Assembly: GCF_030540765.1 (NCBI RefSeq)
Contig: NZ_JAUOEL010000005.1
Location: 372,001 to 436,000 of the forward strand
DNA: 64,000 bases
Direction of reading: 5' to 3'
Origin: Flavivirga jejuensis
GTDB taxonomy: Bacteria > Bacteroidota > Bacteroidia > Flavobacteriales > Flavobacteriaceae
This document shows, piece after piece, positions 1 through 64,000 of the stretch. Each line of letters opens with the position of its first letter. Positions within the stretch are counted from its first letter, which is position 1. Made by a program: the position numbers and the translations under genes. The notes under the pieces were generated by a model. It was not told where the DNA came from. It saw only the letters and a list, made by a program, of their open reading frames with translations, and made no database searches.

Positions 1-1
1 T

Positions 2-286
2 GGATTGTTTTCTGATTTTTATTTACACAATGCATCTTATGTTCGCTTAAATGCATTGAATATTAGTTATAAACTTCCCAATCAAATTTTTAAGAACTCA
101 ACACTTAATGGAATTGAGATTAATTTCCAAGCTACAAATTTATTAACGATTACAAAATATCCAGGGTTTAGACCAGATGGAGGAGGGTCTAGTTATACAG
201 ATGTTGATTCTGGAGCGGGAGAAGATGATAGTACTTATCCTTCTGCACAAATTTATAGTCTTGGAATTAAATTTAAACTTAAATAA
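2..286 (+). CDS. SusC/RagA-type TonB-dependent outer membrane receptor, C-terminal end (partial)
   Basis: This is the last ~94 residues of a large outer membrane receptor; the rest lies left of the window. The reading frame is open to the first base, so no start can be assigned. The visible part has alternating aromatic and hydrophobic beta strands typical of a TonB-dependent barrel: RLNALNISYKLP, then INFQATNLLTITKYPGFRPD, then a final strand YSLGIKFKLK. The segment ATNLLTITKYPGFRPD is a hallmark of SusC/RagA C-termini. A SusD gene starts 11 bases downstream, which confirms the pairing. SusC forms the ligand channel and SusD the lid; the ligand (often a glycan or peptide) cannot be read from this fragment. 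Confidence 0.9.
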   Translation, partial: GLFSDFYLHNASYVRLNALNISYKLPNQIFKNSTLNGIEINFQATNLLTITKYPGFRPDGGGSSYTDVDSGAGEDDSTYPSAQIYSLGIKFKLK

Positions 287-297
287 AAATATTAGGT

Positions 298-1800
298 ATG
301 AAAAAATTATTTTATATAGCGTTAATGGCTCTAATCTTTGGAGTATGCTCTTGCGCTGATAATTTGGATTTAACACCAGATTATGAGTTAAATGAGAAAA
401 ATGCAATAACAGACAAGGTTAAGGCTCGAGCTGCTGTTAATGGAATCTATCCATTTATAACACAAGGGTCTAATTTTTCTGGAGGGCTTTATGGTGCTTT
501 AGCATCTAAAGCTGGATTTGTTGACTGGTCTAATGGTGATTTTAATATGACCACCACACAATCAAATAATAGCCCTTCTGTACAATATAAATGGCTAGGG
601 TATTACGAAACCATAAATGCTGCAAATTTTGCTATAAGTGGTATTTCCAAACTCAGTGAAGTGAAATTAGATGAGGAAGAAAAAATTGCTTTAATTGCTG
701 AAGCTAGATGCTTAAGAGCGATGGCACATGCTTATGTTTTCTGGGTTTATGGACATTGGTGGGCTAGTGACGATAGCGACGCTTATGGTATATTATATCG
801 TGATGAACTAGCTACCGTAACAAATCTTCAAAAACCAAGACTTAACGTAGGAGAAAGTTATAAAAAAATATATGAAGATCTTGATTATGCTATTGCTAAT
901 TTAGGAAACTTTAGTACTAATAGGCACGTTTCTAAAGAGTTTGCTAAAGTTTTAAAAGCTAAAATAATGCTTTATAGAGCAGGGTTTGACGATAAAACAA
1001 CTGGTCTTGACGAAGCTCTTACTTTGGTAAATGAAGTCTTAAATTCTAGTATTCCAGGTTTTTCTATGCAAGGAGACTTAGCTCAGGTTTATAAAGATTC
1101 GTGGGATTCTGAAGAAAACCTATTTTCTGGTTATTTAGAAGGAAACGGAGATACTAACTATAGAGACAGCGATTCTTGGTATAGGCAGAGAATTCTTCAT
1201 AACTATTCAACCAGGTTGCCTCTCGATCCTGGCATACTACCTACTGCAGGGCTAAGACGTGGAGCCGATTGGTTTCAAGCAGATCCGCGTTGGGATATTG
1301 TTACAGGTGTGTCTAGAGATTCTTATTCTTGGGATATAATAGAAAGATATGCTTTTACTAAAGTAACAAGATTTGGTGAATATGCAGGATTGAGGCAGAC
1401 TCCGCCAGATAATAAATACAACACCTATTTTTTTAGATATCCAGAATTGTACATTTTAAAAGCAGAATTGTTAGCAAGAACTGGTGCTACTGTTGCAGAT
1501 GCAATTGCACCCATTAACGAAATGCGTTCTAAAAGAACAAATCCAGTATTTCCTACACCTTTAAACCCTACAACAAAACAAGAATTGATGGATCTTATCT
1601 TTAAAGAATATTTTTTAGAAACGTTCTTGGAAAATGGGAGTGAGTTTTTTGCTTCTGTACGATTTAAAGATGGAGCAGGACAACTCTGGGCAGAAAATTT
1701 GAAGGAAATGACAATAGAGTTCAACCGATTGTGTTACCCTATTCCAAGTGAAGAGATGGAAACAAATAAATTAATGATTCAAAATCCTGATTTAGAATAA
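298..1800 (+). CDS. SusD/RagB family nutrient-binding lipoprotein
   Basis: A 500-residue surface lipoprotein that should cap the SusC receptor encoded just upstream. The N-terminus is a type II signal peptide with the likely lipidated Cys at residue 19 (LIFGVCSC). The early segment NAITDKVKARAAVNGIYPFI and the helix LIAEARCLRAMAHAYVFWVYG are typical SusD helical (TPR-like) elements. The C-terminal part (YFFRYPELYILKAELLARTG, then PINEMRSKR) matches the conserved SusD core, and the protein ends with the usual cluster around LCYPIPSEEM. Length is normal for the family. It is followed within 20 bases by a DUF4465 lipoprotein, so the three genes are probably one operon. The substrate is unknown. 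Confidence 0.93.
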   Translation: MKKLFYIALMALIFGVCSCADNLDLTPDYELNEKNAITDKVKARAAVNGIYPFITQGSNFSGGLYGALASKAGFVDWSNGDFNMTTTQSNNSPSVQYKWLGYYETINAANFAISGISKLSEVKLDEEEKIALIAEARCLRAMAHAYVFWVYGHWWASDDSDAYGILYRDELATVTNLQKPRLNVGESYKKIYEDLDYAIANLGNFSTNRHVSKEFAKVLKAKIMLYRAGFDDKTTGLDEALTLVNEVLNSSIPGFSMQGDLAQVYKDSWDSEENLFSGYLEGNGDTNYRDSDSWYRQRILHNYSTRLPLDPGILPTAGLRRGADWFQADPRWDIVTGVSRDSYSWDIIERYAFTKVTRFGEYAGLRQTPPDNKYNTYFFRYPELYILKAELLARTGATVADAIAPINEMRSKRTNPVFPTPLNPTTKQELMDLIFKEYFLETFLENGSEFFASVRFKDGAGQLWAENLKEMTIEFNRLCYPIPSEEMETNKLMIQNPDLE

Positions 1801-1815
1801 TTTAAATTGTATTAT

Positions 1816-2895
1816 ATGAAATTTACTCAAAAATATATAGGCACCATAACTGCCATAATTGGTTTAGTCTTGTTTAGTGCTTGCGAAGATAAGTTAGATC
1901 TTAGAATACCTTATCCAAACGATATTACGTTTAACGAATTACCATTAGATCGATTTTCTTATGAAATCCCTAATGCTCCTTTTGTTGTTGGTGATGATAA
2001 ATCTGGAGTGATTACTGTTAACACATCTAATTCGGGTAGTGGAAATTATAGTGGGTTTGCTTTATCCAATAAAAATTTTCGTTCCTATCCTTGGGATCTG
2101 AGCCCAGATTTTGCCCCAGCAGGAGGACTTACACCAGATGAAGTACAAGAATCTATAAATACAACAGCTTTTAGTGTTTTCACAAATGCAGTAAATAGAA
2201 CAGAAAATTATCTTGTGGGAAATACAAATGAAGATAATGCCTATTTTACATTATCAGAACCTGGCATTGTAGAACATGTACTAGTAGCAAACACGTCTTA
2301 CAATTATCTTTTAGCTAGATATGGATCTATACTTTCTGAAGATTTAGATCCAGTTACCCAAGCCTATTTAATTAATGGAGAAAAGAGAAGTAACCCTGGA
2401 ATAGAAAATCCAGATGTTAGTCGTTATGGTGTATTTACACTTCCTGGAGTTGATGGAACTCTTAATACTATAAGATTAGAAGGTAAACAAAACCTAGCTA
2501 AAAATGAAGCGGGCGTAGTTGCAGGAGAAGCTGCAGAAGCTCTTGCCCTTGCTGTTCTACCTCCACTCACAGCAGATGAGGTACAAGCTGCTTATGATGC
2601 TGCTTATACTGCTGCAGCAGATGCTATAAATACGGGCTATGTAAAATTGATTATTGAAGGGTCTTTAGGAGGAACGACTACAGGAACCGTAGAAATTTAT
2701 TTAGCCGTATTAGAAGGTGTTGATCCTGTAAACCCTGAATACGATTTTATTTTAAATGATTGGAGAAAAGTAGATTTAACTTCTTTAGGAGATGTAGATA
2801 AAGTATTATTTAAAATGTCGTCTTCTTATGTGGATGTTTTAGGAAACATGGTTTACCCTCCTCTGTTTTGTTTAGATGGTATTCGACTTCAATAA
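1816..2895 (+). CDS. DUF4465 surface lipoprotein
   Basis: A 359-residue lipoprotein. I chose the ATG at 1816 rather than an upstream TTG at 1807 because it directly precedes a clean signal peptide ending FSAC (lipidated Cys23). The segments NYSGFALSNK and FTLSEPGIVEHVLVANTSY, and the C-terminal block NDWRKVDLTSLGDVDKVLF followed by YPPLFCLDGIRL, match the DUF4465 pattern (W-x-x-VDL, LG, then PxxFCxD). DUF4465 proteins are often found with SusC/SusD-type receptors; their ligand is not established. Between the two conserved halves (about residues 175-280) lies an extra region that includes an alanine-rich stretch with AAEALALAVL and AAYDAAYTAAADA, unusual for this beta-rich fold. The gene closes the SusCD operon before a repeat element. 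Confidence 0.82.
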   Translation: MKFTQKYIGTITAIIGLVLFSACEDKLDLRIPYPNDITFNELPLDRFSYEIPNAPFVVGDDKSGVITVNTSNSGSGNYSGFALSNKNFRSYPWDLSPDFAPAGGLTPDEVQESINTTAFSVFTNAVNRTENYLVGNTNEDNAYFTLSEPGIVEHVLVANTSYNYLLARYGSILSEDLDPVTQAYLINGEKRSNPGIENPDVSRYGVFTLPGVDGTLNTIRLEGKQNLAKNEAGVVAGEAAEALALAVLPPLTADEVQAAYDAAYTAAADAINTGYVKLIIEGSLGGTTTGTVEIYLAVLEGVDPVNPEYDFILNDWRKVDLTSLGDVDKVLFKMSSSYVDVLGNMVYPPLFCLDGIRLQ

Positions 2896-2926
2896 AAAGA
2901 TGATTTTATAGCTATTTTAAAAACGA

Positions 2927-3085
2927 AGAGGCTGTCTAAAAATCTAGATTGTTGATTTTTTTAGGTTGAAGGCGTCGAAACTTATTTATTGATTATCAGC
3001 AAGTTGATATATTTTGACAAAGCCTGTTTTCAGTACAGTCAAAGTGCTTCATATGACTATTAGTTTTACGTTTTAGACAGCCTCT
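2927..3085. mobile_element. MITE-like element with 15-bp perfect terminal inverted repeats
   Basis: The intergenic gap between the DUF4465 and thioredoxin-like genes carries a 15-bp perfect inverted repeat: AGAGGCTGTCTAAAA at 2927-2941 and its complement at 3071-3085, enclosing about 129 bases with no open frame. The similarity continues weakly outside the arms (gctattt...aaaa on both sides). The loop is far too long for a terminator. Ends beginning GAGGCTGTCTAAAA resemble insertion-sequence termini as I remember them (IS1182-like), so a non-autonomous derivative or remnant is likely. No transposase is present. Confidence 0.6.
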
Positions 3086-3180
3086 TTTTTAAATAGCTTG
3101 ATAGCTATTTAATTTAGACGAATTACCGCCTTCAATATTTAACAAACTTTATACATTAATTATTTTAATAAAAAACATTC

Positions 3181-4563
3181 ATGAAAAATACTGTAATTAT
3201 TTTACTTTCAACGTTGTTCTTAGGATCTTGTCAATCAAATTCCCCAAAAGATTATATTTTGTTTTCTGGAACCATTTCTGATGCTCCATTAAAAGAATTT
3301 AGATTAGTTCATAAAGATGGTAAAGGCCGATTTACTGTTAAAACAACAGCAGATGGATCCTTTTTTTGCGATACCATATTCTCTGGAACAGGTACATACA
3401 GATTTAGTGGTTTAGGAATGAACAGGATTGATATTTACTTTACTAATGGAGGAGAATATAACCTCAAGACAAATGGTAAAGATATGAGAAATACCTCAGT
3501 ATTAACTGGAACATCTCCTAATGCCTCTAAATTTTTATTGACTAAAGATAGTCGCATCAAACGCTTAAGAGGAGATTTTGAAGAATATAATAATTTGAAC
3601 GAATCAGATTTTAGTGCTAAAGCTACTATGATTAAAGAAAATCTTATAAAATATTTAGATAGCTTTCCAGGTATTCCTAAAGATTTTGCTCAATTTGAGC
3701 GTCAGGAATTGATTAATTATCATCTTTTATCTTTAATTAGATACCAATATAGACACGGACATAATATTAATGAACCAAATTTTAGAGTTTCAAAGGATTT
3801 CCTTAAACCATTAGAAGGAGTCGATTACGTTAACGAAGAAGCTTATAAACATAGAGGTTGGTATGATGAATTGGTTGAGGAATATTTCGAACTGAAAGCA
3901 GATGAATTAGCAGACAGAGAAGGCATTGACAGGTACTTAGCTAAGCTTAAAGTATTTGGAGCTATACCTAATGGTCATATAAAAAATGATTTATTAAGAT
4001 CAGCATCAGAATATGACATAGCTTATACAGATAATATGGATGCGTATTATAATACCTTCCTATCTGTTTCTACTTCAATAGAAAATGATAAAAGTATCAC
4101 AGACAAGTATGAGGCCTTAAAGAAACTTTCTAGAGGAGAGCCTTCTCCTGTTTTTACCAATTATGTTAATAACTCAGGAGGAACAAGTTCTTTAAGTGAT
4201 TTTAGAGGAAAATATGTATATATTGATGTTTGGGCAACCTGGTGCGGACCATGTTTAGCAGAGGTGCCTTCCCTTAAAAAAGTTGAAAAACAATATCATG
4301 GTAAGAACATAGAGTTTGTAAGCATTTCTATCGACGTAGAAAAAAAACGAGCTGCTTGGAGTAAAATGATAACAGATAAAGAATTAGGAGGAGTTCAATT
4401 ACTTGCAGATAAGGATTGGAATACAGACTTTATTAAAAGCTATAAAATTAACAGCATACCACGTTTCATCTTATTAGATCCAAAAGGAAACATTGTATCA
4501 TGGAATGCGCCACGACCTTCAAATCCAGATTTGATCACTTTATTTAATGAACTTAATATTTAA
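3181..4563 (+). CDS. Thioredoxin-fold (TlpA/ResA-like) lipoprotein
   Basis: A 460-residue envelope thiol-disulfide protein. Residues 1-17 form a lipoprotein signal peptide (LFLGSC, Cys17). The first ~330 residues include a beta-rich N-terminal domain like the DUF4369-type region that often precedes thioredoxin domains in Bacteroidota, then a helical linker. The C-terminal domain is TlpA/ResA-like with VWATWCGPC (redox cysteines 355 and 358), a SISID strand and the cis-proline segment NSIPRFILLD. It probably reduces or isomerises periplasmic disulfides. It follows the SusCD-DUF4465 genes but is separated from them by the MITE-like element, so it may have its own promoter. Its TAA stop is the first three bases of a dispersed repeat. 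Confidence 0.88.
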   Translation: MKNTVIILLSTLFLGSCQSNSPKDYILFSGTISDAPLKEFRLVHKDGKGRFTVKTTADGSFFCDTIFSGTGTYRFSGLGMNRIDIYFTNGGEYNLKTNGKDMRNTSVLTGTSPNASKFLLTKDSRIKRLRGDFEEYNNLNESDFSAKATMIKENLIKYLDSFPGIPKDFAQFERQELINYHLLSLIRYQYRHGHNINEPNFRVSKDFLKPLEGVDYVNEEAYKHRGWYDELVEEYFELKADELADREGIDRYLAKLKVFGAIPNGHIKNDLLRSASEYDIAYTDNMDAYYNTFLSVSTSIENDKSITDKYEALKKLSRGEPSPVFTNYVNNSGGTSSLSDFRGKYVYIDVWATWCGPCLAEVPSLKKVEKQYHGKNIEFVSISIDVEKKRAAWSKMITDKELGGVQLLADKDWNTDFIKSYKINSIPRFILLDPKGNIVSWNAPRPSNPDLITLFNELNI

Positions 4564-4686
4564 TCTAAAAATTCTCCAACCTTAGATCGGGGTTTCTAAT
4601 TATATTGATTCTTTGGAGTCATCAGAACTGCTTTTTTTGCAGTTTTGGGTGAGGTAAAATAAACAAAATTCAAGAATTTTTTATTA
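4561..4686. repeat. Dispersed repeat family 1, copy 1
   Basis: About 126 bases that recur, with one insertion and scattered changes, at 28170-28318. Shared words include TAATCTAAAAATTCTCCAAC at the left, then tcag, a T-loop hairpin (AACTGC / GCAGTT), GGTAAAATA, and a right end with GAATTTTTTATT. The outermost bases form imperfect inverted termini (TAATCTAAAAATTCT left; complement of TAATAAAAAATTCTT right). It supplies the stop codon of the preceding gene. No coding capacity. It looks like a small non-autonomous element or a structured intergenic repeat. Confidence 0.6.
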
Positions 4687-4800
4687 GCCTCTATAGTGTA
4701 TAATCCAGATGTTGAAACGTATTACACTTGGTTGAAAAAACGGTATATAAAAATTTAATTAAGTAGAACCAGCTTAATTTTACTTGATTGTTTTAGTGAG

Positions 4801-4842
4801 AAGGATCGCTTTGGTATTTCATTGAGCCAAAGCGGTTCCTTT
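4801..4842. terminator. Possible bidirectional terminator hairpin
   Basis: A long imperfect hairpin: AAGGATCGCTTTGG pairs with CCAAAGCGGTTCCTT around an 11-base loop, with one internal mismatch region. It sits between the plus-strand thioredoxin-like gene and the minus-strand hydrolase, which converge here. The flanking T-tract is weak on both strands, so termination is inferred mainly from position and stem length. Confidence 0.45.
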
Positions 4843-4865
4843 AAATAATTTGGTTTGTCTTGCTT

Positions 4866-5711
4866 TTAAAGCTTGTCTAAAAATAAAAGTATCGCATTTA
4901 TGGCTTCTTTTAAGTGTTTAGTTAGCTCCTTTTTATCCCAAGGATGCGAAGCTCCAAAAACATGATTAGCACCTTCTATGATTTCGAGTTTACTATTTGG
5001 GTTCCAATTGTGGAGCTTTTCGGCTTCATCCATAAAAACACTAGTATCTGCATTACCATGAATAATTAGATGAGGAACATTTAAATTAGATACAGCCCTT
5101 TTAATGGTTAAGCGGGCTTCGTTTTTTACAAAATCTTCGTAAAATTGATAAAAATGAGGCATTTGTTGCTTAGTTCTGCCATTAAGAACATATTTTACAC
5201 CGTCTTTTTTCCAAGATTCTAAATCGCCTGTAGTTGCGGTTCTTTTACCAAAATCACAAACACCAGCTAAACTTATAATGCTTCTAATGCGAGTGTCTTC
5301 TTCTGCTTTTATTGTAACAATACCACCACCACGGCTATGACCAATTAAACTAATATTATTTGTGTTTCCAATATCCTTTATAACATCATTATTAAATACC
5401 CAATCGATCACAGATTCTAAATCGTCTAATTCTTTTGTGTAATTATTATTACCAAAAGCTTCCAGATCTGGAAAATCTATAGGTTGTTCCATAGTGCCTC
5501 CATTATGTGAAAAATTAAACTTTATAAAACAAAACCCAGCTTCAGCAAAAGTATTAGCCATTAGATGCCATGCTCCCCAATCTTTAAAGCCTTTGTAACC
5601 ATGACAAAATATAATAATAGGCTTATTAGTATTATTTGAAGTATATGTAGCATCAATTAAAATTGATTTTCCATGTTTACCATCAATAACAGTATCTTTT
5701 TTTATAATCAT
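4866..5711 (-). CDS. Alpha/beta hydrolase (dienelactone-hydrolase-like)
   Basis: A 281-residue cytoplasmic alpha/beta hydrolase without a signal peptide. The nucleophile elbow GHSRGGG places the catalytic Ser at 126; the acid is likely Asp222 (IIHGNADTSVF) and the base His250 (GANHVFG). The oxyanion strand is IIIFCHGYKGFKDW near residue 35. This layout fits carboxylesterases and dienelactone-hydrolase-like enzymes with small ester or acyl substrates. The start lies 2 bases after the stop of the AddB-like gene on the same strand, so it is probably co-transcribed with it. The substrate cannot be deduced. Confidence 0.87.
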   Translation of the reverse strand: MIIKKDTVIDGKHGKSILIDATYTSNNTNKPIIIFCHGYKGFKDWGAWHLMANTFAEAGFCFIKFNFSHNGGTMEQPIDFPDLEAFGNNNYTKELDDLESVIDWVFNNDVIKDIGNTNNISLIGHSRGGGIVTIKAEEDTRIRSIISLAGVCDFGKRTATTGDLESWKKDGVKYVLNGRTKQQMPHFYQFYEDFVKNEARLTIKRAVSNLNVPHLIIHGNADTSVFMDEAEKLHNWNPNSKLEIIEGANHVFGASHPWDKKELTKHLKEAINAILLFLDKL

Positions 5712-5713
5712 AG

Positions 5714-8473
5714 TTAAACCTCTTTTTCAGTGAATGGAATATTAGGGTTGCAAATATCTAAAATGAGCTGTATTAGTTCCCTGCTAAAATTATCAAGAGT
5801 TTCTTGAGTAATCAAAGCATCTTTTTTTGCGTACGTGCCAGCTTTGTCTTTTTTAGAGAATTTTAAAAACCCTTTACTTAAATTTTTAAACGATATAATA
5901 CCAGCTTCAACTGGAAGCTGAATTTTATTAGATATATGCATCATATAGGCATAGGTAAGTACTTGAAAACTTTTACTGTATTTAGAGTAATCTATAGTAA
6001 TCGTTGTCCAATCTACAATTTCAACACTATTTTGTTCTACTCTCCCCGTTTTATAATCTACAATCCTAGTAATACCATTAAACTCATCAACCCTATCTAC
6101 CTTACCCGTAATAGTAACGGGAAAATCTAATTCAGGAATGTCGATAACAACATCATTATTAGTTTCAATAGCTATTATTTTTATTTGATTACCAGCTTTT
6201 AAATCTTCAATCTCTAAGTCTAAAAAGTTTGAGACATAACGTTTTGCAATTTCAAAAATTATTAAGTTTTTGCCTTTAGTAATATCGCCTTCCTTATAAA
6301 CATCTGTAAAATGATGCGTAACAGTTTTTATAATCTTATTTTTTAGATCATTAATAACCTCTACAGATATAAAGGAGCCTGTTAGTGGTTTGTAAAAATC
6401 TTCTAGTGTATTGTGTACAACAGTTCCTAAAGTATTAGCAGCGACAGTTTCCTCTACATTATTATACTCTTTTATCTTTAATACTTTCTGATAATAAAAA
6501 TCAATAGGGTTTCTTATATAATTCGTTAATGATGATGGCGAAAACCCTTTTTCTGCAACCGTTTTTAAGGCATTTAAAACAGGAGTCGTTTTTTCTACAA
6601 CGTTAAGTGATGTTTGAATTATGGGAACTTGAGGCGCTATAATTTGATGATTTATACGATGCACACCCTCTAGTTCTAATTGGGTTATAAACCTACTTTT
6701 CTCGCCGCCCGTTAAAACATCGGATTCGGTATTGTAAAGGATGTAAACATTTTTAGCACGTTGCAAGAGCCTATAAAAGTGATAGGTATAAACAGCATCC
6801 TTCTCTTTATAAGTAGGTAAATTGTTTTCTACTTTAACATCAAAAGGAATAAATGAGTTATTAGTTTTTCCAGAAGGAAGCACCCCTTCGTTTACAGATG
6901 ATATAATAACCGTTTCGAAGTCTAAAACACGAGATTCTAACATACCCATAATTTGGAGACCTTGTAAAGGCTCTCCTTGGAAATCGAGAGTTTCTGAGCT
7001 TAACAATTCTTTATAAACGCTATATAGTGTTGAAACATCTTTAATATGATGGTATTCTGTATTTAAGCGAGATAATTCATTAAATAGCTCGTTAAAACGA
7101 AATAGGTATTCTAACGACAATAAATTAGAAGCTTTTTTATCGTCTAAATAATTTTTGATATGCAATATTAATTGAGAGCAATTTTTTAAGGCAGTATCGA
7201 CTGTTTTATCCCAATTTGAAAACAATATGTCAATAACTTTATTAGAATTATCCGCCAGTTGTTTTAAGCGTTCTGCGGTTAAATAGACTAAATTATTAGC
7301 ATTGATGGTCTCAATTATTTTTGTTGCATAATCAACATTTTCAATATAGAATAAGGGTCTTATAAATTGATGCGATATAATGTTAATAATGTCTTTATAG
7401 TAATATGTATATGATGGCGTTTTATGTAAATGAAACAAGGATTCGAAAAGCGAAGCTATAGGGATCGATTTTAAAGGGAATCCCATTGTTATATTCAACG
7501 CTTCAATAGTTGGAGGGAGTGAATTTAATACTGGAATAAGTAAATTTTCATCACCCAAAACAACAGCTGTATTCTGTAATGATAGATTGTCTTTTTGTAG
7601 ATTATTTAAAAGTGTACCAATGTATTTTGCTTGACCAATATTTTTTGGAATACCAAAAGCTGAAACATTTTTTTCTTTGGAATAATTTGTTGTTATCCAG
7701 TTAAAAGGATTGTTCTTAAAAAAGCCCCAATTATTTTTATGTTGCCTTGTAAACAAAGCCGCATCATGTTTTTGATTGCTTATAAAAAGGTTGTCAATAT
7801 CCCAATATGTTTTTGCTAAGTTGTTTTGAAGTAATTCTTGTATGATGGTTTCTTCGGAAGTATTTAAAGCATTAAACCCTAAAAAAACATGTTGTTTTTT
7901 GGGGTTATTTTCAATATAAGATTTTAAATTTTTGGTAGCTTCTCTATAAATTAAACCTTGATAACCTATTTTTTTATTTATAAGTTGTTCGGTAAATTGG
8001 ATATAGTAATTATGAAGTTTTTTCCAAAAGGACAAATAGTTTTTAACAAAATCTGTTTTGTTGTCGTCCAAAGACCAGTGATTTAAATCTTGGATAGCTC
8101 CTAAATAATCGAAGATATTTTTTTGAGGGATAAGGTATCTATCTACCTCATTAAAGTCTTGAAGTAATATTTGAGCCCATTTTGAGAATGATTCAAAAGA
8201 GTCTGCTTCTTTACTGTTAGTTAATTTAATGTAAGTGTTATAAAACTCAAAAAGAAGCTCTGTATTCGAAATGTTTTTAAGAAGAGATAAGGCTTCTACA
8301 AACTCTTCAATACTTATTATGTTGGGAGAAAAGATCGTTTGTTTAGCAACTTTAGAGAGTTGATGCTTTAGAAACAGTCCAGCCCTTTTACTTGGTAGAA
8401 TAAAGGTTAATTCGGAAAGACCTTCATTTTTATTTTGTAAATCTTTTAGAACATCAAAAATAAAAGTTGTCAT
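5714..8473 (-). CDS. AddB-like PD-(D/E)XK nuclease, RecBCD/AddAB-type subunit
   Basis: A 919-residue protein with the organisation of the inactive-helicase subunit of AddAB-type enzymes. The N-terminus has LPSKRAGLFLKHQL where a Walker A would sit, so the ATP site looks degenerate. A UvrD-like C-terminal helicase region follows (LQGLQIMGMLESRVLDFETV). The last ~270 residues are a PD-(D/E)XK nuclease: GTVVHNTLEDFY, then TGKVDRVDEF and IVDYKTGR. The cysteine that opens the AddB iron-sulfur motif is replaced (NYIRNPIDFYYQ), and the C-terminus has only one Cys, so no Fe-S cluster is expected. It would process double-strand breaks with the helicase-nuclease at 10488-13619, from which it is separated by the ompA-like gene. 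Confidence 0.85.
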   Translation of the reverse strand: MTTFIFDVLKDLQNKNEGLSELTFILPSKRAGLFLKHQLSKVAKQTIFSPNIISIEEFVEALSLLKNISNTELLFEFYNTYIKLTNSKEADSFESFSKWAQILLQDFNEVDRYLIPQKNIFDYLGAIQDLNHWSLDDNKTDFVKNYLSFWKKLHNYYIQFTEQLINKKIGYQGLIYREATKNLKSYIENNPKKQHVFLGFNALNTSEETIIQELLQNNLAKTYWDIDNLFISNQKHDAALFTRQHKNNWGFFKNNPFNWITTNYSKEKNVSAFGIPKNIGQAKYIGTLLNNLQKDNLSLQNTAVVLGDENLLIPVLNSLPPTIEALNITMGFPLKSIPIASLFESLFHLHKTPSYTYYYKDIINIISHQFIRPLFYIENVDYATKIIETINANNLVYLTAERLKQLADNSNKVIDILFSNWDKTVDTALKNCSQLILHIKNYLDDKKASNLLSLEYLFRFNELFNELSRLNTEYHHIKDVSTLYSVYKELLSSETLDFQGEPLQGLQIMGMLESRVLDFETVIISSVNEGVLPSGKTNNSFIPFDVKVENNLPTYKEKDAVYTYHFYRLLQRAKNVYILYNTESDVLTGGEKSRFITQLELEGVHRINHQIIAPQVPIIQTSLNVVEKTTPVLNALKTVAEKGFSPSSLTNYIRNPIDFYYQKVLKIKEYNNVEETVAANTLGTVVHNTLEDFYKPLTGSFISVEVINDLKNKIIKTVTHHFTDVYKEGDITKGKNLIIFEIAKRYVSNFLDLEIEDLKAGNQIKIIAIETNNDVVIDIPELDFPVTITGKVDRVDEFNGITRIVDYKTGRVEQNSVEIVDWTTITIDYSKYSKSFQVLTYAYMMHISNKIQLPVEAGIISFKNLSKGFLKFSKKDKAGTYAKKDALITQETLDNFSRELIQLILDICNPNIPFTEKEV

Positions 8474-8501
8474 TTAAGTTTAATTGGTATTATATAAAAA
8501 T

Positions 8502-8532
8502 AAAAAACGCTTCGGATATCCGAAGCGTTTTT
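8502..8532 (-). terminator. Rho-independent terminator of the OmpA-family gene
   Basis: A perfect hairpin, AAAACGCTTCGGAT / ATCCGAAGCGTTTT, with T-runs on both strands. It lies 35 bases past the stop of the OmpA-family gene and just before the AddB-like gene on the same strand, so it separates their transcripts. Confidence 0.85.
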
Positions 8533-8566
8533 ATAAAACTTATTTTAAAAACTAATTGATAGTTTT

Positions 8567-9943
8567 TTATTTTACTAAGTTGATCTCAACTCTTCTGTTG
8601 TTAGCTCTACCTTTTCTAGTTTTGTTAGAATCGATTGGTTTATCCTCTCCATAACCAACAGCAGATAATCTTGAAGTATCAATTCCATGACTAACTAAAT
8701 AGTCTTTTACAGCATTAGCTCTAGACTCAGATAATTTTTGGTTAGTAGTAGCTCTACCACTGCTATCTGTATGTCCTTCAACAGTAAATGTTGCAGTGCT
8801 ATATTCATTTAAAATACTAATGATATCTTTTAAAACACTTTCAGATTGTGTTTTAATAGTAGATCTTCCAGTATCAAATAAGATTGTTTTAGCATACTCA
8901 TTTAAAGTTTTTTGAACTTCTTCAGTTACTTCAGGACAACCATTGTTAGCAACACTACCTACAACGTCTGGACATTTATCATCTTTATCTAAAACACCGT
9001 CACCATCAGTATCTGGCCAAGGGCAACCATTGTTAGCAGCAGGACCTGCAGTATTAGGACATTTATCCTGAGCATCTGTTACACCATCACCGTCAGCATC
9101 TGGACAACCAGCTAAGGCTTTTAATCCAGCAACTGTAGGACATTTATCATCTTTGTCTGCGATACCATCGCCATCAGAATCAGGACATCCGTTAAGTTCA
9201 GCTAAACCAGCTTCGTTAGGGCAAGAATCTTTACTGTCTTCTATACCATCATTATCAGTATCAGGACAACCATTGAAAGCTTCTAAACCAGCAACATCTG
9301 GACAAGCATCATTTTTGTCATAAATACCATCACCATCAGTATCAGATCCACCAAATTTGATAGAAATACCAATAGAGTGTTGGAAATGTGTGTCTAAATA
9401 ATCTTCAAATGCATGTTTATACGAAGACTGTACAGTTAAACCAATGTTTTCGTTAAACCAAAGGTTAAGACCTAAAGTTCCATTTAAAGTTCCAGCACCA
9501 ACTTCATCTATCCAAGTGTAACCACCACCAACACCTAAATAAGGCTCTAACGTTTTCCAGTCTAGTGCTTCACCAATACTATATTTAATAGTACCATCAG
9601 CAGCATAGTAAGATAAATCGTCTACACTAAGAGCATCGCCATTGGCATCTTCTCCCCAGTTTTCTATTTTGTTTAAAGAACCAGTAACTCCAAAAGAAAA
9701 ACCATCACCTATATATTTAGATACAGAGATAGTTGATAGAGAAGGCAAAATGTTCCAGTTATCTACGTCAACGTATTTGCTGAAGATAGTTTCACTAAAA
9801 GGGGCGCCATCACCAGAGGGATAAGCATCAACTGCGTTTGTCCCAATGTTAATTAACCATGGGTTGTCTTTGTCTTGCGCATTAGCGTTGCTACAAACAA
9901 GTACAAGCAACATAGCGAACAATAATCTGCTAAGATTTTTCAT
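8567..9943 (-). CDS. OmpA-family outer membrane protein with thrombospondin type 3 repeats
   Basis: A 458-residue outer membrane protein. The signal peptide ends NANA-Q (cleavage after residue 22). Residues ~25-200 form an N-terminal beta-barrel ([18 protein letters not shown]). Residues ~201-338 hold five calcium-binding TSP3 repeats of the form DxDGDGxxDxxDxCP. Residues ~345-458 are an OmpA peptidoglycan-binding domain ([41 protein letters not shown]). Proteins of this design are major structural porin-like proteins that link the outer membrane to peptidoglycan. A consensus promoter lies upstream and a strong terminator downstream, so it is a single-gene, probably highly expressed unit inserted between the two AddAB-like genes. 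Confidence 0.93.
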
Positions 9944-9978
9944 ATTTAAAAGTTTAATTTTTAAGTGTTAATTGTAAA

Positions 9979-10009
9979 CAAAAGTAAGTTGTTAAAATTT
10001 ATTAACAAA
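9979..10009 (-). promoter_or_regulatory. Bacteroidota-type promoter for the OmpA-family gene
   Basis: On the minus strand TTTG (10009-10006) is followed after 19 bases by TACTTTTG (9986-9979), a full match to the TTTG-N19-TAnnTTTG sigma-A promoter of this phylum. The gene starts 36 bases downstream of the -7 element. Confidence 0.7.
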
Positions 10010-10487
10010 GACAAATATATAAAAAAATGAGACATTTCGTTTGTTTCTAGATTGTTCTGAACGATTTTGGATAATGTTTAAAACGTTCTCTATTTTGTAA
10101 ACGTAATAATAGCCTAGTCTAAATGCAGCTTTATATAAGAATTTTAAAGTTGTACTTGTATTCTTGCTTTTTTTTTGAAACTATATGAAAAAGAACCAGA
10201 TAGGAATAAATACCTTCTTATAAAAGTATATTTACCTTGGTTTGAGATTGGATAATGCATTTTTTTATGATTTTTCGCGTAAAAAAATGATGTTTTTAAC
10301 AGTTGTGCATTGTGAAATTGTTAGTTTTAAAGTGAATATTGTTTAATTTGTCTATAAGAAATTGTTTAAATGAATTGGGTATCGAATTTCTAATTAAATT
10401 AAAACTACTGTCAACAACACTATAGTAAATAGGACATTCGTGGTCTATAAAACCCAGTGCTATTTACAAACACTACTATATCGTTTT
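10010..10487. other. Non-coding gap upstream of the OmpA-family gene
   Basis: About 480 bases of AT-rich sequence between the AddA-like gene and the ompA promoter. I see no convincing open frame, RNA gene or strong terminator. A second TATATTTG (-7-like) occurs on the minus strand at about 10012-10019 without a matching -33 element. Confidence 0.4.
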
Positions 10488-13400
10488 TTACACCTCTTTT
10501 ATTTTAATATCATCATTAATATAGATAAGAATCTTCTTTTTAACTGTTATTTCCATGTCTTCTAAAACATCCTGATACGATTGTAGTTGTTGCCAGTGTT
10601 TTTTATCTTCAACGCCCGTTTTATAATCGATAATTACGGCCTCTTTTTTAGAGTTTATAACCAACCTATCTGGTCTTAAAATAATGCCTTCTTTAGTAAT
10701 AATATCTCTTTCATTATATATGGTGTCCATTGAGCTATAATAGTTTTCGAGTTTCGGGTGCCCAATAATTTTAGTTATTATTTGCTTTAATTCGGTGCTT
10801 TGCTCTTTTGTAATTAATGAAGCATTTATAAAATCACTTATAACAGAATTAATATCATCTTTTGTTTTAATTTGAGACATCATATTATGAATAAGGTTTC
10901 CTTTTTCAATAGCCTCTTGTTGATTCGTATCCCAAAGCATTCCAGATTTAGTTATAACCTTTATATTATGAGTTTCTTTTGCTGTCGAAATAAACGCTTG
11001 TTGAATATGAGCTTCTTTTGTAACTGTGGCACTTTCACTAGTTCTTATAGAATGACCAAAACTGTATATTGATTGCGAATCGTTCCAAAGATCCAAATGT
11101 TGCAGATAATTTATAAATAAACCCGAATACCTTTTATTGTTAGGGACTCCTTTAGAAGAGATGTCTTTTTTTGAAATGATATACAATTGTTCAACAGCAC
11201 GCGTTAAGGTTACATATAGTAAATTGATATTATCTAATTCTTGTTCAGATTGATGGTTATTATAGATTCGTTGCCCTTCTTCTCCGTAATTCTCAAAATC
11301 TTTATTATAATTTAACAAGGTGTGTGTAAATCCAGCGAACTTTTCTTTATCTACCTCAAACCATTCTTTTGGTTCTAGTTCTCTATAAATATCTAAATCG
11401 GCATACGGAAAAATAACCACAGGAAACTCCAAACCTTTAGATTTATGGATAGTCATTATTTGAACAGCATTTTGTCCTTTAGGAGATACTATACTTAAGC
11501 TTTCTTTTTTCTTATCAAAATATTCCAGAAACCCAGATATATCAGATCCTTTTTTTTGTGAAAAATCTAAAATAATATCTAAGTAAAATTGTATGTAAGC
11601 GTTGGAAGATGTAACTAAATTAAAATCTCTCACGATAGTTTCTGCTAAATCATAAAGCGGAAGTTGTAATAATAAATCACTATCTATAAATATATTGAAC
11701 GCTTCAAAACTTTTGAATAGATCGAATACCGATAAATTTATGTGTTTTGAAAAGAATTCATGTTTATCATTACTATTAAAAAGTGAGGAAAGGTAATTAA
11801 GAACCTCGATTTTTATTTCATTATTTTTTGGCTGTATTAAAAGTGCTAGAATATTATTTATAAAACCAACATCGGTTGAATTATTGATTAATAAAGTTTC
11901 GGAAGAAATTATAGAAATATGATGTTGACTTAAATAATTTGCAATGGCGACGCCTTCTTTTTTCTTGCGCACCAGAATACAAATATCTTCTAATCTAAAA
12001 CCATTTTTTAAACACGTATTAATGGTTTTTAAAACATTTGTAGAAAACAGTTCATCTCTATCATCATCTCCGTCAATATCTAAAAAAGATAATTCAACAT
12101 AACCTGTATCCTCTAAACAAATGTTTTGATGTGCATTTTCATAAAGTTCTTTATAGTCTTTTTTACTAAAAACTTGATTTGATAGGTAATTAAAAAAGCC
12201 GTTATTAAAATTTACAATGTCTTTAAAACTCCTATAATTTGTTGGAAGATTTTCGACGTGTTTTTTAATATGAAACGGATTATCATCATTAAACAATCCA
12301 ATAAATTGTTCAGCTTTACCACCACGCCAACGGTAAATGGCTTGTTTGGCATCACCAACCAACATCGTATTTCCTGTTTCGGTAGATAACGAATTTCCTA
12401 AAAGAGGGATTAAATTTTCCCATTGCATTACAGATGTGTCCTGAAATTCATCTATAAAATAATGATTAAACTTTTCGCCAATACGTTCGTAAATAAAAGG
12501 CGTAGGTTGATTTCTTATTTCCTTACTAATAATGGTATTGAATTCAGAAATAAGCATCTTATTCTGGTCTTCCTTAAGCGCTTTTAATTCATTATTAATA
12601 GCGTTTAAAACAGATAGGGGTGTTATATTTCTATAAAAAGCCTTTAAGAATTTAAGATGAAAAACCATGTGTTTGGTTTCATAGAAGCTAGCAGCTATTT
12701 GCGGTTGAATTTGTTCTATTATAGAAGCTATAGCATCGGTAACGCGTTTGGGGTATAATGTTTTAGTTTCTATATCTTCTTGCCATTTGGCCTCAAAATT
12801 TAGATCAAACCTTTTGTCTGTTAAGTTTTTAAGATGCTTAGGTAAATAGCTTCCAGAAAAATCGTTAAACTCTAAACCAGCCTCTTCTATTAAAGTTAAT
12901 ATATTTTGTGCTTTTTCAATAATACCAGTTTCTAAGGCAGTAAGATCTTTTTTTAATTGTGTTTTAAGTACTTTAAAATCATCTAAAGTTTTATCCTTCA
13001 ATGTTTCAATAAAAGGAATATCATTTTCATTAATCAATAGTTTGGCTATTTTATTAAAATCAAAGGAGACATCCCAACTTTTGTCATCATCTGCTTTTTC
13101 AATAGCAAAATCAATAAGGATTTTAGTAAGTTCAGCGTCTGTTCCAGCTTTTTCAATTAAACTATTAACGGCTTCGCTTAATAAAGCATCTTGATCCAAT
13201 TCGACTTCAAAATTTAAAGGCAACTTTAAATCGTAAGCGAAGGTTCTAATGAGTTTATGTGTAAAGCCATCAATAGTCGAAATATCAAATGCCGCATAGT
13301 TATGTATAATGGTGTTTAATAGTTTCCCCGATTTATCATGAAGTACATTTGGATCCATTTGTAGCTCTTTACAAATAGCGTTAAACATACTATCTTGTTC

Positions 13401-13619
13401 TTTTAATATGGTTTTGTTAGAAAATTGTTTGAGCGTTTCAATAATCCGGTCTTTCATTTCAGCAACAGCTTTATTTGTAAACGTAATAGCTAAAATGCGT
13501 TTAAAGTGCTCTGAATTGTTAGATTGAAACAAGATTTTTAAATATTCTTTTACGAGTGTATAGGTTTTTCCGCTACCAGCAGAAGCATTATAAATAGTGA
13601 AAGAATGGTTTTTATTCAT
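10488..13619 (-). CDS. AddA-like UvrD-type helicase with C-terminal PD-(D/E)XK nuclease
   Basis: A 1043-residue helicase-nuclease of the AddA/RecB type. The Walker A motif is ASAGSGKT (Lys18), followed by motif Ia LAITFTNKAVAEMK, Walker B FIDEFQDTS, motif III GDAKQAIYRWRGG, and motifs V/VI around MTIHKSKGLEFPVVIFPYAD and LLYVTLTRA. The C-terminal nuclease has GNLIHNMMSQ, then LRPDRLVI and AVIIDYKTG. It should unwind and resect double-strand breaks with the AddB-like protein encoded at 5714-8473. It ends about 545 bases before the ompA start, so the two subunits are not in one tight operon as addBA usually is. It has no cysteine-rich motif. Confidence 0.9.
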   Translation of the reverse strand: MNKNHSFTIYNASAGSGKTYTLVKEYLKILFQSNNSEHFKRILAITFTNKAVAEMKDRIIETLKQFSNKTILKEQDSMFNAICKELQMDPNVLHDKSGKLLNTIIHNYAAFDISTIDGFTHKLIRTFAYDLKLPLNFEVELDQDALLSEAVNSLIEKAGTDAELTKILIDFAIEKADDDKSWDVSFDFNKIAKLLINENDIPFIETLKDKTLDDFKVLKTQLKKDLTALETGIIEKAQNILTLIEEAGLEFNDFSGSYLPKHLKNLTDKRFDLNFEAKWQEDIETKTLYPKRVTDAIASIIEQIQPQIAASFYETKHMVFHLKFLKAFYRNITPLSVLNAINNELKALKEDQNKMLISEFNTIISKEIRNQPTPFIYERIGEKFNHYFIDEFQDTSVMQWENLIPLLGNSLSTETGNTMLVGDAKQAIYRWRGGKAEQFIGLFNDDNPFHIKKHVENLPTNYRSFKDIVNFNNGFFNYLSNQVFSKKDYKELYENAHQNICLEDTGYVELSFLDIDGDDDRDELFSTNVLKTINTCLKNGFRLEDICILVRKKKEGVAIANYLSQHHISIISSETLLINNSTDVGFINNILALLIQPKNNEIKIEVLNYLSSLFNSNDKHEFFSKHINLSVFDLFKSFEAFNIFIDSDLLLQLPLYDLAETIVRDFNLVTSSNAYIQFYLDIILDFSQKKGSDISGFLEYFDKKKESLSIVSPKGQNAVQIMTIHKSKGLEFPVVIFPYADLDIYRELEPKEWFEVDKEKFAGFTHTLLNYNKDFENYGEEGQRIYNNHQSEQELDNINLLYVTLTRAVEQLYIISKKDISSKGVPNNKRYSGLFINYLQHLDLWNDSQSIYSFGHSIRTSESATVTKEAHIQQAFISTAKETHNIKVITKSGMLWDTNQQEAIEKGNLIHNMMSQIKTKDDINSVISDFINASLITKEQSTELKQIITKIIGHPKLENYYSSMDTIYNERDIITKEGIILRPDRLVINSKKEAVIIDYKTGVEDKKHWQQLQSYQDVLEDMEITVKKKILIYINDDIKIKEV

Positions 13620-13699
13620 GAACTATAATTTGGATACAATATAAAAACTATCAATGGTTTCATAACTATTTATTATTTTTAATTGAACTGTTTTATATG

Positions 13700-13707
13700 T
13701 AAATTTG
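13700..13707 (+). promoter_or_regulatory. Possible -7 element of the superoxide dismutase promoter
   Basis: TAAATTTG matches TAnnTTTG 38 bases before the sod start. The nearest TTG upstream is only 14 bases away, shorter than the usual 17-23 spacer, so the -33 element is uncertain. Confidence 0.4.
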
Positions 13708-13745
13708 GGAGAAATTAAATATTAATATTTTTAAAACAAAAAACT

Positions 13746-14354
13746 ATGGCTTTCGAATTACCGAAATTAGCATATGCGTATGATGCATTAGAACCTCATA
13801 TTGATGCTCGTACTATGGAGATACATCATTCTAAACACCATCAAGGATATACAAACAATTTAAATAATGCCATTGCTGGAACAGATTTAGAAGGAAAATC
13901 TATTGAAGATATACTTGGGAATTTGGATATGAATAATGGTGCTGTGAGAAATAATGGTGGCGGTTTTTACAATCACTCATTATTTTGGGAAGTAATGAAC
14001 CCAGAAGGAAAAGGATATTTATCTGGAGAATTAAAAGATGCTATAGAAGCTGCTTATGGTTCTGTTGATGATTTTAAAGCTGCTTTTTCTAAAGCTGCAG
14101 GAACACGTTTTGGTTCAGGTTGGGCTTGGTTGTGTGTACATAAAGGAGGTAAAGTAGAAGTTTGTTCTACGCCAAATCAAGACAATCCATTAATGCCAGG
14201 AGTTAGTTGTGGAGGCACCCCTATTTTAGGTATTGATGTTTGGGAGCACGCTTATTATTTAAACTATCAAAACAGACGTCCAGATTATATTAATGCCTTT
14301 TTTAGTGTTATTAATTGGAATGAGGTTGAAAGACGTTACGCTGAAGCAAAATAA
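13746..14354 (+). CDS. sodA: Superoxide dismutase (Fe/Mn family, Mn-like)
   Basis: A 202-residue cytoplasmic enzyme that dismutates superoxide. All metal ligands are present: His27 (EIHHSKHH), His77 (FYNHSLFW), Asp164 and His168 ([11 protein letters not shown]). The outer-sphere Gln145 in [10 protein letters not shown] and the Gly-rich [10 protein letters not shown] favour the Mn-type or cambialistic group over Fe-specific enzymes. The metal cannot be fixed from sequence, so the symbol sodA is provisional. It is a single-gene unit with its own terminator. It faces the small-RNA array, which is transcribed toward it. Confidence 0.95.
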
Positions 14355-14380
14355 AGAGTTATCATAAAAAATTATTTTAT

Positions 14381-14414
14381 AAAAACGCCTGGTATTTACC
14401 AGGCGTTTTTTTTT
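14381..14414 (+). terminator. Rho-independent terminator of the superoxide dismutase gene
   Basis: The hairpin AAAACGCCTGGTA / TACCAGGCGTTTT is followed by a run of nine T, 27 bases after the stop codon. A-rich 5' flank would also let it act on the minus strand. Confidence 0.9.
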
Positions 14415-14779
14415 GTGCTTTAAATTAAAGCTTCACGCCTTAACATTCAAATAGTTTACTGTATCATCATTTATCTGACTGCACTTAGAATCTATTTTAC
14501 TTAATAACGCACGTTTTATTTACAATTACAATATGGGAACAAATAATTCTCCATTGGACAATACACATCTTTAAATTACCAGTTTGGACACAGATATTGA
14601 ATTGATTAAAAGGCTAGATTGAAAAGAAGGCACTCTCTTGGCGCTCCTAGTTTATTTCTATATATAAGATAGATAGCTTATAACTAAGGTTTGAAACAGA
14701 TAGATGGTCTGAAACAATGATTGTGTACTGTGGTAAACGAAAATGAGTAAATGGTAAAATAATAATAAGATATAAAAAT
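14415..14779. other. Non-coding stretch between the sod terminator and the small-RNA array
   Basis: About 365 bases without a convincing open frame, hairpin or repeat. It differs from the repeated units that follow. Confidence 0.4.
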
Positions 14780-14849
14780 GAAAAAGGTGAACGAATGTTC
14801 ACCTTTTTGCCCCAAATCTACCATGAACTTAACCTACTTATGTTATGGT
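14780..14849 (-). ncRNA. Putative small RNA, array copy 1
   Basis: Predicted minus-strand transcript of about 70 nt. A TATATTTG element (14861-14854) fits the Bacteroidota -7 consensus a few bases before the conserved body, which starts near CACCATAACATAAG. The body can fold (ACCAT with ATGGT, AAC with GTT). The RNA would end at a 12-bp hairpin, AAAAAGGTGAAC around ATTC, with a T-tract. No ribosome-start context or useful open frame exists. I do not recognise it as a known family; the target is unknown. Confidence 0.6.
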
Positions 14850-14853
14850 GAGA

Positions 14854-14861
14854 CAAATATA
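14854..14861 (-). promoter_or_regulatory. -7 promoter element of small RNA copy 1
   Basis: TATATTTG on the minus strand, a full match to TAnnTTTG, placed 2 bases outside the 44-base conserved core. No clear TTG was found at -33, so the promoter may be weak or need an activator. Confidence 0.5.
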
Positions 14862-15017
14862 TATATCTTGTAGAGATTGATAAAATATTTTAGTTAAACG
14901 GCTGATATATTGGCTTAAACGATTTTGGGAAAACATTATTAAGAAAAAAGAGATAAAAAAATAATTTTTTGAAATGAATTCAGATGAAACGCGTTCAGAA
15001 AAGAAACTAAATTGTAT

Positions 15018-15090
15018 AAAAAAAGGTGAACAGATGTTCACCTTTTTTTGCCCCAAATCTACCATGAACTTAACCTACTTATGTTATGGT
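15018..15090 (-). ncRNA. Putative small RNA, array copy 2
   Basis: Same body as copy 1, base for base. The terminator is stronger: GGTGAAC / GTTCACC around ATCT, flanked by seven A and seven T. The -7 element TATATTTG is kept at 15102-15095. Predicted length is about 73 nt. Confidence 0.6.
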
Positions 15091-15094
15091 GAGT

Positions 15095-15102
15095 CAAATA
15101 TA
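15095..15102 (-). promoter_or_regulatory. -7 promoter element of small RNA copy 2
   Basis: TATATTTG on the minus strand at the same distance from the conserved core as in copy 1. Confidence 0.5.
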
Positions 15103-15243
15103 TATAGCTTATATAGAATTGATAGAATATTTTAGTTAAACGGCTGATATATTGGATTAAACGATTTTTTAAAGCTGTTATTAAGTGAAAAGAGATAAGA
15201 AATAATTTTTTGAAACGGGTTCAGAAAAGAAACTAAATTGCAT

Positions 15244-15316
15244 AAAAAAAGGCGAACAGATGTTCACCTTTTTTTGCCCCAAATCTACCATGAACTTAAC
15301 CTACTTATGTTATGGT
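15244..15316 (-). ncRNA. Putative small RNA, array copy 3
   Basis: The 44-base body is identical to copies 1 and 2. One stem base differs: the minus-strand RNA reads GGUGAAC / GUUCGCC, so the change makes a G-U wobble and keeps the hairpin, whereas the plus-strand RNA would have a C-A mismatch. This supports minus-strand transcription. The -7 element is degenerate (TAACTTGG, 15328-15321), so this copy may be weak or differently controlled. It is the copy nearest purF. Confidence 0.55.
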
Positions 15317-15430
15317 GAGACCAAGTTATATGTATTTTAGGTATTCCGATTATTTTTTAGATAAACTGCGTATTTTTTAGATTAAGTGCATTTTTGTGCA
15401 GATTAAGCAGAAAATATTTACAATTTAAAA

Positions 15431-17329
15431 CTAATAAGCGCGTTCATTATTGCCTTCATAAAAGTTAATAAATGCTCTATTTACAACTCTATTCCCTCCT
15501 GGAGTAGGATAATTTCCTGTAAAATACCAATCACCTAAATGACCAGGGCATGCTTTATGCAAATTTTCGACTGGTTGAAAAATAATTTTAACTTCAGCTT
15601 TAATACTTTTATCACTTAATAGTTTAGAAATTTTATCTGAGATTTCTTCATCAGTAAAAGGATCATAAATCTCTTTTACAAAATTTTGTACATGCTTATC
15701 ATCTAAATCTTTTTGCCCAATACACTTTTTGTATACGTCTTCTACAATATGATATTTGTTTGCATCCTTTAGTAAGTCTAAAGCAGCTCTAAAAGCAACT
15801 AAGCTTTCAAGATTAGCCATATCTATACCATAACAATCCGGATATCGAATTTGTGGCGCAGAAGACACCACAATAATTTTTTTAGGATTTAAACGATCAA
15901 GCATTTTTAAAATACTCATCTTTAATGTGGTTCCTCTAACTATACTGTCGTCAATAATAACTAAATTGTCTTCAGGTTTTATTACACCATAAGTAACATC
16001 GTAAACGTGAGCCACTAAGTCGTCACGACTACTATCTTCAGTAATAAACGTTCTAAGTTTAACATCCTTTATAGCAATTTTTTCAATTCGAGTATGCTCC
16101 GATAAGATTTCGGTTACCTTTTCGGCAGATAAAGAACGTTGTCCGTTTAAAATGGTGCGGGTTTTCTTCTGGTTTATATAAGCTTCGGCAGTTTCGATCA
16201 TTCCAAAAAATGATGTTTCTGCTGTGTTTGGGATATAAGAGAAAACAGTATTCCTAGTATCATTATCAATAGCCTCAAGCACTTTTGGCATCAATAACTT
16301 ACCAAGCATTTTACGTTCTTGATATATTTCAGCATCACTACCTCTAGAAAAGTAGATACGTTCAAATGAACAAGATTTTCTTTCTAAGGGCTCTAATATT
16401 TGTTTAAAGCGTACTTCTCCAGATTTTTTAATAATAATAGCTTGTCCTGGATCTAATTCTTTTACGTCTTTAAAGTTTACATTAAAAACGGTTTGAATTA
16501 CAGGTCGTTCTGATGCAACAACAACAATTTCATCGTCTTTATAATAATATGCTGGGCGAATACCTGCTGGGTCTCTTAAAACAAAAGAATCGCCATGACC
16601 AATAAGTCCTGCCATAGCGTAACCACCGTCCCAGTTTTTTGCAGCACGTTTTAGTATTTTAGCAACTTTAAGTCGTTCTGCAATAAGCGGCGAAGCCTCT
16701 CTCTTATTATAGCCTTCTTTTTTTAGATCTTTGTATATTTTGCTTACGGCATCATCTAAAAAGTGACCAATTTTTTCCATAATAGTTATGGTGTCGGTAT
16801 ATTCTTTTGGATGCTGCCCTAATTCAAGAAGATTAGCAAAAAGCTCTTTAACGTTTGTCATGTTAAAGTTTCCTGCCATTATTAAATTTCTATGCATCCA
16901 GTTGTTTTGCCTTAAAAAAGGATGCACGCTTTCTACGCTGTTTTTACCAAAAGTACCATAACGAACATGGCCTAATAATACCTCTCCAATATATGGGATA
17001 TGTTGTTTTTGTAAAGCGACATTGTTAGCGTATTCAGGGTGAGCAGTTAATTCGTTGTTTATTCTTTCGTTTATCTTACCAAAAATATCTTGAATAGGCT
17101 GCTGTGCAATAGAACGGACTCTACTTATATAGCGTTCCCCTGGTTTTGTATCTAACTTAATACTTGCAAAACCAGCACCATCTTGACCACGATTGTGTTG
17201 TTTCTCCATCATTAGATACATTTTGTTTACACCATAAAATGCACTTCCGTATTTTTCTTTATAATATTCCAGTGGTTTTAAAAGTCTTATAACTGCTATT
17301 CCACATTCATGTTTTAAGGCATCACTCAT
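15431..17329 (-). CDS. purF: Amidophosphoribosyltransferase (PurF family, long form)
   Basis: A 632-residue enzyme of the PurF family, which makes phosphoribosylamine from PRPP and glutamine, the first step of purine synthesis. The N-terminal Ntn glutaminase domain has its nucleophile at Cys9 (HECGIAVIRL), so eight residues must be removed to expose it. The segment RGQDGAGFASI is the typical glutaminase loop. The C-terminal phosphoribosyltransferase domain has the PRPP loop VIIDDSIVRGTT near residue 460. It is about 130 residues longer than typical PurF (~500) because of extra segments in both domains. It could be a divergent paralogue, so the enzymatic call is family-level. It lies next to a PfkB kinase and close to purN. 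Confidence 0.85.
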   Translation of the reverse strand: MSDALKHECGIAVIRLLKPLEYYKEKYGSAFYGVNKMYLMMEKQHNRGQDGAGFASIKLDTKPGERYISRVRSIAQQPIQDIFGKINERINNELTAHPEYANNVALQKQHIPYIGEVLLGHVRYGTFGKNSVESVHPFLRQNNWMHRNLIMAGNFNMTNVKELFANLLELGQHPKEYTDTITIMEKIGHFLDDAVSKIYKDLKKEGYNKREASPLIAERLKVAKILKRAAKNWDGGYAMAGLIGHGDSFVLRDPAGIRPAYYYKDDEIVVVASERPVIQTVFNVNFKDVKELDPGQAIIIKKSGEVRFKQILEPLERKSCSFERIYFSRGSDAEIYQERKMLGKLLMPKVLEAIDNDTRNTVFSYIPNTAETSFFGMIETAEAYINQKKTRTILNGQRSLSAEKVTEILSEHTRIEKIAIKDVKLRTFITEDSSRDDLVAHVYDVTYGVIKPEDNLVIIDDSIVRGTTLKMSILKMLDRLNPKKIIVVSSAPQIRYPDCYGIDMANLESLVAFRAALDLLKDANKYHIVEDVYKKCIGQKDLDDKHVQNFVKEIYDPFTDEEISDKISKLLSDKSIKAEVKIIFQPVENLHKACPGHLGDWYFTGNYPTPGGNRVVNRAFINFYEGNNERAY

Positions 17330-17395
17330 ATGTGCTTTTTTTCGCTTTTAATTCGACACGCTCTTTGAGGTGAAGAAATGATAAATTCTTAATTT

Positions 17396-17423
17396 AAAAA
17401 CGCGCTCTATTTTAGAGCGCGTT
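17396..17423 (-). terminator. Rho-independent terminator of the PfkB kinase gene
   Basis: On the minus strand AACGCGCTCT / AGAGCGCGTT around a 5-base loop, followed by a T-run. It begins 5 bases past the PfkB stop codon and separates it from purF. Confidence 0.88.
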
Positions 17424-17427
17424 CGTA

Positions 17428-18354
17428 TTATGTTAATTTTATTTCAAACTGCGTTAGTTCCTTAAATTGTAACAATCGCTGATGAACTTCTTCCTTTGAT
17501 AAATCCTGTATACGCTCTGTTCCAAATCGCTCTACACAAAATGATGCTAAGGTAGAACCATAGATAACAGCGTTTTTCATATTCTCAAAAGAAGTATCAC
17601 CCGTTTTTGCAATGTATCCAGCAAAACCTCCAGCAAACGTATCTCCTGCACCTGTTGGATCAAAAACTTCTTCTAAAGGTAAAGCAGGAGCATAAAACAC
17701 ATTATCATTATGAAATAATAAAGCGCCGTGCTCTCCTTTTTTAATAACAACATATTTAGGCCCCATATTATGAATCTTTCTAGCTGCAACAACCAAAGAA
17801 TACTCTCCTGTTAATTGTCTTGCCTCTTCATCATTTATGGTAATGATATCTACATTTTTAATAACGTTATGCAAATCTTCCAAAGCGCAGTCCATCCAAA
17901 AATTCATAGTATCTAAAACTACTAATTTAGGTTTTGTTGTCATTTGGTCTAAAACACTTTGTTGTACTAAAGGATGTAAATTTCCTAGCATAACAATTTC
18001 GGCATCGCGGTAGTTTTCCGGAACTATAGGGTTGAAATCGGCAAGTGTGTTTAATTCTGTAACTAGTGTGTCACGAGAATTCATATCGTTATGGTAACGA
18101 CCACTCCAAAAAAACGTTTTCCCCTCTTTAACTATTTCAATTCCTGAAAGGTCTATGCCTTTATTTAATAATAAATCTAAATACTCTTGAGGAAAGTCTC
18201 CACCAGTAATAGATACTATTGCAGAGTCTACATTAAATTGTGAAGCAGATAAACCAATATAAGTAGCGGCGCCACCTAGGATTTTATCGGTTTTACCGAA
18301 AGGCGTTTCAATAGCATCAAATGCGACTGAGCCTACTATTACTAATTTACTCAT
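17428..18354 (-). CDS. PfkB-family sugar/nucleoside kinase
   Basis: A 308-residue ribokinase-like enzyme. I start it at the ATG at 18354 (MSKLVIVGSVAFDAIETPFG), because the 36 residues of open frame upstream do not look like a PfkB N-terminus. The glycine pair segment ILGGAATYIGLSAS and the C-terminal signature DPTGAGDTFAGGFAGY (catalytic Asp near residue 240) identify the family. These enzymes phosphorylate sugars or nucleosides with ATP; the substrate is not evident. Its neighbours, purF and purN, suggest a nucleoside or ribose substrate, but that is only an inference. It is divergent from the histidine kinase gene. Confidence 0.85.
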   Translation of the reverse strand: MSKLVIVGSVAFDAIETPFGKTDKILGGAATYIGLSASQFNVDSAIVSITGGDFPQEYLDLLLNKGIDLSGIEIVKEGKTFFWSGRYHNDMNSRDTLVTELNTLADFNPIVPENYRDAEIVMLGNLHPLVQQSVLDQMTTKPKLVVLDTMNFWMDCALEDLHNVIKNVDIITINDEEARQLTGEYSLVVAARKIHNMGPKYVVIKKGEHGALLFHNDNVFYAPALPLEEVFDPTGAGDTFAGGFAGYIAKTGDTSFENMKNAVIYGSTLASFCVERFGTERIQDLSKEEVHQRLLQFKELTQFEIKLT

Positions 18355-18556
18355 AAAAAACCTGATAATTTTCTGCAAAGATAAGTCTTTTAAGCACGAA
18401 TTCAAGAATATTTTTTTTGAGAAAAATGTAACTTTTAACAACTCACTATTATAGATCAACAATTCACTAACTTTCCTTTTTATAGTAGATATTGATTACT
18501 CATTTTTGTTCAACCAGCATAATGCGGGTTCAAGTAATAATTTAGAAATAAAAATT

Positions 18557-19978
18557 ATGAGCAAGTTTTTAAAAGCATTTAAATATGCAAGTATTGTTAG
18601 TGTTATGGTAAACGCGATTGGGTTTATTATTTCCATTTTATTTAATGGAATAGAAAGGGTTTTAGATATTTATAAAGAAGTAGCTCCGCTATCATTATCC
18701 TTAATTTTTTTCCCTTGCTTTTTTTCAATTTATTATTTTAAAATGAATGAGTATAAAGAGTTGAGAAGAATAATCAAAACAATTATAAAACCTGCATGCT
18801 TATCGTTTATAGCGATCTATATAATATTTTATTTAACAATTACATTCTATAAAACTGATCATACTCCGATTCCCTTTTGGAATAAAGGAAGTTTGTTTAA
18901 TGGAATAACAGCAATAATTTTATTAGTTTTTAGCTCATTGATCTATTATTTGATAGTTAATAAGAATGATAGAAAAAGAACCAATAAAAATATTAGCTTA
19001 TCTGTAACAACTAGCATGTTTATATGGTTGATCATTAGTGTTTTGTATGTTTTAATTGTTAGTGTTTTGAAAGGATATTCGTTACCAATAAATTATATGT
19101 TATCTGTTACAATTAGTGGAGTTTGTGCAGCAGTATTTATGTTTCTGGTAATAAGATTTAAATACAATAAGAGGGTCGTAGTTGTTTTGGCTTATTTAAT
19201 TAATATCCTATTACTGCCTTTGTTGTTTTATGTTCTTTTAAGACCATTTGCTTTCGATTTATCGAAATATTTTCCTTCTTTTTCTTTAGTTTTTTATATT
19301 CGATCTGTAATTATGGAGGGTTCGTATTTCTTGTTTATTACGTTAACCATTCATTCTTATTTTATTTTTAAAGAAAACAAAAAACAAAAACAAAACTTAA
19401 AACAAATAGGAGTTACAGCTTCTCTAAAATATCGACAATTAAAAGCACAACTAAGTCCTCATTTTTTGTTTAATAATATTAGTGTGTTAACCGGATTAAT
19501 AGAAGAAGATCAAGAAAGAGCCATTCAATTTTCAGAGAAACTATCTCATGTTTACAGGTATTTTTTAAATCAAGAAAATCAAGATTTGGTATTGTTGAAA
19601 GACGAGTTAGTATTTGCTAAAGAGTACCTAGAGTTATTACAAGTAAGATTTGAGAACGCTATGACCTTTACAGACAGAACAGAGGATTTTTCTGAATATT
19701 ATATATTACCAATGGCATTACAGCAAGTGTTTGAAAATGTAATCAAGCATAATGAGATAAGCATGGAATCTTATATATGTATTGAGATGGTTATTGAGGG
19801 AGATTATTTAGTTGTTAAAAACAATAAAAACCCAAAAGAAGATGTTGGAAAAGGAAAACAAACAGGATTAAAGAATATTATAAATAGATACGCCTTTTTT
19901 ACGGATGAAAAAGTGATGATAATTAATGATGAACAGTATTATACCATTAAATTACCTTTATTAAAAATAGAAAACTAA
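18557..19978 (+). CDS. LytS/YpdA-type membrane sensor histidine kinase
   Basis: A 473-residue sensor kinase. The ATG at 18557 (MSKFLKAFKY) is preferred over a TTG 17 codons upstream. The first ~280 residues hold about eight hydrophobic membrane segments with no recognised periplasmic sensor domain. The cytoplasmic part has the His_kinase (PF06580) motif KAQLSPHFLFNNISVLTGLI, with the phospho-accepting His in SPHFLFN, and an ATPase region reduced to the N-box LQQVFENVIKHN and G-box GKQTGLKNIINRY. It overlaps the response regulator start by one base (TAATG), so the two form a translationally coupled pair. The signal is unknown. Confidence 0.88.
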   Translation: MSKFLKAFKYASIVSVMVNAIGFIISILFNGIERVLDIYKEVAPLSLSLIFFPCFFSIYYFKMNEYKELRRIIKTIIKPACLSFIAIYIIFYLTITFYKTDHTPIPFWNKGSLFNGITAIILLVFSSLIYYLIVNKNDRKRTNKNISLSVTTSMFIWLIISVLYVLIVSVLKGYSLPINYMLSVTISGVCAAVFMFLVIRFKYNKRVVVVLAYLINILLLPLLFYVLLRPFAFDLSKYFPSFSLVFYIRSVIMEGSYFLFITLTIHSYFIFKENKKQKQNLKQIGVTASLKYRQLKAQLSPHFLFNNISVLTGLIEEDQERAIQFSEKLSHVYRYFLNQENQDLVLLKDELVFAKEYLELLQVRFENAMTFTDRTEDFSEYYILPMALQQVFENVIKHNEISMESYICIEMVIEGDYLVVKNNKNPKEDVGKGKQTGLKNIINRYAFFTDEKVMIINDEQYYTIKLPLLKIEN

Positions 19979-20727
19979 TGAAAGTTGTGATTATAGAAGA
20001 CGAGTTGTTGTCAAGTAGGAGGTTGCAGCGTATGTTATCTGATTATAATTATGAGATCTTAGCAAATTTGGTCTCAGTAAAATCTACTATCAAATGGTTT
20101 AAAGAAAACAAACATCCGGATATTTTGTTTCTTGATGTTCATCTTTCAGACGGTTTGTGTTTCGAAATTTTTAAACACGTAGAAATAAAAAGTGTTATAG
20201 TATTTACTACCGCTTTTAGTGAATATAGTATAAAAGCATTCGATTATAATAGTGTGTCCTATTTGCTAAAGCCAATTAATAAAGAACAATTAAAAAAAGC
20301 TATTAAAAAAGCAACAGTTTTTAGTAAGAATGAAAGTGAGCTATTGGTTTTAAAAGAAGCTGTTCAAGAATATAATATCTCTGTATTTAAAAATAAGTTT
20401 GCGGTTAAACTCGGAAAAAAAATAAAACTGATTGATGTAGATGCTGTTGAATGTTTTTTTAGTTCAAATAATATTACATATTTACGTTCAAATGAATTTA
20501 ATTATATTCTAAATTCAGCATTAATAGATCTTGAAAGTGAATTAAATCCTGCTGTTTTTTTTCAAATTAGCAGGAAGTTTATTGTTAACATAAATGCCAT
20601 TAAAAATATTGTTTCATATTCTAATAGTAGATTAAGGTTAGTTTTAAGTTCTTATAATGAATGTGAGATTATTGTAAGTAGAGAGCGTGTAAAGGATTTT
20701 AAAAAATGGATCGACGGCGGAGCATAA
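19978..20727 (+). CDS. LytTR-family response regulator
   Basis: A 249-residue regulator paired with the histidine kinase upstream. The receiver domain has the acidic pocket IIEDE (residues 5-9), the phospho-acceptor Asp53 (ILFLDVHLSDG), the switch Thr in VFTTAFSEYS and the Lys in YLLKPINKEQ. The C-terminal ~100 residues are a LytTR DNA-binding domain (VDAVECFFSSNNITYL, then FQISRKFIVNINAIKNIV). LytTR regulators bind direct-repeat sites and often control envelope or surface genes. Its stop lies 2 bases from the end of rnhA, which is convergent. Confidence 0.92.
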   Translation: MKVVIIEDELLSSRRLQRMLSDYNYEILANLVSVKSTIKWFKENKHPDILFLDVHLSDGLCFEIFKHVEIKSVIVFTTAFSEYSIKAFDYNSVSYLLKPINKEQLKKAIKKATVFSKNESELLVLKEAVQEYNISVFKNKFAVKLGKKIKLIDVDAVECFFSSNNITYLRSNEFNYILNSALIDLESELNPAVFFQISRKFIVNINAIKNIVSYSNSRLRLVLSSYNECEIIVSRERVKDFKKWIDGGA

Positions 20728-20729
20728 TA

Positions 20730-21368
20730 CTATTTTCTTCCAAAATCTGCAGGAATTTCACCCCAAGCTTTGGTTTCCCATTTTACAATAACAGTTTTGT
20801 AAGTGTTGTTTTTTAACCAGTCGATAGCCCTGTCGATCAATTCAAAAAGGGCTTTGTTTTTACTGTTTTGTTCTAATTTAGTATTACATTTTTTCTTTTT
20901 TACCCAACTCATAGCTGTTTTAGAATCTGTATATAAAATACGATCACTATTGTTTTTTTTAAGAAAAGCTAAACCATGAACAATAGCTAAAAACTCTCCA
21001 ATGTTATTCGTTCCTTCTTTAAAAGGACCTTGGATAAAAAGTTGCTTTTTTGTTTTAGTATCAACACCACGATATTCCATCTTCCCTGGATTTCCGCTTG
21101 AAGCAGCATCAACCGAAATAGAGTTGTAGTTGGGTTGCCCTATTTTATTTAATTGTTCTTTCGAGAGCTCACTTTTAAATTTTGAAGATTTTCCAATATA
21201 ATCTTTATAGTTCCCTTTTAAAGCTTTTTTTGCAGCTTCAAATGTTAAAAACGATTTATATTGGGCACCTTGAAAATCTTTAATTTGTGCTTTGCAATCC
21301 TTCCAAGATTCAAAAACACCAATGTGGTGCCCTTTCCAAACAGTGTAATATTTCTTTTTTTTAGACAT
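20730..21368 (-). CDS. rnhA: Ribonuclease HI with N-terminal viroplasmin-like RNA/DNA-binding domain
   Basis: A 212-residue RNase H type 1. Residues ~5-50 (KYYTVWKGHHIGVFESWKDC) are the hybrid-binding domain also found in eukaryotic RNase H1 and caulimovirus viroplasmin. Residues ~82-212 are the catalytic domain with the four carboxylates Asp87 (ISVDAASSGNPG), Glu125 (NNIGEFLAIVHG), Asp148 (LYTDSKTAMSW) and Asp208 (IPADFGRK). It removes RNA from RNA-DNA hybrids. The start overlaps the end of purN by 8 bases on the same strand. It converges on the LytTR gene with a 2-base gap and no terminator between. Confidence 0.92.
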   Translation of the reverse strand: MSKKKKYYTVWKGHHIGVFESWKDCKAQIKDFQGAQYKSFLTFEAAKKALKGNYKDYIGKSSKFKSELSKEQLNKIGQPNYNSISVDAASSGNPGKMEYRGVDTKTKKQLFIQGPFKEGTNNIGEFLAIVHGLAFLKKNNSDRILYTDSKTAMSWVKKKKCNTKLEQNSKNKALFELIDRAIDWLKNNTYKTVIVKWETKAWGEIPADFGRK

Positions 21369-21927
21369 TTAATAGTTTTTCGACCACTTTAGGAAAATGT
21401 TCCATTTCTAATTCATGAATTTTTGTAGCAACATCTTCAGCTGTATCAGAAGTATTAACATCACATGTTGCTTGAAAAATAATGGCACCTTCGTCATAAT
21501 TTTCATTCACATAATGAATAGTAATGCCAGTTTCAACTTCATTATTAGCTACTACAGCTTTGTGTACATTCATACCATACATGCCTTTACCTCCGTATTT
21601 TGGCAATAAAGCTGGATGGACATTAATTACTTTATTAGGAAACCTTTCCAAAATAGACTCGGGGAATTTCCATAAAAACCCTGCCAGAACAATTAAATCT
21701 GGTTGAGATGCCTTTAAAATATTTAATACGTCGTTTGTTTTTGTAAGCGCGATGTTATTAAAAGAAAGCGCACTTACTTTTAGCTTTTTAGCGCGGTCTA
21801 AAACTTTGGCATGGGGATTGTTTGTAAGAACCTGAATAACAGATGCATTATCGCTGTTGTGAAAAAACTTAATTAGATTTTCAGCATTAGTACCACTTCC
21901 GGACGCAAAAATTACAATACGTTTCAT
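21361..21927 (-). CDS. purN: Phosphoribosylglycinamide formyltransferase
   Basis: A 188-residue GAR transformylase that adds a formyl group from 10-formyl-tetrahydrofolate in step 3 of purine synthesis. The N-terminal phosphate loop is FASGSGTNAENL. The catalytic triad is Asn102 and His104 (INVHPALLPKYGG) and Asp145 (NENYDEGAI). Length is normal. It is co-oriented with and overlaps rnhA, and is divergent from acpP across a 274-base gap. Confidence 0.95.
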   Translation of the reverse strand: MKRIVIFASGSGTNAENLIKFFHNSDNASVIQVLTNNPHAKVLDRAKKLKVSALSFNNIALTKTNDVLNILKASQPDLIVLAGFLWKFPESILERFPNKVINVHPALLPKYGGKGMYGMNVHKAVVANNEVETGITIHYVNENYDEGAIIFQATCDVNTSDTAEDVATKIHELEMEHFPKVVEKLLNV

Positions 21928-22162
21928 CTATTGGTTTATATTTTTAAATTAATGTTAGACGTAATTGGTAGATCAAATTCAAAGAATGTTCAGCAAAATT
22001 GTTCAAGCTCATTTCATTTTCAGATTGTAATGTTAAATTATTCGAACAAAAAAAAGAATAATTATTAACAATTTGAAGGTAAAATATAAATACTTAAAAC
22101 TAATTTTAGTAAATTACAAACACATTTTTTTATTAAAGATGTGTTTTAAAAATAAAGTTTTT

Positions 22163-22170
22163 TATTTTTG
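22163..22170 (+). promoter_or_regulatory. Possible promoter -7 element for acpP-fabF
   Basis: TATTTTTG matches TAnnTTTG 31 bases before the acpP start. A GTG lies 19 bases further upstream where TTG is expected, so only the -7 is a good match. Confidence 0.45.
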
Positions 22171-22201
22171 CCAACTAATTAAAATTTAAAATTAAAATAT
22201 T

Positions 22202-22435
22202 ATGTCAGACATTGCATCAAGAGTAAAAGCGATTATCGTAGACAAATTGGGAGTTGATGAGAACGAAGTTGTAACGGAAGCAAGCTTCACAAACGATTTA
22301 GGAGCGGACTCATTGGATACTGTTGAATTAATAATGGAATTCGAAAAAGAATTTGATATTCAAATACCGGACGATCAAGCTGAAAACATTGCTACAGTTG
22401 GTCAAGCTATTTCTTATATAGAAGAGGCAAAATAA
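22202..22435 (+). CDS. acpP: Acyl carrier protein
   Basis: A 77-residue acidic carrier protein. The phosphopantetheine attachment site is Ser37 in [16 protein letters not shown]. The helix after it ([20 protein letters not shown]) is typical of fatty-acid AcpP. It carries acyl chains for FabF, encoded 11 bases downstream, so the two form an operon. Confidence 0.97.
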
Positions 22436-22446
22436 GAATACACTTT

Positions 22447-23697
22447 ATGGAACTAAAGCGAGTTGTAGTCACAGGATTAGGGGCTTTAACACCTATAGGT
22501 AACACCAAAGAAGATTTTTGGGAAGGACTTATTAGTGGTAAAAGCGGTGCTGCGCCTATAACATATTATGACACCGAGAAATTTAAAACGAAGTTCGCTT
22601 GCGAATTAAAAGGTTTTAATGCAACCGATTTTCTTGATAGAAAAGAGGCTCGTAAGATGGATAAATTTGCGCAATATGCTATGGTAGCTTCAGATGAGGC
22701 TATTGCAGACGCTAAATTAAATCTAGATGAGATAAATAAGTTGCGAGTAGGTGTTATATGGGGAGCAGGAATTGGAGGTTTAGAAACCTTTCAGCAAGAA
22801 GTTTTAAACTTTGCCGAAGGCGATGGAACTCCAAGGTTTAATCCATTCTTTATTCCGAAAATGATCGCAGATATTGCACCGGCCAACATTTCCATAAAAC
22901 ATGGATTTATGGGGCCAAATTACACAACAGTTTCTGCATGTGCTTCTTCTGCAAATGCTATGTTCGATGCTTTAAACTCTATACGTTTAGGGTATTGTGA
23001 TGTAGTCGTTACAGGAGGAAGTGAAGCAGCGGTTACTATTGCTGGAATGGGAGGTTTTAATGCTATGCATGCACTATCCACTAGAAATGAAAGCCCAGAA
23101 ACAGCTTCAAGACCATTTGATGGAACCAGAGATGGTTTTGTTTTAGGAGAAGGAGCAGGTGCTTTAATTTTAGAAGAGTATGAACATGCCAAGGCAAGAG
23201 GAGCAAAAATATATGCTGAGGTTGCAGGAGGAGGATTGTCATCTGATGCATATCACATGACAGCTCCGCATCCAGAAGGTATTGGTGTTGTTGAGGTCAT
23301 GAAGAACTGTTTAGAAAATGCAGGACTAAAACCAGAAGATGTAGACCATATAAATACTCATGGAACTTCTACACCTTTAGGGGATGTGGCCGAACTTAAA
23401 GCTATTTCTAAAGTTTTTGGAGATCATGCTAAGAATATAAATATTAATTCAACAAAATCAATGACCGGGCACTTATTGGGTGCTGCGGGCGCTATTGAAG
23501 CTATTTCGGTTATATTGGCAATGGAAAATGGTCTTGTACCTCCAACAATTAACCATACTACAGTAGATGAAAAAATTGATCCTGAATTAAATTTAACCTT
23601 AAACAAGGCTCAAAAGCGTGACGTTAAAGTAGCTATGAGTAATACATTTGGATTTGGCGGACACAACGCTTGTGTAGTATTCAAGAAAATAGATTAA
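22447..23697 (+). CDS. fabF: 3-oxoacyl-[acyl-carrier-protein] synthase II
   Basis: A 416-residue condensing enzyme that elongates acyl-ACP with malonyl-ACP. The catalytic residues are Cys165 (TVSACASSANAM), His305 (NTHGTSTPLGD) and His342 (STKSMTGHLLGAAGA), the complete Cys-His-His set of KAS I/II. The glycine-rich C-terminus SNTFGFGGHNA is intact. Length matches FabF. It follows acpP directly and precedes rnc, a gene order common in bacteria. Confidence 0.97.
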   Translation: MELKRVVVTGLGALTPIGNTKEDFWEGLISGKSGAAPITYYDTEKFKTKFACELKGFNATDFLDRKEARKMDKFAQYAMVASDEAIADAKLNLDEINKLRVGVIWGAGIGGLETFQQEVLNFAEGDGTPRFNPFFIPKMIADIAPANISIKHGFMGPNYTTVSACASSANAMFDALNSIRLGYCDVVVTGGSEAAVTIAGMGGFNAMHALSTRNESPETASRPFDGTRDGFVLGEGAGALILEEYEHAKARGAKIYAEVAGGGLSSDAYHMTAPHPEGIGVVEVMKNCLENAGLKPEDVDHINTHGTSTPLGDVAELKAISKVFGDHAKNININSTKSMTGHLLGAAGAIEAISVILAMENGLVPPTINHTTVDEKIDPELNLTLNKAQKRDVKVAMSNTFGFGGHNACVVFKKID

Positions 23698-23709
23698 ATC
23701 CCGAATGAA

Positions 23710-23762
23710 ATAAACCATAATGATAAATTAAATTTTACAGTAAAATGAAACATGGTTTATTA
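23710..23762. repeat. Nested inverted repeat between fabF and rnc
   Basis: A perfect outer inverted repeat (AATAAACCAT at 23710-23719, complement at 23753-23762) encloses a second perfect palindrome (ATTTTAC-A-GTAAAAT, 23733-23747). A transcript would form a two-stage stem in the 98-base fabF-rnc gap. There is no T-run, so it is not a simple terminator; it could be a processing or regulatory site. Confidence 0.45.
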
Positions 23763-23795
23763 CATCTGACATTAAAATAATATATTAAAAATCAG

Positions 23796-24536
23796 ATGAA
23801 AAACATTCGTAACATATTAAATTCCCGTTTTAAACGCAACGGGAATTTTTTTATGCAATTAACTAAAATTCTTGGGTTTAAAGCTAAACATATTAAGTTC
23901 TACAAAACAGCATTTACCCATCGTTCAATGAATATAAGAGATAGTAAAGGGAATGCTATTAATTATGAACGGCTAGAGTTTTTGGGAGATGCTACATTAA
24001 GTGCTGTAATTGCATCACATTTATATTTACAAGTACCTAGCGGCGATGAAGGGTATTTAACTAAAATGCGCTCTAAAATTGTAAGTAGAGAGCATTTAAA
24101 CGAATTAGGCAGAGACTTACACTTAATAGACTTAGTAGAGAGTAAAATTCCTCCAGGACAGTTTGGAGACAATATTCACGGCAATATTTTTGAAGCTTTA
24201 ATCGGTGCTATTTTTCTTGATAGAGGCTATAAGTTTTGTGAAAAGTTTATATACAAACGTGTTATTATTCCCTATGTAGATATAGAAACCTTAGAAGGTA
24301 AAGTTATTAGTTATAAAAGCTTACTTATTGAATGGTGTCAAAAAGAGAAGAAAACATTTAACTATAATGTTTATGAAGATACAGGTAATGATGATGTTCG
24401 GCATTTTTCGGTAAAATTATCTATAGATCAAAAAATTGTTGCGAAAGCACGAGCAACATCAAAGAAAAAAGCAGAAGAGAAAGCTTCTAAACGTGCTTTT
24501 TTTGCATTTCAAAATAAGATATCTAAAATGCTTTAA
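23796..24536 (+). CDS. rnc: Ribonuclease III
   Basis: A 246-residue dsRNA endonuclease that matures rRNA and cleaves structured mRNA. The catalytic domain has NYERLEFLGDATLSAVI and FEALIGAIFLDRGY, which supply the metal-binding carboxylates. The C-terminal dsRNA-binding domain covers about residues 165-240 (VKLSIDQKIVAKARATSKKKAEE). Two starts are possible: ATG at 23796, or an in-frame ATG at 23853 (MQLTKILGF). The region between holds a terminator-like hairpin. I keep the longer form because an extension ending GNFF before LGF seems usual in Flavobacteriia (from memory). It follows acpP-fabF. Confidence 0.9.
   Translation: MKNIRNILNSRFKRNGNFFMQLTKILGFKAKHIKFYKTAFTHRSMNIRDSKGNAINYERLEFLGDATLSAVIASHLYLQVPSGDEGYLTKMRSKIVSREHLNELGRDLHLIDLVESKIPPGQFGDNIHGNIFEALIGAIFLDRGYKFCEKFIYKRVIIPYVDIETLEGKVISYKSLLIEWCQKEKKTFNYNVYEDTGNDDVRHFSVKLSIDQKIVAKARATSKKKAEEKASKRAFFAFQNKISKML
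23821..23852 (+). terminator. Terminator-like hairpin inside the 5' coding region of rnc
   Basis: ATTCCCGTT pairs perfectly with AACGGGAAT around an 8-base loop and is followed by six T, directly before the in-frame ATG at 23853. It has all the features of an intrinsic terminator but lies within codons 9-19 of rnc if the upstream start is used. It could end acpP-fabF transcripts or attenuate rnc. Confidence 0.6.
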
Positions 24537-24656
24537 AATGTATTTTAGATAAAAGGGAATACTACAACGTTTTCGCTTATTTTGTTATTAAGATTAGGTT
24601 AAACGTTTTTCAATTGAACGTTTTATAGACTATATTTACAGCGATTAATATAAGTT

Positions 24657-25142
24657 ATGGCTGTACACAAGCTTATTCTGGATAATGTTTTTGAAGAAGA
24701 TTTATATACTTTAATAGCAATTCACTGTACACTCGAAGATTATCGTTTAGCGTATCTTTTAAATAAACATTTAGGAATAAGCCTAGTTAGAAAGCCACTA
24801 GATTTAGATTATCAAAATAAAAAATCAACTTACTCAATTTTTGAATGGGAAGATAATAAACAACAAACTATTTGGAATTTAGTTTCCAATGTTTGTAAAA
24901 CAGAAGATTATAGGCAAAGAAGGAATGAGTCATTATTTGATTCTGAAGAAAAAATAACGAGGACAGCATATTTAATACCAGAATATAAAACGGTTAATTA
25001 TTTTTTAAAAATAGATAACGAAATCGATTCTAGTAAAGAAAAATATATTCTAAATAATGTATTAAAAGCACCTCAAATTGCCACAGCTTACAATATTGAT
25101 ATCAATCAATTAAAATCCAAAGACAATTTAATTTTTAGCTAA
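24657..25142 (+). CDS. IPExxVDY family protein
   Basis: A 161-residue protein of unknown function, named after a C-terminal motif seen here as IPEYKTVNYFLKID. The N-terminus VHKLILDNVFEEDLYTLIAI is typical. No signal peptide or membrane segment is visible, so it should be cytoplasmic. The family is limited to Bacteroidota and is typically found next to pyruvate kinase; here it overlaps the pyk start by one base (TAATG), so translation is probably coupled. A role in glycolytic control is only suggested by this linkage. Confidence 0.88.
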   Translation: MAVHKLILDNVFEEDLYTLIAIHCTLEDYRLAYLLNKHLGISLVRKPLDLDYQNKKSTYSIFEWEDNKQQTIWNLVSNVCKTEDYRQRRNESLFDSEEKITRTAYLIPEYKTVNYFLKIDNEIDSSKEKYILNNVLKAPQIATAYNIDINQLKSKDNLIFS

Positions 25143-26584
25143 TGTCAACAACAAAGAAAACGAAAATAGTAGCAACATTAGGACCTGCTACAAGTACAAA
25201 AGAAGTTCTAAAAGGAATGCTTGAAGAAGGCGTTAATGTATTTAGAATAAACTTTTCTCATGCCGATTATAAAGATGTAACCGAACGTATTAAAATGATA
25301 CGAGATTTAAATGAAGAATTCGGTTTTACTGCTGCGGTTTTAGCAGATTTACAAGGCCCTAAACTTCGTGTTGGTGTTATGAAAGAGGAAGTTGTTGTGA
25401 ATCCTGGTGATGAAATTACATTTGCTACAGGAGAGCGTTTTGAAGGCACAAAAGAGCGCGTTTATATGACCTATGAAAGGTTTCCTCAAGATGCTAAACC
25501 AGGGGAACGTATCCTTTTAGATGATGGGAAATTAATGTTTGAAGTTGTTTCAACAGATAAAAAGAGCGAAGTTGTTGCTCGTGTTATTCAAGGTGGCCCG
25601 CTTAAATCTAAAAAAGGGGTGAATCTTCCTAATACAGATATTTCACAACCTGCTTTAACCGAAAAAGATATTGAAGATGCTATTTTTGCAATTAGCCTAG
25701 ATGTAGATTGGATTGCTTTATCGTTTGTTCGCCATGCAGAAGATTTAATGCAGTTACGTGATTTAATAAATAAGCATAGTGAACATAAAATACCTATTAT
25801 AGCTAAGATTGAAAAACCTGAAGCTGTAGAAAATATCGATAAGATTGTAACACATTGCGATGGTATTATGGTAGCCCGTGGTGATTTAGGTGTTGAGGTT
25901 CCTGCAGAGGAAGTACCGCTTATTCAAAAACAATTAGTATTACGTGCTAAAAAAGCAAGAATTCCAGTAATTATAGCAACCCAAATGATGGAGACTATGA
26001 TTTCTAGTTTAACACCAACAAGAGCAGAGGTAAACGATGTTGCAAATTCAGTTATGGATGGCGCTGATGCCGTTATGTTATCTGGCGAAACATCGGTTGG
26101 TAGTTACCCTGTAGAAGTTATAAAGCAAATGTCTGATATCCTTAAAAGTGTAGAGGATTCAAATCTAATTAAAGTACCACAATTACCACCACATATTCGT
26201 ACGAACCGTTATATAACAAAATCTATTTGTTACCATGCTGCCAACATGGCAAATGAAATAAATGCAAAAGCTATTTCAACATTAACAAATAGTGGATATA
26301 CAGCATTTCAAATTTCAGCATGGAGACCATCATGTCATATTTTAGTTTTTACTTCTAATAAACGTATTTTAACACGCCTTAGTTTACTTTGGGGCGTTCG
26401 TGCTTTTTACTACGATAAATTCGTAAGCACAGATGAAACTATTGAAGATGTAAACGCGATTGCATGTAAAAAAGGCTATTTAGAAGAAGGTGATATGCTT
26501 ATTAGTTTAGCGGCAATGCCAATTAAAGATAGAGGGATGGTAAACACGTTGCGTGTTACCGAAATAGATTCTTGTAATTTTTAA
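25142..26584 (+). CDS. pyk: Pyruvate kinase
   Basis: A 480-residue enzyme that converts phosphoenolpyruvate and ADP to pyruvate and ATP. The N-terminus KTKIVATLGPATST, the loop INFSHADYKDV, the Mg/Lys signature IIAKIEKPEAVENI, and MVARGDLGVEVPAEEVPLIQ plus DGADAVMLSGETSVGSYPVE are all conserved. The C-terminal allosteric domain is present (residues ~350-480). It follows the IPExxVDY gene by translational overlap and ends at a strong terminator. Confidence 0.97.
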   Translation: MSTTKKTKIVATLGPATSTKEVLKGMLEEGVNVFRINFSHADYKDVTERIKMIRDLNEEFGFTAAVLADLQGPKLRVGVMKEEVVVNPGDEITFATGERFEGTKERVYMTYERFPQDAKPGERILLDDGKLMFEVVSTDKKSEVVARVIQGGPLKSKKGVNLPNTDISQPALTEKDIEDAIFAISLDVDWIALSFVRHAEDLMQLRDLINKHSEHKIPIIAKIEKPEAVENIDKIVTHCDGIMVARGDLGVEVPAEEVPLIQKQLVLRAKKARIPVIIATQMMETMISSLTPTRAEVNDVANSVMDGADAVMLSGETSVGSYPVEVIKQMSDILKSVEDSNLIKVPQLPPHIRTNRYITKSICYHAANMANEINAKAISTLTNSGYTAFQISAWRPSCHILVFTSNKRILTRLSLLWGVRAFYYDKFVSTDETIEDVNAIACKKGYLEEGDMLISLAAMPIKDRGMVNTLRVTEIDSCNF

Positions 26585-26606
26585 TAAATTCAGTATTTAA
26601 ATATTT

Positions 26607-26649
26607 AAACATTGCCCCTATTTAGAAAAGCTAAATAGGGGCAATGTTT
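26607..26649. terminator. Bidirectional terminator between pyk and the beta-barrel gene
   Basis: A perfect 19-bp stem (AAACATTGCCCCTATTTAG and its complement) around AAAAG, with T-runs on both strands. It lies between convergent genes and can serve both. Confidence 0.92.
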
Positions 26650-26670
26650 TATATAAGTTATAATATAAAG

Positions 26671-27543
26671 TTACAAATCAAACATATATGCTACAGAAAA
26701 ATTAAAAAACCCTGTAGTGTTTAAGTTAGATTCAGTACCTATAGCTGAAGGTAAATTTATATTATACCCAAGTTCGAAGTCAAAAGCATTCGTACTAAAC
26801 TCTAATGGAAAATTAATTTGAGTATTGATTAAACCAAAGGCATCGTTTTCTAAATACTCAGTAGTTACGACGCCATTTTGTATATAAATTTGTCCTAATT
26901 CGAAGGTTTGTTTCCCAATAACCATATTTAGCTCTGGTCTTAATTTTAAGCTACTTCTTTTTGTTTTAAATAATTTAAGCGACGCGTAACTTGTTGATGA
27001 AATTTGAAACGAATCATCTCTTCCAAATAAATAAGTACAAGAAAGCTGTGTACCTATAGTGCGTTGTTTGTTTTTAATACCAGCCCCTAAGGTTAATGTG
27101 TTTTCGAAAGGGTTATCTACACCACTTGAATAAATATATCTTGAATAAGAAGTGTATAATCTAAGCAATTTTTTCTTACCTATATTTTTACCATACCCAA
27201 GTGTTAGGGCTGTGTAATCCCATTTTGGAACAAACTCATTATAATATACTCCTGAGGCACTAGCCACAAAACCTTTAGAATGCATATAGGTAATTTGTGG
27301 TCTTAAATTGTATTGATTAATGCCAATATCTCTTCCAGAAAAATAGGTATCGCTATTGTAATTAACAGATACATATAAAAATTGAAAATTAACATCTATC
27401 AGTTCATCTAAAATACCCTCATCATCCAACAAACTATCAATAATCTCATCGATTTCTTCGTCTTCGTTAGAATTCGGTTTTTCTTGTGAATATGCAGATA
27501 AACCACTTGATAATATTAAAAATGTCATGAAGACTTTTTCCAT
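26671..27543 (-). CDS. Predicted outer membrane beta-barrel protein, function unknown
   Basis: A 290-residue exported protein. The signal peptide ends SAYSQ near residue 20. An acidic stretch follows (EDEEIDEIIDSLLDDEG), then about 220 residues of alternating strands (QFLYVSVNYNSDTYF, WDYTALTLGYGKNI, RLYTSYSRYIY, FNFSVAYMFDL), ending in a hydrophobic residue before a charged one, as barrel proteins do. I do not recognise a family. It is the last gene of the ECF sigma operon running leftward from 30292 and may be a target or sensor of that stress system. Confidence 0.65.
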   Translation of the reverse strand: MEKVFMTFLILSSGLSAYSQEKPNSNEDEEIDEIIDSLLDDEGILDELIDVNFQFLYVSVNYNSDTYFSGRDIGINQYNLRPQITYMHSKGFVASASGVYYNEFVPKWDYTALTLGYGKNIGKKKLLRLYTSYSRYIYSSGVDNPFENTLTLGAGIKNKQRTIGTQLSCTYLFGRDDSFQISSTSYASLKLFKTKRSSLKLRPELNMVIGKQTFELGQIYIQNGVVTTEYLENDAFGLINTQINFPLEFSTNAFDFELGYNINLPSAIGTESNLNTTGFFNFSVAYMFDL

Positions 27544-27708
27544 TTAGTATTTTTTATAAATCTTAATTACGTATTTAACATGTTTGTTGGTGTCAAAATT
27601 ATATACATATTTTATTAAATATGTATATAACGCAGAAAAGTGGTTGAATGCATTCAACCACTTATTCTAGAAAACTAAAGATATATTTAAGAAGTAAAAA
27701 GCTATTAA

Positions 27709-28164
27709 TCAACCATTATCTTTTTGTTTTCTTTTTTTCATTCTATCGCTTTTTACAGATTCGCGCAATTCATTCCTGTCTTCTCCTCTTCGATTTTTCG
27801 ACCTAGTACGTATTTGCTGCCGTTGTTCTGTAGTAAGTGTTGCCCTAAATTGTTCCTTTAGCCTATTTACTTTAGCTTTATTTTCTTCTAATAAAAACTT
27901 TTGGTCTTCAGTAAAAGTTTTTATTAATGCCTCACGTCTTTCTTGTTTTGAAAGGGTTACATTTTCTAAAATAGCTAACTGTTCAGCTGTTAGACTAGAT
28001 TTAAAAGCGTTTCTATTTGTTTTAATTAAAGTACGTTGCTCTTCCATAAGTTTGTTTTGCTCTGTAGTTAAACTCTCTTTAAGAATGTCTTCTTGAGCCC
28101 CTAAACCCATGATGCTTATGAATATACCGAGCATTAGTAATTTAATTTTTTTTACAAATTTCAT
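27709..28164 (-). CDS. Exported LTxxQ-repeat (Spy/CpxP-like) protein
   Basis: A 151-residue exported, highly charged helical protein. The signal peptide ends LGAQ near residue 23. Four copies of the Spy/CpxP motif are visible: LTTEQNKLMEEQR, LTAEQLAILE, FTEDQKFLLEE and LTTEQRQQIR. The tail is very basic (RSKNRRGEDRNEL, MKKRKQKDNG). Spy and CpxP are periplasmic chaperones and stress-signalling regulators; a similar function fits its position in an ECF sigma/anti-sigma operon. Dispersed repeat copy 2 ends 5 bases before its start codon, so it may affect translation. It differs from true Spy in its basic tail. Confidence 0.7.
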   Translation of the reverse strand: MKFVKKIKLLMLGIFISIMGLGAQEDILKESLTTEQNKLMEEQRTLIKTNRNAFKSSLTAEQLAILENVTLSKQERREALIKTFTEDQKFLLEENKAKVNRLKEQFRATLTTEQRQQIRTRSKNRRGEDRNELRESVKSDRMKKRKQKDNG

Positions 28165-28169
28165 GTCTT

Positions 28170-28318
28170 TAATCTAAAAATTCTCCAACCCCTTGGGTTG
28201 GGCCTGCCTGTTGGCAAAGGCAGGGTTTCCTATTACATCTCTCCTTTGAAGCTATCAGGATTGCCTTTTTTGGCAGTTCTGGGTACGGTAAAATACAAAA
28301 TTCTTGAATTTTTTATTT
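28170..28318. repeat. Dispersed repeat family 1, copy 2
   Basis: A second copy of the element at 4561-4686, same orientation, about 149 bases. It carries an additional ~24-base block with two small inverted repeats (CCAACCCCTTGGGTTGG and CCTGCC...GGCAGG). The T-loop hairpin is kept with a paired change: ATTGCC / GGCAGT here versus AACTGC / GCAGTT in copy 1, so an extra C on one side is matched by an extra G on the other. It lies between the lipoprotein and LTxxQ genes. Confidence 0.6.
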
Positions 28319-28336
28319 CAAACGAAACAGAATGTT

Positions 28337-29221
28337 TTAGCGTTTTCTTTTTCTCTTTAATTCAATTTCTGTAACTGTCTCGTCAGCTTCTGTTAGCGTA
28401 GCTAAGTTATCGCAAGTACCATCACCATAATCTAAAATAGATGTTTCGCCAGCTTCTGTATATTCTTTAATACCTTCTGCAATATACTTACATGCTGCTG
28501 GTTTAATTAATGCTGTTGTTATTTCAACAGTTTTTGTGTTTTCTTCAGCATCTGTAAATGAATATGATCCAGTAATCGTTTTTTCATCATCCTTATGAGT
28601 ATCTGTGTCGCTTCCAGCTGTTACTTCTACTAAGCGTGTTCCTGCCTTTGTTATAGTGCCTTCATCAGTTTCTATTGTTATATTAACAGAACCTTCTATT
28701 TGTGGATTGCCATTTTCGTTTTCAGCAGTATATTCATGAGTTTTTGTTCCATTTGTAACATAGCCGTTAACTGTAAAAACATCAAATGTAATTGTACGAC
28801 TTTTGTCTGTATCTAAGGTGGACTTTACAATAGTAATGGTTCCAGATATAATGTCTCCGTTACGATCTTCACAATCATCTGGAAAAGATATGGTAGTTGT
28901 TGTAACATCACCTTCGGTTACTTCTTCAAATACAGCACAGTCAGGAAAAAAACCAGATCTATCTTTACAGCCTTTTCCTAGCTTCGTTTTTCCAGAGCTG
29001 GTTTTACCTGTAACATCTGTTGTAGATTCAAACTCCAGAGAACTTAATGCGTACAAACTGTAAGTATCTACTACCGATTCTACTTCCTCAACAGAGGCTT
29101 CAAGTGTAACAAGTTCTACGGCACTAGTACTTTGATTTTGGGAGGTGTCATCGGTACAAGAAAAAAGGCCTAAAGTAATTGTTACTATAGCAAAAGCTAT
29201 ATTAAATTTGTTCTTTTTCAT
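28337..29221 (-). CDS. Predicted lipoprotein in ECF operon, function unknown
   Basis: A 294-residue lipoprotein (ITLGLFSC, lipidated Cys near residue 22). The body is rich in Thr, Glu and Asp and contains short beta-type stretches: TVTISFPDD-like segments, GTKTHEYTAENENGNPQ, GSVNITIETDEG. A central cysteine group (KGCKDRSGFFPDCAVFEE, then FPDDCEDRNGD) and a later CKYIAEGIKEYTEAGETSILDYGDGTCD suggest disulfides or metal binding at the surface. The C-terminus ends in basic residues (LKRKRKR). I recognise no family. It is third in the ECF operon, 28 bases after the anti-sigma candidate. Confidence 0.75.
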   Translation of the reverse strand: MKKNKFNIAFAIVTITLGLFSCTDDTSQNQSTSAVELVTLEASVEEVESVVDTYSLYALSSLEFESTTDVTGKTSSGKTKLGKGCKDRSGFFPDCAVFEEVTEGDVTTTTISFPDDCEDRNGDIISGTITIVKSTLDTDKSRTITFDVFTVNGYVTNGTKTHEYTAENENGNPQIEGSVNITIETDEGTITKAGTRLVEVTAGSDTDTHKDDEKTITGSYSFTDAEENTKTVEITTALIKPAACKYIAEGIKEYTEAGETSILDYGDGTCDNLATLTEADETVTEIELKRKRKR

Positions 29222-29249
29222 AATATAAGAGGTTTTAAATTAATTAGTG

Positions 29250-29717
29250 TTATAAAGCTTCATCAAATAAAGCTTCTTCTAAAACATAGTTGTCTATAAA
29301 TTCGTCAATGTTATTTTCTTCTATAAAAAGAGATGTAATTAAAATATCACTTTCTGATAATACATTGGTTTTATCGGTGATTTTTTCTGGATCTAACTGT
29401 TTAATAGTATCCAAAACAATTGTTTGAATATCATTAATTTGCAGACCGCGATTTGGTTTAATTAATGTTATAGCAATCAATAATATAATTGATGCCGCAG
29501 CATACCAAACAAATGATTTTCTTAAAAAGAAAATTGGTTTCTCTTTTTCTTTTTTATCTAAAACTTTAGATAGGATCTCCTGTTTAGATTTAGAGAAATA
29601 ATTTTCTGGAATGCCTAGCCCTAATTCATTACTATGCAATTCTCGTATGTTTTTATCAAACAAATTTTGATTGTTTGGTTGTTTTTCAGGAGTTATGTTA
29701 TTGTTTTTTGTTCCCAT
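29250..29717 (-). CDS. Predicted membrane anti-sigma factor
   Basis: A 155-residue protein with one membrane segment (SFVWYAAASIILLIAITLI, about residues 69-87). The ~68 residues before it are hydrophilic and probably cytoplasmic, where sigma factors are bound; the ~68 after are periplasmic and acidic. No zinc (HxxxCxxC) motif is present. The call rests on its place: it begins 8 bases after an ECF sigma gene and has the usual anti-sigma topology. Its periplasmic tail could sense envelope signals. Confidence 0.65.
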   Translation of the reverse strand: MGTKNNNITPEKQPNNQNLFDKNIRELHSNELGLGIPENYFSKSKQEILSKVLDKKEKEKPIFFLRKSFVWYAAASIILLIAITLIKPNRGLQINDIQTIVLDTIKQLDPEKITDKTNVLSESDILITSLFIEENNIDEFIDNYVLEEALFDEAL

Positions 29718-29725
29718 CGTTTATT

Positions 29726-30292
29726 TTAGACCTGTTTTTTTGTGAAAAGTTCAACAGAGAGTATATTTTTTTCAATGTGCTTAACCGAATTGTAATAAGA
29801 AGATTTTAAAGTGCCTTCTTTTATTCCCAAAATATCGGCTATTTCTCTAAATTTTAAATCATCAAAATATTTCATTTGAAATATTTGCCTTTGTTTTTTA
29901 GGAAGTTCAGATAAAATACGGTGTAGCCTTAATTGCATATCATTACTATCAAAAAAAGTATCACTTGCTAAATTTTCCAGATATGTATTATTAATATCGT
30001 CAATTGAAACGTTTTGTCTTTTCTTGTTTTTTTCTATAAAACGAAGGGATTCATTATATGCAATTTTATACATCCAAGTATGTAAAGAGCTTTTTTGTTT
30101 AAAATTAGGTAAGCTTTTGTAAATTCTTAAAAACGTATTTTGAAGTACATCGTTTGCATTTTCATGTGTAATTACTAGTTTACGAATATGCCAATATAAG
30201 CGCTCTTGATAAAGATCGAGCAATTTTGAAAATGCTTTTTCTTTATGCTTATTACTTGTTAATTCGTTTAAAAAAATAGACTCGTCGATCAA
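29726..30292 (-). CDS. ECF-type RNA polymerase sigma factor
   Basis: A 188-residue sigma-70 family protein with only regions 2 and 4. Region 2 includes ENANDVLQNTFLRIYKSLPNF and LHTWMYKIAYNESLRFIEK, which recognise and melt the -10 element. Region 4 includes LPKKQRQIFQMKYFDDLKF and the helix-turn-helix FREIADILGIKEGTLKSSYY. The first gene of a five-gene leftward set with an anti-sigma candidate, lipoprotein, LTxxQ protein and barrel, it is probably autoregulated. The family subtype cannot be assigned by eye. Confidence 0.92.
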   Translation of the reverse strand: MIDESIFLNELTSNKHKEKAFSKLLDLYQERLYWHIRKLVITHENANDVLQNTFLRIYKSLPNFKQKSSLHTWMYKIAYNESLRFIEKNKKRQNVSIDDINNTYLENLASDTFFDSNDMQLRLHRILSELPKKQRQIFQMKYFDDLKFREIADILGIKEGTLKSSYYNSVKHIEKNILSVELFTKKQV

Positions 30293-30314
30293 AGATTTGA
30301 TTAATAAGGACTAA

Positions 30315-30333
30315 TGTATTTGTAGTAAATACA
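30315..30333. promoter_or_regulatory. Perfect inverted repeat upstream of the ECF sigma gene
   Basis: TGTATTT-GTAGT-AAATACA, 7-bp arms, 23 bases before the sigma start. On the minus strand an AACC lies just upstream of it. It could be an operator or part of an autoregulated promoter; this is positional inference only. Confidence 0.3.
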
Positions 30334-30428
30334 GGTTAAACAATAGCATTTTTAGTTAGACCTTTAAAAACGAAAATAGTTTATAAATTGTTTTAATTTG
30401 AAGTGTTTTTAACTTTTATAATAACTGT

Positions 30429-31526
30429 TTAAAACTCGAATTTTAACTGAACACTCACGCTTTTTTGTTCAGGTTTTTTCTTAGCTTCTGTATTTAAGTT
30501 TGACATTGAAATACCCAATAAACGTACTGAATTACTCAGTTTTTCTTGATATAACAAATCTTTAGCAGTTTCTAAAATAATACTCATGTCACTTATAAAA
30601 TAGTGCAATGTTTTACTTCTAGTTTGTAATGTGAAATCGCTATATTTTATTTTTAATGTTACTGTTTTTCCTGCAACTTTACTTTTCTTTAAACGTCGCG
30701 AAACCTCTTCAGCAATGTGTTCAAGTTTTTCGAACATAAAAACCTCACTTGATAAGTTTTTACTAAATGTACGCTCGGCAGCTAATGATTTTCTTATGCG
30801 ATTAGGTTTTACCTCGCTATTATGAATGCCTCTAACCAGATAGTAATAATAGCGTCCAGACTTGCCAAAGTTTTTATCAAGATATTCTAGCGATTTTCCT
30901 TTTAAATCCAAACCTGTGAAAATGCCTTTTTGATACATTTTTTCGGCAGTGACTTTACCAACCCCGTAAAATTTTCGAATATCTAATTTTTCTAAAAATT
31001 CAATAGCCTCTTCTGGGTTTACTGTTTTTTGTCCGTTAGGTTTGTTGTAGTCACTTGCAACTTTGGCAATAAATTTATTAATAGAAATGCCAGCCGAAGC
31101 CGTTAAACCAACTTCTTTAAAAATACGCTCACGAATTTCTTTAGCAATTAAAGAAGCGCTTGGGTTTCCTTTTTTGTTTTCGGTAACATCTAAATAAGCT
31201 TCATCTAAAGAAAGTGGCTCCACTAGATCTGTATAATCATAAAAGATACTCTTAACTTTTTTAGAGATTTCCGAATAGCGTTCAAAATTTGCTTTTACAA
31301 AAATGAGTTCGGGGCACAATTTTGCAGCTAAATTTCCAGCCATGGCACTTTTTACACCAAACTTTCTAGCTTCATAGCTAGCAGCACTAACAACACCTCG
31401 TTTTCCACCGCCTCCAACAGCAATAGGTTTACCTTTAAGATCAGGATTATCCATTTGAGCAACAGAAGCATAAAACGCATCCATATCCACATGAATAATT
31501 TTTCGTATTGGTAAATCGCCAGACAT
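30429..31526 (-). CDS. dinB: DNA polymerase IV (Y family)
   Basis: A 365-residue translesion polymerase. Catalytic carboxylates are Asp14 (IIHVDMDAFYASV) and Asp108/Glu109 (LSLDEAYLDVT). The helix-hairpin-helix region (FYGVKVTAEKMY-like segment near residue 180) and the little finger domain follow. The last residues, VQLKFEF, resemble a QLxLF beta-clamp-binding motif. It copies past damaged bases with low fidelity. It is divergent from the CYTH gene across 90 bases, which hold a GCCTCTT / AAGAGGC inverted repeat (31563-31592) of unknown role. Confidence 0.94.
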   Translation of the reverse strand: MSGDLPIRKIIHVDMDAFYASVAQMDNPDLKGKPIAVGGGGKRGVVSAASYEARKFGVKSAMAGNLAAKLCPELIFVKANFERYSEISKKVKSIFYDYTDLVEPLSLDEAYLDVTENKKGNPSASLIAKEIRERIFKEVGLTASAGISINKFIAKVASDYNKPNGQKTVNPEEAIEFLEKLDIRKFYGVGKVTAEKMYQKGIFTGLDLKGKSLEYLDKNFGKSGRYYYYLVRGIHNSEVKPNRIRKSLAAERTFSKNLSSEVFMFEKLEHIAEEVSRRLKKSKVAGKTVTLKIKYSDFTLQTRSKTLHYFISDMSIILETAKDLLYQEKLSNSVRLLGISMSNLNTEAKKKPEQKSVSVQLKFEF

Positions 31527-31616
31527 ACTGTAAATTTAGGCATTAAATGTCTTTTTATTATGGCCTCTTGTAATTATTGAATTTTAAGAGGCGTATTAAT
31601 TTGAATTAGATAATAA

Positions 31617-32087
31617 ATGATAGAAATAGAACGTAAATTTTTAGTGACATCAAATGCCTATAAAGATGAAGCATTTAAGAGTACCAGAATTATTCAAGGG
31701 TTTTTAAACACCCATAAAAAAAGGACAGTTCGTGTTAGATTGAAAGGAGATATAGGATATATAACAGTTAAAGGACAATCATCACAAGACGGACTCTCAA
31801 GATTTGAATGGGAAAAAGAAATATCTAAAGAGGAAGCAGAATCATTATTGAATATTTGCGAATTAGGAGTTATTGATAAGATTCGTTATGAAGTAAAGAT
31901 TAAAAATCATATTTTTGAAGTAGATGAATTTTTTGGCGACAATAAAGGTTTAGTTGTTGCAGAAGTTGAATTAGAAAATGAAAATGAGGCTTTTGAAAAA
32001 CCTTTCTGGCTGGGAGAAGAAGTAACAGGAGATATAAAATATTACAATTCGCAATTAAGTAAACAATCATATAAAACTTGGCTCTAA
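31617..32087 (+). CDS. CYTH domain protein (triphosphatase-like)
   Basis: A 156-residue single-domain CYTH protein. The ExExK signature is IEIERKF (Glu3, Glu5, Lys7), followed by the paired basic strand TVRVRLKGDIGYITVKG and the acidic strands FEWEKEIS, IFEVDEFFG and LVVAEVELE that bind metal. Such enzymes hydrolyse tripolyphosphate or related triphosphates; adenylate cyclase activity is less likely for this small form. It is 17 bases upstream of a YCII lipoprotein on the same strand. Confidence 0.9.
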   Translation: MIEIERKFLVTSNAYKDEAFKSTRIIQGFLNTHKKRTVRVRLKGDIGYITVKGQSSQDGLSRFEWEKEISKEEAESLLNICELGVIDKIRYEVKIKNHIFEVDEFFGDNKGLVVAEVELENENEAFEKPFWLGEEVTGDIKYYNSQLSKQSYKTWL

Positions 32088-32104
32088 CTTAAAAAGTTAT
32101 CATT

Positions 32105-32650
32105 ATGAAAAATTTAATAATACCAATACTTTTTGCATGTATATTTTTCTCATGTAAAGAAGACGTAAAAGCATCTATGTCTGATATTGATGAAAAGGTA
32201 TCTGAAGTAATAGAAGAAAAAGTAGATTCAGTAATAGATGTTGTTCAAGAACCCATTAAAAAATCAGCAAAACAGGTTAAAGAAGAGCTTATAGCAAAGG
32301 GCTTCAAGGTTTTTGATTATGTTGATGAAAAGACTCAAGACACTATTTTAATGCAGCAATATTTTATGGCATTTTTAAAAACAGGACCTATTAGAGTGCA
32401 AAATGAAGAGGAAACAGCCTTTTTACAAAAAGAACATTTAGCACATTTAACCAAAATGTATGAGTTAGGATATGCAGATATTTCTGGACCTTTTGATGAT
32501 GAGGGAGATATCCGCGGGGTTACTATTTATAATGTACCCTCATTAAAAATGGCAGATAGTTTAGCAAATGCAGATCCCATGGTAAAAGCAGGACGATTAG
32601 AAATTGAAATACACCCGTGGTGGGCAGGAAAAGGGTTTCCTTTACGGTAA
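32105..32650 (+). CDS. Lipoprotein with C-terminal YCII-like domain
   Basis: A 181-residue lipoprotein (ACIFFSC, Cys17). Residues ~20-65 are a helical, charged spacer (VSEVIEEKVDSVIDVVQEP). Residues ~85-180 resemble the YCII/DGPF fold: MQQYFMAFLKTGP, EHLAHLTKMYELGYADISGPF, ADSLANADPMVKAGRLEIEIHPWW. YCII domains are usually cytoplasmic dimeric proteins with a conserved His-Asp pair; a lipoprotein version is less common. Its stop overlaps the next start by one base. Confidence 0.8.
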   Translation: MKNLIIPILFACIFFSCKEDVKASMSDIDEKVSEVIEEKVDSVIDVVQEPIKKSAKQVKEELIAKGFKVFDYVDEKTQDTILMQQYFMAFLKTGPIRVQNEEETAFLQKEHLAHLTKMYELGYADISGPFDDEGDIRGVTIYNVPSLKMADSLANADPMVKAGRLEIEIHPWWAGKGFPLR

Positions 32651-33522
32651 TGTTAAAACTTTTAAGGCTCCTATTTCGTGTTAGTAATGCTATAATAATT
32701 GTAGCATTATTGATTATTCATTTTGTTATAAAAGAAAGTGGTTTTCAGGCGTCTTTATACTTTTATACGTTCCCTATACCTATAATTATCCTTATCGTTT
32801 TAATACTTTCTATTTTTATAAAAAAAAGAAAGTATCATCTAACATTAGCAGGGATTTTATTAATTGTCTGGTTAGGAAGAAGTTTTAAAATCCATATTGC
32901 AGATGATATTAAGGAAACAGACTTAGAAATTGTTTTTTGGAATGCATCTCACTATAGAGAATTTGAAGATGTATTTGAAGAGACCGAAAACATTCCAGAT
33001 GTTGTAGTTTTAGTTGAATACCACGGTGAATTACTACAAGATATGATATTAGAATATCCTGAATATTACTTTTATAAGCATAAAACTGAAGAAATAGGAG
33101 TATTTTCTACACAACCTATTGAAATATTAGACGTATTATCTTCAAAATTAAGTACAACACTTATAAATTTTAAGACACAAGGGATTAACTTCTATGCGGT
33201 GGATGTATCAGCAAGTCTTGATGTTCCCAGAGCATGGGGTTTAGAGTTTGTTGATAAGTCTATTACGCAAACAAAAAACACGGTTGTTTTAGGAGATTTT
33301 AATGTGCCTTATGAGTCTAAATATTTAGATAATGTTAAAAAGAGGTTTAATCATGCATTTACTGAAAAAGGGAACGGGTTTAGAGAGACTTGGTTTTGGA
33401 ATATTCCTTTGCTTTCACTCGATCACATTTGGGTATCGAAAGATTTAAAAATTCTTAAAGCGAAAAAAATAAACACCTTTAAATCCGACCATAGTATGGT
33501 AAAAACGTTTATCAGAAAGTAA
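32650..33522 (+). CDS. Membrane-anchored endonuclease/exonuclease/phosphatase family protein
   Basis: A 290-residue protein. I use the ATG at 32650, which overlaps the YCII stop (TAATG); an upstream in-frame ATG at 32617 lies within the YCII gene. The first ~85 residues contain about three membrane helices (SNAIIIVALLIIHFVI, TFPIPIIILIVLILSIFI, LAGILLIVWLG). The rest is an EEP fold on the outer side: DLEIVFWNASH, VVVLVEYHG, VVLGDFNVPY, LSLDHIWVSKD and KSDHSMV, with the GDFN and SDH metal/catalytic motifs. A phosphodiesterase or nuclease activity is likely; the substrate is unknown. Confidence 0.85.
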   Translation: MLKLLRLLFRVSNAIIIVALLIIHFVIKESGFQASLYFYTFPIPIIILIVLILSIFIKKRKYHLTLAGILLIVWLGRSFKIHIADDIKETDLEIVFWNASHYREFEDVFEETENIPDVVVLVEYHGELLQDMILEYPEYYFYKHKTEEIGVFSTQPIEILDVLSSKLSTTLINFKTQGINFYAVDVSASLDVPRAWGLEFVDKSITQTKNTVVLGDFNVPYESKYLDNVKKRFNHAFTEKGNGFRETWFWNIPLLSLDHIWVSKDLKILKAKKINTFKSDHSMVKTFIRK

Positions 33523-33553
33523 TTAATTCGAAATAAAAATACTTCTTTTTTTA

Positions 33554-34081
33554 TTAATTCAGATACAAGCCTTCTGTGTTTATACGAAGGTAATTATTCA
33601 TTTCAAGAATAGAGTCTTTATAAAATTTGTTACTATCTATTAAATCTGAAGAATGCTTATTATTAATTTTTAAAAATTCCTTTTTTTCATTTAGAAAGGT
33701 TGTTACATTATTTATATCAGATAGTAAGGCGTTGTTTTTTAACGTGTTATTTATTGTTAGCATCACAGGAATCATAATAACACCCAGAGAAAGTACTGGT
33801 TTTATAATATTTTTATAATTGTTCCAAAAAATCACATGAACAGGTTGTATTTTTTCTTTTATATATTTTTTCTTGAAAGCTATTGATAGTTTTTCTTTTG
33901 TTGAATCATTTACTTTTAATGCTTCAAAATCTCTTTTAAAAGATTCTTTAGAATTAGTTAAAAGAAAACGAAGCTCACTATACTCGGTATCTGATATTTT
34001 GGATAGAACAAATTGTTTTTCTTCAAATGAGAGGTTTGAAAAATTCTTTTTTAATAATAGTTCTTCTATGGTTAACTTCAT
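33554..34081 (-). CDS. Predicted membrane anti-sigma factor
   Basis: A 175-residue protein with one membrane segment near residues 90-107 (IIKPVLSLGVIMIPVMLTI). The N-terminal ~80 residues are helical and charged (FSNLSFEEKQFVLSKISDTE), as in many Bacteroidota anti-sigma proteins; the C-terminal ~65 residues are external. No zinc motif. It starts 4 bases after an ECF sigma stop, which is the main reason for the call. Confidence 0.6.
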   Translation of the reverse strand: MKLTIEELLLKKNFSNLSFEEKQFVLSKISDTEYSELRFLLTNSKESFKRDFEALKVNDSTKEKLSIAFKKKYIKEKIQPVHVIFWNNYKNIIKPVLSLGVIMIPVMLTINNTLKNNALLSDINNVTTFLNEKKEFLKINNKHSSDLIDSNKFYKDSILEMNNYLRINTEGLYLN

Positions 34082-34085
34082 AACT

Positions 34086-34682
34086 TTAATATTTGTCCGA
34101 ATTAAACTTTTTTAATGTTACCGCTAGTTTTTTTGAAGCATAAAATAATCTCGATTTTACTGTCCCTTCTGAGCATTCCATAATGTCACTAATTTCTTTA
34201 ATAGACAAATTGTCTTGATGTCTTAAAGTAAATGCTAAGCTATGTTTTTTATTTAACTTTTCTAGTTCAATATCTAAACATTTTTTGAATAAAGAGTGGT
34301 TGTTCTCAATATTTATTATAGTGGCAGGAACTGTTTTTTTATTTACATTTTCAAGATCTAAACTTATGGTCTTGTCTGCTTTTATACTATTGTTTCTATA
34401 TTCATTTTTACACATATTATAGGCAATACTATATATCCATACAGAAAAATTCTTAGTATGATCAAATGCTTCTGCCTTTTCAATTACTTTCAAAAATAAA
34501 TCCTGTAATAAATCTTGGGCTTTATCATTGTTTTGATAGAGTTTTTGATAAAAGAAAAGAAACAGCCTTTTTGAATATCTCTCATAGAGTTCATTAAAAG
34601 CTTTTTCTTTTCCTTTAATTATAAAGACCATCAATTCTTCATCAGATTTGTTATTATAATTAATTCCAAATTGAAAATCCAA
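34086..34682 (-). CDS. ECF-type RNA polymerase sigma factor
   Basis: A 198-residue ECF sigma factor with region 2 (QNNDKAQDLLQDLFLKVIEK, WIYSIAYNMCKNEYRN) and region 4 (LNKKHSLAFTLRHQDNLSI, then EISDIMECSEGTVKSRLFYA). It is distinct from the ECF factor at 29726-30292. The order is secreted carbohydrate-binding-like protein, sigma, anti-sigma, all leftward. An ECF-like promoter lies upstream of the first gene (35334-35361), which suggests autoregulation. Confidence 0.92.
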   Translation of the reverse strand: MDFQFGINYNNKSDEELMVFIIKGKEKAFNELYERYSKRLFLFFYQKLYQNNDKAQDLLQDLFLKVIEKAEAFDHTKNFSVWIYSIAYNMCKNEYRNNSIKADKTISLDLENVNKKTVPATIINIENNHSLFKKCLDIELEKLNKKHSLAFTLRHQDNLSIKEISDIMECSEGTVKSRLFYASKKLAVTLKKFNSDKY

Positions 34683-34706
34683 TATAGTGATCTGTTTTAA
34701 AAATAA

Positions 34707-35303
34707 TTAAAATGATTCTTCAAAATCAACATTAGTAGGCTTCGTTAATCGTATTGAGCCCTGATGTCCAGTATTTTTATGATCGTCACTGACTATTTCA
34801 AATTTAAAATCATCAATCAATACTTCTCCTGTTCCCGAAGTTAAAACACCGTATGCTATGTTGGTAGCTTCTTTAGGGACCTTAAGGATTATTTCATATT
34901 TAGTCCAGTCTGTTGTTCCTTTGATAGGTCTATTTTGCATGTTATCAAAGCCTAAACTTTTTTTCCCCACTCCGTCAATTCTCAGCCACATTCCTGCCCA
35001 TTTTTTTATGTTTTTAGATTTGATATAGCAAGTAAGTTTTACCTTTTTATCTAAAAACTTTCCAGGCTCAAAATTTTGCATAATCGTACCAAATCCATTT
35101 ATTTCAGAATCAATAGATTTCATAAAAGCAACATTGGTACCTCTTTCTTTGTTTTTTACTACTCCGATTTCATACGAATCTGGTTTGCTTCCTGCTAAAA
35201 GCCAACCTTTGATGGTTTGTTCTTTAATTCCTGTAAAAGACAGTAAGGTTAAGCCTAGTATTATACTAGTTGTTAGAAATGATTTTGATATTATTTTCTT
35301 CAT
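34707..35303 (-). CDS. Exported protein with galactose-binding-like (jelly-roll) domain
   Basis: A 198-residue protein. The first ~26 residues are hydrophobic and probably a signal peptide or anchor (SKSFLTTSIILGLTLLSFTG). The body (GWLLAGSKPDSYEIGVVKNK, GFGTIMQNFEPGKFLDKKV, LTCYIKSKNIKKWAGMWLRI, GVLTSGTGEVLIDDFKFEIV) is a beta-sandwich of the carbohydrate-binding type that I recall from proteins linked to AraC-like regulators and TPR proteins. It may bind a sugar or peptide ligand. It leads an operon with an ECF sigma and anti-sigma factor, so it could act as an input or as a target. Confidence 0.65.
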   Translation of the reverse strand: MKKIISKSFLTTSIILGLTLLSFTGIKEQTIKGWLLAGSKPDSYEIGVVKNKERGTNVAFMKSIDSEINGFGTIMQNFEPGKFLDKKVKLTCYIKSKNIKKWAGMWLRIDGVGKKSLGFDNMQNRPIKGTTDWTKYEIILKVPKEATNIAYGVLTSGTGEVLIDDFKFEIVSDDHKNTGHQGSIRLTKPTNVDFEESF

Positions 35304-35333
35304 TTTTAAAATGTTTAATGATTGTTTATTATA

Positions 35334-35361
35334 GTATACACTTCATTTTATAAAAGGTTCA
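35334..35361 (-). promoter_or_regulatory. ECF sigma-type promoter candidate
   Basis: On the minus strand TGAACC (35361-35356), a 16-base spacer and GTATAC (35339-35334) precede the jelly-roll protein gene by 30 bases. This has the -35 GAAC-type, N16, -10 architecture of ECF-dependent promoters, and no TAnnTTTG element is near. Autoregulation by the sigma factor encoded in the same operon is inferred. Confidence 0.5.
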
Positions 35362-35412
35362 AAAAAAAACATTTTTTTACTAAAAGAAACTTAGTTTCTA
35401 GAAGAGACGACA

Positions 35413-37764
35413 TTATTCAGAAATTGTAATCTTTCGTTTTGCATCATTGCCAAATTCATCCACTACAGTAATCGTATGGTCTCCTTGTGTAGGTATGATT
35501 CCCATATCATGAATATCTTTAGTGCTTCCAATAAAAGTATTATCAAGATACCAAAATAAGGTGCTTTCGGGTTTGGAGTGCGCTATTTTTAAAACAAGAT
35601 CATTGGTTTTACCGTCAAAATTTTTCGGTAAAAAAATGGCGTTGTTTTCTTTGGGATAGATAAATGCCATCGAAATGGTTTGCTGTCCTAAACAGTCGCT
35701 TCTAAACTTAGGAAGTGGTTTATAAAAAGGATTTTTAGTTTTGTAATAATAAGCCATTAAAGGCGGCAGTACAAACCAGGATTTGTGGGTTATATTACTT
35801 AAATCCTCGCAAGAGGAATTCACTTGAAACGATTCATTGCGATCCACATGGATTAATACGTGATAGGGGCATGATCCTGTTTTTAAACCACTTACTTGAA
35901 CAAATTTTTGTTCAATAGTATTGCAATTTTGAGAGGCCCTATATCCGCTTTGTTTACAAATGTCTATCTCTTGCATTTCGTCAAAGGGTATTGGAAACCA
36001 GTCGCTATTTGGTAATATGTCAAACACATCAAACAGAATAGGAGCTGCTGTTTGCACACCAACTAAACCAGGTCGTCCTTCCCCATCCGCATTGCCAACC
36101 CAAACCCCAACAACATAATCTTTAGTAGTGCCAATAGCCCAAGCATCTCGAAATCCAAAACTGGTGCCTGTTTTCCATGCGATTTCTTTAGAGCTATCAA
36201 AAAACGCCCAGCTTTCATCGCTTTCTGGTCTGTTTACTTCTTTTAAACTTTCATAAGTTAAATAAATAGAAGCTGCATCAAAAAGTGTTTTGTCATTAGT
36301 TTTATTGCCAAAATCGATTTTATCAGATGCAAAGAAAGTGGGTTCGCAAAACTCATTTGAAAAGTACTCGCCAGAAGTTTCAGAAAAATGATTTAAAGTG
36401 GAAGAGAGTGCCGCATAGCTTTTACATAAATCCCACAGATTACTTTCAGCTCCTCCTAAAATAAGTGATAATCCATAATGATTTGCATTGTATTTTAAAT
36501 CTTTTAATTGTAATGCTTTTAAATAATGATGAAATCGATCTAAGCCAAATTCTTGAAGCATTCTTACAGCAGGAACGTTTAGTGATCGAGATAAGGCTCT
36601 GCTTGCATGCACTGCCCCGTCATAGGATTTATTATAGTTTTCTGGGTTGTAACTACCAAATTGTGTAGGTACATCGGCTACCAATGTATTAGGTAATAAA
36701 TCTCCAGCATCTAACATTGCAGCGTATAAAAAAGGTTTTAAAATACTCCCTGTACTTCTTGGTTTATCAATAATATCAACATCTTTTTGATGTGCTTTAT
36801 CTGTTGGGGTATTGCCTATATAAGCCAAAACCTGCCTGGTTTTTACATCTAAAACCAATACCGAAGCATTGTGAATTTCATTCTGACTTAATTGACTGTA
36901 GTGAGTTTTTATAATATAATTTATACGTTGCTGGAGTTTTGTATCAATGGTTGTCTTTATTCGTTTTCCGTAATGGGTTTGAGCTACTCTTTGTAATAAA
37001 TGAGGAGCTATTTGTGGCAGGGGATAAGGTTTTTGAGGCAAGCCTTCGGCAATAGATAGTTGATAGGTTAATGAATCTATAATATTATTTTCTAAGAGTT
37101 TTTTTAAAAGACGATCACGTTTTTTTAATAATCGTTCCTGGTTTTTTCCTGGATAAATTAAACTAGGAGCATTAGGCAAAACAGCGAGTGTAGCGCTTTC
37201 TGCCCAAGATAATTGGTTGGCGTCTCTGTTAAAATAACGCCATGAAGCAGCATCTAACCCAACAACGTTTCCCCCAAAAGGCGCATGACTACTATAATAG
37301 GATAGTATTTCGTTTTTCGACTCACGACATTCTAATCGGGTTGCAAGAATAATTTCTTTAATTTTTTCGAAGTAAGTTCTGGATCGACCCTTTCTAGATA
37401 ACCGAATGACTTGTTGGGTAATGGTACTTCCACCTCGTTTTACTGCACCAGATTTTGCATTATCTCTTAAGGCTTTGAAGATCGATATGGGATTAAAACC
37501 AGGGTGTTTATAAAAATATTCATCTTCGAATTGAATGATGCATGTTTTAAATTTTTCTGGAATACTATCGTTTTTAGGAAATCGCCATTGACCATCTTTG
37601 GCAATTTGAGCTCCCAATAGTTTATTATTTGAACTTGTAATAACTGTTGTTGTTGGATCTTTAAAAAGTTGTTTTGGTAAACAGAAATAATAAGCAATCA
37701 ATAATACCGCTAGTGTTAGCGATTTAATTTTATGATGCTTTATGTAGGTTGTTATTTTATGCAT
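35413..37764 (-). CDS. pbpC: Penicillin-binding protein 1C
   Basis: A 783-residue bifunctional peptidoglycan synthase. One membrane helix spans about residues 14-30. The GT51 glycosyltransferase domain has the catalytic glutamate in FEDEYFYKHPG (Glu80 or Glu82) and RGGSTITQQVIRL. The transpeptidase domain has SILK (around residue 335), SLN (SRSLNVPAVRM) and KTGTS (around 534). The C-terminal PBP1C domain (DHTITVVDEFGNDAK) is present. In many bacteria pbpC is adjacent to an alpha-2-macroglobulin gene; here that partner lies at 38918-44470, beyond a DUF2071 gene. Confidence 0.93.
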   Translation of the reverse strand: MHKITTYIKHHKIKSLTLAVLLIAYYFCLPKQLFKDPTTTVITSSNNKLLGAQIAKDGQWRFPKNDSIPEKFKTCIIQFEDEYFYKHPGFNPISIFKALRDNAKSGAVKRGGSTITQQVIRLSRKGRSRTYFEKIKEIILATRLECRESKNEILSYYSSHAPFGGNVVGLDAASWRYFNRDANQLSWAESATLAVLPNAPSLIYPGKNQERLLKKRDRLLKKLLENNIIDSLTYQLSIAEGLPQKPYPLPQIAPHLLQRVAQTHYGKRIKTTIDTKLQQRINYIIKTHYSQLSQNEIHNASVLVLDVKTRQVLAYIGNTPTDKAHQKDVDIIDKPRSTGSILKPFLYAAMLDAGDLLPNTLVADVPTQFGSYNPENYNKSYDGAVHASRALSRSLNVPAVRMLQEFGLDRFHHYLKALQLKDLKYNANHYGLSLILGGAESNLWDLCKSYAALSSTLNHFSETSGEYFSNEFCEPTFFASDKIDFGNKTNDKTLFDAASIYLTYESLKEVNRPESDESWAFFDSSKEIAWKTGTSFGFRDAWAIGTTKDYVVGVWVGNADGEGRPGLVGVQTAAPILFDVFDILPNSDWFPIPFDEMQEIDICKQSGYRASQNCNTIEQKFVQVSGLKTGSCPYHVLIHVDRNESFQVNSSCEDLSNITHKSWFVLPPLMAYYYKTKNPFYKPLPKFRSDCLGQQTISMAFIYPKENNAIFLPKNFDGKTNDLVLKIAHSKPESTLFWYLDNTFIGSTKDIHDMGIIPTQGDHTITVVDEFGNDAKRKITISE

Positions 37765-37774
37765 TTACCTTTTC

Positions 37775-37846
37775 TGTGTTTTGCCCCTTCCGTCTCTGAT
37801 TTCTTTAATGAAATCAAATCCACCTTCCCTTTTAAGGGAAGGAGTT
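37775..37846. repeat. Dispersed repeat family 2, left copy
   Basis: About 72 bases with two hairpins, GATTTC-ttaat-GAAATC and CCTTCCC-tttt-AAGGGAAGG. A closely similar sequence in the same orientation occurs at 38819-38893. The two copies flank the DUF2071 gene. Confidence 0.7.
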
Positions 37847-37900
37847 GTATTTCTAACTTCAATTTTAATTTTAGTTCGATTAATTAATTTTTATTCAATT

Positions 37901-37949
37901 CTCCTCCTTTTAAAGGAGGAGTGGCTTCAGATTTCTCAAAAATCTGAAG
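37901..37949. repeat. Paired palindromes following repeat family 2
   Basis: Two perfect hairpins in a row: CTCCTCCTTTT / AAAGGAGGAG (37901-37921) and CTTCAGATTT / AAATCTGAAG (37925-37949). A nearby GACGAGGTGG (37950-37959) is complementary to CCACCT in the left repeat copy at 37821-37826, so the whole 37775-37960 block could form one composite structured element. Not coding. Confidence 0.65.
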
Positions 37950-37976
37950 ACGAGGTGGTCTTTTCATGTTTTTTAA

Positions 37977-38708
37977 TTAAAAGTCACTTATTGGTCGTTT
38001 CCTTTTATCCCATGTTAACACTTGCACACCGCTAGAGTAATGTATTTTATTAGGTTGATTATTTATTAAATGGCTAAATCTAGGATAGTTTAAATTTAGT
38101 TTGTTGACGCTAATAGATTGCATGGGCCATTCTATATGATGTACATCGTATTCAATAATATGATTTTTATAGTCTTGAAAAACGGCATAGCGTTCGGTTA
38201 GCCATAAATCGGTTTCGTCTTTTTCAATATGAGTATTCTCTGTGCTGTATTCAATATTAAAAGAATCATTAAATATCTTGTTTTTTGATATATAGCTAGT
38301 ATCATCTCTATTCATTCTTGAATACTGATATGGGAATTTAGAGACAGTTTTTAAAACCTTGCAAGAGGATTGTTTGCTGCCTTCCATACTTAAAAAGTAA
38401 ACACTTGGTTTGTTATTACATGTAATATAAACTCTAATATTTATCTCATGAAAATCTGAAATATAAGGCACTTTAGGAAGGTTTCTAATACCAATATTAT
38501 TCATGTCGAAAGCCACGAGGCTCACCCACGTTTTTCCGTTAATAATATCTAGATTTATGCCTTTTGGAAGGAAAGGGCTGACTAGTTCAGGGGCTACTTC
38601 CCAATGTAGAAATACCGCTTTATTCCATTCCTGGTAGAATTTCCAAGAATGGTTAGGATATTTAAACGACCTATGTGAATTGTGCTTTAGTATTTCTGAT
38701 GATTCCAT
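37977..38708 (-). CDS. DUF2071 (YqjF-like) family protein
   Basis: A 243-residue protein with the DUF2071 pattern: KFYQEWNKAVFLHWEVAPEL, FLPKGINLDIINGKTWVSLV, FHEINIRVYIT and VYFLSMEGSKQSSCKVLK. Proteins of this family have a split beta-barrel-like fold and no firm function. There is no signal peptide. It lies between pbpC and the alpha-2-macroglobulin gene, and is bounded by direct repeats, so it looks like a cassette inserted into an ancestral pair. Confidence 0.85.
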   Translation of the reverse strand: MESSEILKHNSHRSFKYPNHSWKFYQEWNKAVFLHWEVAPELVSPFLPKGINLDIINGKTWVSLVAFDMNNIGIRNLPKVPYISDFHEINIRVYITCNNKPSVYFLSMEGSKQSSCKVLKTVSKFPYQYSRMNRDDTSYISKNKIFNDSFNIEYSTENTHIEKDETDLWLTERYAVFQDYKNHIIEYDVHHIEWPMQSISVNKLNLNYPRFSHLINNQPNKIHYSSGVQVLTWDKRKRPISDF

Positions 38709-38818
38709 GATTCAAAATCTTATTTTTACTAATATAGCTTATTGATAATATATTTAAAACCCAAGTTATTAAAAGGCGTTTTTTGCTTGAATTTCTGGTA
38801 AATGATAGGTTTTGAGTT

Positions 38819-38893
38819 TGTGTATAGCCCCTTCTGTCTTTGATTTCTTTTATTGAAATCAAATCCACCTTCCCTAAAACAAGGGAAGGAGTT
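38819..38893. repeat. Dispersed repeat family 2, right copy
   Basis: About 75 bases, similar to 37775-37846 (TGTGT..GCCCCTTC, GATTTCTTT, TGAAATCAAATCCACCTTCCC, AAGGGAAGGAG), with differences mainly in the hairpin loops. Same orientation as the left copy. Confidence 0.7.
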
Positions 38894-38917
38894 TTTAGCT
38901 AGTTTTAATACCTTTTA

Positions 38918-41900
38918 TTACTTGCCAACAGTAACCCATTTTCCTTTTGTCCTCACTAAATACTCATTATCATACATGGCTTCTGCTTGAACTCCAGGTA
39001 AATAGTAAGTACCCAAATAGGATGCGTTTAGCATAACATTAAAGGTTTTGGTACTCTGTTGTCTTCCTTTTCGTTGTAAATCGAAATAGAAATTAACACG
39101 ATCATCTCTAATGTCTGTGAATCTGGCTTGGCTGGTTGTAGTATTTCCAAAATCGGTAAAACGTGTATTTACAATTTCCCAACCCGATGGAAATATTTGC
39201 GTTAATGCCACATCGTTAATAGCTTCATTTTTAAGATTACTAACTTTTACAGTTGCCACAAAGTCTTGTCCTTGTTGTAGCTCGGTGATGTTAATTCTAT
39301 TTCCTTTTAAATCTTTATATGAATAGGTTACACTCAAACCACGTTGTTCTGCTAATTCTTGACCTAATGGTAATTTTCCAGAATTTAAAACACGCACATA
39401 AACGATGTTATCTTTATTATTCGTGAAAGATAAAGCGTTTTCTCCATCAATAACCTTTAATTCACGTTGTGCAATCGCACTTTTAGAATTTATGGTTGCT
39501 GTTTTTCCATTTACGGTATAGTTTACGTTAAGAGCTTTTCCGCCATTGGCGTTTACCATTTTTGCAATAGCTAATAAACTATAAGCAGTCGTTTGCGTAC
39601 TCATCCAGCGATTACTTGATAAGTCTTTAGCAATATATTGAGATAATTCGCGTCTTTGTGGGTTTTTAGTAAGCACCATTGTTTCTAATGCCATCGCACG
39701 ATTCCTGTCTACCGAACCATAAGTATAATAGTTATAGCGAATGGGTTTAAAATTAATATTTGCTAATTTCGAAATAGACTCACTGGCTTCTTTTTGTCCT
39801 GCCAAGGCATAAGCTGCCGCTAATCGCCATTTGGCTTCGTTTGATATATCACTAAATTCACGTAGTCTATTCATAGCTGCTAAATCTGCTTGTCCAGCTA
39901 AGGCTAGCGTATACAGTCTATAAGCTTGCGCTAAATCAGAATTATACGATTTGTAACTTGGTCTCCAATTTCTTGCTGCTTGTTGTTGGTATTTAATCCA
40001 ATTGCTTTTAAATGTAAGAGGTAAAACAAAACCTTTCTTTTCGGCTTCTAGCATGAAATGACCAGCATAACTGGAGCCCCAGTCGTTGGTGTTATTTTCA
40101 CCCATCCAATAGCTTAAACCTCCATTTGGTCTTTGAAAATGACCTAAACGTTTGATGCCGTTCTCAATATTATTCTTAATACGTTGCTTTTTATCGTGTG
40201 TTAAATCGAAAATATCGTTTAAAAACAACTGCGGAAATACGCTTGATGTTGTTTGTTCCACGCATCCATGTGGGTACTGAATTAAGTATTGCAATCTGCG
40301 TGAGAAATCCATTGGAGGCATTGTTGAAAATTCCAGAGTTGCTGAATTTGTTCCGTAAACTCCAAATGTTGAGAATGCAATAGACGCTGATGCTTTTGCT
40401 TCTAAAATCTGATCTATTGGTTTTGATGTAATAGGATTTGGATTAATAACATCAAGTTCTACTTTATAAGTTGATTTTTCACCGTTTCCAGTGGCAATAA
40501 CCTCTACAGTATTAATACCTTTAGCTTTACTAACATCCAATTCAAAGTACGTCATTTGCTCATCTGGTTTAGGAAAACTAAGTGTCTTTGATTTGTTTCC
40601 AACAATGGAAATACCATGACTAAGTTTTAAGCTAATTTTTACATTCTTAACTTTAGACTCCATAGCAAAAACAGTTACTGGGAGTGTTACTTTTTCTCCA
40701 GGGCTTAATTTCCGCGGAAGCGATGCTAATACCATTAAAGGTTTTTTCACTTCTACAGACTTATCTGTACTTCCATAAGCTTCGGTGGTATTATTTCCAG
40801 CAACCACCATCGTTCTTACGGCACCAATGTAATTTGGCATTTTTATTTTATGCGTTTTACTATCACCAGCATCTAAAGTGAATGGACCTAAATAAGTAAC
40901 CACAGGTTTAAAGCGGTTTGCTTTTTTGTTTTTTCCACCAGCAGCACTGCCATCACCACCTATGGCAAAAACTTGATCTATACTACCAGAATAAGCACCA
41001 ATAACGTCATCAAAAACATCCCAGGTTTTTACGCCTAAAGCTTCACGAGCATAAAAAGAATTCCATGCATTTGGTGTTTTAAAACGTGTTAAATCTAACA
41101 AACCTTCTTCTACCATAGCGATGGTATAAGTCATGGCTTTTTTGTTTTTTTCTGAAACGGTTACTTTAAATTCTTGCTCGGGACGTAAGGTATTGGGCAT
41201 TTTTAATTCAGGTTCTAGTTTGGTATTCGGATCCTCTACCATCATAGGAATGACTCCAAACAAACGAATTGGTAAATCGTTAGCAGAAATAGCATGTGGT
41301 TGTAATAGTGAAATATTGATAAATACATTAGGTGCCATTTCAGAAGTAACAGGAATGTCAACTACGGTTTCCCCTGGTGCTGTTTTTACCCATTTATAAT
41401 CTAATACTTCTGTGCCGTTTTCAATACTTACCAATGCACGACCTTCACTGCCCGATTGAAAAGTTACTTTAGCTGTTTCGCCTACATTATAGGTTTCTTT
41501 ATCTGCTGAGAAAACAAGCATTTTTGCAGCACCTTTATCACTAGAAGATGAGTTTTGCCACCAGTTTTTATAAAAATAGGCAGTTCTTCCTGTGGCATGA
41601 CCACTTACAGGGTCTGTGATTCTTATTAGGTAGCGTCCGCGTTCGCCATCTGGAATCTTTATGTTTAGTGTTGCTTTTCCGTTAGCATCGGTATTTATTT
41701 TAGAGTTTAAATAAGGTCTGTGGTAGTTGCTGGAAACATAACTTGATAGATTATCGTAAGACGAATTCCACCACCAACGCCATTCAATTTTATAGACTTT
41801 AACCTCTAGGTTGTTTCGTTTTATAGGCCTGCCTTTTGGGTCTACCACCACTACATCAAAGCTTTGGTTTTCATCTGTAAAATAAGAACCATAGGCATTT

Positions 41901-44470
41901 CCTTTAGGAGAACGTAAACCAACAAAAGACTTGTAAGGTGCATACTGTTTTGTGAAGGCATCTAATGAGAAATCACCACCATTTTCGAAAGCACGTACTA
42001 AAAACTGAACATTTAACATGCCAGGAGCATTTTTACCAACTGCAATTTTATTAGTGATTTTAGCGATGCCTTCCTCGTTTACTTTCCCCTTAAAAATATT
42101 AATTTCTTCAGTATTAAATTTACGTGTGGGGTCGTTAAACGTATATTTCTTATAATTCTTAAAGCTAGTATAAGAGGTGCTGAATTTTGCTTTTATTTCG
42201 GCATTTAAGTTTTTTCCTGGAGCACCATGAAGCCATTTTACTTCTAAATCTCCTTTTAAAGGAGCTGTACTTGTAAGAATATCGTTTTCAAAATCAATTT
42301 TAATTTTTAATCGGTTAGGTTTTACCGTTTCAATTTTTAAGCCTTTTTGAAATACTGCCCCACCAACAGAAACTTTAGCATTATAGCTTCCTGTTTTATC
42401 TTCTGAAGATGTTGGAACTGTGAATTTGAAAAAGTTATCAATATTATCTGTAGTAACTTTTTTATAAACTAATTTTCCATTAGGATCTGTAATTTCTAGT
42501 TTAACAGGATGCTTTTTAGGAAGGTTATTAGCTTGGTCGTTTAACATGAATGCTAAGTGTAATGTGTCTCCAGGTCGCCAAACACCACGTTCACCATAAA
42601 TATATCCTTTAAGTCCGCGTTGTAATCTATTTCCAGAAACATCAAATTTACTTAGTGATAATGAATTGCCATGATGAAGTTTTATGTAGCTAACGTTATT
42701 TCCTTTAGAAACAATAGCAAATGATGCATGTTTTTCAGCATCAATGGTTACTAAACCTTCATTATCTGTAGTTGTTTCTTCTAATTTTTGTTGTTGAAAA
42801 TTATAAAGTGTTACCGTTGCATTTGCCTCTGGGTTGGTGTTTAAAATATTAGTAACTGCAAAGTAATATGAGTTATTAGTTCCTTGTTTTGCAATGACTC
42901 CCAAATTTGAAGCAATTAGGTTTTGAGATACAATACGGTTTTCACTATAATAGGCATCATGACAAGGGTTTTCTCGTTCACGCCAGTTATACGAGTAGTT
43001 TCGGTATCTGTAGTTTAGATTATTCCAATAGGCCTCCTCTTTTAATTCTTCATCTTCAATCGTTTCGTTGCTGTAATCGTCTTCATAATATTCATCACTA
43101 TCTTCATTAGTATTCACTTTTACAACAGCATCGCAATCATACAATGAATGGTTTTTGTTAAAGCTAACTTCTACACGATAAATAGCACCTGGATCGGCTT
43201 TAAAAAACTTTGATAAATCAATGCTGTACGCTTTCCATTTTCCTGTGTTTTCAGTTTCTGAGACTAATGGAATTGTTTTTTTTGCAATCCGACGTCCCAC
43301 TTTTCTAATTTCATGGCTGTTATTACTATTCATGTTATTGTCTTGCAAAAATTGAAGAATATTATCTTCGAAAATTTTAATAACTCTAACATCAACAGCA
43401 CTCAAGTTAACGGCTTCGAAATTGAATTTTAATGCTTCTGAATTTGGTAAAATACTACCATTACTAATTAAACGTACTTGTGGTTTTAATGCTTCAAAAG
43501 CAATAATTTCAGAAAAAGGTTTTTTAAGTTTTAAACCATCTATATTTTTAATGCCTTGAAAGACATTAACATTAATATTACCTACCAATTTAGTATCTGG
43601 GTATACTTTTAGTACATTGCCATCAACTACATATTTTGGTTTCTTTACGTTTTGAAGTGTTATTAAGCCATCAAAGTTTTGTTGTTTTTTTAGGGGATCT
43701 GAGAAATTAATCAATAGATGCTGTTCTGGTGATTGAATAACATCTGTTTTGGTAATTGTAAAGTTATTTATTCCAGGAATAATTATTTCGTTTTCCCCTT
43801 CGTTAGCGGCATCAATGGACTTTCCATCCCAAGAAACAAGAATATGACTATCATCAATTAAACGATTAATACTATCTATTTTAAAATCGAAAATGTTGCT
43901 TTTTTCATTAGCTTCATTAAAGACAATATTTAAGTTGTTTCCGTTTTGAGAGGCTTTCACTAATTGCTCGGCCTTTTCTAAAGAAATGATATCTGCTGAT
44001 TTAATAACGCCCTCTAAATACTGCCATTTTTTACTATAAGATTGAAGATTATTGGTTGTAATATTAAAGCTAGGGGGTATGGTTTTAAACTGAAAAGTAT
44101 AGGTGTTAAAATCTTTAGGAAGGTCTTTATAAATTTCAGATAGCTTCACTGTAACAGCGTATTCTGTAGATGATTGAAGTGGTTCATCTGGAGTAAACAA
44201 TAAAGCATGCTTATTGGCTACTACTAACTTTCCTTGCACATGTGGGCTTATAGAAACGATACGATCTGTAATTTCCTGACCCATTTCCCAGCCTTCAACA
44301 TCTTCGGTTAAATTTATTTCAATGGGACTCATCACCGATGTTAAACCAGATGAGGTATAACTTATGTAATCTTTAAATTTAAAAAGGTTATCAGTTTCAA
44401 CGACTTTCTTTTTACAGGATGTTGCTAAAACAATAAGTACTACAAAAGTGAATAATTTTTTTAATAGCAT
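38918..44470 (-). CDS. Bacterial alpha-2-macroglobulin lipoprotein with thioester
   Basis: An 1850-residue envelope protease-trap protein, lipidated (VLIVLATSC, Cys19). The N-terminal part holds MG-type domains and a long acidic linker (SDEYYEDDYSNETIEDEE), then MG2 with GYIYGERGVWRPGDTLHLAF. The bait/ANATO-like region is followed by a conserved A2M block (VVAGNNTTEAYGSTDKSV). The thioester motif HGCVEQTTSSVFPQ is intact, with the reactive Cys at about residue 1402, so it could covalently trap proteases. The helical thioester domain and receptor-binding domain complete it. It is the usual partner of PBP1C in defending peptidoglycan, but is separated from pbpC by a DUF2071 gene. Confidence 0.93.
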   Translation of the reverse strand: MLLKKLFTFVVLIVLATSCKKKVVETDNLFKFKDYISYTSSGLTSVMSPIEINLTEDVEGWEMGQEITDRIVSISPHVQGKLVVANKHALLFTPDEPLQSSTEYAVTVKLSEIYKDLPKDFNTYTFQFKTIPPSFNITTNNLQSYSKKWQYLEGVIKSADIISLEKAEQLVKASQNGNNLNIVFNEANEKSNIFDFKIDSINRLIDDSHILVSWDGKSIDAANEGENEIIIPGINNFTITKTDVIQSPEQHLLINFSDPLKKQQNFDGLITLQNVKKPKYVVDGNVLKVYPDTKLVGNINVNVFQGIKNIDGLKLKKPFSEIIAFEALKPQVRLISNGSILPNSEALKFNFEAVNLSAVDVRVIKIFEDNILQFLQDNNMNSNNSHEIRKVGRRIAKKTIPLVSETENTGKWKAYSIDLSKFFKADPGAIYRVEVSFNKNHSLYDCDAVVKVNTNEDSDEYYEDDYSNETIEDEELKEEAYWNNLNYRYRNYSYNWRERENPCHDAYYSENRIVSQNLIASNLGVIAKQGTNNSYYFAVTNILNTNPEANATVTLYNFQQQKLEETTTDNEGLVTIDAEKHASFAIVSKGNNVSYIKLHHGNSLSLSKFDVSGNRLQRGLKGYIYGERGVWRPGDTLHLAFMLNDQANNLPKKHPVKLEITDPNGKLVYKKVTTDNIDNFFKFTVPTSSEDKTGSYNAKVSVGGAVFQKGLKIETVKPNRLKIKIDFENDILTSTAPLKGDLEVKWLHGAPGKNLNAEIKAKFSTSYTSFKNYKKYTFNDPTRKFNTEEINIFKGKVNEEGIAKITNKIAVGKNAPGMLNVQFLVRAFENGGDFSLDAFTKQYAPYKSFVGLRSPKGNAYGSYFTDENQSFDVVVVDPKGRPIKRNNLEVKVYKIEWRWWWNSSYDNLSSYVSSNYHRPYLNSKINTDANGKATLNIKIPDGERGRYLIRITDPVSGHATGRTAYFYKNWWQNSSSSDKGAAKMLVFSADKETYNVGETAKVTFQSGSEGRALVSIENGTEVLDYKWVKTAPGETVVDIPVTSEMAPNVFINISLLQPHAISANDLPIRLFGVIPMMVEDPNTKLEPELKMPNTLRPEQEFKVTVSEKNKKAMTYTIAMVEEGLLDLTRFKTPNAWNSFYAREALGVKTWDVFDDVIGAYSGSIDQVFAIGGDGSAAGGKNKKANRFKPVVTYLGPFTLDAGDSKTHKIKMPNYIGAVRTMVVAGNNTTEAYGSTDKSVEVKKPLMVLASLPRKLSPGEKVTLPVTVFAMESKVKNVKISLKLSHGISIVGNKSKTLSFPKPDEQMTYFELDVSKAKGINTVEVIATGNGEKSTYKVELDVINPNPITSKPIDQILEAKASASIAFSTFGVYGTNSATLEFSTMPPMDFSRRLQYLIQYPHGCVEQTTSSVFPQLFLNDIFDLTHDKKQRIKNNIENGIKRLGHFQRPNGGLSYWMGENNTNDWGSSYAGHFMLEAEKKGFVLPLTFKSNWIKYQQQAARNWRPSYKSYNSDLAQAYRLYTLALAGQADLAAMNRLREFSDISNEAKWRLAAAYALAGQKEASESISKLANINFKPIRYNYYTYGSVDRNRAMALETMVLTKNPQRRELSQYIAKDLSSNRWMSTQTTAYSLLAIAKMVNANGGKALNVNYTVNGKTATINSKSAIAQRELKVIDGENALSFTNNKDNIVYVRVLNSGKLPLGQELAEQRGLSVTYSYKDLKGNRINITELQQGQDFVATVKVSNLKNEAINDVALTQIFPSGWEIVNTRFTDFGNTTTSQARFTDIRDDRVNFYFDLQRKGRQQSTKTFNVMLNASYLGTYYLPGVQAEAMYDNEYLVRTKGKWVTVGK

Positions 44471-44662
44471 AGGGTAGAGGTTTTTAGATGAAAAATGAAC
44501 TCAAAAAGAAAGTGTAGGTTGTTTCTTGTTAAACTAATTTACGTTCGAATTTTATTCTTTAGATTTTTGTTATATGTTAAATTAATTATAAGATTTTAAG
44601 TAGCTAAGTAAACCATAAAGTTAAATAAAACGTATATTTAAAAGCCTCAAATCACATAATTC

Positions 44663-45136
44663 ATGAAAAAAATATTATTAAAAGCAGGACTTGCATTAGC
44701 CTTTTTTACCATATTAACTTGCAACACAGCGTGTTCGAAAGACGATTCGACTACCGATGTCGAAATGGAAATAACAACTAATATACTTCAATTAGTAAAC
44801 GAACATAGATTAAGTATAGGGAAACAAGTTTTAGAGACTAATACTTTGGCGGAAGATTTAGCTGAAGAACACAATATATTCATGATTAGTCAAGGAGAGA
44901 TCAGCCATGAAAATTTTGATGATCGAGCAGATAGGTTGTTTGATGAGGAAAATGCTAAAGGTGTGGGTGAAAATGTAGCAGCTAAACAAAAATCTGCGGA
45001 GGATGTTATGACAGCTTGGTTAGATAGCAAAGGACACAGAGACAATATAGAAGGTGATTTTACACATATAGGTATTAGTGCTATTCAAAACAATGAAGGA
45101 TATTATTATTACACGCAAATTTTTCTAAAAAAATAA
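44663..45136 (+). CDS. CAP (SCP-like) domain lipoprotein
   Basis: A 157-residue exported protein with a hydrophobic leader and candidate lipidated cysteines at residues 20 and 24. The rest is a CAP domain: LQLVNEHRLSIGKQVLETN, AEEHNIFMISQGEISHENF with the conserved His, GVGENVAAKQ, and AWLDSKGHRDNIEGDFTHIG with the second His. Bacterial CAP proteins are secreted and often have unknown targets. It is a single gene, upstream region 44471-44662 showing no strong promoter match. Confidence 0.9.
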   Translation: MKKILLKAGLALAFFTILTCNTACSKDDSTTDVEMEITTNILQLVNEHRLSIGKQVLETNTLAEDLAEEHNIFMISQGEISHENFDDRADRLFDEENAKGVGENVAAKQKSAEDVMTAWLDSKGHRDNIEGDFTHIGISAIQNNEGYYYYTQIFLKK

Positions 45137-45170
45137 TTTTAGCAGATGTCTCAGACTGACTGATATATTA

Positions 45171-46283
45171 TTAATTTTTATAGATACCAATGGATAATTC
45201 CCCTGTATCGTTCATTGTTGCTCGGTACATACCCGCAGTATTAAATTCTGCAACCATATTCCCATTTTTATCGATTGCAACAATGCCTCCAGTACCTCCT
45301 AATGTTGTTAGTTTATTTTGAATAACTTCTTTAGCAGCTTCTTGCAGAGATAGGTTTTTATACTCCATAAGTGCAGAAATATCGTGAGCTACCATAGCAC
45401 GAATAAAATATTCTCCCCATCCTGTACTAGAGACTGCGCAGGTATTGTTATTTGCGTAAGTGCCTGCTCCAATAATAGGAGAGTCTCCAATACGCCCCCA
45501 GCGTTTATTGGTCATGCCTCCTGTTGAGGTTCCAGCAGCTAAATTGCCGTTTTTATCAAGTGCCGCGCAGCCAACGGTACCAAATTTGGAGTTCTTAATA
45601 GTTTCATCATAGAAAGCCATTTTATCACTGTTCTCTAATTCAAGTTTCTCAGCTTCTTTTATTTTTTCAAGTGATTTATAACGTTTTTCAGTATAGAAAT
45701 AATTAGATTCTACAATTTGTAAACCTTGCTCTTTTGCAAAGGTATTAGCGCCTTTTCCTGATAGCATAACGTGAGGTGAATTGCTCATAACTGCTCTGGC
45801 TAAATTTATGGGATTTTTTACAATGGTTGTTCCTGCTGATGCTCCAGCATCTAAGGATTTCCCGTCCATAATAGAAGCGTCATGTTCGTTAGTACCTGTA
45901 TTGGTAAAAACGGCACCTTTACCAGCATTAAATAAAGGGGAATCTTCCATGATATTGATTGTTTTTTGTACTGCATCAAGACTGGACCCACCATTTTTTA
46001 AAATATTATAACCAACTTTAATAGCTTCTTCTAGAGTAGCTTTGTAAGCTGCTTCTTTTTCTGGAGACATGTTTTTTCTTAAAATAGTACCAGCACCTCC
46101 ATGGATTATTATTGAAAACTCATTTGTTTTTTCATTATTTAAAGGGGCTGTTTTATTTGTATTTGACTCTATTTCAGTGTTGTATTGATAATTCTCTTGA
46201 GGATTAGAGTCTATTAATTTACCTTTCTCTTTACAGCTAAAGAACAATAAAGTAATTATTAAAATGTAGATAGATTTTTTCAT
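45171..46283 (-). CDS. Isoaspartyl peptidase / L-asparaginase (Ntn hydrolase) lipoprotein
   Basis: A 370-residue Ntn hydrolase. It is exported and lipidated (LLFFSC, Cys17). The alpha part begins SIIIHGGAGTIL; the maturation site is before Thr236 in SKFGTVGCAALDKNG, with substrate residues in AAGTSTGGMTNKRWGRIGDSP and GAGTYANN. These enzymes remove beta-aspartyl residues from peptides or hydrolyse asparagine. A linker rich in Asn and Thr follows the lipid anchor. It converges on the CAP gene with a 34-base gap. Confidence 0.93.
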   Translation of the reverse strand: MKKSIYILIITLLFFSCKEKGKLIDSNPQENYQYNTEIESNTNKTAPLNNEKTNEFSIIIHGGAGTILRKNMSPEKEAAYKATLEEAIKVGYNILKNGGSSLDAVQKTINIMEDSPLFNAGKGAVFTNTGTNEHDASIMDGKSLDAGASAGTTIVKNPINLARAVMSNSPHVMLSGKGANTFAKEQGLQIVESNYFYTEKRYKSLEKIKEAEKLELENSDKMAFYDETIKNSKFGTVGCAALDKNGNLAAGTSTGGMTNKRWGRIGDSPIIGAGTYANNNTCAVSSTGWGEYFIRAMVAHDISALMEYKNLSLQEAAKEVIQNKLTTLGGTGGIVAIDKNGNMVAEFNTAGMYRATMNDTGELSIGIYKN

Positions 46284-46335
46284 GAAAATTAAAATTGATT
46301 AACGCATTAAAGTTAGCAGTTTTATCATTACCAAA

Positions 46336-46369
46336 TTTGGATAAAAGAGAGTTTTTATTGCTATATTCG
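46336..46369 (+). promoter_or_regulatory. Probable promoter of the aldehyde dehydrogenase gene
   Basis: TTTG (46336-46339) and TATATTCG (46362-46369) with a 22-base spacer, 37 bases before the start. The -7 differs from TAnnTTTG by one base; the same octamer precedes moxR. Confidence 0.4.
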
Positions 46370-46406
46370 CAAGATAATTTTATTATAAATAATAATTCAA
46401 TAATCA

Positions 46407-47960
46407 ATGCAAGCAATAACAACTGATTTTGGAATAGATAAAGCACTTAAAACTTTAGGTGTAGAAGGTGTAAACGAAGGTACTTCAACAGGTTCAAATA
46501 GTTTTTCCAATGGCGATATTATAGAATCTTTTTCTCCTGTAGATGGTCAACTTATTGGTAAGGTAAAAACAACCACTAAGGAAGATTATGAGGTGGTTAT
46601 GGACAGAGCAACAAGTGCTTTTAAAACCTGGAGAACCATGCCTGCACCACAGCGCGGCGAAATTGTACGTCAGTTTGGTGAAAAACTAAGAGAAAAGAAA
46701 GAAGCTTTAGGTAAATTGGTTTCCTATGAAATGGGTAAATCTTACCAAGAGGGGCTGGGTGAAGTTCAAGAAATGATTGATATCTGTGATTTTGCAGTAG
46801 GGCTATCCCGCCAGCTTCATGGTTTAACAATGCATTCGGAACGTCCAGGGCATAGAATGTACGAGCAATATCACCCATTAGGTGTGGTTGGGATTATATC
46901 TGCATTCAATTTTCCAGTGGCTGTTTGGGCATGGAATACTGCTTTGGCTTGGATTTGTGGAGATGTTTGTGTTTGGAAACCTTCTGAAAAAACACCTATG
47001 TGTGGTGTTGCTTGCCAGAATATCGCAGCTGAGGTTTTTAAAGAAAATAACTTGCCAGAAGGTATTTGTAATTTAATTAATGGCAATTATGAAGTGGGTG
47101 AGTTTATGACGAAAGATGCTCGTATACCATTAATTTCTGCTACAGGTTCTACCAGAATGGGTAAAATTGTAGCACAGGAAGTGGCAGCGCGTTTAGGGAA
47201 AAGTTTGTTAGAGTTAGGTGGTAATAATGCCATTATTGTAACTCCAGATGCCGATATTAAAATGACTGTTATTGGAGCTGTTTTTGGAGCTGTGGGTACT
47301 GCGGGGCAGCGTTGTACTTCGACACGACGTTTAATTATCCATGAAAGCATTTACGATCAGGTTAAAAATGCGGTGGTTGATGCGTATAAACAATTACGTA
47401 TTGGGAACCCGTTAGATGAAAATAATCATGTAGGACCGTTAATTGATACGGATGCAGTAACTATGTATAATAATGCACTGACTCAAGTTGTAGAAGAAGG
47501 AGGGAATATTGTTGTTGAAGGGGGTGTGCTCTCTGGTGAAGGTTACGAAAGTGGATGTTATGTAAGACCTGCTATTGCTGAAGCAAAATCTCACTTTAAA
47601 ATTGTTCAGCATGAAACCTTTGCGCCTGTTTTATATTTATTAAAATATTCGGGTGAAGTTGAAAACGCCATTGCTATTCAAAATGAGGTAGCACAAGGGT
47701 TAAGTTCTGCGATTATGACTAATAACTTAAGAGAAGCAGAACGTTTCTTGTCTGTTGCTGGTTCAGATTGTGGTATTGCTAATGTAAATATAGGAACCTC
47801 TGGAGCCGAGATTGGTGGTGCTTTTGGTGGCGAAAAAGAAACAGGAGGTGGTCGTGAATCTGGTTCTGATGCTTGGAAAGTATATATGAGACGTCAAACA
47901 AATACGATTAATTACACAGCTGAATTGCCTTTGGCGCAAGGAATTAAGTTTGATTTGTAA
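46407..47960 (+). CDS. Aldehyde dehydrogenase, ALDH7/antiquitin type (probable alpha-aminoadipate semialdehyde dehydrogenase)
   Basis: A 517-residue NAD-dependent aldehyde dehydrogenase. The N-terminal IESFSPVDGQLIGKV, NFPVAVWAWNTALAW and CGDVCVWKPSEKTPM are typical of the ALDH7 branch. Catalytic residues are Glu269 (LLELGGNNAI) and Cys303 (GTAGQRCTSTRR). Family members oxidise alpha-aminoadipate semialdehyde / piperideine-6-carboxylate in lysine breakdown; that substrate is assumed from family, not from context, as no other lysine genes are near. A terminator follows. Confidence 0.88.
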   Translation: MQAITTDFGIDKALKTLGVEGVNEGTSTGSNSFSNGDIIESFSPVDGQLIGKVKTTTKEDYEVVMDRATSAFKTWRTMPAPQRGEIVRQFGEKLREKKEALGKLVSYEMGKSYQEGLGEVQEMIDICDFAVGLSRQLHGLTMHSERPGHRMYEQYHPLGVVGIISAFNFPVAVWAWNTALAWICGDVCVWKPSEKTPMCGVACQNIAAEVFKENNLPEGICNLINGNYEVGEFMTKDARIPLISATGSTRMGKIVAQEVAARLGKSLLELGGNNAIIVTPDADIKMTVIGAVFGAVGTAGQRCTSTRRLIIHESIYDQVKNAVVDAYKQLRIGNPLDENNHVGPLIDTDAVTMYNNALTQVVEEGGNIVVEGGVLSGEGYESGCYVRPAIAEAKSHFKIVQHETFAPVLYLLKYSGEVENAIAIQNEVAQGLSSAIMTNNLREAERFLSVAGSDCGIANVNIGTSGAEIGGAFGGEKETGGGRESGSDAWKVYMRRQTNTINYTAELPLAQGIKFDL

Positions 47961-48023
47961 TGCGCTCTTACTTTCAGCTTCACTTTAAAGTGAACTATTA
48001 ATAAAAAATAAATATTTTAATTC

Positions 48024-48060
48024 AGCCCAGACAGGTTTTTAAAATCCGTTTGGGCTTTTT
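48024..48060 (+). terminator. Terminator of the aldehyde dehydrogenase gene
   Basis: AGCCCA / TGGGCT with a partly paired 21-base interior (CAGG with CCGT side), followed by five T. It lies 64 bases past the stop. Confidence 0.7.
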
Positions 48061-48315
48061 CGTGTGAAATGTTGTAAACTAAAGTATTATTGGGAAACCC
48101 ATAGATTTACTTTGGCAGATTGAAAGCTTGCTTTGTGAAAATTCATGTCAAAAGTTTTTAGAATCTGAAATCGACATGCACTAAAGTGCCTGGATTTAAC
48201 CGTATTTTGAGCTCAATAAAAATGTTTATGGTGGTTCTAAGTTTCTAATTTTAAACCTTTTTGCTTTTTAAAAGTCTATTTAGTATACTTCAATAGATTA
48301 TTAAAGTTTTCAATT
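48061..48315. other. Non-coding gap before the DUF1800 gene
   Basis: About 255 AT-rich bases. I found no open frame of note, repeat or strong promoter; it probably holds the DUF1800-DUF1501 promoter. Confidence 0.35.
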
Positions 48316-49689
48316 ATGAAACATAAACATATTCAGCATTTATATTGGCGTACAGGTTTTGGTATTTTGCCAGCCCCACTTAATACTTTATCAAAAAATA
48401 GTAAAATAGAAATTGTTGAGCATCTTTTTAAAGCTTCAAAAAGTGTTACACCTCTAAAAGTAGATACTTCCGAAATTAATGCTTTGTTTGCCAGCAGATC
48501 TGATTTTACAAAAGAAAACAGAAAGAAATTTCAAGAAATTAGTCGAAAAAAGAGGATTGAATTAAATGTTGCATGGATAGGCAGATTAGCAAATACAGAC
48601 GAACTGCTACGTGAAAAAATGACCTTATTTTGGGCGAACCATTTTGTATGCGAAGACAATAATATTTTATTTATTCAACAGTTTAATAACACATTACGTA
48701 AGCATGCTTTAGGCAATTTTAGAGATTTTGTAAAGGCTATTTCAAAAGAAGCAGCCATGACAAAGTATTTAAATACGAAACAAAACAGAAAGCAAAAGCC
48801 TAATGAAAATTTTGCCAGAGAACTTATGGAATTATTCACTTTAGGCGTTGGCAATTATACAGAACAGGATATTAAAGAAAGTGCCCGTGCTTTTACAGGG
48901 TATAATCATAATTTTAAAGGAGAATTTGTTTTAAGAAAAGCTCTGCATGACACTGGTAATAAAACATTTTTTGGTAAAACAGGGAATTTTGATGGCGAAG
49001 CTATTATCGATATCATTTTAGAAAAAGAACAATGTGCCAGATATATTTGTGAAAAAATATACAAATATTTTGTGAGTGATGTTGTTCGTAAAGAGCATAT
49101 AGATGAAATGGTAGGTGTTTTTTACCCTAATTATAATATTGAAAAACTGATGCGGCATTTATTTCTTTCCGATTGGTTTTATGATGATGAAAATATAGGA
49201 ACAAAAATTAAATCTCCTATTGAGTTTTTAGTTGGTATAAATGGTATTGTCCCCGTTCAATTTAAAAACTCAAGACAATTGCTATATATTCAAAAAGTAT
49301 TAGGGCAAACATTGTTAAACCCACCCAATGTAGCGGGCTGGAAAGGCGGAAGAAGTTGGATAGACAGTAATACGATTATGTTTCGGCTAAAATTGCCTTC
49401 CGTACTATTGAACAATGCTTATATTTCTAAAATTGAAGCGGATGACTCTGATAGTATGATGGCTATGTCCTCTAAAAATAGAAATAAAAATAACCGATTT
49501 AAAGTGGAGGCTAATTGGAATGTTTTTAATACGAATTTTAAAGAAGTGTCTTTAGAAGCATTGGAAAACCATTTACTACAATGTCATATTAATTCTAAAA
49601 CGGAAGATTATTTACAGTCATTGAAAAAAGGGGCTAAACGAGATTATTGTATTCAGTTAATGTCGTTGCCAGAATATCAAATGTGTTAG
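48316..49689 (+). CDS. DUF1800 family protein
   Basis: A 457-residue DUF1800 protein. Conserved features include HLYWRTGFGILPAP at the start, LREKMTLFWANHFV, NENFARELMELFTLGVG, YTEQDIKESARAFTGY and PPNVAGWKGGRSWI near the C-terminus. Function is not established. DUF1800 proteins almost always pair with a DUF1501 gene, here starting 2 bases downstream. No clear signal peptide is visible at the N-terminus. Confidence 0.92.
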   Translation: MKHKHIQHLYWRTGFGILPAPLNTLSKNSKIEIVEHLFKASKSVTPLKVDTSEINALFASRSDFTKENRKKFQEISRKKRIELNVAWIGRLANTDELLREKMTLFWANHFVCEDNNILFIQQFNNTLRKHALGNFRDFVKAISKEAAMTKYLNTKQNRKQKPNENFARELMELFTLGVGNYTEQDIKESARAFTGYNHNFKGEFVLRKALHDTGNKTFFGKTGNFDGEAIIDIILEKEQCARYICEKIYKYFVSDVVRKEHIDEMVGVFYPNYNIEKLMRHLFLSDWFYDDENIGTKIKSPIEFLVGINGIVPVQFKNSRQLLYIQKVLGQTLLNPPNVAGWKGGRSWIDSNTIMFRLKLPSVLLNNAYISKIEADDSDSMMAMSSKNRNKNNRFKVEANWNVFNTNFKEVSLEALENHLLQCHINSKTEDYLQSLKKGAKRDYCIQLMSLPEYQMC

Positions 49690-49691
49690 TT

Positions 49692-50882
49692 ATGGACAGA
49701 AGAAAATTTTTAAAGAATTCAACATTGGCAAGTAGTTTGTTCTTTGTGCCAAGTTTTGTAAAAGCTTTTGAAGAAGTTGCCAGTAGTAGCTTAGGTTATA
49801 AACGTTTAGTTATTATTCAATTGTCTGGAGGGAATGATGGTTTAAATACGGTTATACCTTATAGAAACGATATCTATTATAAAGAACGTCCAACCATAGC
49901 GTTATCAAAAACCGATGTTATAAAACTTAATGACGACATAGGGTTGCACCCGAGTTTATTGCCTCTAAAACGTTTATACGATAATGGAAATCTTTCTATT
50001 ATTAATGGTGTAGGGTATCCTAACCCTGTTAGGTCTCATTTTAGATCGATGGACATTTGGCATACAGCAAGTGGCTCTAATGAGTATTTACAAGAGGGTT
50101 GGATTGGTCGTTATTTAGACCATTCTGCTAAACATCCGTATCATGCTATTGAATTAAACGAAAGTTTATCTATTGCCTTAAAAGGAAATAAATTTAATGG
50201 AATCGCTACACAAAATCCAAAAGTTTTGTATAACATGTCCAGAGACCCTTATTTTAAAAACGTATTGAAACATCAAAACGACGTCCACCTTAGTGAACAC
50301 AATTTAGGATACTTATATAAATCTATGATATCGGCAGAGTCTTCAGCCAAATATATTTATGAAACAAGTAAAACCGTTTCGGCTAAGGACGGTTACCCGA
50401 AAAATCAATTTGGAAATCAGTTAAAAACAACCGCGCAGTTTATTAATTCGGGCTTGCAAACAAAAGTGTTTTATGCCTCTTTAGGCGGATTTGATACACA
50501 TGCAAACCAAAAAAACACACAAAACAGACTATTAGGTGTTTATGCTAATAGTATAGAAGCGTTTGTTAGTGATTTAAAAGAAAATAATACTTTTAAAGAC
50601 ACTCTAATTTTAACCTTTTCTGAATTTGGCAGACGGGTAAAACAAAATGCAGGTATGGGAACCGATCATGGTGCAGCTAATAATGTTTTTATTATAGGAG
50701 ACCAGCTAAAAAAACAAGGATTTTATAATGATGTATCTAGTTTAAGCAATTTAGATGATAATGGCGATTTAAAATTCGAAATAGATTTTAGAACCATTTA
50801 TGCCACCGTTTTAAATAAATGGCTGGAAGTAAATGATAAGGTTGTTTTGAATAAATCGTTTAATCAACTAGATTTTATTTAA
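49692..50882 (+). CDS. DUF1501 family exported protein
   Basis: A 396-residue protein. I start at 49692 (MDRRKFLKNSTLASSLFFVP), since this gives a twin-arginine-type leader (Arg3-Arg4) and follows the DUF1800 stop. The core shows RLVIIQLSGGNDGLNTVIPY, HPSLLPLKRLYDNGNLSII, VRSHFRSMDIWHTASGS and GMGTDHGAANNVFIIG, motifs shared with the alkaline-phosphatase/sulfatase superfamily. Paired with DUF1800, it is probably secreted by the Tat route and acts on an extracellular or envelope substrate not yet known. Confidence 0.92.
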   Translation: MDRRKFLKNSTLASSLFFVPSFVKAFEEVASSSLGYKRLVIIQLSGGNDGLNTVIPYRNDIYYKERPTIALSKTDVIKLNDDIGLHPSLLPLKRLYDNGNLSIINGVGYPNPVRSHFRSMDIWHTASGSNEYLQEGWIGRYLDHSAKHPYHAIELNESLSIALKGNKFNGIATQNPKVLYNMSRDPYFKNVLKHQNDVHLSEHNLGYLYKSMISAESSAKYIYETSKTVSAKDGYPKNQFGNQLKTTAQFINSGLQTKVFYASLGGFDTHANQKNTQNRLLGVYANSIEAFVSDLKENNTFKDTLILTFSEFGRRVKQNAGMGTDHGAANNVFIIGDQLKKQGFYNDVSSLSNLDDNGDLKFEIDFRTIYATVLNKWLEVNDKVVLNKSFNQLDFI

Positions 50883-50890
50883 GCATAAAA

Positions 50891-50937
50891 AAAAACCTTG
50901 CTTCAATGCCGAATTTTTTCGGGAGAAACAAGGTTTT
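50891..50937 (+). terminator. Terminator of the DUF1800-DUF1501 operon
   Basis: AAAACCTTG / CAAGGTTTT with an inner CCGAA / TTCGG stem, 9 bases after the stop, T/A-rich on both sides. It may also serve the minus-strand gene ending at 51021. Confidence 0.75.
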
Positions 50938-51020
50938 ATTCAAAAGTGATTAATAGCACTGCAAAGCTAACCATTTTTCATGCGTATAAAAAATTTGTAG
51001 GTCAAATTTATTAACAAATG

Positions 51021-52163
51021 TTAACTGTATTTGACTTTTCTTAAAATACGAAGGGATTCTTTGTAAAGATTATATAGCTCATTACTATGGGTTTTTAAAT
51101 AAGGTTTTGCCTCATTAAGCTTATTAATGGCGTCCTGAAATGAATTAAGGAAACATATAAGGTAAGTTCCAGGTAAATTTTTTAAATCTATTTCTTCTCT
51201 TTTTGTGAGCGTAAGTTTCTTTTTAAGTTTTTCTAAAATAGCATTATTGGTGTTATAAATGTGGTGTAGTGCTTTTTTATCAAATTGAGGAGGCTCAAAT
51301 AATAGCTTTGTATCAATCGTGTAGCTTGCATTGTTTTCGAAACGAATGGTTGTTTCTTCCAATTGATAATATTTATTAGAATTTTGAAGACCAAGATCTA
51401 CGTATTCAATGATCTTAAAACTATCATCATCAAATGAAATAGAAACTTCATCTAAGGCAGAAAAGAATAAACGCACCTGTTCGTTTATCAACTCGATATC
51501 CACTCTGGAAAAGAAAACTTTGTTCTTTACAACCTTTTTTTGTCCTGCCCAACATACTACAAAGTACTCTTTAAAAACTTTATATTGCGCATTGTAGTCT
51601 TTACGTGTATTCATAAAATCGAAAACACCATTTAATGTATGTTCTATATTGTTTTGTGCATTATTCTCAATGGCCTCAACAATTTTAGAATTAACATCTT
51701 TTATTTCGATATCAAATACCTTGGGCATACTCATACTGCCATCTCTAAAAAACACAGAGCCACCGTAGTATTTCCAAATGTTTTTTCTAAGAGATGTAAT
51801 TTTACCAGTAGGTCTAATAGTTACTAAGCCGATAACTTTGTTATCAGGAAGGTGTGGAAATGGAATGTTTTCATATTGTACTATTGGAGGGTGACTTAAA
51901 TAGGCGTTAATAAGGTTTTGTATTTTACTGTCATCAAAAAAATCGACACCAATAATATCATTATCTTCATCTTCAACACCAATAACGATATAAGAGTTGT
52001 TTTTTGGATTGCTGTTAGAGAGTGCACAGATATGTTTTAAGAATTTAGCTTTTCCTTCCTTATGACTAATATTTACTTTTCGCTTTTTATCATAAAAACT
52101 GTTCTCGTCATTATGAGCTAAGAGATGTTTTATGAGAAGGCGTTTATTAATCATATCTGTCAT
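51021..52163 (-). CDS. AlbA_2 (Schlafen-type) domain ATP/nucleic-acid-binding protein
   Basis: A 380-residue protein. The N-terminal ~140 residues match the AlbA_2 fold: KFLKHICALSNSNPKNNSYIVIGVEDEDNDIIGVDFF, with the pattern hxGVxDxxxxIxGhD, and VIGLVTIRPTGK then SVFFRDGSMSM. AlbA_2 domains occur in transcriptional regulators and some nucleases. The C-terminal ~200 residues are mixed and without a recognised domain. No signal peptide. Two starts are near each other (52163 and 52154); I use the first. It is separated from the SDR gene by 33 bases. Confidence 0.8.
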   Translation of the reverse strand: MTDMINKRLLIKHLLAHNDENSFYDKKRKVNISHKEGKAKFLKHICALSNSNPKNNSYIVIGVEDEDNDIIGVDFFDDSKIQNLINAYLSHPPIVQYENIPFPHLPDNKVIGLVTIRPTGKITSLRKNIWKYYGGSVFFRDGSMSMPKVFDIEIKDVNSKIVEAIENNAQNNIEHTLNGVFDFMNTRKDYNAQYKVFKEYFVVCWAGQKKVVKNKVFFSRVDIELINEQVRLFFSALDEVSISFDDDSFKIIEYVDLGLQNSNKYYQLEETTIRFENNASYTIDTKLLFEPPQFDKKALHHIYNTNNAILEKLKKKLTLTKREEIDLKNLPGTYLICFLNSFQDAINKLNEAKPYLKTHSNELYNLYKESLRILRKVKYS

Positions 52164-52196
52164 TCATGCGAAGGCAGGAATCTCATGAATTTTAGT

Positions 52197-52949
52197 TTAT
52201 AAATCCTTTTTAACAACCGTACTGCTAGCTTGAGCAGTAGGAAATACCAATAGGTCTGCAATATTTACATGTGCAGGACGTGAAATAACAAAATAAATAA
52301 TCTCTGCAATATCTTTAGCCTGTAAAGCTTTAAACCCTTTGTAAACGGAGTCGGCAACTTTATCACCTTTAAAACGAACCTGTGAGAATTCGGTTTCTAC
52401 CAATCCAGGGTTTACAGCTCCTACTTTGATTCCAAATGGATTTAAATCTATACGCATACCTTCTGTAATGGCTAAAACGGCATGCTTACTAGCGCAGTAC
52501 ACATTTCCTTTTGGGTAAACCTCCTTGCCTGCCGAAGAACCAATATTAATAATGTGTCCCGATTGACGAACAGTCATTTGTGGAATAACAGCTTTACTTA
52601 CATATAGCAATCCTTTCACATTAATATCCATCATAGCATCCCAGTCATCAATATTTCCTTCATTTATAGTGTCTAAACCATGTGCATTACCAGCATTATT
52701 TATTAAAATATCAATATTATTAAAAGCGTTAGGGAGTGATTCAATGGCTTGAAGTGCTTTTTCTTTATCGCGCACATCAAAGTTTAAAATATGAACATCA
52801 GTTAATCGTTCTAGGGCTTTTTTTATTGTGTTCAGGCGTCCTAAGCGCCTTCCGCATAATACTAAATTAATACCATGTTTTGCAAATTCATAAGCAGTTG
52901 CTTCACCAATACCACTTGTTGCTCCTGTAATTAGGGCTGTTTTTTTCAT
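52197..52949 (-). CDS. Short-chain dehydrogenase/reductase (YdfG-like)
   Basis: A 250-residue NAD(P)-dependent oxidoreductase, started at 52949 (MKKTALITGATSGIGE) because the eight residues upstream are not conserved-looking. The cofactor loop TGATSGIG is at 8-15; basic CGRRLGRL suggests NADP. NNAGNAHG and the catalytic Ser138, Tyr151 and Lys155 (YCASK) are present. The sequence is close to 3-hydroxy acid/serine dehydrogenases of the YdfG group. The substrate is not certain. Confidence 0.9.
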   Translation of the reverse strand: MKKTALITGATSGIGEATAYEFAKHGINLVLCGRRLGRLNTIKKALERLTDVHILNFDVRDKEKALQAIESLPNAFNNIDILINNAGNAHGLDTINEGNIDDWDAMMDINVKGLLYVSKAVIPQMTVRQSGHIINIGSSAGKEVYPKGNVYCASKHAVLAITEGMRIDLNPFGIKVGAVNPGLVETEFSQVRFKGDKVADSVYKGFKALQAKDIAEIIYFVISRPAHVNIADLLVFPTAQASSTVVKKDL

Positions 52950-53202
52950 TTTATCAATATAATTAAAAGACATTTTTTCGTGTTTTTTACAGTTTATATG
53001 TCTTTTTTAGCAATTCACGTATAAAAATACTTAAAACTGGTTTAAAATTGTATAATTGTTTTGAAATTATAATTAATCCTTGGCTGTTAGTTTGTTACAG
53101 GTGATAGGAATGGTAGTTTTTAACTTGCATTTCTAAAATGTAAACTATTTAAGTATAGTTTTAGTTCATAGAGACAAACTTTAGCTTCAAAACCAGATAT
53201 TT

Positions 53203-54036
53203 ATGAGAATTATAAATAAGTTAAAATTACCCCTGCTTTCTATAGTGTTTATTTCTCTTTTTGGATGTAATAATTCGGAATCGAATAAAGAAAATTTACC
53301 AGCACCAACCATTACTATTAAATTAGTAGATGAATCTGGAAATTTTGAAGCAGTAAATGTTGATGTGGTTGATGTTATGGTTAAAATGAATGACGATAAA
53401 AGTGAATGGATACCACTTGATTTAAATGCAAAGACCTTAAACTCGCTTAATCTTACTAAAGGGACTAATAAAGTTTTAGTAAATAAATCTGCTATTCCTG
53501 CTGGAAACCTAAAACAAATTAAACTGGTGTTAGGAGATAATAATACCATTGTTTTTAAGAATGGTTTTGATATAGATGAGACACTTGATTTAAAAACAAC
53601 AATGGCGCAACGGTCTGGTTTAAAATTAAAGTTAGATGCATTAATAGAAGCAGGTTTTACTTATGATTTTGTTTTAGATCTCAATGTTGATAAATCGGTT
53701 GTGTTTTCAGGAAAACCAGGAAATATTAGTTTAAGTCCGATAATGAGATCCATGACAGAGGTAAGTTCTGGAATTATAGAAGGCGCTGTGTCTCCTGCAG
53801 ACGAACCAACCATAGTTTCTGTAAAAGATACTAAGGGAACACCAGAAACAGATGATGACGAAATTATATCTGCATATACTAATTTTGTAGGCTATTTTGC
53901 GCTTTGGGGAGTTCCAACAGGAACGTACGAGGTTGTACTAACACCAGTAGATTCAAATTCTAAATATAAAGTAACAACGATCTCTAATATAGAAGTGGTT
54001 AATGGACAGGTTACAGTGCTTCAACCTGTTCTATAG
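53203..54036 (+). CDS. DUF4382 lipoprotein with C-terminal carboxypeptidase-regulatory-like domain
   Basis: A 277-residue lipoprotein (FISLFGC, Cys22). Residues ~35-175 match DUF4382: TITIKLVDESGNFEAVNVDVVDVMV, IPAGNLKQIKLVLGDNN and LDALIEAGFTYDFVLDLNVDKSV. The last ~85 residues look like a CarboxypepD_reg beta-sandwich (SSGIIEGAVSPADEPTIVSV, YFALWGVPTGTYEVVLTP). The role is unknown, probably surface or periplasmic binding. It ends at a strong terminator and is not linked to the bat operon. Confidence 0.87.
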   Translation: MRIINKLKLPLLSIVFISLFGCNNSESNKENLPAPTITIKLVDESGNFEAVNVDVVDVMVKMNDDKSEWIPLDLNAKTLNSLNLTKGTNKVLVNKSAIPAGNLKQIKLVLGDNNTIVFKNGFDIDETLDLKTTMAQRSGLKLKLDALIEAGFTYDFVLDLNVDKSVVFSGKPGNISLSPIMRSMTEVSSGIIEGAVSPADEPTIVSVKDTKGTPETDDDEIISAYTNFVGYFALWGVPTGTYEVVLTPVDSNSKYKVTTISNIEVVNGQVTVLQPVL

Positions 54037-54097
54037 ATTTAGTATTAAAACCTGTTGAAACATATAGGTTTACTGTAACAGATTAATAAAAAAAAGT

Positions 54098-54146
54098 AAA
54101 AACAAAAAGAGTAGTTTCGAAAGAAACTACTCTTTTTGTTTTTAAG
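54098..54146 (+). terminator. Strong terminator after the DUF4382 gene
   Basis: A perfect 21-bp hairpin with GAAA loop (AGAGTAGTTTC / GAAACTACTCT core), A- and T-rich flanks, 62 bases past the stop. Confidence 0.92.
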
Positions 54147-54215
54147 CAATTATTAACGAAGTTTCTTAAATATTTTAACCAATTATTAACAGGATAAAAA
54201 GAAAAATTTTAACAA

Positions 54216-54247
54216 TTTGCATGGCTCAAATAAGCTTATTATATTCG
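54216..54247 (+). promoter_or_regulatory. Probable promoter of the bat operon
   Basis: TTTG (54216-54219), 20-base spacer, TATATTCG (54240-54247), 21 bases before moxR. One base differs from TAnnTTTG. Confidence 0.5.
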
Positions 54248-54267
54248 AGCTTTAAAAAATAAAGAAG

Positions 54268-55269
54268 ATGCAAGAAACAGGTACAATTGATATTAAGACA
54301 ATTAACGAAAAAATTGAAAAAGAAAGTGCTTTTGTTGATTTACTGATGCTAGAAATGAATAAAGTAATTGTTGGCCAAAAATATATGGTTGAACGCTTAC
54401 TTATTGGATTATTAGGTCGAGGACATATATTACTTGAAGGTGTTCCGGGGTTAGCAAAAACTTTAGCAATAAATACTTTGGCACAGGCAGTAGACGGGAG
54501 CTTTAGTAGAATACAATTTACGCCAGATTTATTACCTGCAGATGTAACAGGTACATTAATTTATAACATGAAGCTTAATGATTTCTCAATAAAAAAAGGA
54601 CCTATATTCGCTAATTTCGTGTTAGCAGATGAGATTAATAGAGCACCTGCTAAAGTACAATCGGCTTTACTTGAAGCTATGCAGGAAAAACAAGTAACTA
54701 TTGGAGATGAAACTTTTGTATTAGATAAGCCATTTTTAGTGATGGCAACGCAAAATCCAGTAGAGCAGGAAGGAACATATCAGTTACCAGAAGCTCAAGT
54801 AGACCGTTTTATGTTAAAAACGGTTATCGATTATCCAAAAATTGATGAAGAGCAAATGATTATGAGAGCAAATCTTAAAGGCGCTTGGGATAAAGTAAAC
54901 CCTGTGGTTTCTGTTTCTCAAATAATAAAAGCTCAAGAGGTTGTTCGAGAAGTGTACATGGATGAGAAAATTGAAAAATACATTTTGGATATCATATTCG
55001 CAACGCGATATCCAGAAAAATATAAACTTGCAGATTTAAAACCTCTTATTTCTTTTGGAGCATCGCCACGTGGAAGTATCAATTTAGCAACTGCAGCTAA
55101 ATGTTATGCCTTTATCAAACGTAGAGGCTACGTAATTCCTGAAGATGTTCGTGCTGTTGTTTACGATGTATTAAGACATAGAATAGGGATTACCTACGAA
55201 GCTGAAGCTGAAAATGTGACTTCTGTAGACATCATTAACAAAATTGTAAACGAAATAGAAGTACCATAG
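54268..55269 (+). CDS. MoxR-family AAA+ ATPase
   Basis: A 333-residue chaperone-like ATPase and first gene of the bat (aerotolerance) operon. Walker A is GVPGLAKT (58-65) and Walker B/N is FVLADEINRAP (Asp121, Glu122), followed by sensor/arginine features ATQNPVEQEGTYQLPEAQVDRF. MoxR proteins assemble or activate von Willebrand factor A domain partners, here the DUF58 protein and BatA/BatB. Confidence 0.95.
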   Translation: MQETGTIDIKTINEKIEKESAFVDLLMLEMNKVIVGQKYMVERLLIGLLGRGHILLEGVPGLAKTLAINTLAQAVDGSFSRIQFTPDLLPADVTGTLIYNMKLNDFSIKKGPIFANFVLADEINRAPAKVQSALLEAMQEKQVTIGDETFVLDKPFLVMATQNPVEQEGTYQLPEAQVDRFMLKTVIDYPKIDEEQMIMRANLKGAWDKVNPVVSVSQIIKAQEVVREVYMDEKIEKYILDIIFATRYPEKYKLADLKPLISFGASPRGSINLATAAKCYAFIKRRGYVIPEDVRAVVYDVLRHRIGITYEAEAENVTSVDIINKIVNEIEVP

Positions 55270-55270
55270 A

Positions 55271-55343
55271 ATTTTAGATTTTAGAATAACGAATGACGAT
55301 TTAGGAAATCGTAAATCAAAAATCTACTATCGTAAATCAAAAA
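55271..55343. repeat. AATC-word low-complexity spacer between moxR and DUF58
   Basis: The 70-base junction is built from repeated short words (AAATCGTAAATC, CGATTTAGGAAATCG, TCGTAAATCAAAAA). Similar words in the opposite orientation occur at 56214-56256 and again at 61735-61781. No open frame. Confidence 0.5.
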
Positions 55344-56210
55344 ATGGATACTAAAGAATTACTAAAAAAAGTACGAAAAATAGAGATTAAGACACGCCGT
55401 TTGTCTGATCATATATTTGGAGGCGAATATCATTCAACCTTCAAAGGACGCGGTATGACTTTTAGTGAAGTGCGCCAGTATCAATTTGGTGATGACGTTC
55501 GAAATATAGATTGGAACGTTACAGCACGTTATAGCGAACCTTATATAAAAGTTTTTGAAGAAGAGCGAGAGCTTACCATGATGCTTATGGTAGATATATC
55601 TGGTTCCGAGTTGTTTGGTACAGAACAGCAGTTTAAAAACGAAGTGGTTACAGAAATAGCAGCAACACTGGCTTTTTCGGCAACCCAAAACAATGATAAA
55701 ATAGGGCTTATCTTATTTGCTGATAAAGTAGAACTTTACATTCCACCTAAAAAAGGACGTTCGCATGTACTTCGTATTATTCGAGAACTCATAGAGTTTA
55801 AGCCAGAAAGTAAGCAAACGAATTTAGTAGAAGCTTTAAAGTTCATGCAAAACGTGATGAAGAAAAAAGCCATTGTGTTTGTGTTATCCGATTTTATTGT
55901 AGACGATTATCATCAAACAATGAAAATTGTTTCAGGAAAACATGATGTTACAGGAATACGAGTTTACGATAAGCATGAAGAAAGCATACCAAACTTAGGG
56001 ATGGTACAAATGCAAGATGAAGAAACAGGAGAATTAATGTTAGTAAATACGTCATCAAAAAAGGTAAGACTTAATTATGGTAAATTCTATCAAGAAAAAG
56101 TAACTTATTATAAAGAGAGTTTTAAAAAATCTGGTGCAGGGGCTATTGATTGTCGTGTTGATGAAAGCTATGTAAAAAAACTTCTAGGGTATTTTAAAAG
56201 AAGAGGATAA
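55344..56210 (+). CDS. DUF58 family protein (vWA-like)
   Basis: A 288-residue cytoplasmic protein. The conserved N-terminal block RRLSDHIFGGEYHSTFKGRG is followed by FSEVRQYQFGDDVRNIDWN and the EPYIKVFEEERE segment. Residues ~80-230 form a vWA-like fold with LMVDISGSELFG in the MIDAS position. It usually acts with MoxR and the Bat proteins. Length is normal. Confidence 0.93.
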   Translation: MDTKELLKKVRKIEIKTRRLSDHIFGGEYHSTFKGRGMTFSEVRQYQFGDDVRNIDWNVTARYSEPYIKVFEEERELTMMLMVDISGSELFGTEQQFKNEVVTEIAATLAFSATQNNDKIGLILFADKVELYIPPKKGRSHVLRIIRELIEFKPESKQTNLVEALKFMQNVMKKKAIVFVLSDFIVDDYHQTMKIVSGKHDVTGIRVYDKHEESIPNLGMVQMQDEETGELMLVNTSSKKVRLNYGKFYQEKVTYYKESFKKSGAGAIDCRVDESYVKKLLGYFKRRG

Positions 56211-56224
56211 ATAATTTAGGATTT

Positions 56225-57886
56225 ATGATGAGAGATTTACGATTTACGAATAAAAAAACTATAACCTGTGGTCTTCCATATAAGGTCGTTTGGTCTATAT
56301 TCTTTGGTCTATATTCTTTTTTCTCTTTTGGTCAAGTTACTTCTGCAATCGATTCTACATCTATAAAAATAGGAGAACAAATTACTTACCATATTCAAGT
56401 AGAAACAGATACAACTAGTCTGGTTGTTTTTCCAGAAGGGCAAACGTTTTCGCCTTTAGAAATGATCGAATCTTACGAAATAGATACTGTAAAAAGCAGC
56501 GATAAGTATAACCTTATTAAGAAATATGGATTAACACAATTTGATTCAGGACACTATACCATTCCGAGACAAAAAATAATTATTGGAGACAAAACCTTTT
56601 TTACCGATTCTTTAAAAGTTGAGGTTAATAATATAGTAGTAGACACTGTTAAACAAGGATTGTATGGTATTAAGCCTTTTATTGAAGTGAAAAAACCTTC
56701 AAGTAATTGGTGGAAATATCTATTACTTACACTATTAATAATTGGTGTTGTAGCCTTTTTATTGTTTTGGTTTATATGGAGAAAAAAACCATTAACAGAA
56801 GAGGAAGAAATAGCATTGCTTCCACCATATGATAGAGCTAAATTAGCCCTTAAAAAGTTAGATAAAAGTCATTATTTAGAATCCTCAGAATTAAAAGAGT
56901 ATTATTCAGAATTAACAGGGATCATCAGGAAATATTTAGATGAAAAGGTGTATGATCATTCTTTAGAAAGTACCACCGATGAACTTGTAAGTAGACTTCG
57001 ATTACTTAAAGAAGGGAATCAAATTGATTTAAGTCAGGAAACCATTAAAAATATTGAAAGTATTTTAAAACGAGCTGATTTAGTAAAATTTGCAAAGTCT
57101 GCTCCAGATGTTGCTTTAGCAGAATTAGATAGAAATACGATTGATAGTGAAATAGATCATGTAAAAGAAGTGTTGCCAGAAGCGACAGAAGAAGAGAAGC
57201 TTTTAGACGAAGAATATAGAGAAGCGTTAGAACGTAAAAAAACGCGAAAAAAAATCATTATAACCGTAGGCATTAGTGTGTTTTTGCTACTAGCAACTTT
57301 AGTGGGCTTTTCAATGAAATACGGTTTTAGTTATGTAAAGGATACTATTATAGGACATGAAAGTATTGAGCTTTTAGAAGGCGAATGGATAACTAGTGAG
57401 TACGGTATTCCTCCAATAACCATTTCAACACCAAAAGTATTGAAAAGAATGGATTCTGGTTTGTCGGAAGAACAAGCGCAACAGATTGATATTACCATGT
57501 TTGGGTATGGTAGTTTAATAGGTGAATTTAATATTGTAGTTGCTACCTCTAAGTATAAGAATTTAGGTGAAAATAAAATAGATTTAGAAAAGTCTATAGA
57601 TGGGAATTTGAAAACTCTTGAAGCTGCAGGTGCGCAAAACATCATAACAAAGAAAGATGAGTTTGTAACTCCAAATGGCGCTGAAGGACTAAAAGTTCAT
57701 GGGCCTTTGGAAATGTCTGTACCTAACTCAGACAAAGTTGAAAAAGGGAAGTATGTTGTTTTAGCATTTGCATCAGAAAATGTTGTACAACAAGTACTCC
57801 TTTTTTGGAAGCAAAATGATGTTTATGCAGATCAAATAGTTGAGCGAATTTTAAATTCAGTAGAACTTAAAAAGGCAGAAGAATAA
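56225..57886 (+). CDS. BatD-like membrane protein of the aerotolerance operon
   Basis: A 553-residue membrane protein. The leader is atypical: 21 residues from low-complexity AATC-type sequence come before a hydrophobic core (VVWSIFFGLYSFFSFGQ). Residues ~40-145 are a BatD-like beta domain (IKIGEQITYHIQVETDT, GHYTIPRQKIIIGDKTFF). A membrane helix (WWKYLLLTLLIIGVVAFLLFW) is followed by a helical DUF4381-like segment (LKEYYSELTGIIRKYLDEKV), a second helix (KIIITVGISVFLLLATLVGF) and a ~170-residue C-terminal domain not recognised. It ends overlapping batA by one base. A 14-bp tandem duplication lies in the signal region. Confidence 0.75.
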   Translation: MMRDLRFTNKKTITCGLPYKVVWSIFFGLYSFFSFGQVTSAIDSTSIKIGEQITYHIQVETDTTSLVVFPEGQTFSPLEMIESYEIDTVKSSDKYNLIKKYGLTQFDSGHYTIPRQKIIIGDKTFFTDSLKVEVNNIVVDTVKQGLYGIKPFIEVKKPSSNWWKYLLLTLLIIGVVAFLLFWFIWRKKPLTEEEEIALLPPYDRAKLALKKLDKSHYLESSELKEYYSELTGIIRKYLDEKVYDHSLESTTDELVSRLRLLKEGNQIDLSQETIKNIESILKRADLVKFAKSAPDVALAELDRNTIDSEIDHVKEVLPEATEEEKLLDEEYREALERKKTRKKIIITVGISVFLLLATLVGFSMKYGFSYVKDTIIGHESIELLEGEWITSEYGIPPITISTPKVLKRMDSGLSEEQAQQIDITMFGYGSLIGEFNIVVATSKYKNLGENKIDLEKSIDGNLKTLEAAGAQNIITKKDEFVTPNGAEGLKVHGPLEMSVPNSDKVEKGKYVVLAFASENVVQQVLLFWKQNDVYADQIVERILNSVELKKAEE

Positions 57887-58893
57887 TGTTTGAGGGAATC
57901 GAATTTTTAAATAAAGAATTTTTTTGGTTGTTATTAGCACTTCCATTAGCTATACTGTGGTATGTTTTTAAGAATAAAAAACAAACAGCAGAACTTAAAA
58001 TATCAAGTTTAAAAGGTTTTAAGCTTACTAATTCCTGGTTGCCAAAATTAAAGCACCTATTGTTTGCTTTGCGTTTGTTAGCATTGACTTTATTAATTGC
58101 AGGATTAGCAAGACCTCAAACGGTAGATGTCTCAACAAAAACAAAGACCACAAGAGGGATAGACATTGTTATGGCCATAGATGTTTCTGCGAGTATGTTA
58201 GCCAAAGATTTATCACCAAATAGATTAGAAGCATTAAAAAAAGTAGCAGCAGAGTTTATTAAAGGCAGACCTAATGATAGAATTGGCTTGGTGGAATATG
58301 CAGGAGAGAGTTATACAAAAACGCCAATTACAAGCGATAAGGCTATTGTACTAAGATCTTTAAAGGATATAAGGTATAATAATATTATAGAAGGAGGAAC
58401 AGCTATAGGGATGGGCTTAGCAACATCGGTAAACCGATTAAAGGATAGCAAAGCAACAAGTAAAGTAATTATCCTATTAACCGATGGTGTTAACAATTCT
58501 GGGTTTATAGACCCTAAAATTGCCAGCGAATTAGCGGTTGAATATGATATAAAAACATACACAATTGGTTTAGGAACTAATGGAATGGCTTTATCTCCAG
58601 TAGCAATAGATCAGAGAACAGGTGATTTCCAGTACGCACGTATTCAAGTAGAAATTGACGAGGTATTACTTAAAGAAATTGCCAATGTTACAGGAGGTAA
58701 ATATTTTAGAGCAACCAATAATAGAAAGCTAGAAGAGATCTATGATGAAATTAACAAGCTAGAAAAAACAGAAATAGAGGAATTTAAATTTTATAATTAC
58801 GAAGAGAAATACCGTTCGCTAGTATTATTAGCAGGATTATTACTCCTCATAGAATTGTTATTGCGTTTTACGGTTTTTAGAAGTTTTGTTTAA
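57886..58893 (+). CDS. batA: BatA, vWA-domain membrane protein
   Basis: A 335-residue protein with two N-terminal helices (FWLLLALPLAILWYVF, LLFALRLLALTLLIAGLAR), a vWA domain with an intact MIDAS (DIVMAIDVSASML; later ILLTDGVNNSG), and one C-terminal helix (LVLLAGLLLLIELLLRF). BatA is thought to form a periplasmic complex that protects cells from envelope and oxygen stress; the mechanism is unresolved. It overlaps the previous gene by one base. Confidence 0.92.
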   Translation: MFEGIEFLNKEFFWLLLALPLAILWYVFKNKKQTAELKISSLKGFKLTNSWLPKLKHLLFALRLLALTLLIAGLARPQTVDVSTKTKTTRGIDIVMAIDVSASMLAKDLSPNRLEALKKVAAEFIKGRPNDRIGLVEYAGESYTKTPITSDKAIVLRSLKDIRYNNIIEGGTAIGMGLATSVNRLKDSKATSKVIILLTDGVNNSGFIDPKIASELAVEYDIKTYTIGLGTNGMALSPVAIDQRTGDFQYARIQVEIDEVLLKEIANVTGGKYFRATNNRKLEEIYDEINKLEKTEIEEFKFYNYEEKYRSLVLLAGLLLLIELLLRFTVFRSFV

Positions 58894-58944
58894 AAGACAT
58901 TAAGTTTTGGAGTTTAAAGTTTAAATATTGGAATTTAGAAGAAA

Positions 58945-59982
58945 ATGTATCAATTAGAAGAGAAAATATGGTTTTGGGTATTAGGTGTTATTCCAGTAAT
59001 AATCCTATTCTTTTTGGTGCTTCAGTTTTGGAAATACAAAGCACAAAATAAGTTTGCTGATAAAAAATCACTTAAAAGATTAAGCCCAAATACCTCATTG
59101 TTTAAATCAATTTTAAAAGTAGTTGTTTTAAGTTTGGCTTTTGCATGTTTAGCAATCGCATTGGTAAACCCTAAAATAGGCACAAAATTAGAAACAGTTA
59201 AAAGAGAAGGTGTTGATATTGTTTTTGCAGTCGACGTATCTAAAAGTATGTTGGCAGAAGATATTGCTCCAAATAGATTAGACAAATCGAAACAACTCGT
59301 TACACAAATTATTAATAACCTAGCGAGCGATCGTGTTGGTATTATAGCTTATGCAGGAAAAGCATTTCCGCAATTACCCATAACAACAGATTATGCATCG
59401 GCTAAAATGTTTTTACAAAGCATGAATACCGATATGTTATCATCACAAGGAACTGCCATAAATGAAGCTATTAAGCTGGCAAAAACATATTTTGATGATG
59501 AAGAACAAACCAATCGTGTGCTTGTTATTATCTCGGATGGAGAAGATCATAGTGAAGAGGCTATAGCCATAGCAGAAGAGGCTAATGAAGAAGGGATACG
59601 AATATTTACTATAGGTGTGGGTGATATAAAAGGAGGTCCCATTCCAGAAAAGCGAAATGGCATTGTATTAAATTATAAAAAAGATAATCAAGGAGAAACA
59701 GTTATCACGAGATTAAACGAAGAAACTCTTAAAGCTATTGCAGAAGAGGCCAATGGTGCTTATATAAATGGAAAAAACACAGATAATGTTGTAGAAAATA
59801 TTCGTGAGATTCTAAATAGCATGGATAAAACAGAATTTGAAGCAAAACAATTTGCCGATTTTAAAGATCAATTTCAATGGTTTTTAGGATTTGGTATATT
59901 CTTTTTGCTTTTAGATGTTTTCCTATTGGAGCGTAAAACAGCTTGGTTAAAGAAGTTGAATTTATTTAATGAGAATTTATAA
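58945..59982 (+). CDS. batB: BatB, vWA-domain membrane protein
   Basis: A 345-residue paralogue of BatA. Helices are at the N-terminus (IWFWVLGVIPVIILFFLVLQF; FKSILKVVVLSLAFACLAIAL) and C-terminus (QWFLGFGIFFLLLDVFLLE). The MIDAS reads DIVFAVDVSKSMLAED and VLVIISDGEDHSEE. It follows batA by 51 bases. Confidence 0.92.
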   Translation: MYQLEEKIWFWVLGVIPVIILFFLVLQFWKYKAQNKFADKKSLKRLSPNTSLFKSILKVVVLSLAFACLAIALVNPKIGTKLETVKREGVDIVFAVDVSKSMLAEDIAPNRLDKSKQLVTQIINNLASDRVGIIAYAGKAFPQLPITTDYASAKMFLQSMNTDMLSSQGTAINEAIKLAKTYFDDEEQTNRVLVIISDGEDHSEEAIAIAEEANEEGIRIFTIGVGDIKGGPIPEKRNGIVLNYKKDNQGETVITRLNEETLKAIAEEANGAYINGKNTDNVVENIREILNSMDKTEFEAKQFADFKDQFQWFLGFGIFFLLLDVFLLERKTAWLKKLNLFNENL

Positions 59983-60081
59983 ATTTTTTAACGAAGATAA
60001 AAGAGAAGGTTTTATATCTTAGAAATTAGAATAAACAATATTGTACTAGATACAAGTTAAAGTGTCTCAATAAATAAAAAA

Positions 60082-60696
60082 ATGAAAATGAAGATTTTTA
60101 CAATATTAATGCTTTTATGTACAACAGTATTTCCTTGTATGGCTCAAGTTGTTGAAAAAGACACTGATATTTCTCCGTTATTAATAAGCGAAAAAGTTCC
60201 TAATGTAAGTGTGACTTCAATAGAAGGGAATAACGTGCCTTTAGAAAAAATATTAAAGGAACAACCTTCGGTTTTGCTTTTTTATAGGGGTGGGTGGTGT
60301 CCGTATTGCAACAGACATCTTTCTGCTGTTGGTGAAATTGAGGATGAGATTAATGCACTTGGATACCAGATAATTGGTTTTAGTCCAGATTCTCCCGAAA
60401 AATTAAAAGCCTCTAAAGAAAAAGGAAACCTTACATACAAACTTTTTTCAGATGGAAATGGAGAACTAATAAAAGCTATAGGGATCGCCTTTAAAGCTCC
60501 CGAACGTTATGCCGATAAGCTTAACAAATTTTCAGGAGGGCTTAATTCAGGTTTCCTACCTGTTCCATCGGTATTTGTTGTAGATACAGAAGGCACTATA
60601 CTCTTTGAGTATATCAGTCCTAACTATAAACAAAGAATAAGTTCTAATATGTTATTAGAAATATTAAAGCAATTAAAAGAAAAATTAGGCAGATGA
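60082..60696 (+). CDS. Exported peroxiredoxin-like (AhpC/TSA) protein inside the bat operon
   Basis: A 204-residue redox protein with a signal peptide ending CMAQ (near residue 21). The active site is FYRGGWCPYCNRHL with Cys73 and Cys76, a CxxC arrangement in the peroxiredoxin-like branch, then IIGFSPDSPEKLKASKEKG and PVPSVFVVDTEGTILFEYISP. It probably reduces peroxides or disulfides in the periplasm. It lies between batB and batC and its stop overlaps the batC start (ATGA), so it is translated with the operon. It is not part of the standard bat set and links the complex to thiol chemistry. Confidence 0.88.
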   Translation: MKMKIFTILMLLCTTVFPCMAQVVEKDTDISPLLISEKVPNVSVTSIEGNNVPLEKILKEQPSVLLFYRGGWCPYCNRHLSAVGEIEDEINALGYQIIGFSPDSPEKLKASKEKGNLTYKLFSDGNGELIKAIGIAFKAPERYADKLNKFSGGLNSGFLPVPSVFVVDTEGTILFEYISPNYKQRISSNMLLEILKQLKEKLGR

Positions 60697-61541
60697 AACA
60701 AGTATTATTAATTACGTTAGTATTATTTGTGTCTTTATCTTTTTCACAGGAAAAGCAGGATAAAGAAGAATTGTTGGCTTTAAAAAAAGCGAATAGTTAT
60801 ATATATGAAGGGAATAATTTAATTACTGAAAATGATGATTTTGTTTCTGGAGAAATGGCATACAGGCAAGCTATTTCTAAGCAACCAAATTCCATGGCTG
60901 GAGTTTACAATCTAGGAAATGCTTATTACCAAAAAGGGAATTATGAAGAAGCTCTTTACCGCCATGAACAAGCAGCAAAAGCAACTACTTCAAAGTTAGA
61001 AAAGCATAAAGCTTATCATAACATTGGTAATATTTTAATGCAAAATAAAAAATGTAAAGAAGCTGTTGAAGCCTTTAAAAATGCTTTGAGAAATAACCCT
61101 ACAGATAATGAGACACGTTACAATTTAGGGATAGCAAAGGTTTGTGCAGAAGAACAAAAAGATCAAGAAGACGAAAATAAAGACGATAAGAACAAAGACG
61201 AGAATAAGGACGATCAAGATAAGAAAGAGAACGAAGACAAAAAAGATAAGGAAGGCGACGATAAAGAGGATAAAAAGGACGAAGGCGATGAGGAGAAAAA
61301 AGAAGGTGAAGATGAAAAAGATGATAAAGGAAAGCCTAAAGACGAAAAAGAAGATAAAGGTAAAGAGGGCGATGATAAAAAGAAAGAACAGCAAAAGCCT
61401 AAACCACAACCAGGACAGATGTCGCCACAACAAATAAAGAATTTATTGGAAGCCATGAATAATCAAGAACAAAAAGTTCAAGAGAAAATGAATGAAGCAA
61501 AAGAAAAAGGGGTAAAAATAAAAACTGAAAAAGACTGGTAA
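60693..61541 (+). CDS. batC: BatC, TPR protein
   Basis: A 282-residue exported protein (leader MKQVLLITLVLFVSLSFSQE). Two to three TPR units cover residues ~45-150 (NSMAGVYNLGNAYYQKGNYEEA, KAYHNIGNILMQNKKCKEAV, NETRYNLGIAKVC). Residues ~152-240 are almost only Lys, Glu and Asp in a low-complexity run, and the last ~40 return to a conserved tail (GQMSPQQIKNLLEAMNNQEQ). The charged linker length probably varies between strains. It overlaps the peroxiredoxin-like stop by four bases. Confidence 0.9.
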   Translation: MKQVLLITLVLFVSLSFSQEKQDKEELLALKKANSYIYEGNNLITENDDFVSGEMAYRQAISKQPNSMAGVYNLGNAYYQKGNYEEALYRHEQAAKATTSKLEKHKAYHNIGNILMQNKKCKEAVEAFKNALRNNPTDNETRYNLGIAKVCAEEQKDQEDENKDDKNKDENKDDQDKKENEDKKDKEGDDKEDKKDEGDEEKKEGEDEKDDKGKPKDEKEDKGKEGDDKKKEQQKPKPQPGQMSPQQIKNLLEAMNNQEQKVQEKMNEAKEKGVKIKTEKDW

Positions 61542-61594
61542 CCCAAAGAAATTAAATTTGATTAACGAGTTTTGAATTAATAAGAGACGTATTA

Positions 61595-61762
61595 ATGAAA
61601 ACAAATGACCCTGAAGAGAGAATAATAAATAAAGCTAACCTATTTAGTGGAAATCAAGTTGAAATGGATAAGGCTTTAGACGAAAACAACCAATTAATAT
61701 CTATTTTTGTTACTAGCATTAAAACATCGAAAAGTAATAATTCAAATATCAAAAATCGCTAA
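61595..61762 (+). CDS. Small 55-residue open frame between batC and batD, possible gene remnant
   Basis: An open frame starting ATG at 61595 (MKTNDPEERIINKANLFSGN) and ending NSNIKNR-stop. The C-terminal half (DENNQLISIFVTSIKTSKSNN) resembles the tail of four-helix-bundle (23S rRNA-intervening-type) proteins that I recall being scattered in Bacteroidota operons. This is a weak resemblance. It could be a degraded insertion rather than a functional peptide. Its end overlaps AATC-type low-complexity sequence. Confidence 0.3.
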   Translation: MKTNDPEERIINKANLFSGNQVEMDKALDENNQLISIFVTSIKTSKSNNSNIKNR

Positions 61763-61781
61763 TCGTTGTTCGTTAATCATT

Positions 61782-63551
61782 ATGAAACTCATTAAACACA
61801 TATCAATATTATTAATACTTACAGCAAGTATAGCTTCTGCGCAAGTTAAATTTGAAGCGAAAGTAAGTAAACAAAAGTTGGGGATTAATGAACGTTTGCG
61901 CGTTGACTTTGAAATGAATAAGGACGGGGATAATTTCGACCCTCCAAATTTTTCAAATTTTAACGTAGTAGGGCCAACACAATCTGTAAGCAACTCATGG
62001 ATTAATGGTGTAAGAACCTATAAGAAGACCTATAGTTATTTTTTAACACCAAAAAAACGCGGTAATTTTACTATTAAACAAGCAACCATTTCAATTGGAG
62101 GTGAAATTTACAAGACATTACCCATAAATATTCAAGTTACAGCTGCAGTAGATAAACCCAATGATCCGAATGATGTAAGTTCTATAGCATCGGAGAATAT
62201 TCATTTGGTTGCTGAGGTCTCAAAAAGCAACCCTTATTTAAACGAGGCAATAACCGTTGTTTACAAACTATATGTATCACCTACCATAGCAGTCGATAAT
62301 TGGAATGAGATCGATAGTCCTAGATATAATGATTTTTGGAGTCAGAATATTAATACCCAAGGACAAAAAGTTCAAAATGGGACTTTTAATGGTAAAGACT
62401 ATCGTTTTTTGGTTTTGCGAAAAGCAGTATTATACCCTCAAAAAACAGGAAAGCTAAATATAGAACCGCTAAGTTTAGATATTGTTTTACGTGTGCCTTC
62501 TAATAGGCGAGATATTTTTGGAAGTCGTTTAATGACACGTGTTAATAAAACGGTTTCTGCGGGCAATAAAACAATTCAAGTTAAACCATTGCCAGAGGCA
62601 GGTAAACCAGTGGATTTTGCAGGAGCTGTTGGCAATTTTAAACTAGATGTAGTAACCTCTAAAAAAGTATTAGATGCGTCTGAGTCGTTTCAAATAAAAG
62701 TAGCCGTTAAAGGTAACGGGAATTTAAAGCTTTTTAAGTTACCAAAAATCTCATTACCAAGCTCTTTAGAGGTTTACGAGCCAGAACATAAAGAAGAGGT
62801 AAAAACAAATCTATCAGGAATGAGAGGAACCGTTTCAGATAGTTATACCGTTGTGCCACAATACAAAGGGAAGTATCCAATTCCTAGTATTTCTTTTTCA
62901 TATTTCGATTTAAAAACAGAAAGTTATAAACGATTATCGTCCGATGAAATTATAATAGATGTTTTAAATGGACCTACAAATAACGCTAGTGGAACTTCCG
63001 ACGGAAATGCTGTAAACAATGGGAAACAACGGGTTGTTTTAAACAACGATCAATTTGCTTTTATAAAAACCAAAACAAGTTTTATTAGTACAAAATCGGT
63101 TCATTTCTTTAAAACAAATTTATTTTGGAGTTTGTTATTACTGCCCTTTTTAGCAATTCCTTTAGCCATAGTTGTTCGGAATAAAAAAGCAAATAGAGAT
63201 GCCGATGTATATGGAAATAGAATTAGAAAGGCAGATAAATTAGCAAAGAAATACCTGAGTAATGCTAAAAAATCACTCGGTAAAAAAGAAGCCTTTTATA
63301 TTGCTTTAGAGAAAGCATTACATAACTATTTAAAAGCAAGATTACATATTGAAACAAACGATTTAAGTAAAGATAAAGTTAATAGTTTACTAAAAGAAAA
63401 ACACGTTGATGATAAGACTCTAAAAGACTTTATCGCTATTGTAGAAAATTGCGAACTAGCAAGATATACACCAATAGATGTTGTTACGATGCAAGAAGAT
63501 TATGATAAGGCAGCAAAAACAATTTCTTTAATCGATAAACAAGCACGTTAA
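61782..63551 (+). CDS. batD: BatD, oxygen-tolerance membrane protein
   Basis: A 589-residue protein, started at 61782 because a signal peptide follows (MKLIKHISILLILTASIASA); the open frame upstream is low-complexity. The ectodomain (residues ~25-450) has repeated beta-sandwich units (VKFEAKVSKQKLGINERLRV, VSKSNPYLNEAITVVYKLYV, TSKKVLDASESFQIKVAVKG). A membrane helix (FWSLLLLPFLAIPLAIVVRN) precedes a ~110-residue cytoplasmic helical tail (KKYLSNAKKSLGKKEAFYIA). It is the standard BatD of the operon and has a one-base gap to batE. Confidence 0.92.
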   Translation: MKLIKHISILLILTASIASAQVKFEAKVSKQKLGINERLRVDFEMNKDGDNFDPPNFSNFNVVGPTQSVSNSWINGVRTYKKTYSYFLTPKKRGNFTIKQATISIGGEIYKTLPINIQVTAAVDKPNDPNDVSSIASENIHLVAEVSKSNPYLNEAITVVYKLYVSPTIAVDNWNEIDSPRYNDFWSQNINTQGQKVQNGTFNGKDYRFLVLRKAVLYPQKTGKLNIEPLSLDIVLRVPSNRRDIFGSRLMTRVNKTVSAGNKTIQVKPLPEAGKPVDFAGAVGNFKLDVVTSKKVLDASESFQIKVAVKGNGNLKLFKLPKISLPSSLEVYEPEHKEEVKTNLSGMRGTVSDSYTVVPQYKGKYPIPSISFSYFDLKTESYKRLSSDEIIIDVLNGPTNNASGTSDGNAVNNGKQRVVLNNDQFAFIKTKTSFISTKSVHFFKTNLFWSLLLLPFLAIPLAIVVRNKKANRDADVYGNRIRKADKLAKKYLSNAKKSLGKKEAFYIALEKALHNYLKARLHIETNDLSKDKVNSLLKEKHVDDKTLKDFIAIVENCELARYTPIDVVTMQEDYDKAAKTISLIDKQAR

Positions 63552-63552
63552 G

Positions 63553-64000
63553 ATGAAAAAAGTTTTTTACATAGTATCGTTTTTGTTAAGCTTAACGGCT
63601 TTTTCTCAAAATCAGGCATTGTTTGAAAAGGCCAACGCCTTGTATAATGAAGGGAAATATGCCGAAGCTATAGATAATTATAAAGTTATTTTAGATACTA
63701 AGAATCACTCGGCCGATTTGTATTTTAATTTAGCAAATGCACACTACAAATTAAATAGCATTGCACCAAGTATTTATTTTTATGAAAAAGCGTTACAATT
63801 AGCGCCTGATGATGCGGATATTAAAAACAATTTGTCATTTGCTCAAAACATGACAATAGATGCTGTTGATGTTATTCCTGAAGCGGGACTTTCTAAACTT
63901 ATAAAAAATATCACTAACACGATGAGTTTCGATAATTGGGCTCGTATGGCTATTGGCTTGGTGTTTTGTTTTGTAGTTTTATTTCTCATTTATTATTTTG
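63553..64000 (+). CDS. batE: BatE, TPR and SH3-type membrane protein (partial, cut by window end)
   Basis: The first 149 residues of batE, open to the window edge. A signal peptide (KVFYIVSFLLSLTAFSQ) is followed by two TPR units (ALFEKANALYNEGKYAEAIDNY, ADLYFNLANAHYKLNSIAPS) and a membrane helix (MAIGLVFCFVVLFLIYYF). The start is one base past the batD stop. The full gene should continue about 100 residues more. Confidence 0.88.
   Translation, partial: MKKVFYIVSFLLSLTAFSQNQALFEKANALYNEGKYAEAIDNYKVILDTKNHSADLYFNLANAHYKLNSIAPSIYFYEKALQLAPDDADIKNNLSFAQNMTIDAVDVIPEAGLSKLIKNITNTMSFDNWARMAIGLVFCFVVLFLIYYF

What the first reader, a model, noticed from the sequence alone, without database searches (positions are those of the whole stretch)
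14780..15328. Three tandem copies of an unrecognised small RNA gene
Seen in sequence: three direct repeats (periods 241 and 226 bases) share an absolutely identical 44-base core ending in a terminator hairpin. Spacers between copies have diverged, so the core is held by selection or recent homogenisation. The arrangement resembles multicopy regulatory RNAs that act additively. The body contains a foldable ACCAT / ATGGT stem. I do not recognise the family. The position between a superoxide dismutase and purF suggests a possible oxidative-stress or purine link, but this is inference.
Basis: partly seen in the sequence, partly recalled or inferred. Interest (0 to 1): 0.85.

Follow-up and report, generated by a model that had tools for sequence, protein, structure and literature searches.

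The report
Tandem sRNA array with small-protein target
Three tandem copies of a roughly 70-base RNA gene appear to belong to an undescribed regulatory RNA family found in most sampled Flavobacteriaceae, and the RNA is complementary to the start region of one conserved mRNA for a tiny, unknown protein, which it probably switches off.

Summary
The repeats are real: a 44-base core, identical three times, on the minus strand, each copy with a -7 promoter box and a terminator. They look like three copies of a ~70-nt small RNA gene. No Rfam family reaches threshold. A covariance model finds the RNA in 204 of 249 Flavobacteriaceae genomes; in a phylum sample every strong hit is in that family. SodA or PurF lies in the same stretch in 114 of 118 named loci. 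In the own genome the best complement is the 5'UTR and start codon of a 42-codon ORF beside scoB. Homologues of that ORF occur in 150 of 249 genomes; 148 of these have the RNA. Their start regions pair with the RNA beyond chance: 88 of 104 at <=1/200 shuffles, controls 4 of 157. RNA and target often share an upstream tandem site (74 of 104). Best model: a co-regulated multicopy trans-acting sRNA that blocks translation of a small protein. Not shown: transcription, repression, the protein's function, any oxidative or purine role. It does not qualify as FopS.

The parts
14781..14849 (-). sRNA copy 1 (about 69 nt; predicted 5' end at 14849, terminator 14808-14781)
   Evidence: Core; terminator scan; CM hit G000:C29:386781-386858; predicted start from the -12..-5 box
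15018..15090 (-). sRNA copy 2 (about 73 nt; predicted 5' end at 15090)
   Evidence: hairpin (the simple terminator scan did not list it)
15244..15316 (-). sRNA copy 3, proximal to purF (about 73 nt; predicted 5' end at 15316)
   Evidence: hairpin (not listed by the scan)
14854..14861 (-). -7 promoter box of copy 1, TATATTTG at -12..-5
   Evidence: TAnnTTTG at -12..-5 is the Flavobacterium sigma-A consensus given in PMC9723704 (passage seen)
15095..15102 (-). -7 promoter box of copy 2, TATATTTG
15321..15328 (-). -7 box of copy 3, variant TAACTTGG (not a full match to TAnnTTTG)
14888..14921 (-). tandem upstream site of copy 1 (two 14-mers, 20-bp period, -72..-39)
   Evidence: PWM
15130..15163 (-). 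tandem upstream site of copy 2 (-73..-40)
15355..15388 (-). tandem upstream site of copy 3 (-72..-39)
13746..14354 (+). sodA (superoxide dismutase), conserved flank of the array
15431..17329 (-). purF (amidophosphoribosyltransferase), conserved flank of the array
   Evidence: ORF; found in 102 of 118 named stretches; name as above

Best explanation
The feature is an array of three copies of a trans-acting base-pairing small RNA gene on the minus strand, a member of a family that spans the Flavobacteriaceae and that I found described nowhere. Each copy would make an RNA of about 70 nt: a 5' hairpin, a single-stranded AGAUUUGGGGC linker and an intrinsic terminator. Its conserved target is an unlinked mRNA for a protein of mostly 29-43 residues and unknown function, usually encoded beside scoB. 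The RNA pairs across the 5'UTR and start codon of that mRNA and so most likely blocks translation initiation. A common upstream tandem site suggests that one transcription factor drives both RNA and target, giving an incoherent feed-forward (buffering) circuit whose strength may be set by the copy number of the array. Shown by sequence: gene anatomy, family-wide conservation, complementarity beyond chance, purifying selection on the ORF, shared upstream motif in most targets of two of the three groups, co-occurrence. Inferred: transcription, direction of regulation (repression), the transcription factor, physiological role.
For: Core and repeats. CM hits in 204 of 249 family genomes. In a phylum sample of 296, strong hits (E<1e-10) occur in 26 of the 30 genomes listed for the window's family and in no other genome; 19 others have weak hits at E 0.003-0.1. 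Compensatory changes at 8 of 22 pairs, all 8 in the terminator. A BLAST of the sRNA against the own genome gave, after the three copies, the small-ORF 5'UTR at E 0.009; the next, E 0.06, is the array's own hairpin. It is also the only exact CCAAATCTACCAT outside the array in 6 Mb. ORF homologues in 150 of 249 genomes at E<=0.01; 148 of the 150 have the sRNA, the two exceptions having ORF E-values of 0.007 and 0.008. Duplexes against 200 shuffles, scored alike for real and shuffled: <=1/200 in 57 of 60 group A, 24 of 37 group B, 7 of 7 group C start regions; control sodA/purF start regions 4 of 157. The predicted duplex spans the start codon in 90 of 104. Group A targets favour the clade-1 sRNA in 58 of 60, against 47 of 157 controls. 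The ORF is coding (pS 0.40, pN 0.10), with less third-position change where it overlaps the second pairing site. A tandem motif trained on sRNA promoters recurs upstream of targets at <=1/50 shuffles in 54 of 60 A, 14 of 37 B, 6 of 7 C.
Against: No transcript or protein data were available. 56 of 204 sRNA-positive genomes had no detectable ORF, so the RNA may have other targets or the profile misses divergent ORFs; about a dozen of the 150 ORF matches are weak (E 0.001-0.01). 13 of 37 group B targets exceed 1/200 shuffles and 7 exceed 10/200; L346, L389 and L394 show no pairing signal (183, 99 and 68 of 200). The 5' hairpin has no both-sided changes, so covariation does not support it. The AGAUUUGGGG linker is conserved even where group C targets use mainly the hairpin, which hints at further targets or a bound protein. 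23 of 37 group B targets lack the shared upstream motif. Group B's preference for clade-2 RNA (31 of 37) is only somewhat above the control bias (103 of 157). In the own genome 14 further places match the 13-base site with one mismatch. Counts are not corrected for phylogeny.
Confidence: 0.72

Rival explanations
1. The sRNA is a multi-target regulator (FopS- or Qrr-like) and the small ORF is only its best conserved target; the conserved AGAUUUGGGG linker serves other mRNAs.
For: The linker is conserved in genomes where the small-ORF pairing uses mainly the hairpin (group C). 56 of 204 sRNA-positive genomes lack a detected ORF.
Against: In the own genome two searches found no second site comparable to the small ORF, though shorter seeds were not screened genome-wide. 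Of 39 SusC genes over the cut-off, 30 start regions were tested: 2 at <=1/100 and 4 at <=5/100 shuffles, taking the best of several possible starts.
Confidence: 0.35
2. The small-ORF transcript is a sponge: its tandem complementary sites titrate the sRNA, which acts on other mRNAs.
For: Many group A targets carry two or three sites in tandem, some well upstream of the start codon.
Against: The ORF is under purifying selection in the own genus and is conserved in groups B and C, where few or no extra sites are seen. The duplex covers the start codon in 90 of 104.
Confidence: 0.15
3. Trans-encoded type I toxin-antitoxin-like pair: the sRNA array is the antidote that silences a membrane-active small peptide.
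For: A mostly 29-43 residue peptide with a basic, partly amphipathic C-terminus (moment of the last 18 residues 0.43, 0.23 and 0.55 in three examples); long complementarity over the start codon; no Pfam or NCBIfam family for the three examples.
Against: The target is usually fixed beside scoB (ScoB in 97 of 111 target loci) rather than mobile; low mean hydrophobicity; RNA and target appear co-regulated in groups A and C.
Confidence: 0.15
4. The repeats are terminators, promoters or a neutral repeat family without an RNA function.
For: Each unit does contain a terminator hairpin and promoter-like elements.
Against: The non-terminator body is the near-invariant part across genera and pairs with a conserved target.
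Confidence: 0.03

Closest known systems
FopS / GibS sRNAs of Bacteroides (Rfam RF04319; PMC11697453)
   Same: Multicopy, short Bacteroidota sRNA with a terminator; shares UUCAUGGU and AGAUUU with the FopS model; pairs over a start region.
   Different: 22.9 and 20.6 bits against a gathering score of 56; tandem array; a predicted 5' hairpin instead of a single-stranded 5' stretch; best target a small ORF, SusC targeting not seen in 30 genes; no RRM protein found in the own genome.
Rfp18 of Flavobacterium psychrophilum (PMC9723704)
   Same: sRNA conserved in flavobacteria.
   Different: Described as pairing through a third stem-loop with metalloprotease mRNAs (passage); here two hairpins and a small-ORF target.
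Qrr and LhrC sRNA families (recalled; also named in a PMC11697453 passage)
   Same: Several near-identical copies; Qrr genes are driven by a two-component regulator (recalled).
   Different: Other phyla and, as recalled, several mRNA targets.
Trans-acting type I antitoxin RNAs such as IstR-1/TisB (recalled)
   Same: RNA pairing silences the mRNA of a small peptide.
   Different: Here an unlinked array of copies and a core-genome target; toxicity unknown.

Membership tests
FopS (RF04319) | Score at or above the Rfam gathering cut-off | tested here: not met
   22.9 bits (copy 2) and 20.6 bits (copy 3) against 56; no match at gathering in the window; no FopS match for the body without terminator
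FopS (RF04319) | Single-stranded 5' stretch with the R1' seed, then terminator | tested here: not met
   Predicted consensus fold has an 11-pair 5' hairpin, though without covariation support; UUCAUGGU..AGAUUU is shared
FopS (RF04319) | Targets SusC-like start regions | tested here: inconclusive
   30 of 39 SusC genes over the cut-off tested; 2 of 30 at <=1/100 and 4 of 30 at <=5/100 shuffles, best of several starts
FopS (RF04319) | RRM-1 protein partner (RbpB) | tested here: not met
   0 PF00076 matches in the own genome at E<=0.001; control Bacteroides ihuae matches
Rfp18 | Sequence homology | not testable with these tools
All Rfam 15 families (Flavo-1 considered; its presence in Rfam is recalled) | Gathering-score match | tested here: not met
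   0 matches in 64 kb
Type I toxin-antitoxin | Peptide toxic when overproduced | not testable with these tools
   Needs an experiment
Type I toxin-antitoxin | Small hydrophobic membrane-spanning peptide | tested here: inconclusive
   Three examples of 29-42 aa; mean hydrophobicity of the last 18 residues 0.15-0.27; moments 0.43, 0.23, 0.55; no membrane-span predictor was run
Multicopy trans-acting base-pairing sRNA (kind) | Several near-identical copies, own promoters and terminators, complementarity to an unlinked mRNA | tested here: met
   By sequence; expression itself not tested

The most novel reading that the evidence does not exclude
A family-wide two-part circuit in which one regulator drives both a tandem-amplified sRNA and a single dedicated target, the mRNA of a new small protein family, with RNA and start-codon context co-evolving between clades (clade-2 RNA CCAUAG with target CUAUGG; clade 1 and group C use CAUAAG with CUUAUG). 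It would be a core-genome, dosage-tuned RNA-peptide module, with possible toxin-antidote or membrane-signalling function, unlike the mobile type I systems.
Probability: 0.35. Interest if true: 0.85.

Novelty: new variant of a known kind. Interest (0 to 1): 0.7.

Why it matters
Little is known of RNA regulation in flavobacteria, which are abundant polymer degraders (recalled). This gives a family-wide sRNA with a specific, testable target and a small protein family for which three examples have no Pfam or NCBIfam entry. It shows how both halves of an sRNA circuit can be proposed from sequence alone, and offers many natural variants (different copy numbers, three target groups) for studying dosage and RNA-mRNA co-evolution.

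Tried and rejected
Rfam membership was rejected. SusC targeting by analogy with FopS is not supported. The LytS/LytTR pair at 18506-20727 as linked regulator was rejected: 0 of 28 named loci with enough sequence beyond pfkB keep it; one of 118 loci had a kinase match elsewhere. I first took the fourth own-genome hit (G000:C1:36756) for a diverged sRNA copy; its sense, promoter and ORF showed it to be a target. Clade-2 sites with the inserted A (CCCAAATCTTACC) were sought in 8 genomes; 14 fetched hits outside the arrays were read by eye and showed no evident small ORF. The clade-2 targets were later found by protein profile. One search compared the better of two RNA variants with shuffles of one variant; one search repeats all 104 start regions and 157 controls with equal scoring, and its numbers are used here (group A 57 of 60 as before; B 24 instead of 22 of 37; C 7 instead of 6 of 7). 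Literature: no description found in the searches; sought a 21-base core string (0 papers). Only openly licensed PMC papers are held, so absence from print is not shown. Of PMC11697453 I saw the abstract and outline, search passages and sections 12, 13 and 28; of PMC9723704 search passages only; all other papers as listings.

Full report
Observation. The 44-base core occurs three times without mismatch at 14809-14852, 15050-15093 and 15276-15319; shuffles give none, and the periods are 241 and 226. The genes read on the minus strand: a -12..-5 box (TATATTTG in copies 1 and 2, TAACTTGG in copy 3), then ACCAT four bases later, then the body and a terminator hairpin. With the flavobacterial box position given in PMC9723704 (passage seen), the predicted 5' end is the A of ACCAT, where conservation begins. 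Predicted RNAs are 69, 73 and 73 nt.

Family. A BLAST of one copy against 60 genomes hit 33; by its table 29 of the 37 genomes of the same family have hits, while the 4 of 23 outside it match the terminator part only. From 52 copies (alignment A2) the predicted fold is an 11-pair 5' hairpin, a single-stranded AGAUUUGGGGC linker and a terminator. 8 of the 22 pairs show compensatory changes, all in the terminator; the 5' hairpin shows one-sided changes and a few broken cells but no compensatory change, so covariation neither supports nor refutes it. The window RNA folds 4.4 standard deviations below shuffles; the hairpin alone has z -1.8. The covariance model finds the RNA in 204 of 249 family genomes. 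In 296 genomes drawn from the phylum the strong hits lie in 26 of the 30 genomes listed for the window's family; 19 other genomes have weak hits at E 0.003-0.1. Two main body variants exist: ACCATAAC...GGTAGATTTGGGG, and (A/G)CCATAGC...GGTAAGATTTGGGG in the Zobellia/Maribacter/Flagellimonas group. SodA or PurF is in the same stretch (at most 8 kb) in 114 of 118 named loci, both in 81. Some genomes also hold copies at other places.

Target. In the own genome the next best hit, E 0.009, is the opposite sense of the RNA: a 5'UTR between scoB and a convergent ABC transporter gene (my names, from sequence and recall), CCCCAAATCTACCATAAATTTAAAAACTTATG, running into a 42-codon ORF that carries a second site near its start. 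It is the only exact CCAAATCTACCAT outside the array; 14 further places match with one mismatch. Related genes were then found by protein profile rather than by pairing: 143 of 249 genomes at E<=0.1 with the first profile and 150 of 249 at E<=0.01 with the wider one. Of these 150, 148 have the sRNA; G035 and G080 do not, and their ORF matches are weak. 56 genomes have the sRNA only and 43 neither (Fisher p 3e-18, not corrected for phylogeny). ScoB is found in 97 of 111 target loci. The protein is mostly 29-43 residues and ends in ..TKKLFML or similar; three examples had no Pfam or NCBIfam family. It is coding: pS 0.40, pN 0.10 over the 66 pairs of 12 sequences, mostly of the own genus; third-position differences per codon are 7.3 in codons 1-12 and 18.1 in codons 13-42, as expected if the pairing site constrains the first part.

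Pairing. Of 111 target loci, 3 gave no usable ORF end (L104, L329, L340) and 4 were repeats, leaving 104 start regions (-60..+35), taken. Each was paired with both RNA variants, the better energy kept, and compared with 200 dinucleotide shuffles scored in the same way. Group B (proteins with a QVY-like motif, Zobellia-Maribacter clade): 24 of 37 at <=1/200. Group C (KKVFLLM-type): 7 of 7. Group A (all others, chiefly NLP-type): 57 of 60. Failures above 10/200 are L344 and L346 in A and L333, L336, L338, L381, L389, L393 and L394 in B. Control sodA and purF start regions: 4 of 157 at <=1/200, 13 of 157 at <=10/200. The duplex spans the start codon in 46 of 60, 37 of 37 and 7 of 7 (no control was made for this). 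In A the start context is TTATGA in 43 of 60, in B CTATGG in 22 of 37; the latter is the exact complement of the clade-2 CCATAG. A targets pair better with the clade-1 RNA in 58 of 60, B targets with the clade-2 RNA in 31 of 37; controls prefer the clade-2 RNA 103 to 47 with 7 ties, so the A preference is clear and the B preference modest.

Shared control. A position weight matrix trained on 133 non-redundant sRNA upstream regions finds two copies of a CATTTCATC(G/T)A-like site, usually 20-21 bp apart, at about -73 to -39 in the window copies. The same pair is found upstream of target genes at <=1/50 shuffles in 77 of 108 loci, four of them repeats, or 54 of 60 A, 14 of 37 B and 6 of 7 C without repeats. 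That direct repeats two helical turns apart suggest a LytTR-type regulator is recall and not tested; the LytTR gene near the window array is not conserved there.

Interpretation. Pairing over the start codon makes translational repression the likeliest outcome; stabilisation or a sponge role is not excluded. Copy number and shared upstream sites point to a buffered, dosage-set circuit. sodA and purF are stable neighbours without evidence of regulation. FopS membership fails on score, predicted structure and protein partner, although a short seed resemblance remains and could reflect remote ancestry.

Noticed in passing
window 18506-20727: A histidine kinase and a LytTR response regulator lie next to pfkB and purF; not kept there in 28 related loci with enough sequence.
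   Followed up: yes
window 15321-15328 and related loci: The purF-proximal sRNA copy often has a -7 box ending TTGG or TTAG instead of TTTG, perhaps another sigma factor or a weaker promoter.
   Followed up: no
window 15316-15431: The terminator scan found none between purF and copy 3 (but it also missed the hairpins of copies 2 and 3), so purF transcripts may end at the copy 3 terminator; sodA has its own terminator at 14381-14410.
   Followed up: no
G470:C4:179079-180127: Five sRNA copies with a regular 241-242 base period and similar scores: a recently expanded or homogenised array.
   Followed up: no
L037 (G026:C72) and L055 (G005:C19): Divergent sRNA-like genes that keep the linker AGATTTGGGG and a terminator but have another hairpin.
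   Followed up: partly
L424-L432, L434, L436 (genus g146): Most sRNA copies have CATTAGTAGG instead of CATAAGTAGG; predicts a matching change in the target start region.
   Followed up: partly
G108 (C10, C15), G141:C1:2304656 and 2305528, G251:C17:864 and 1254: Two matches to the small ORF in one genome, some of them weak.
   Followed up: no
G000:C32:207854-210794: A SusC-like gene split into two overlapping pieces with stop codons, beside 39 SusC genes over the cut-off.
   Followed up: no
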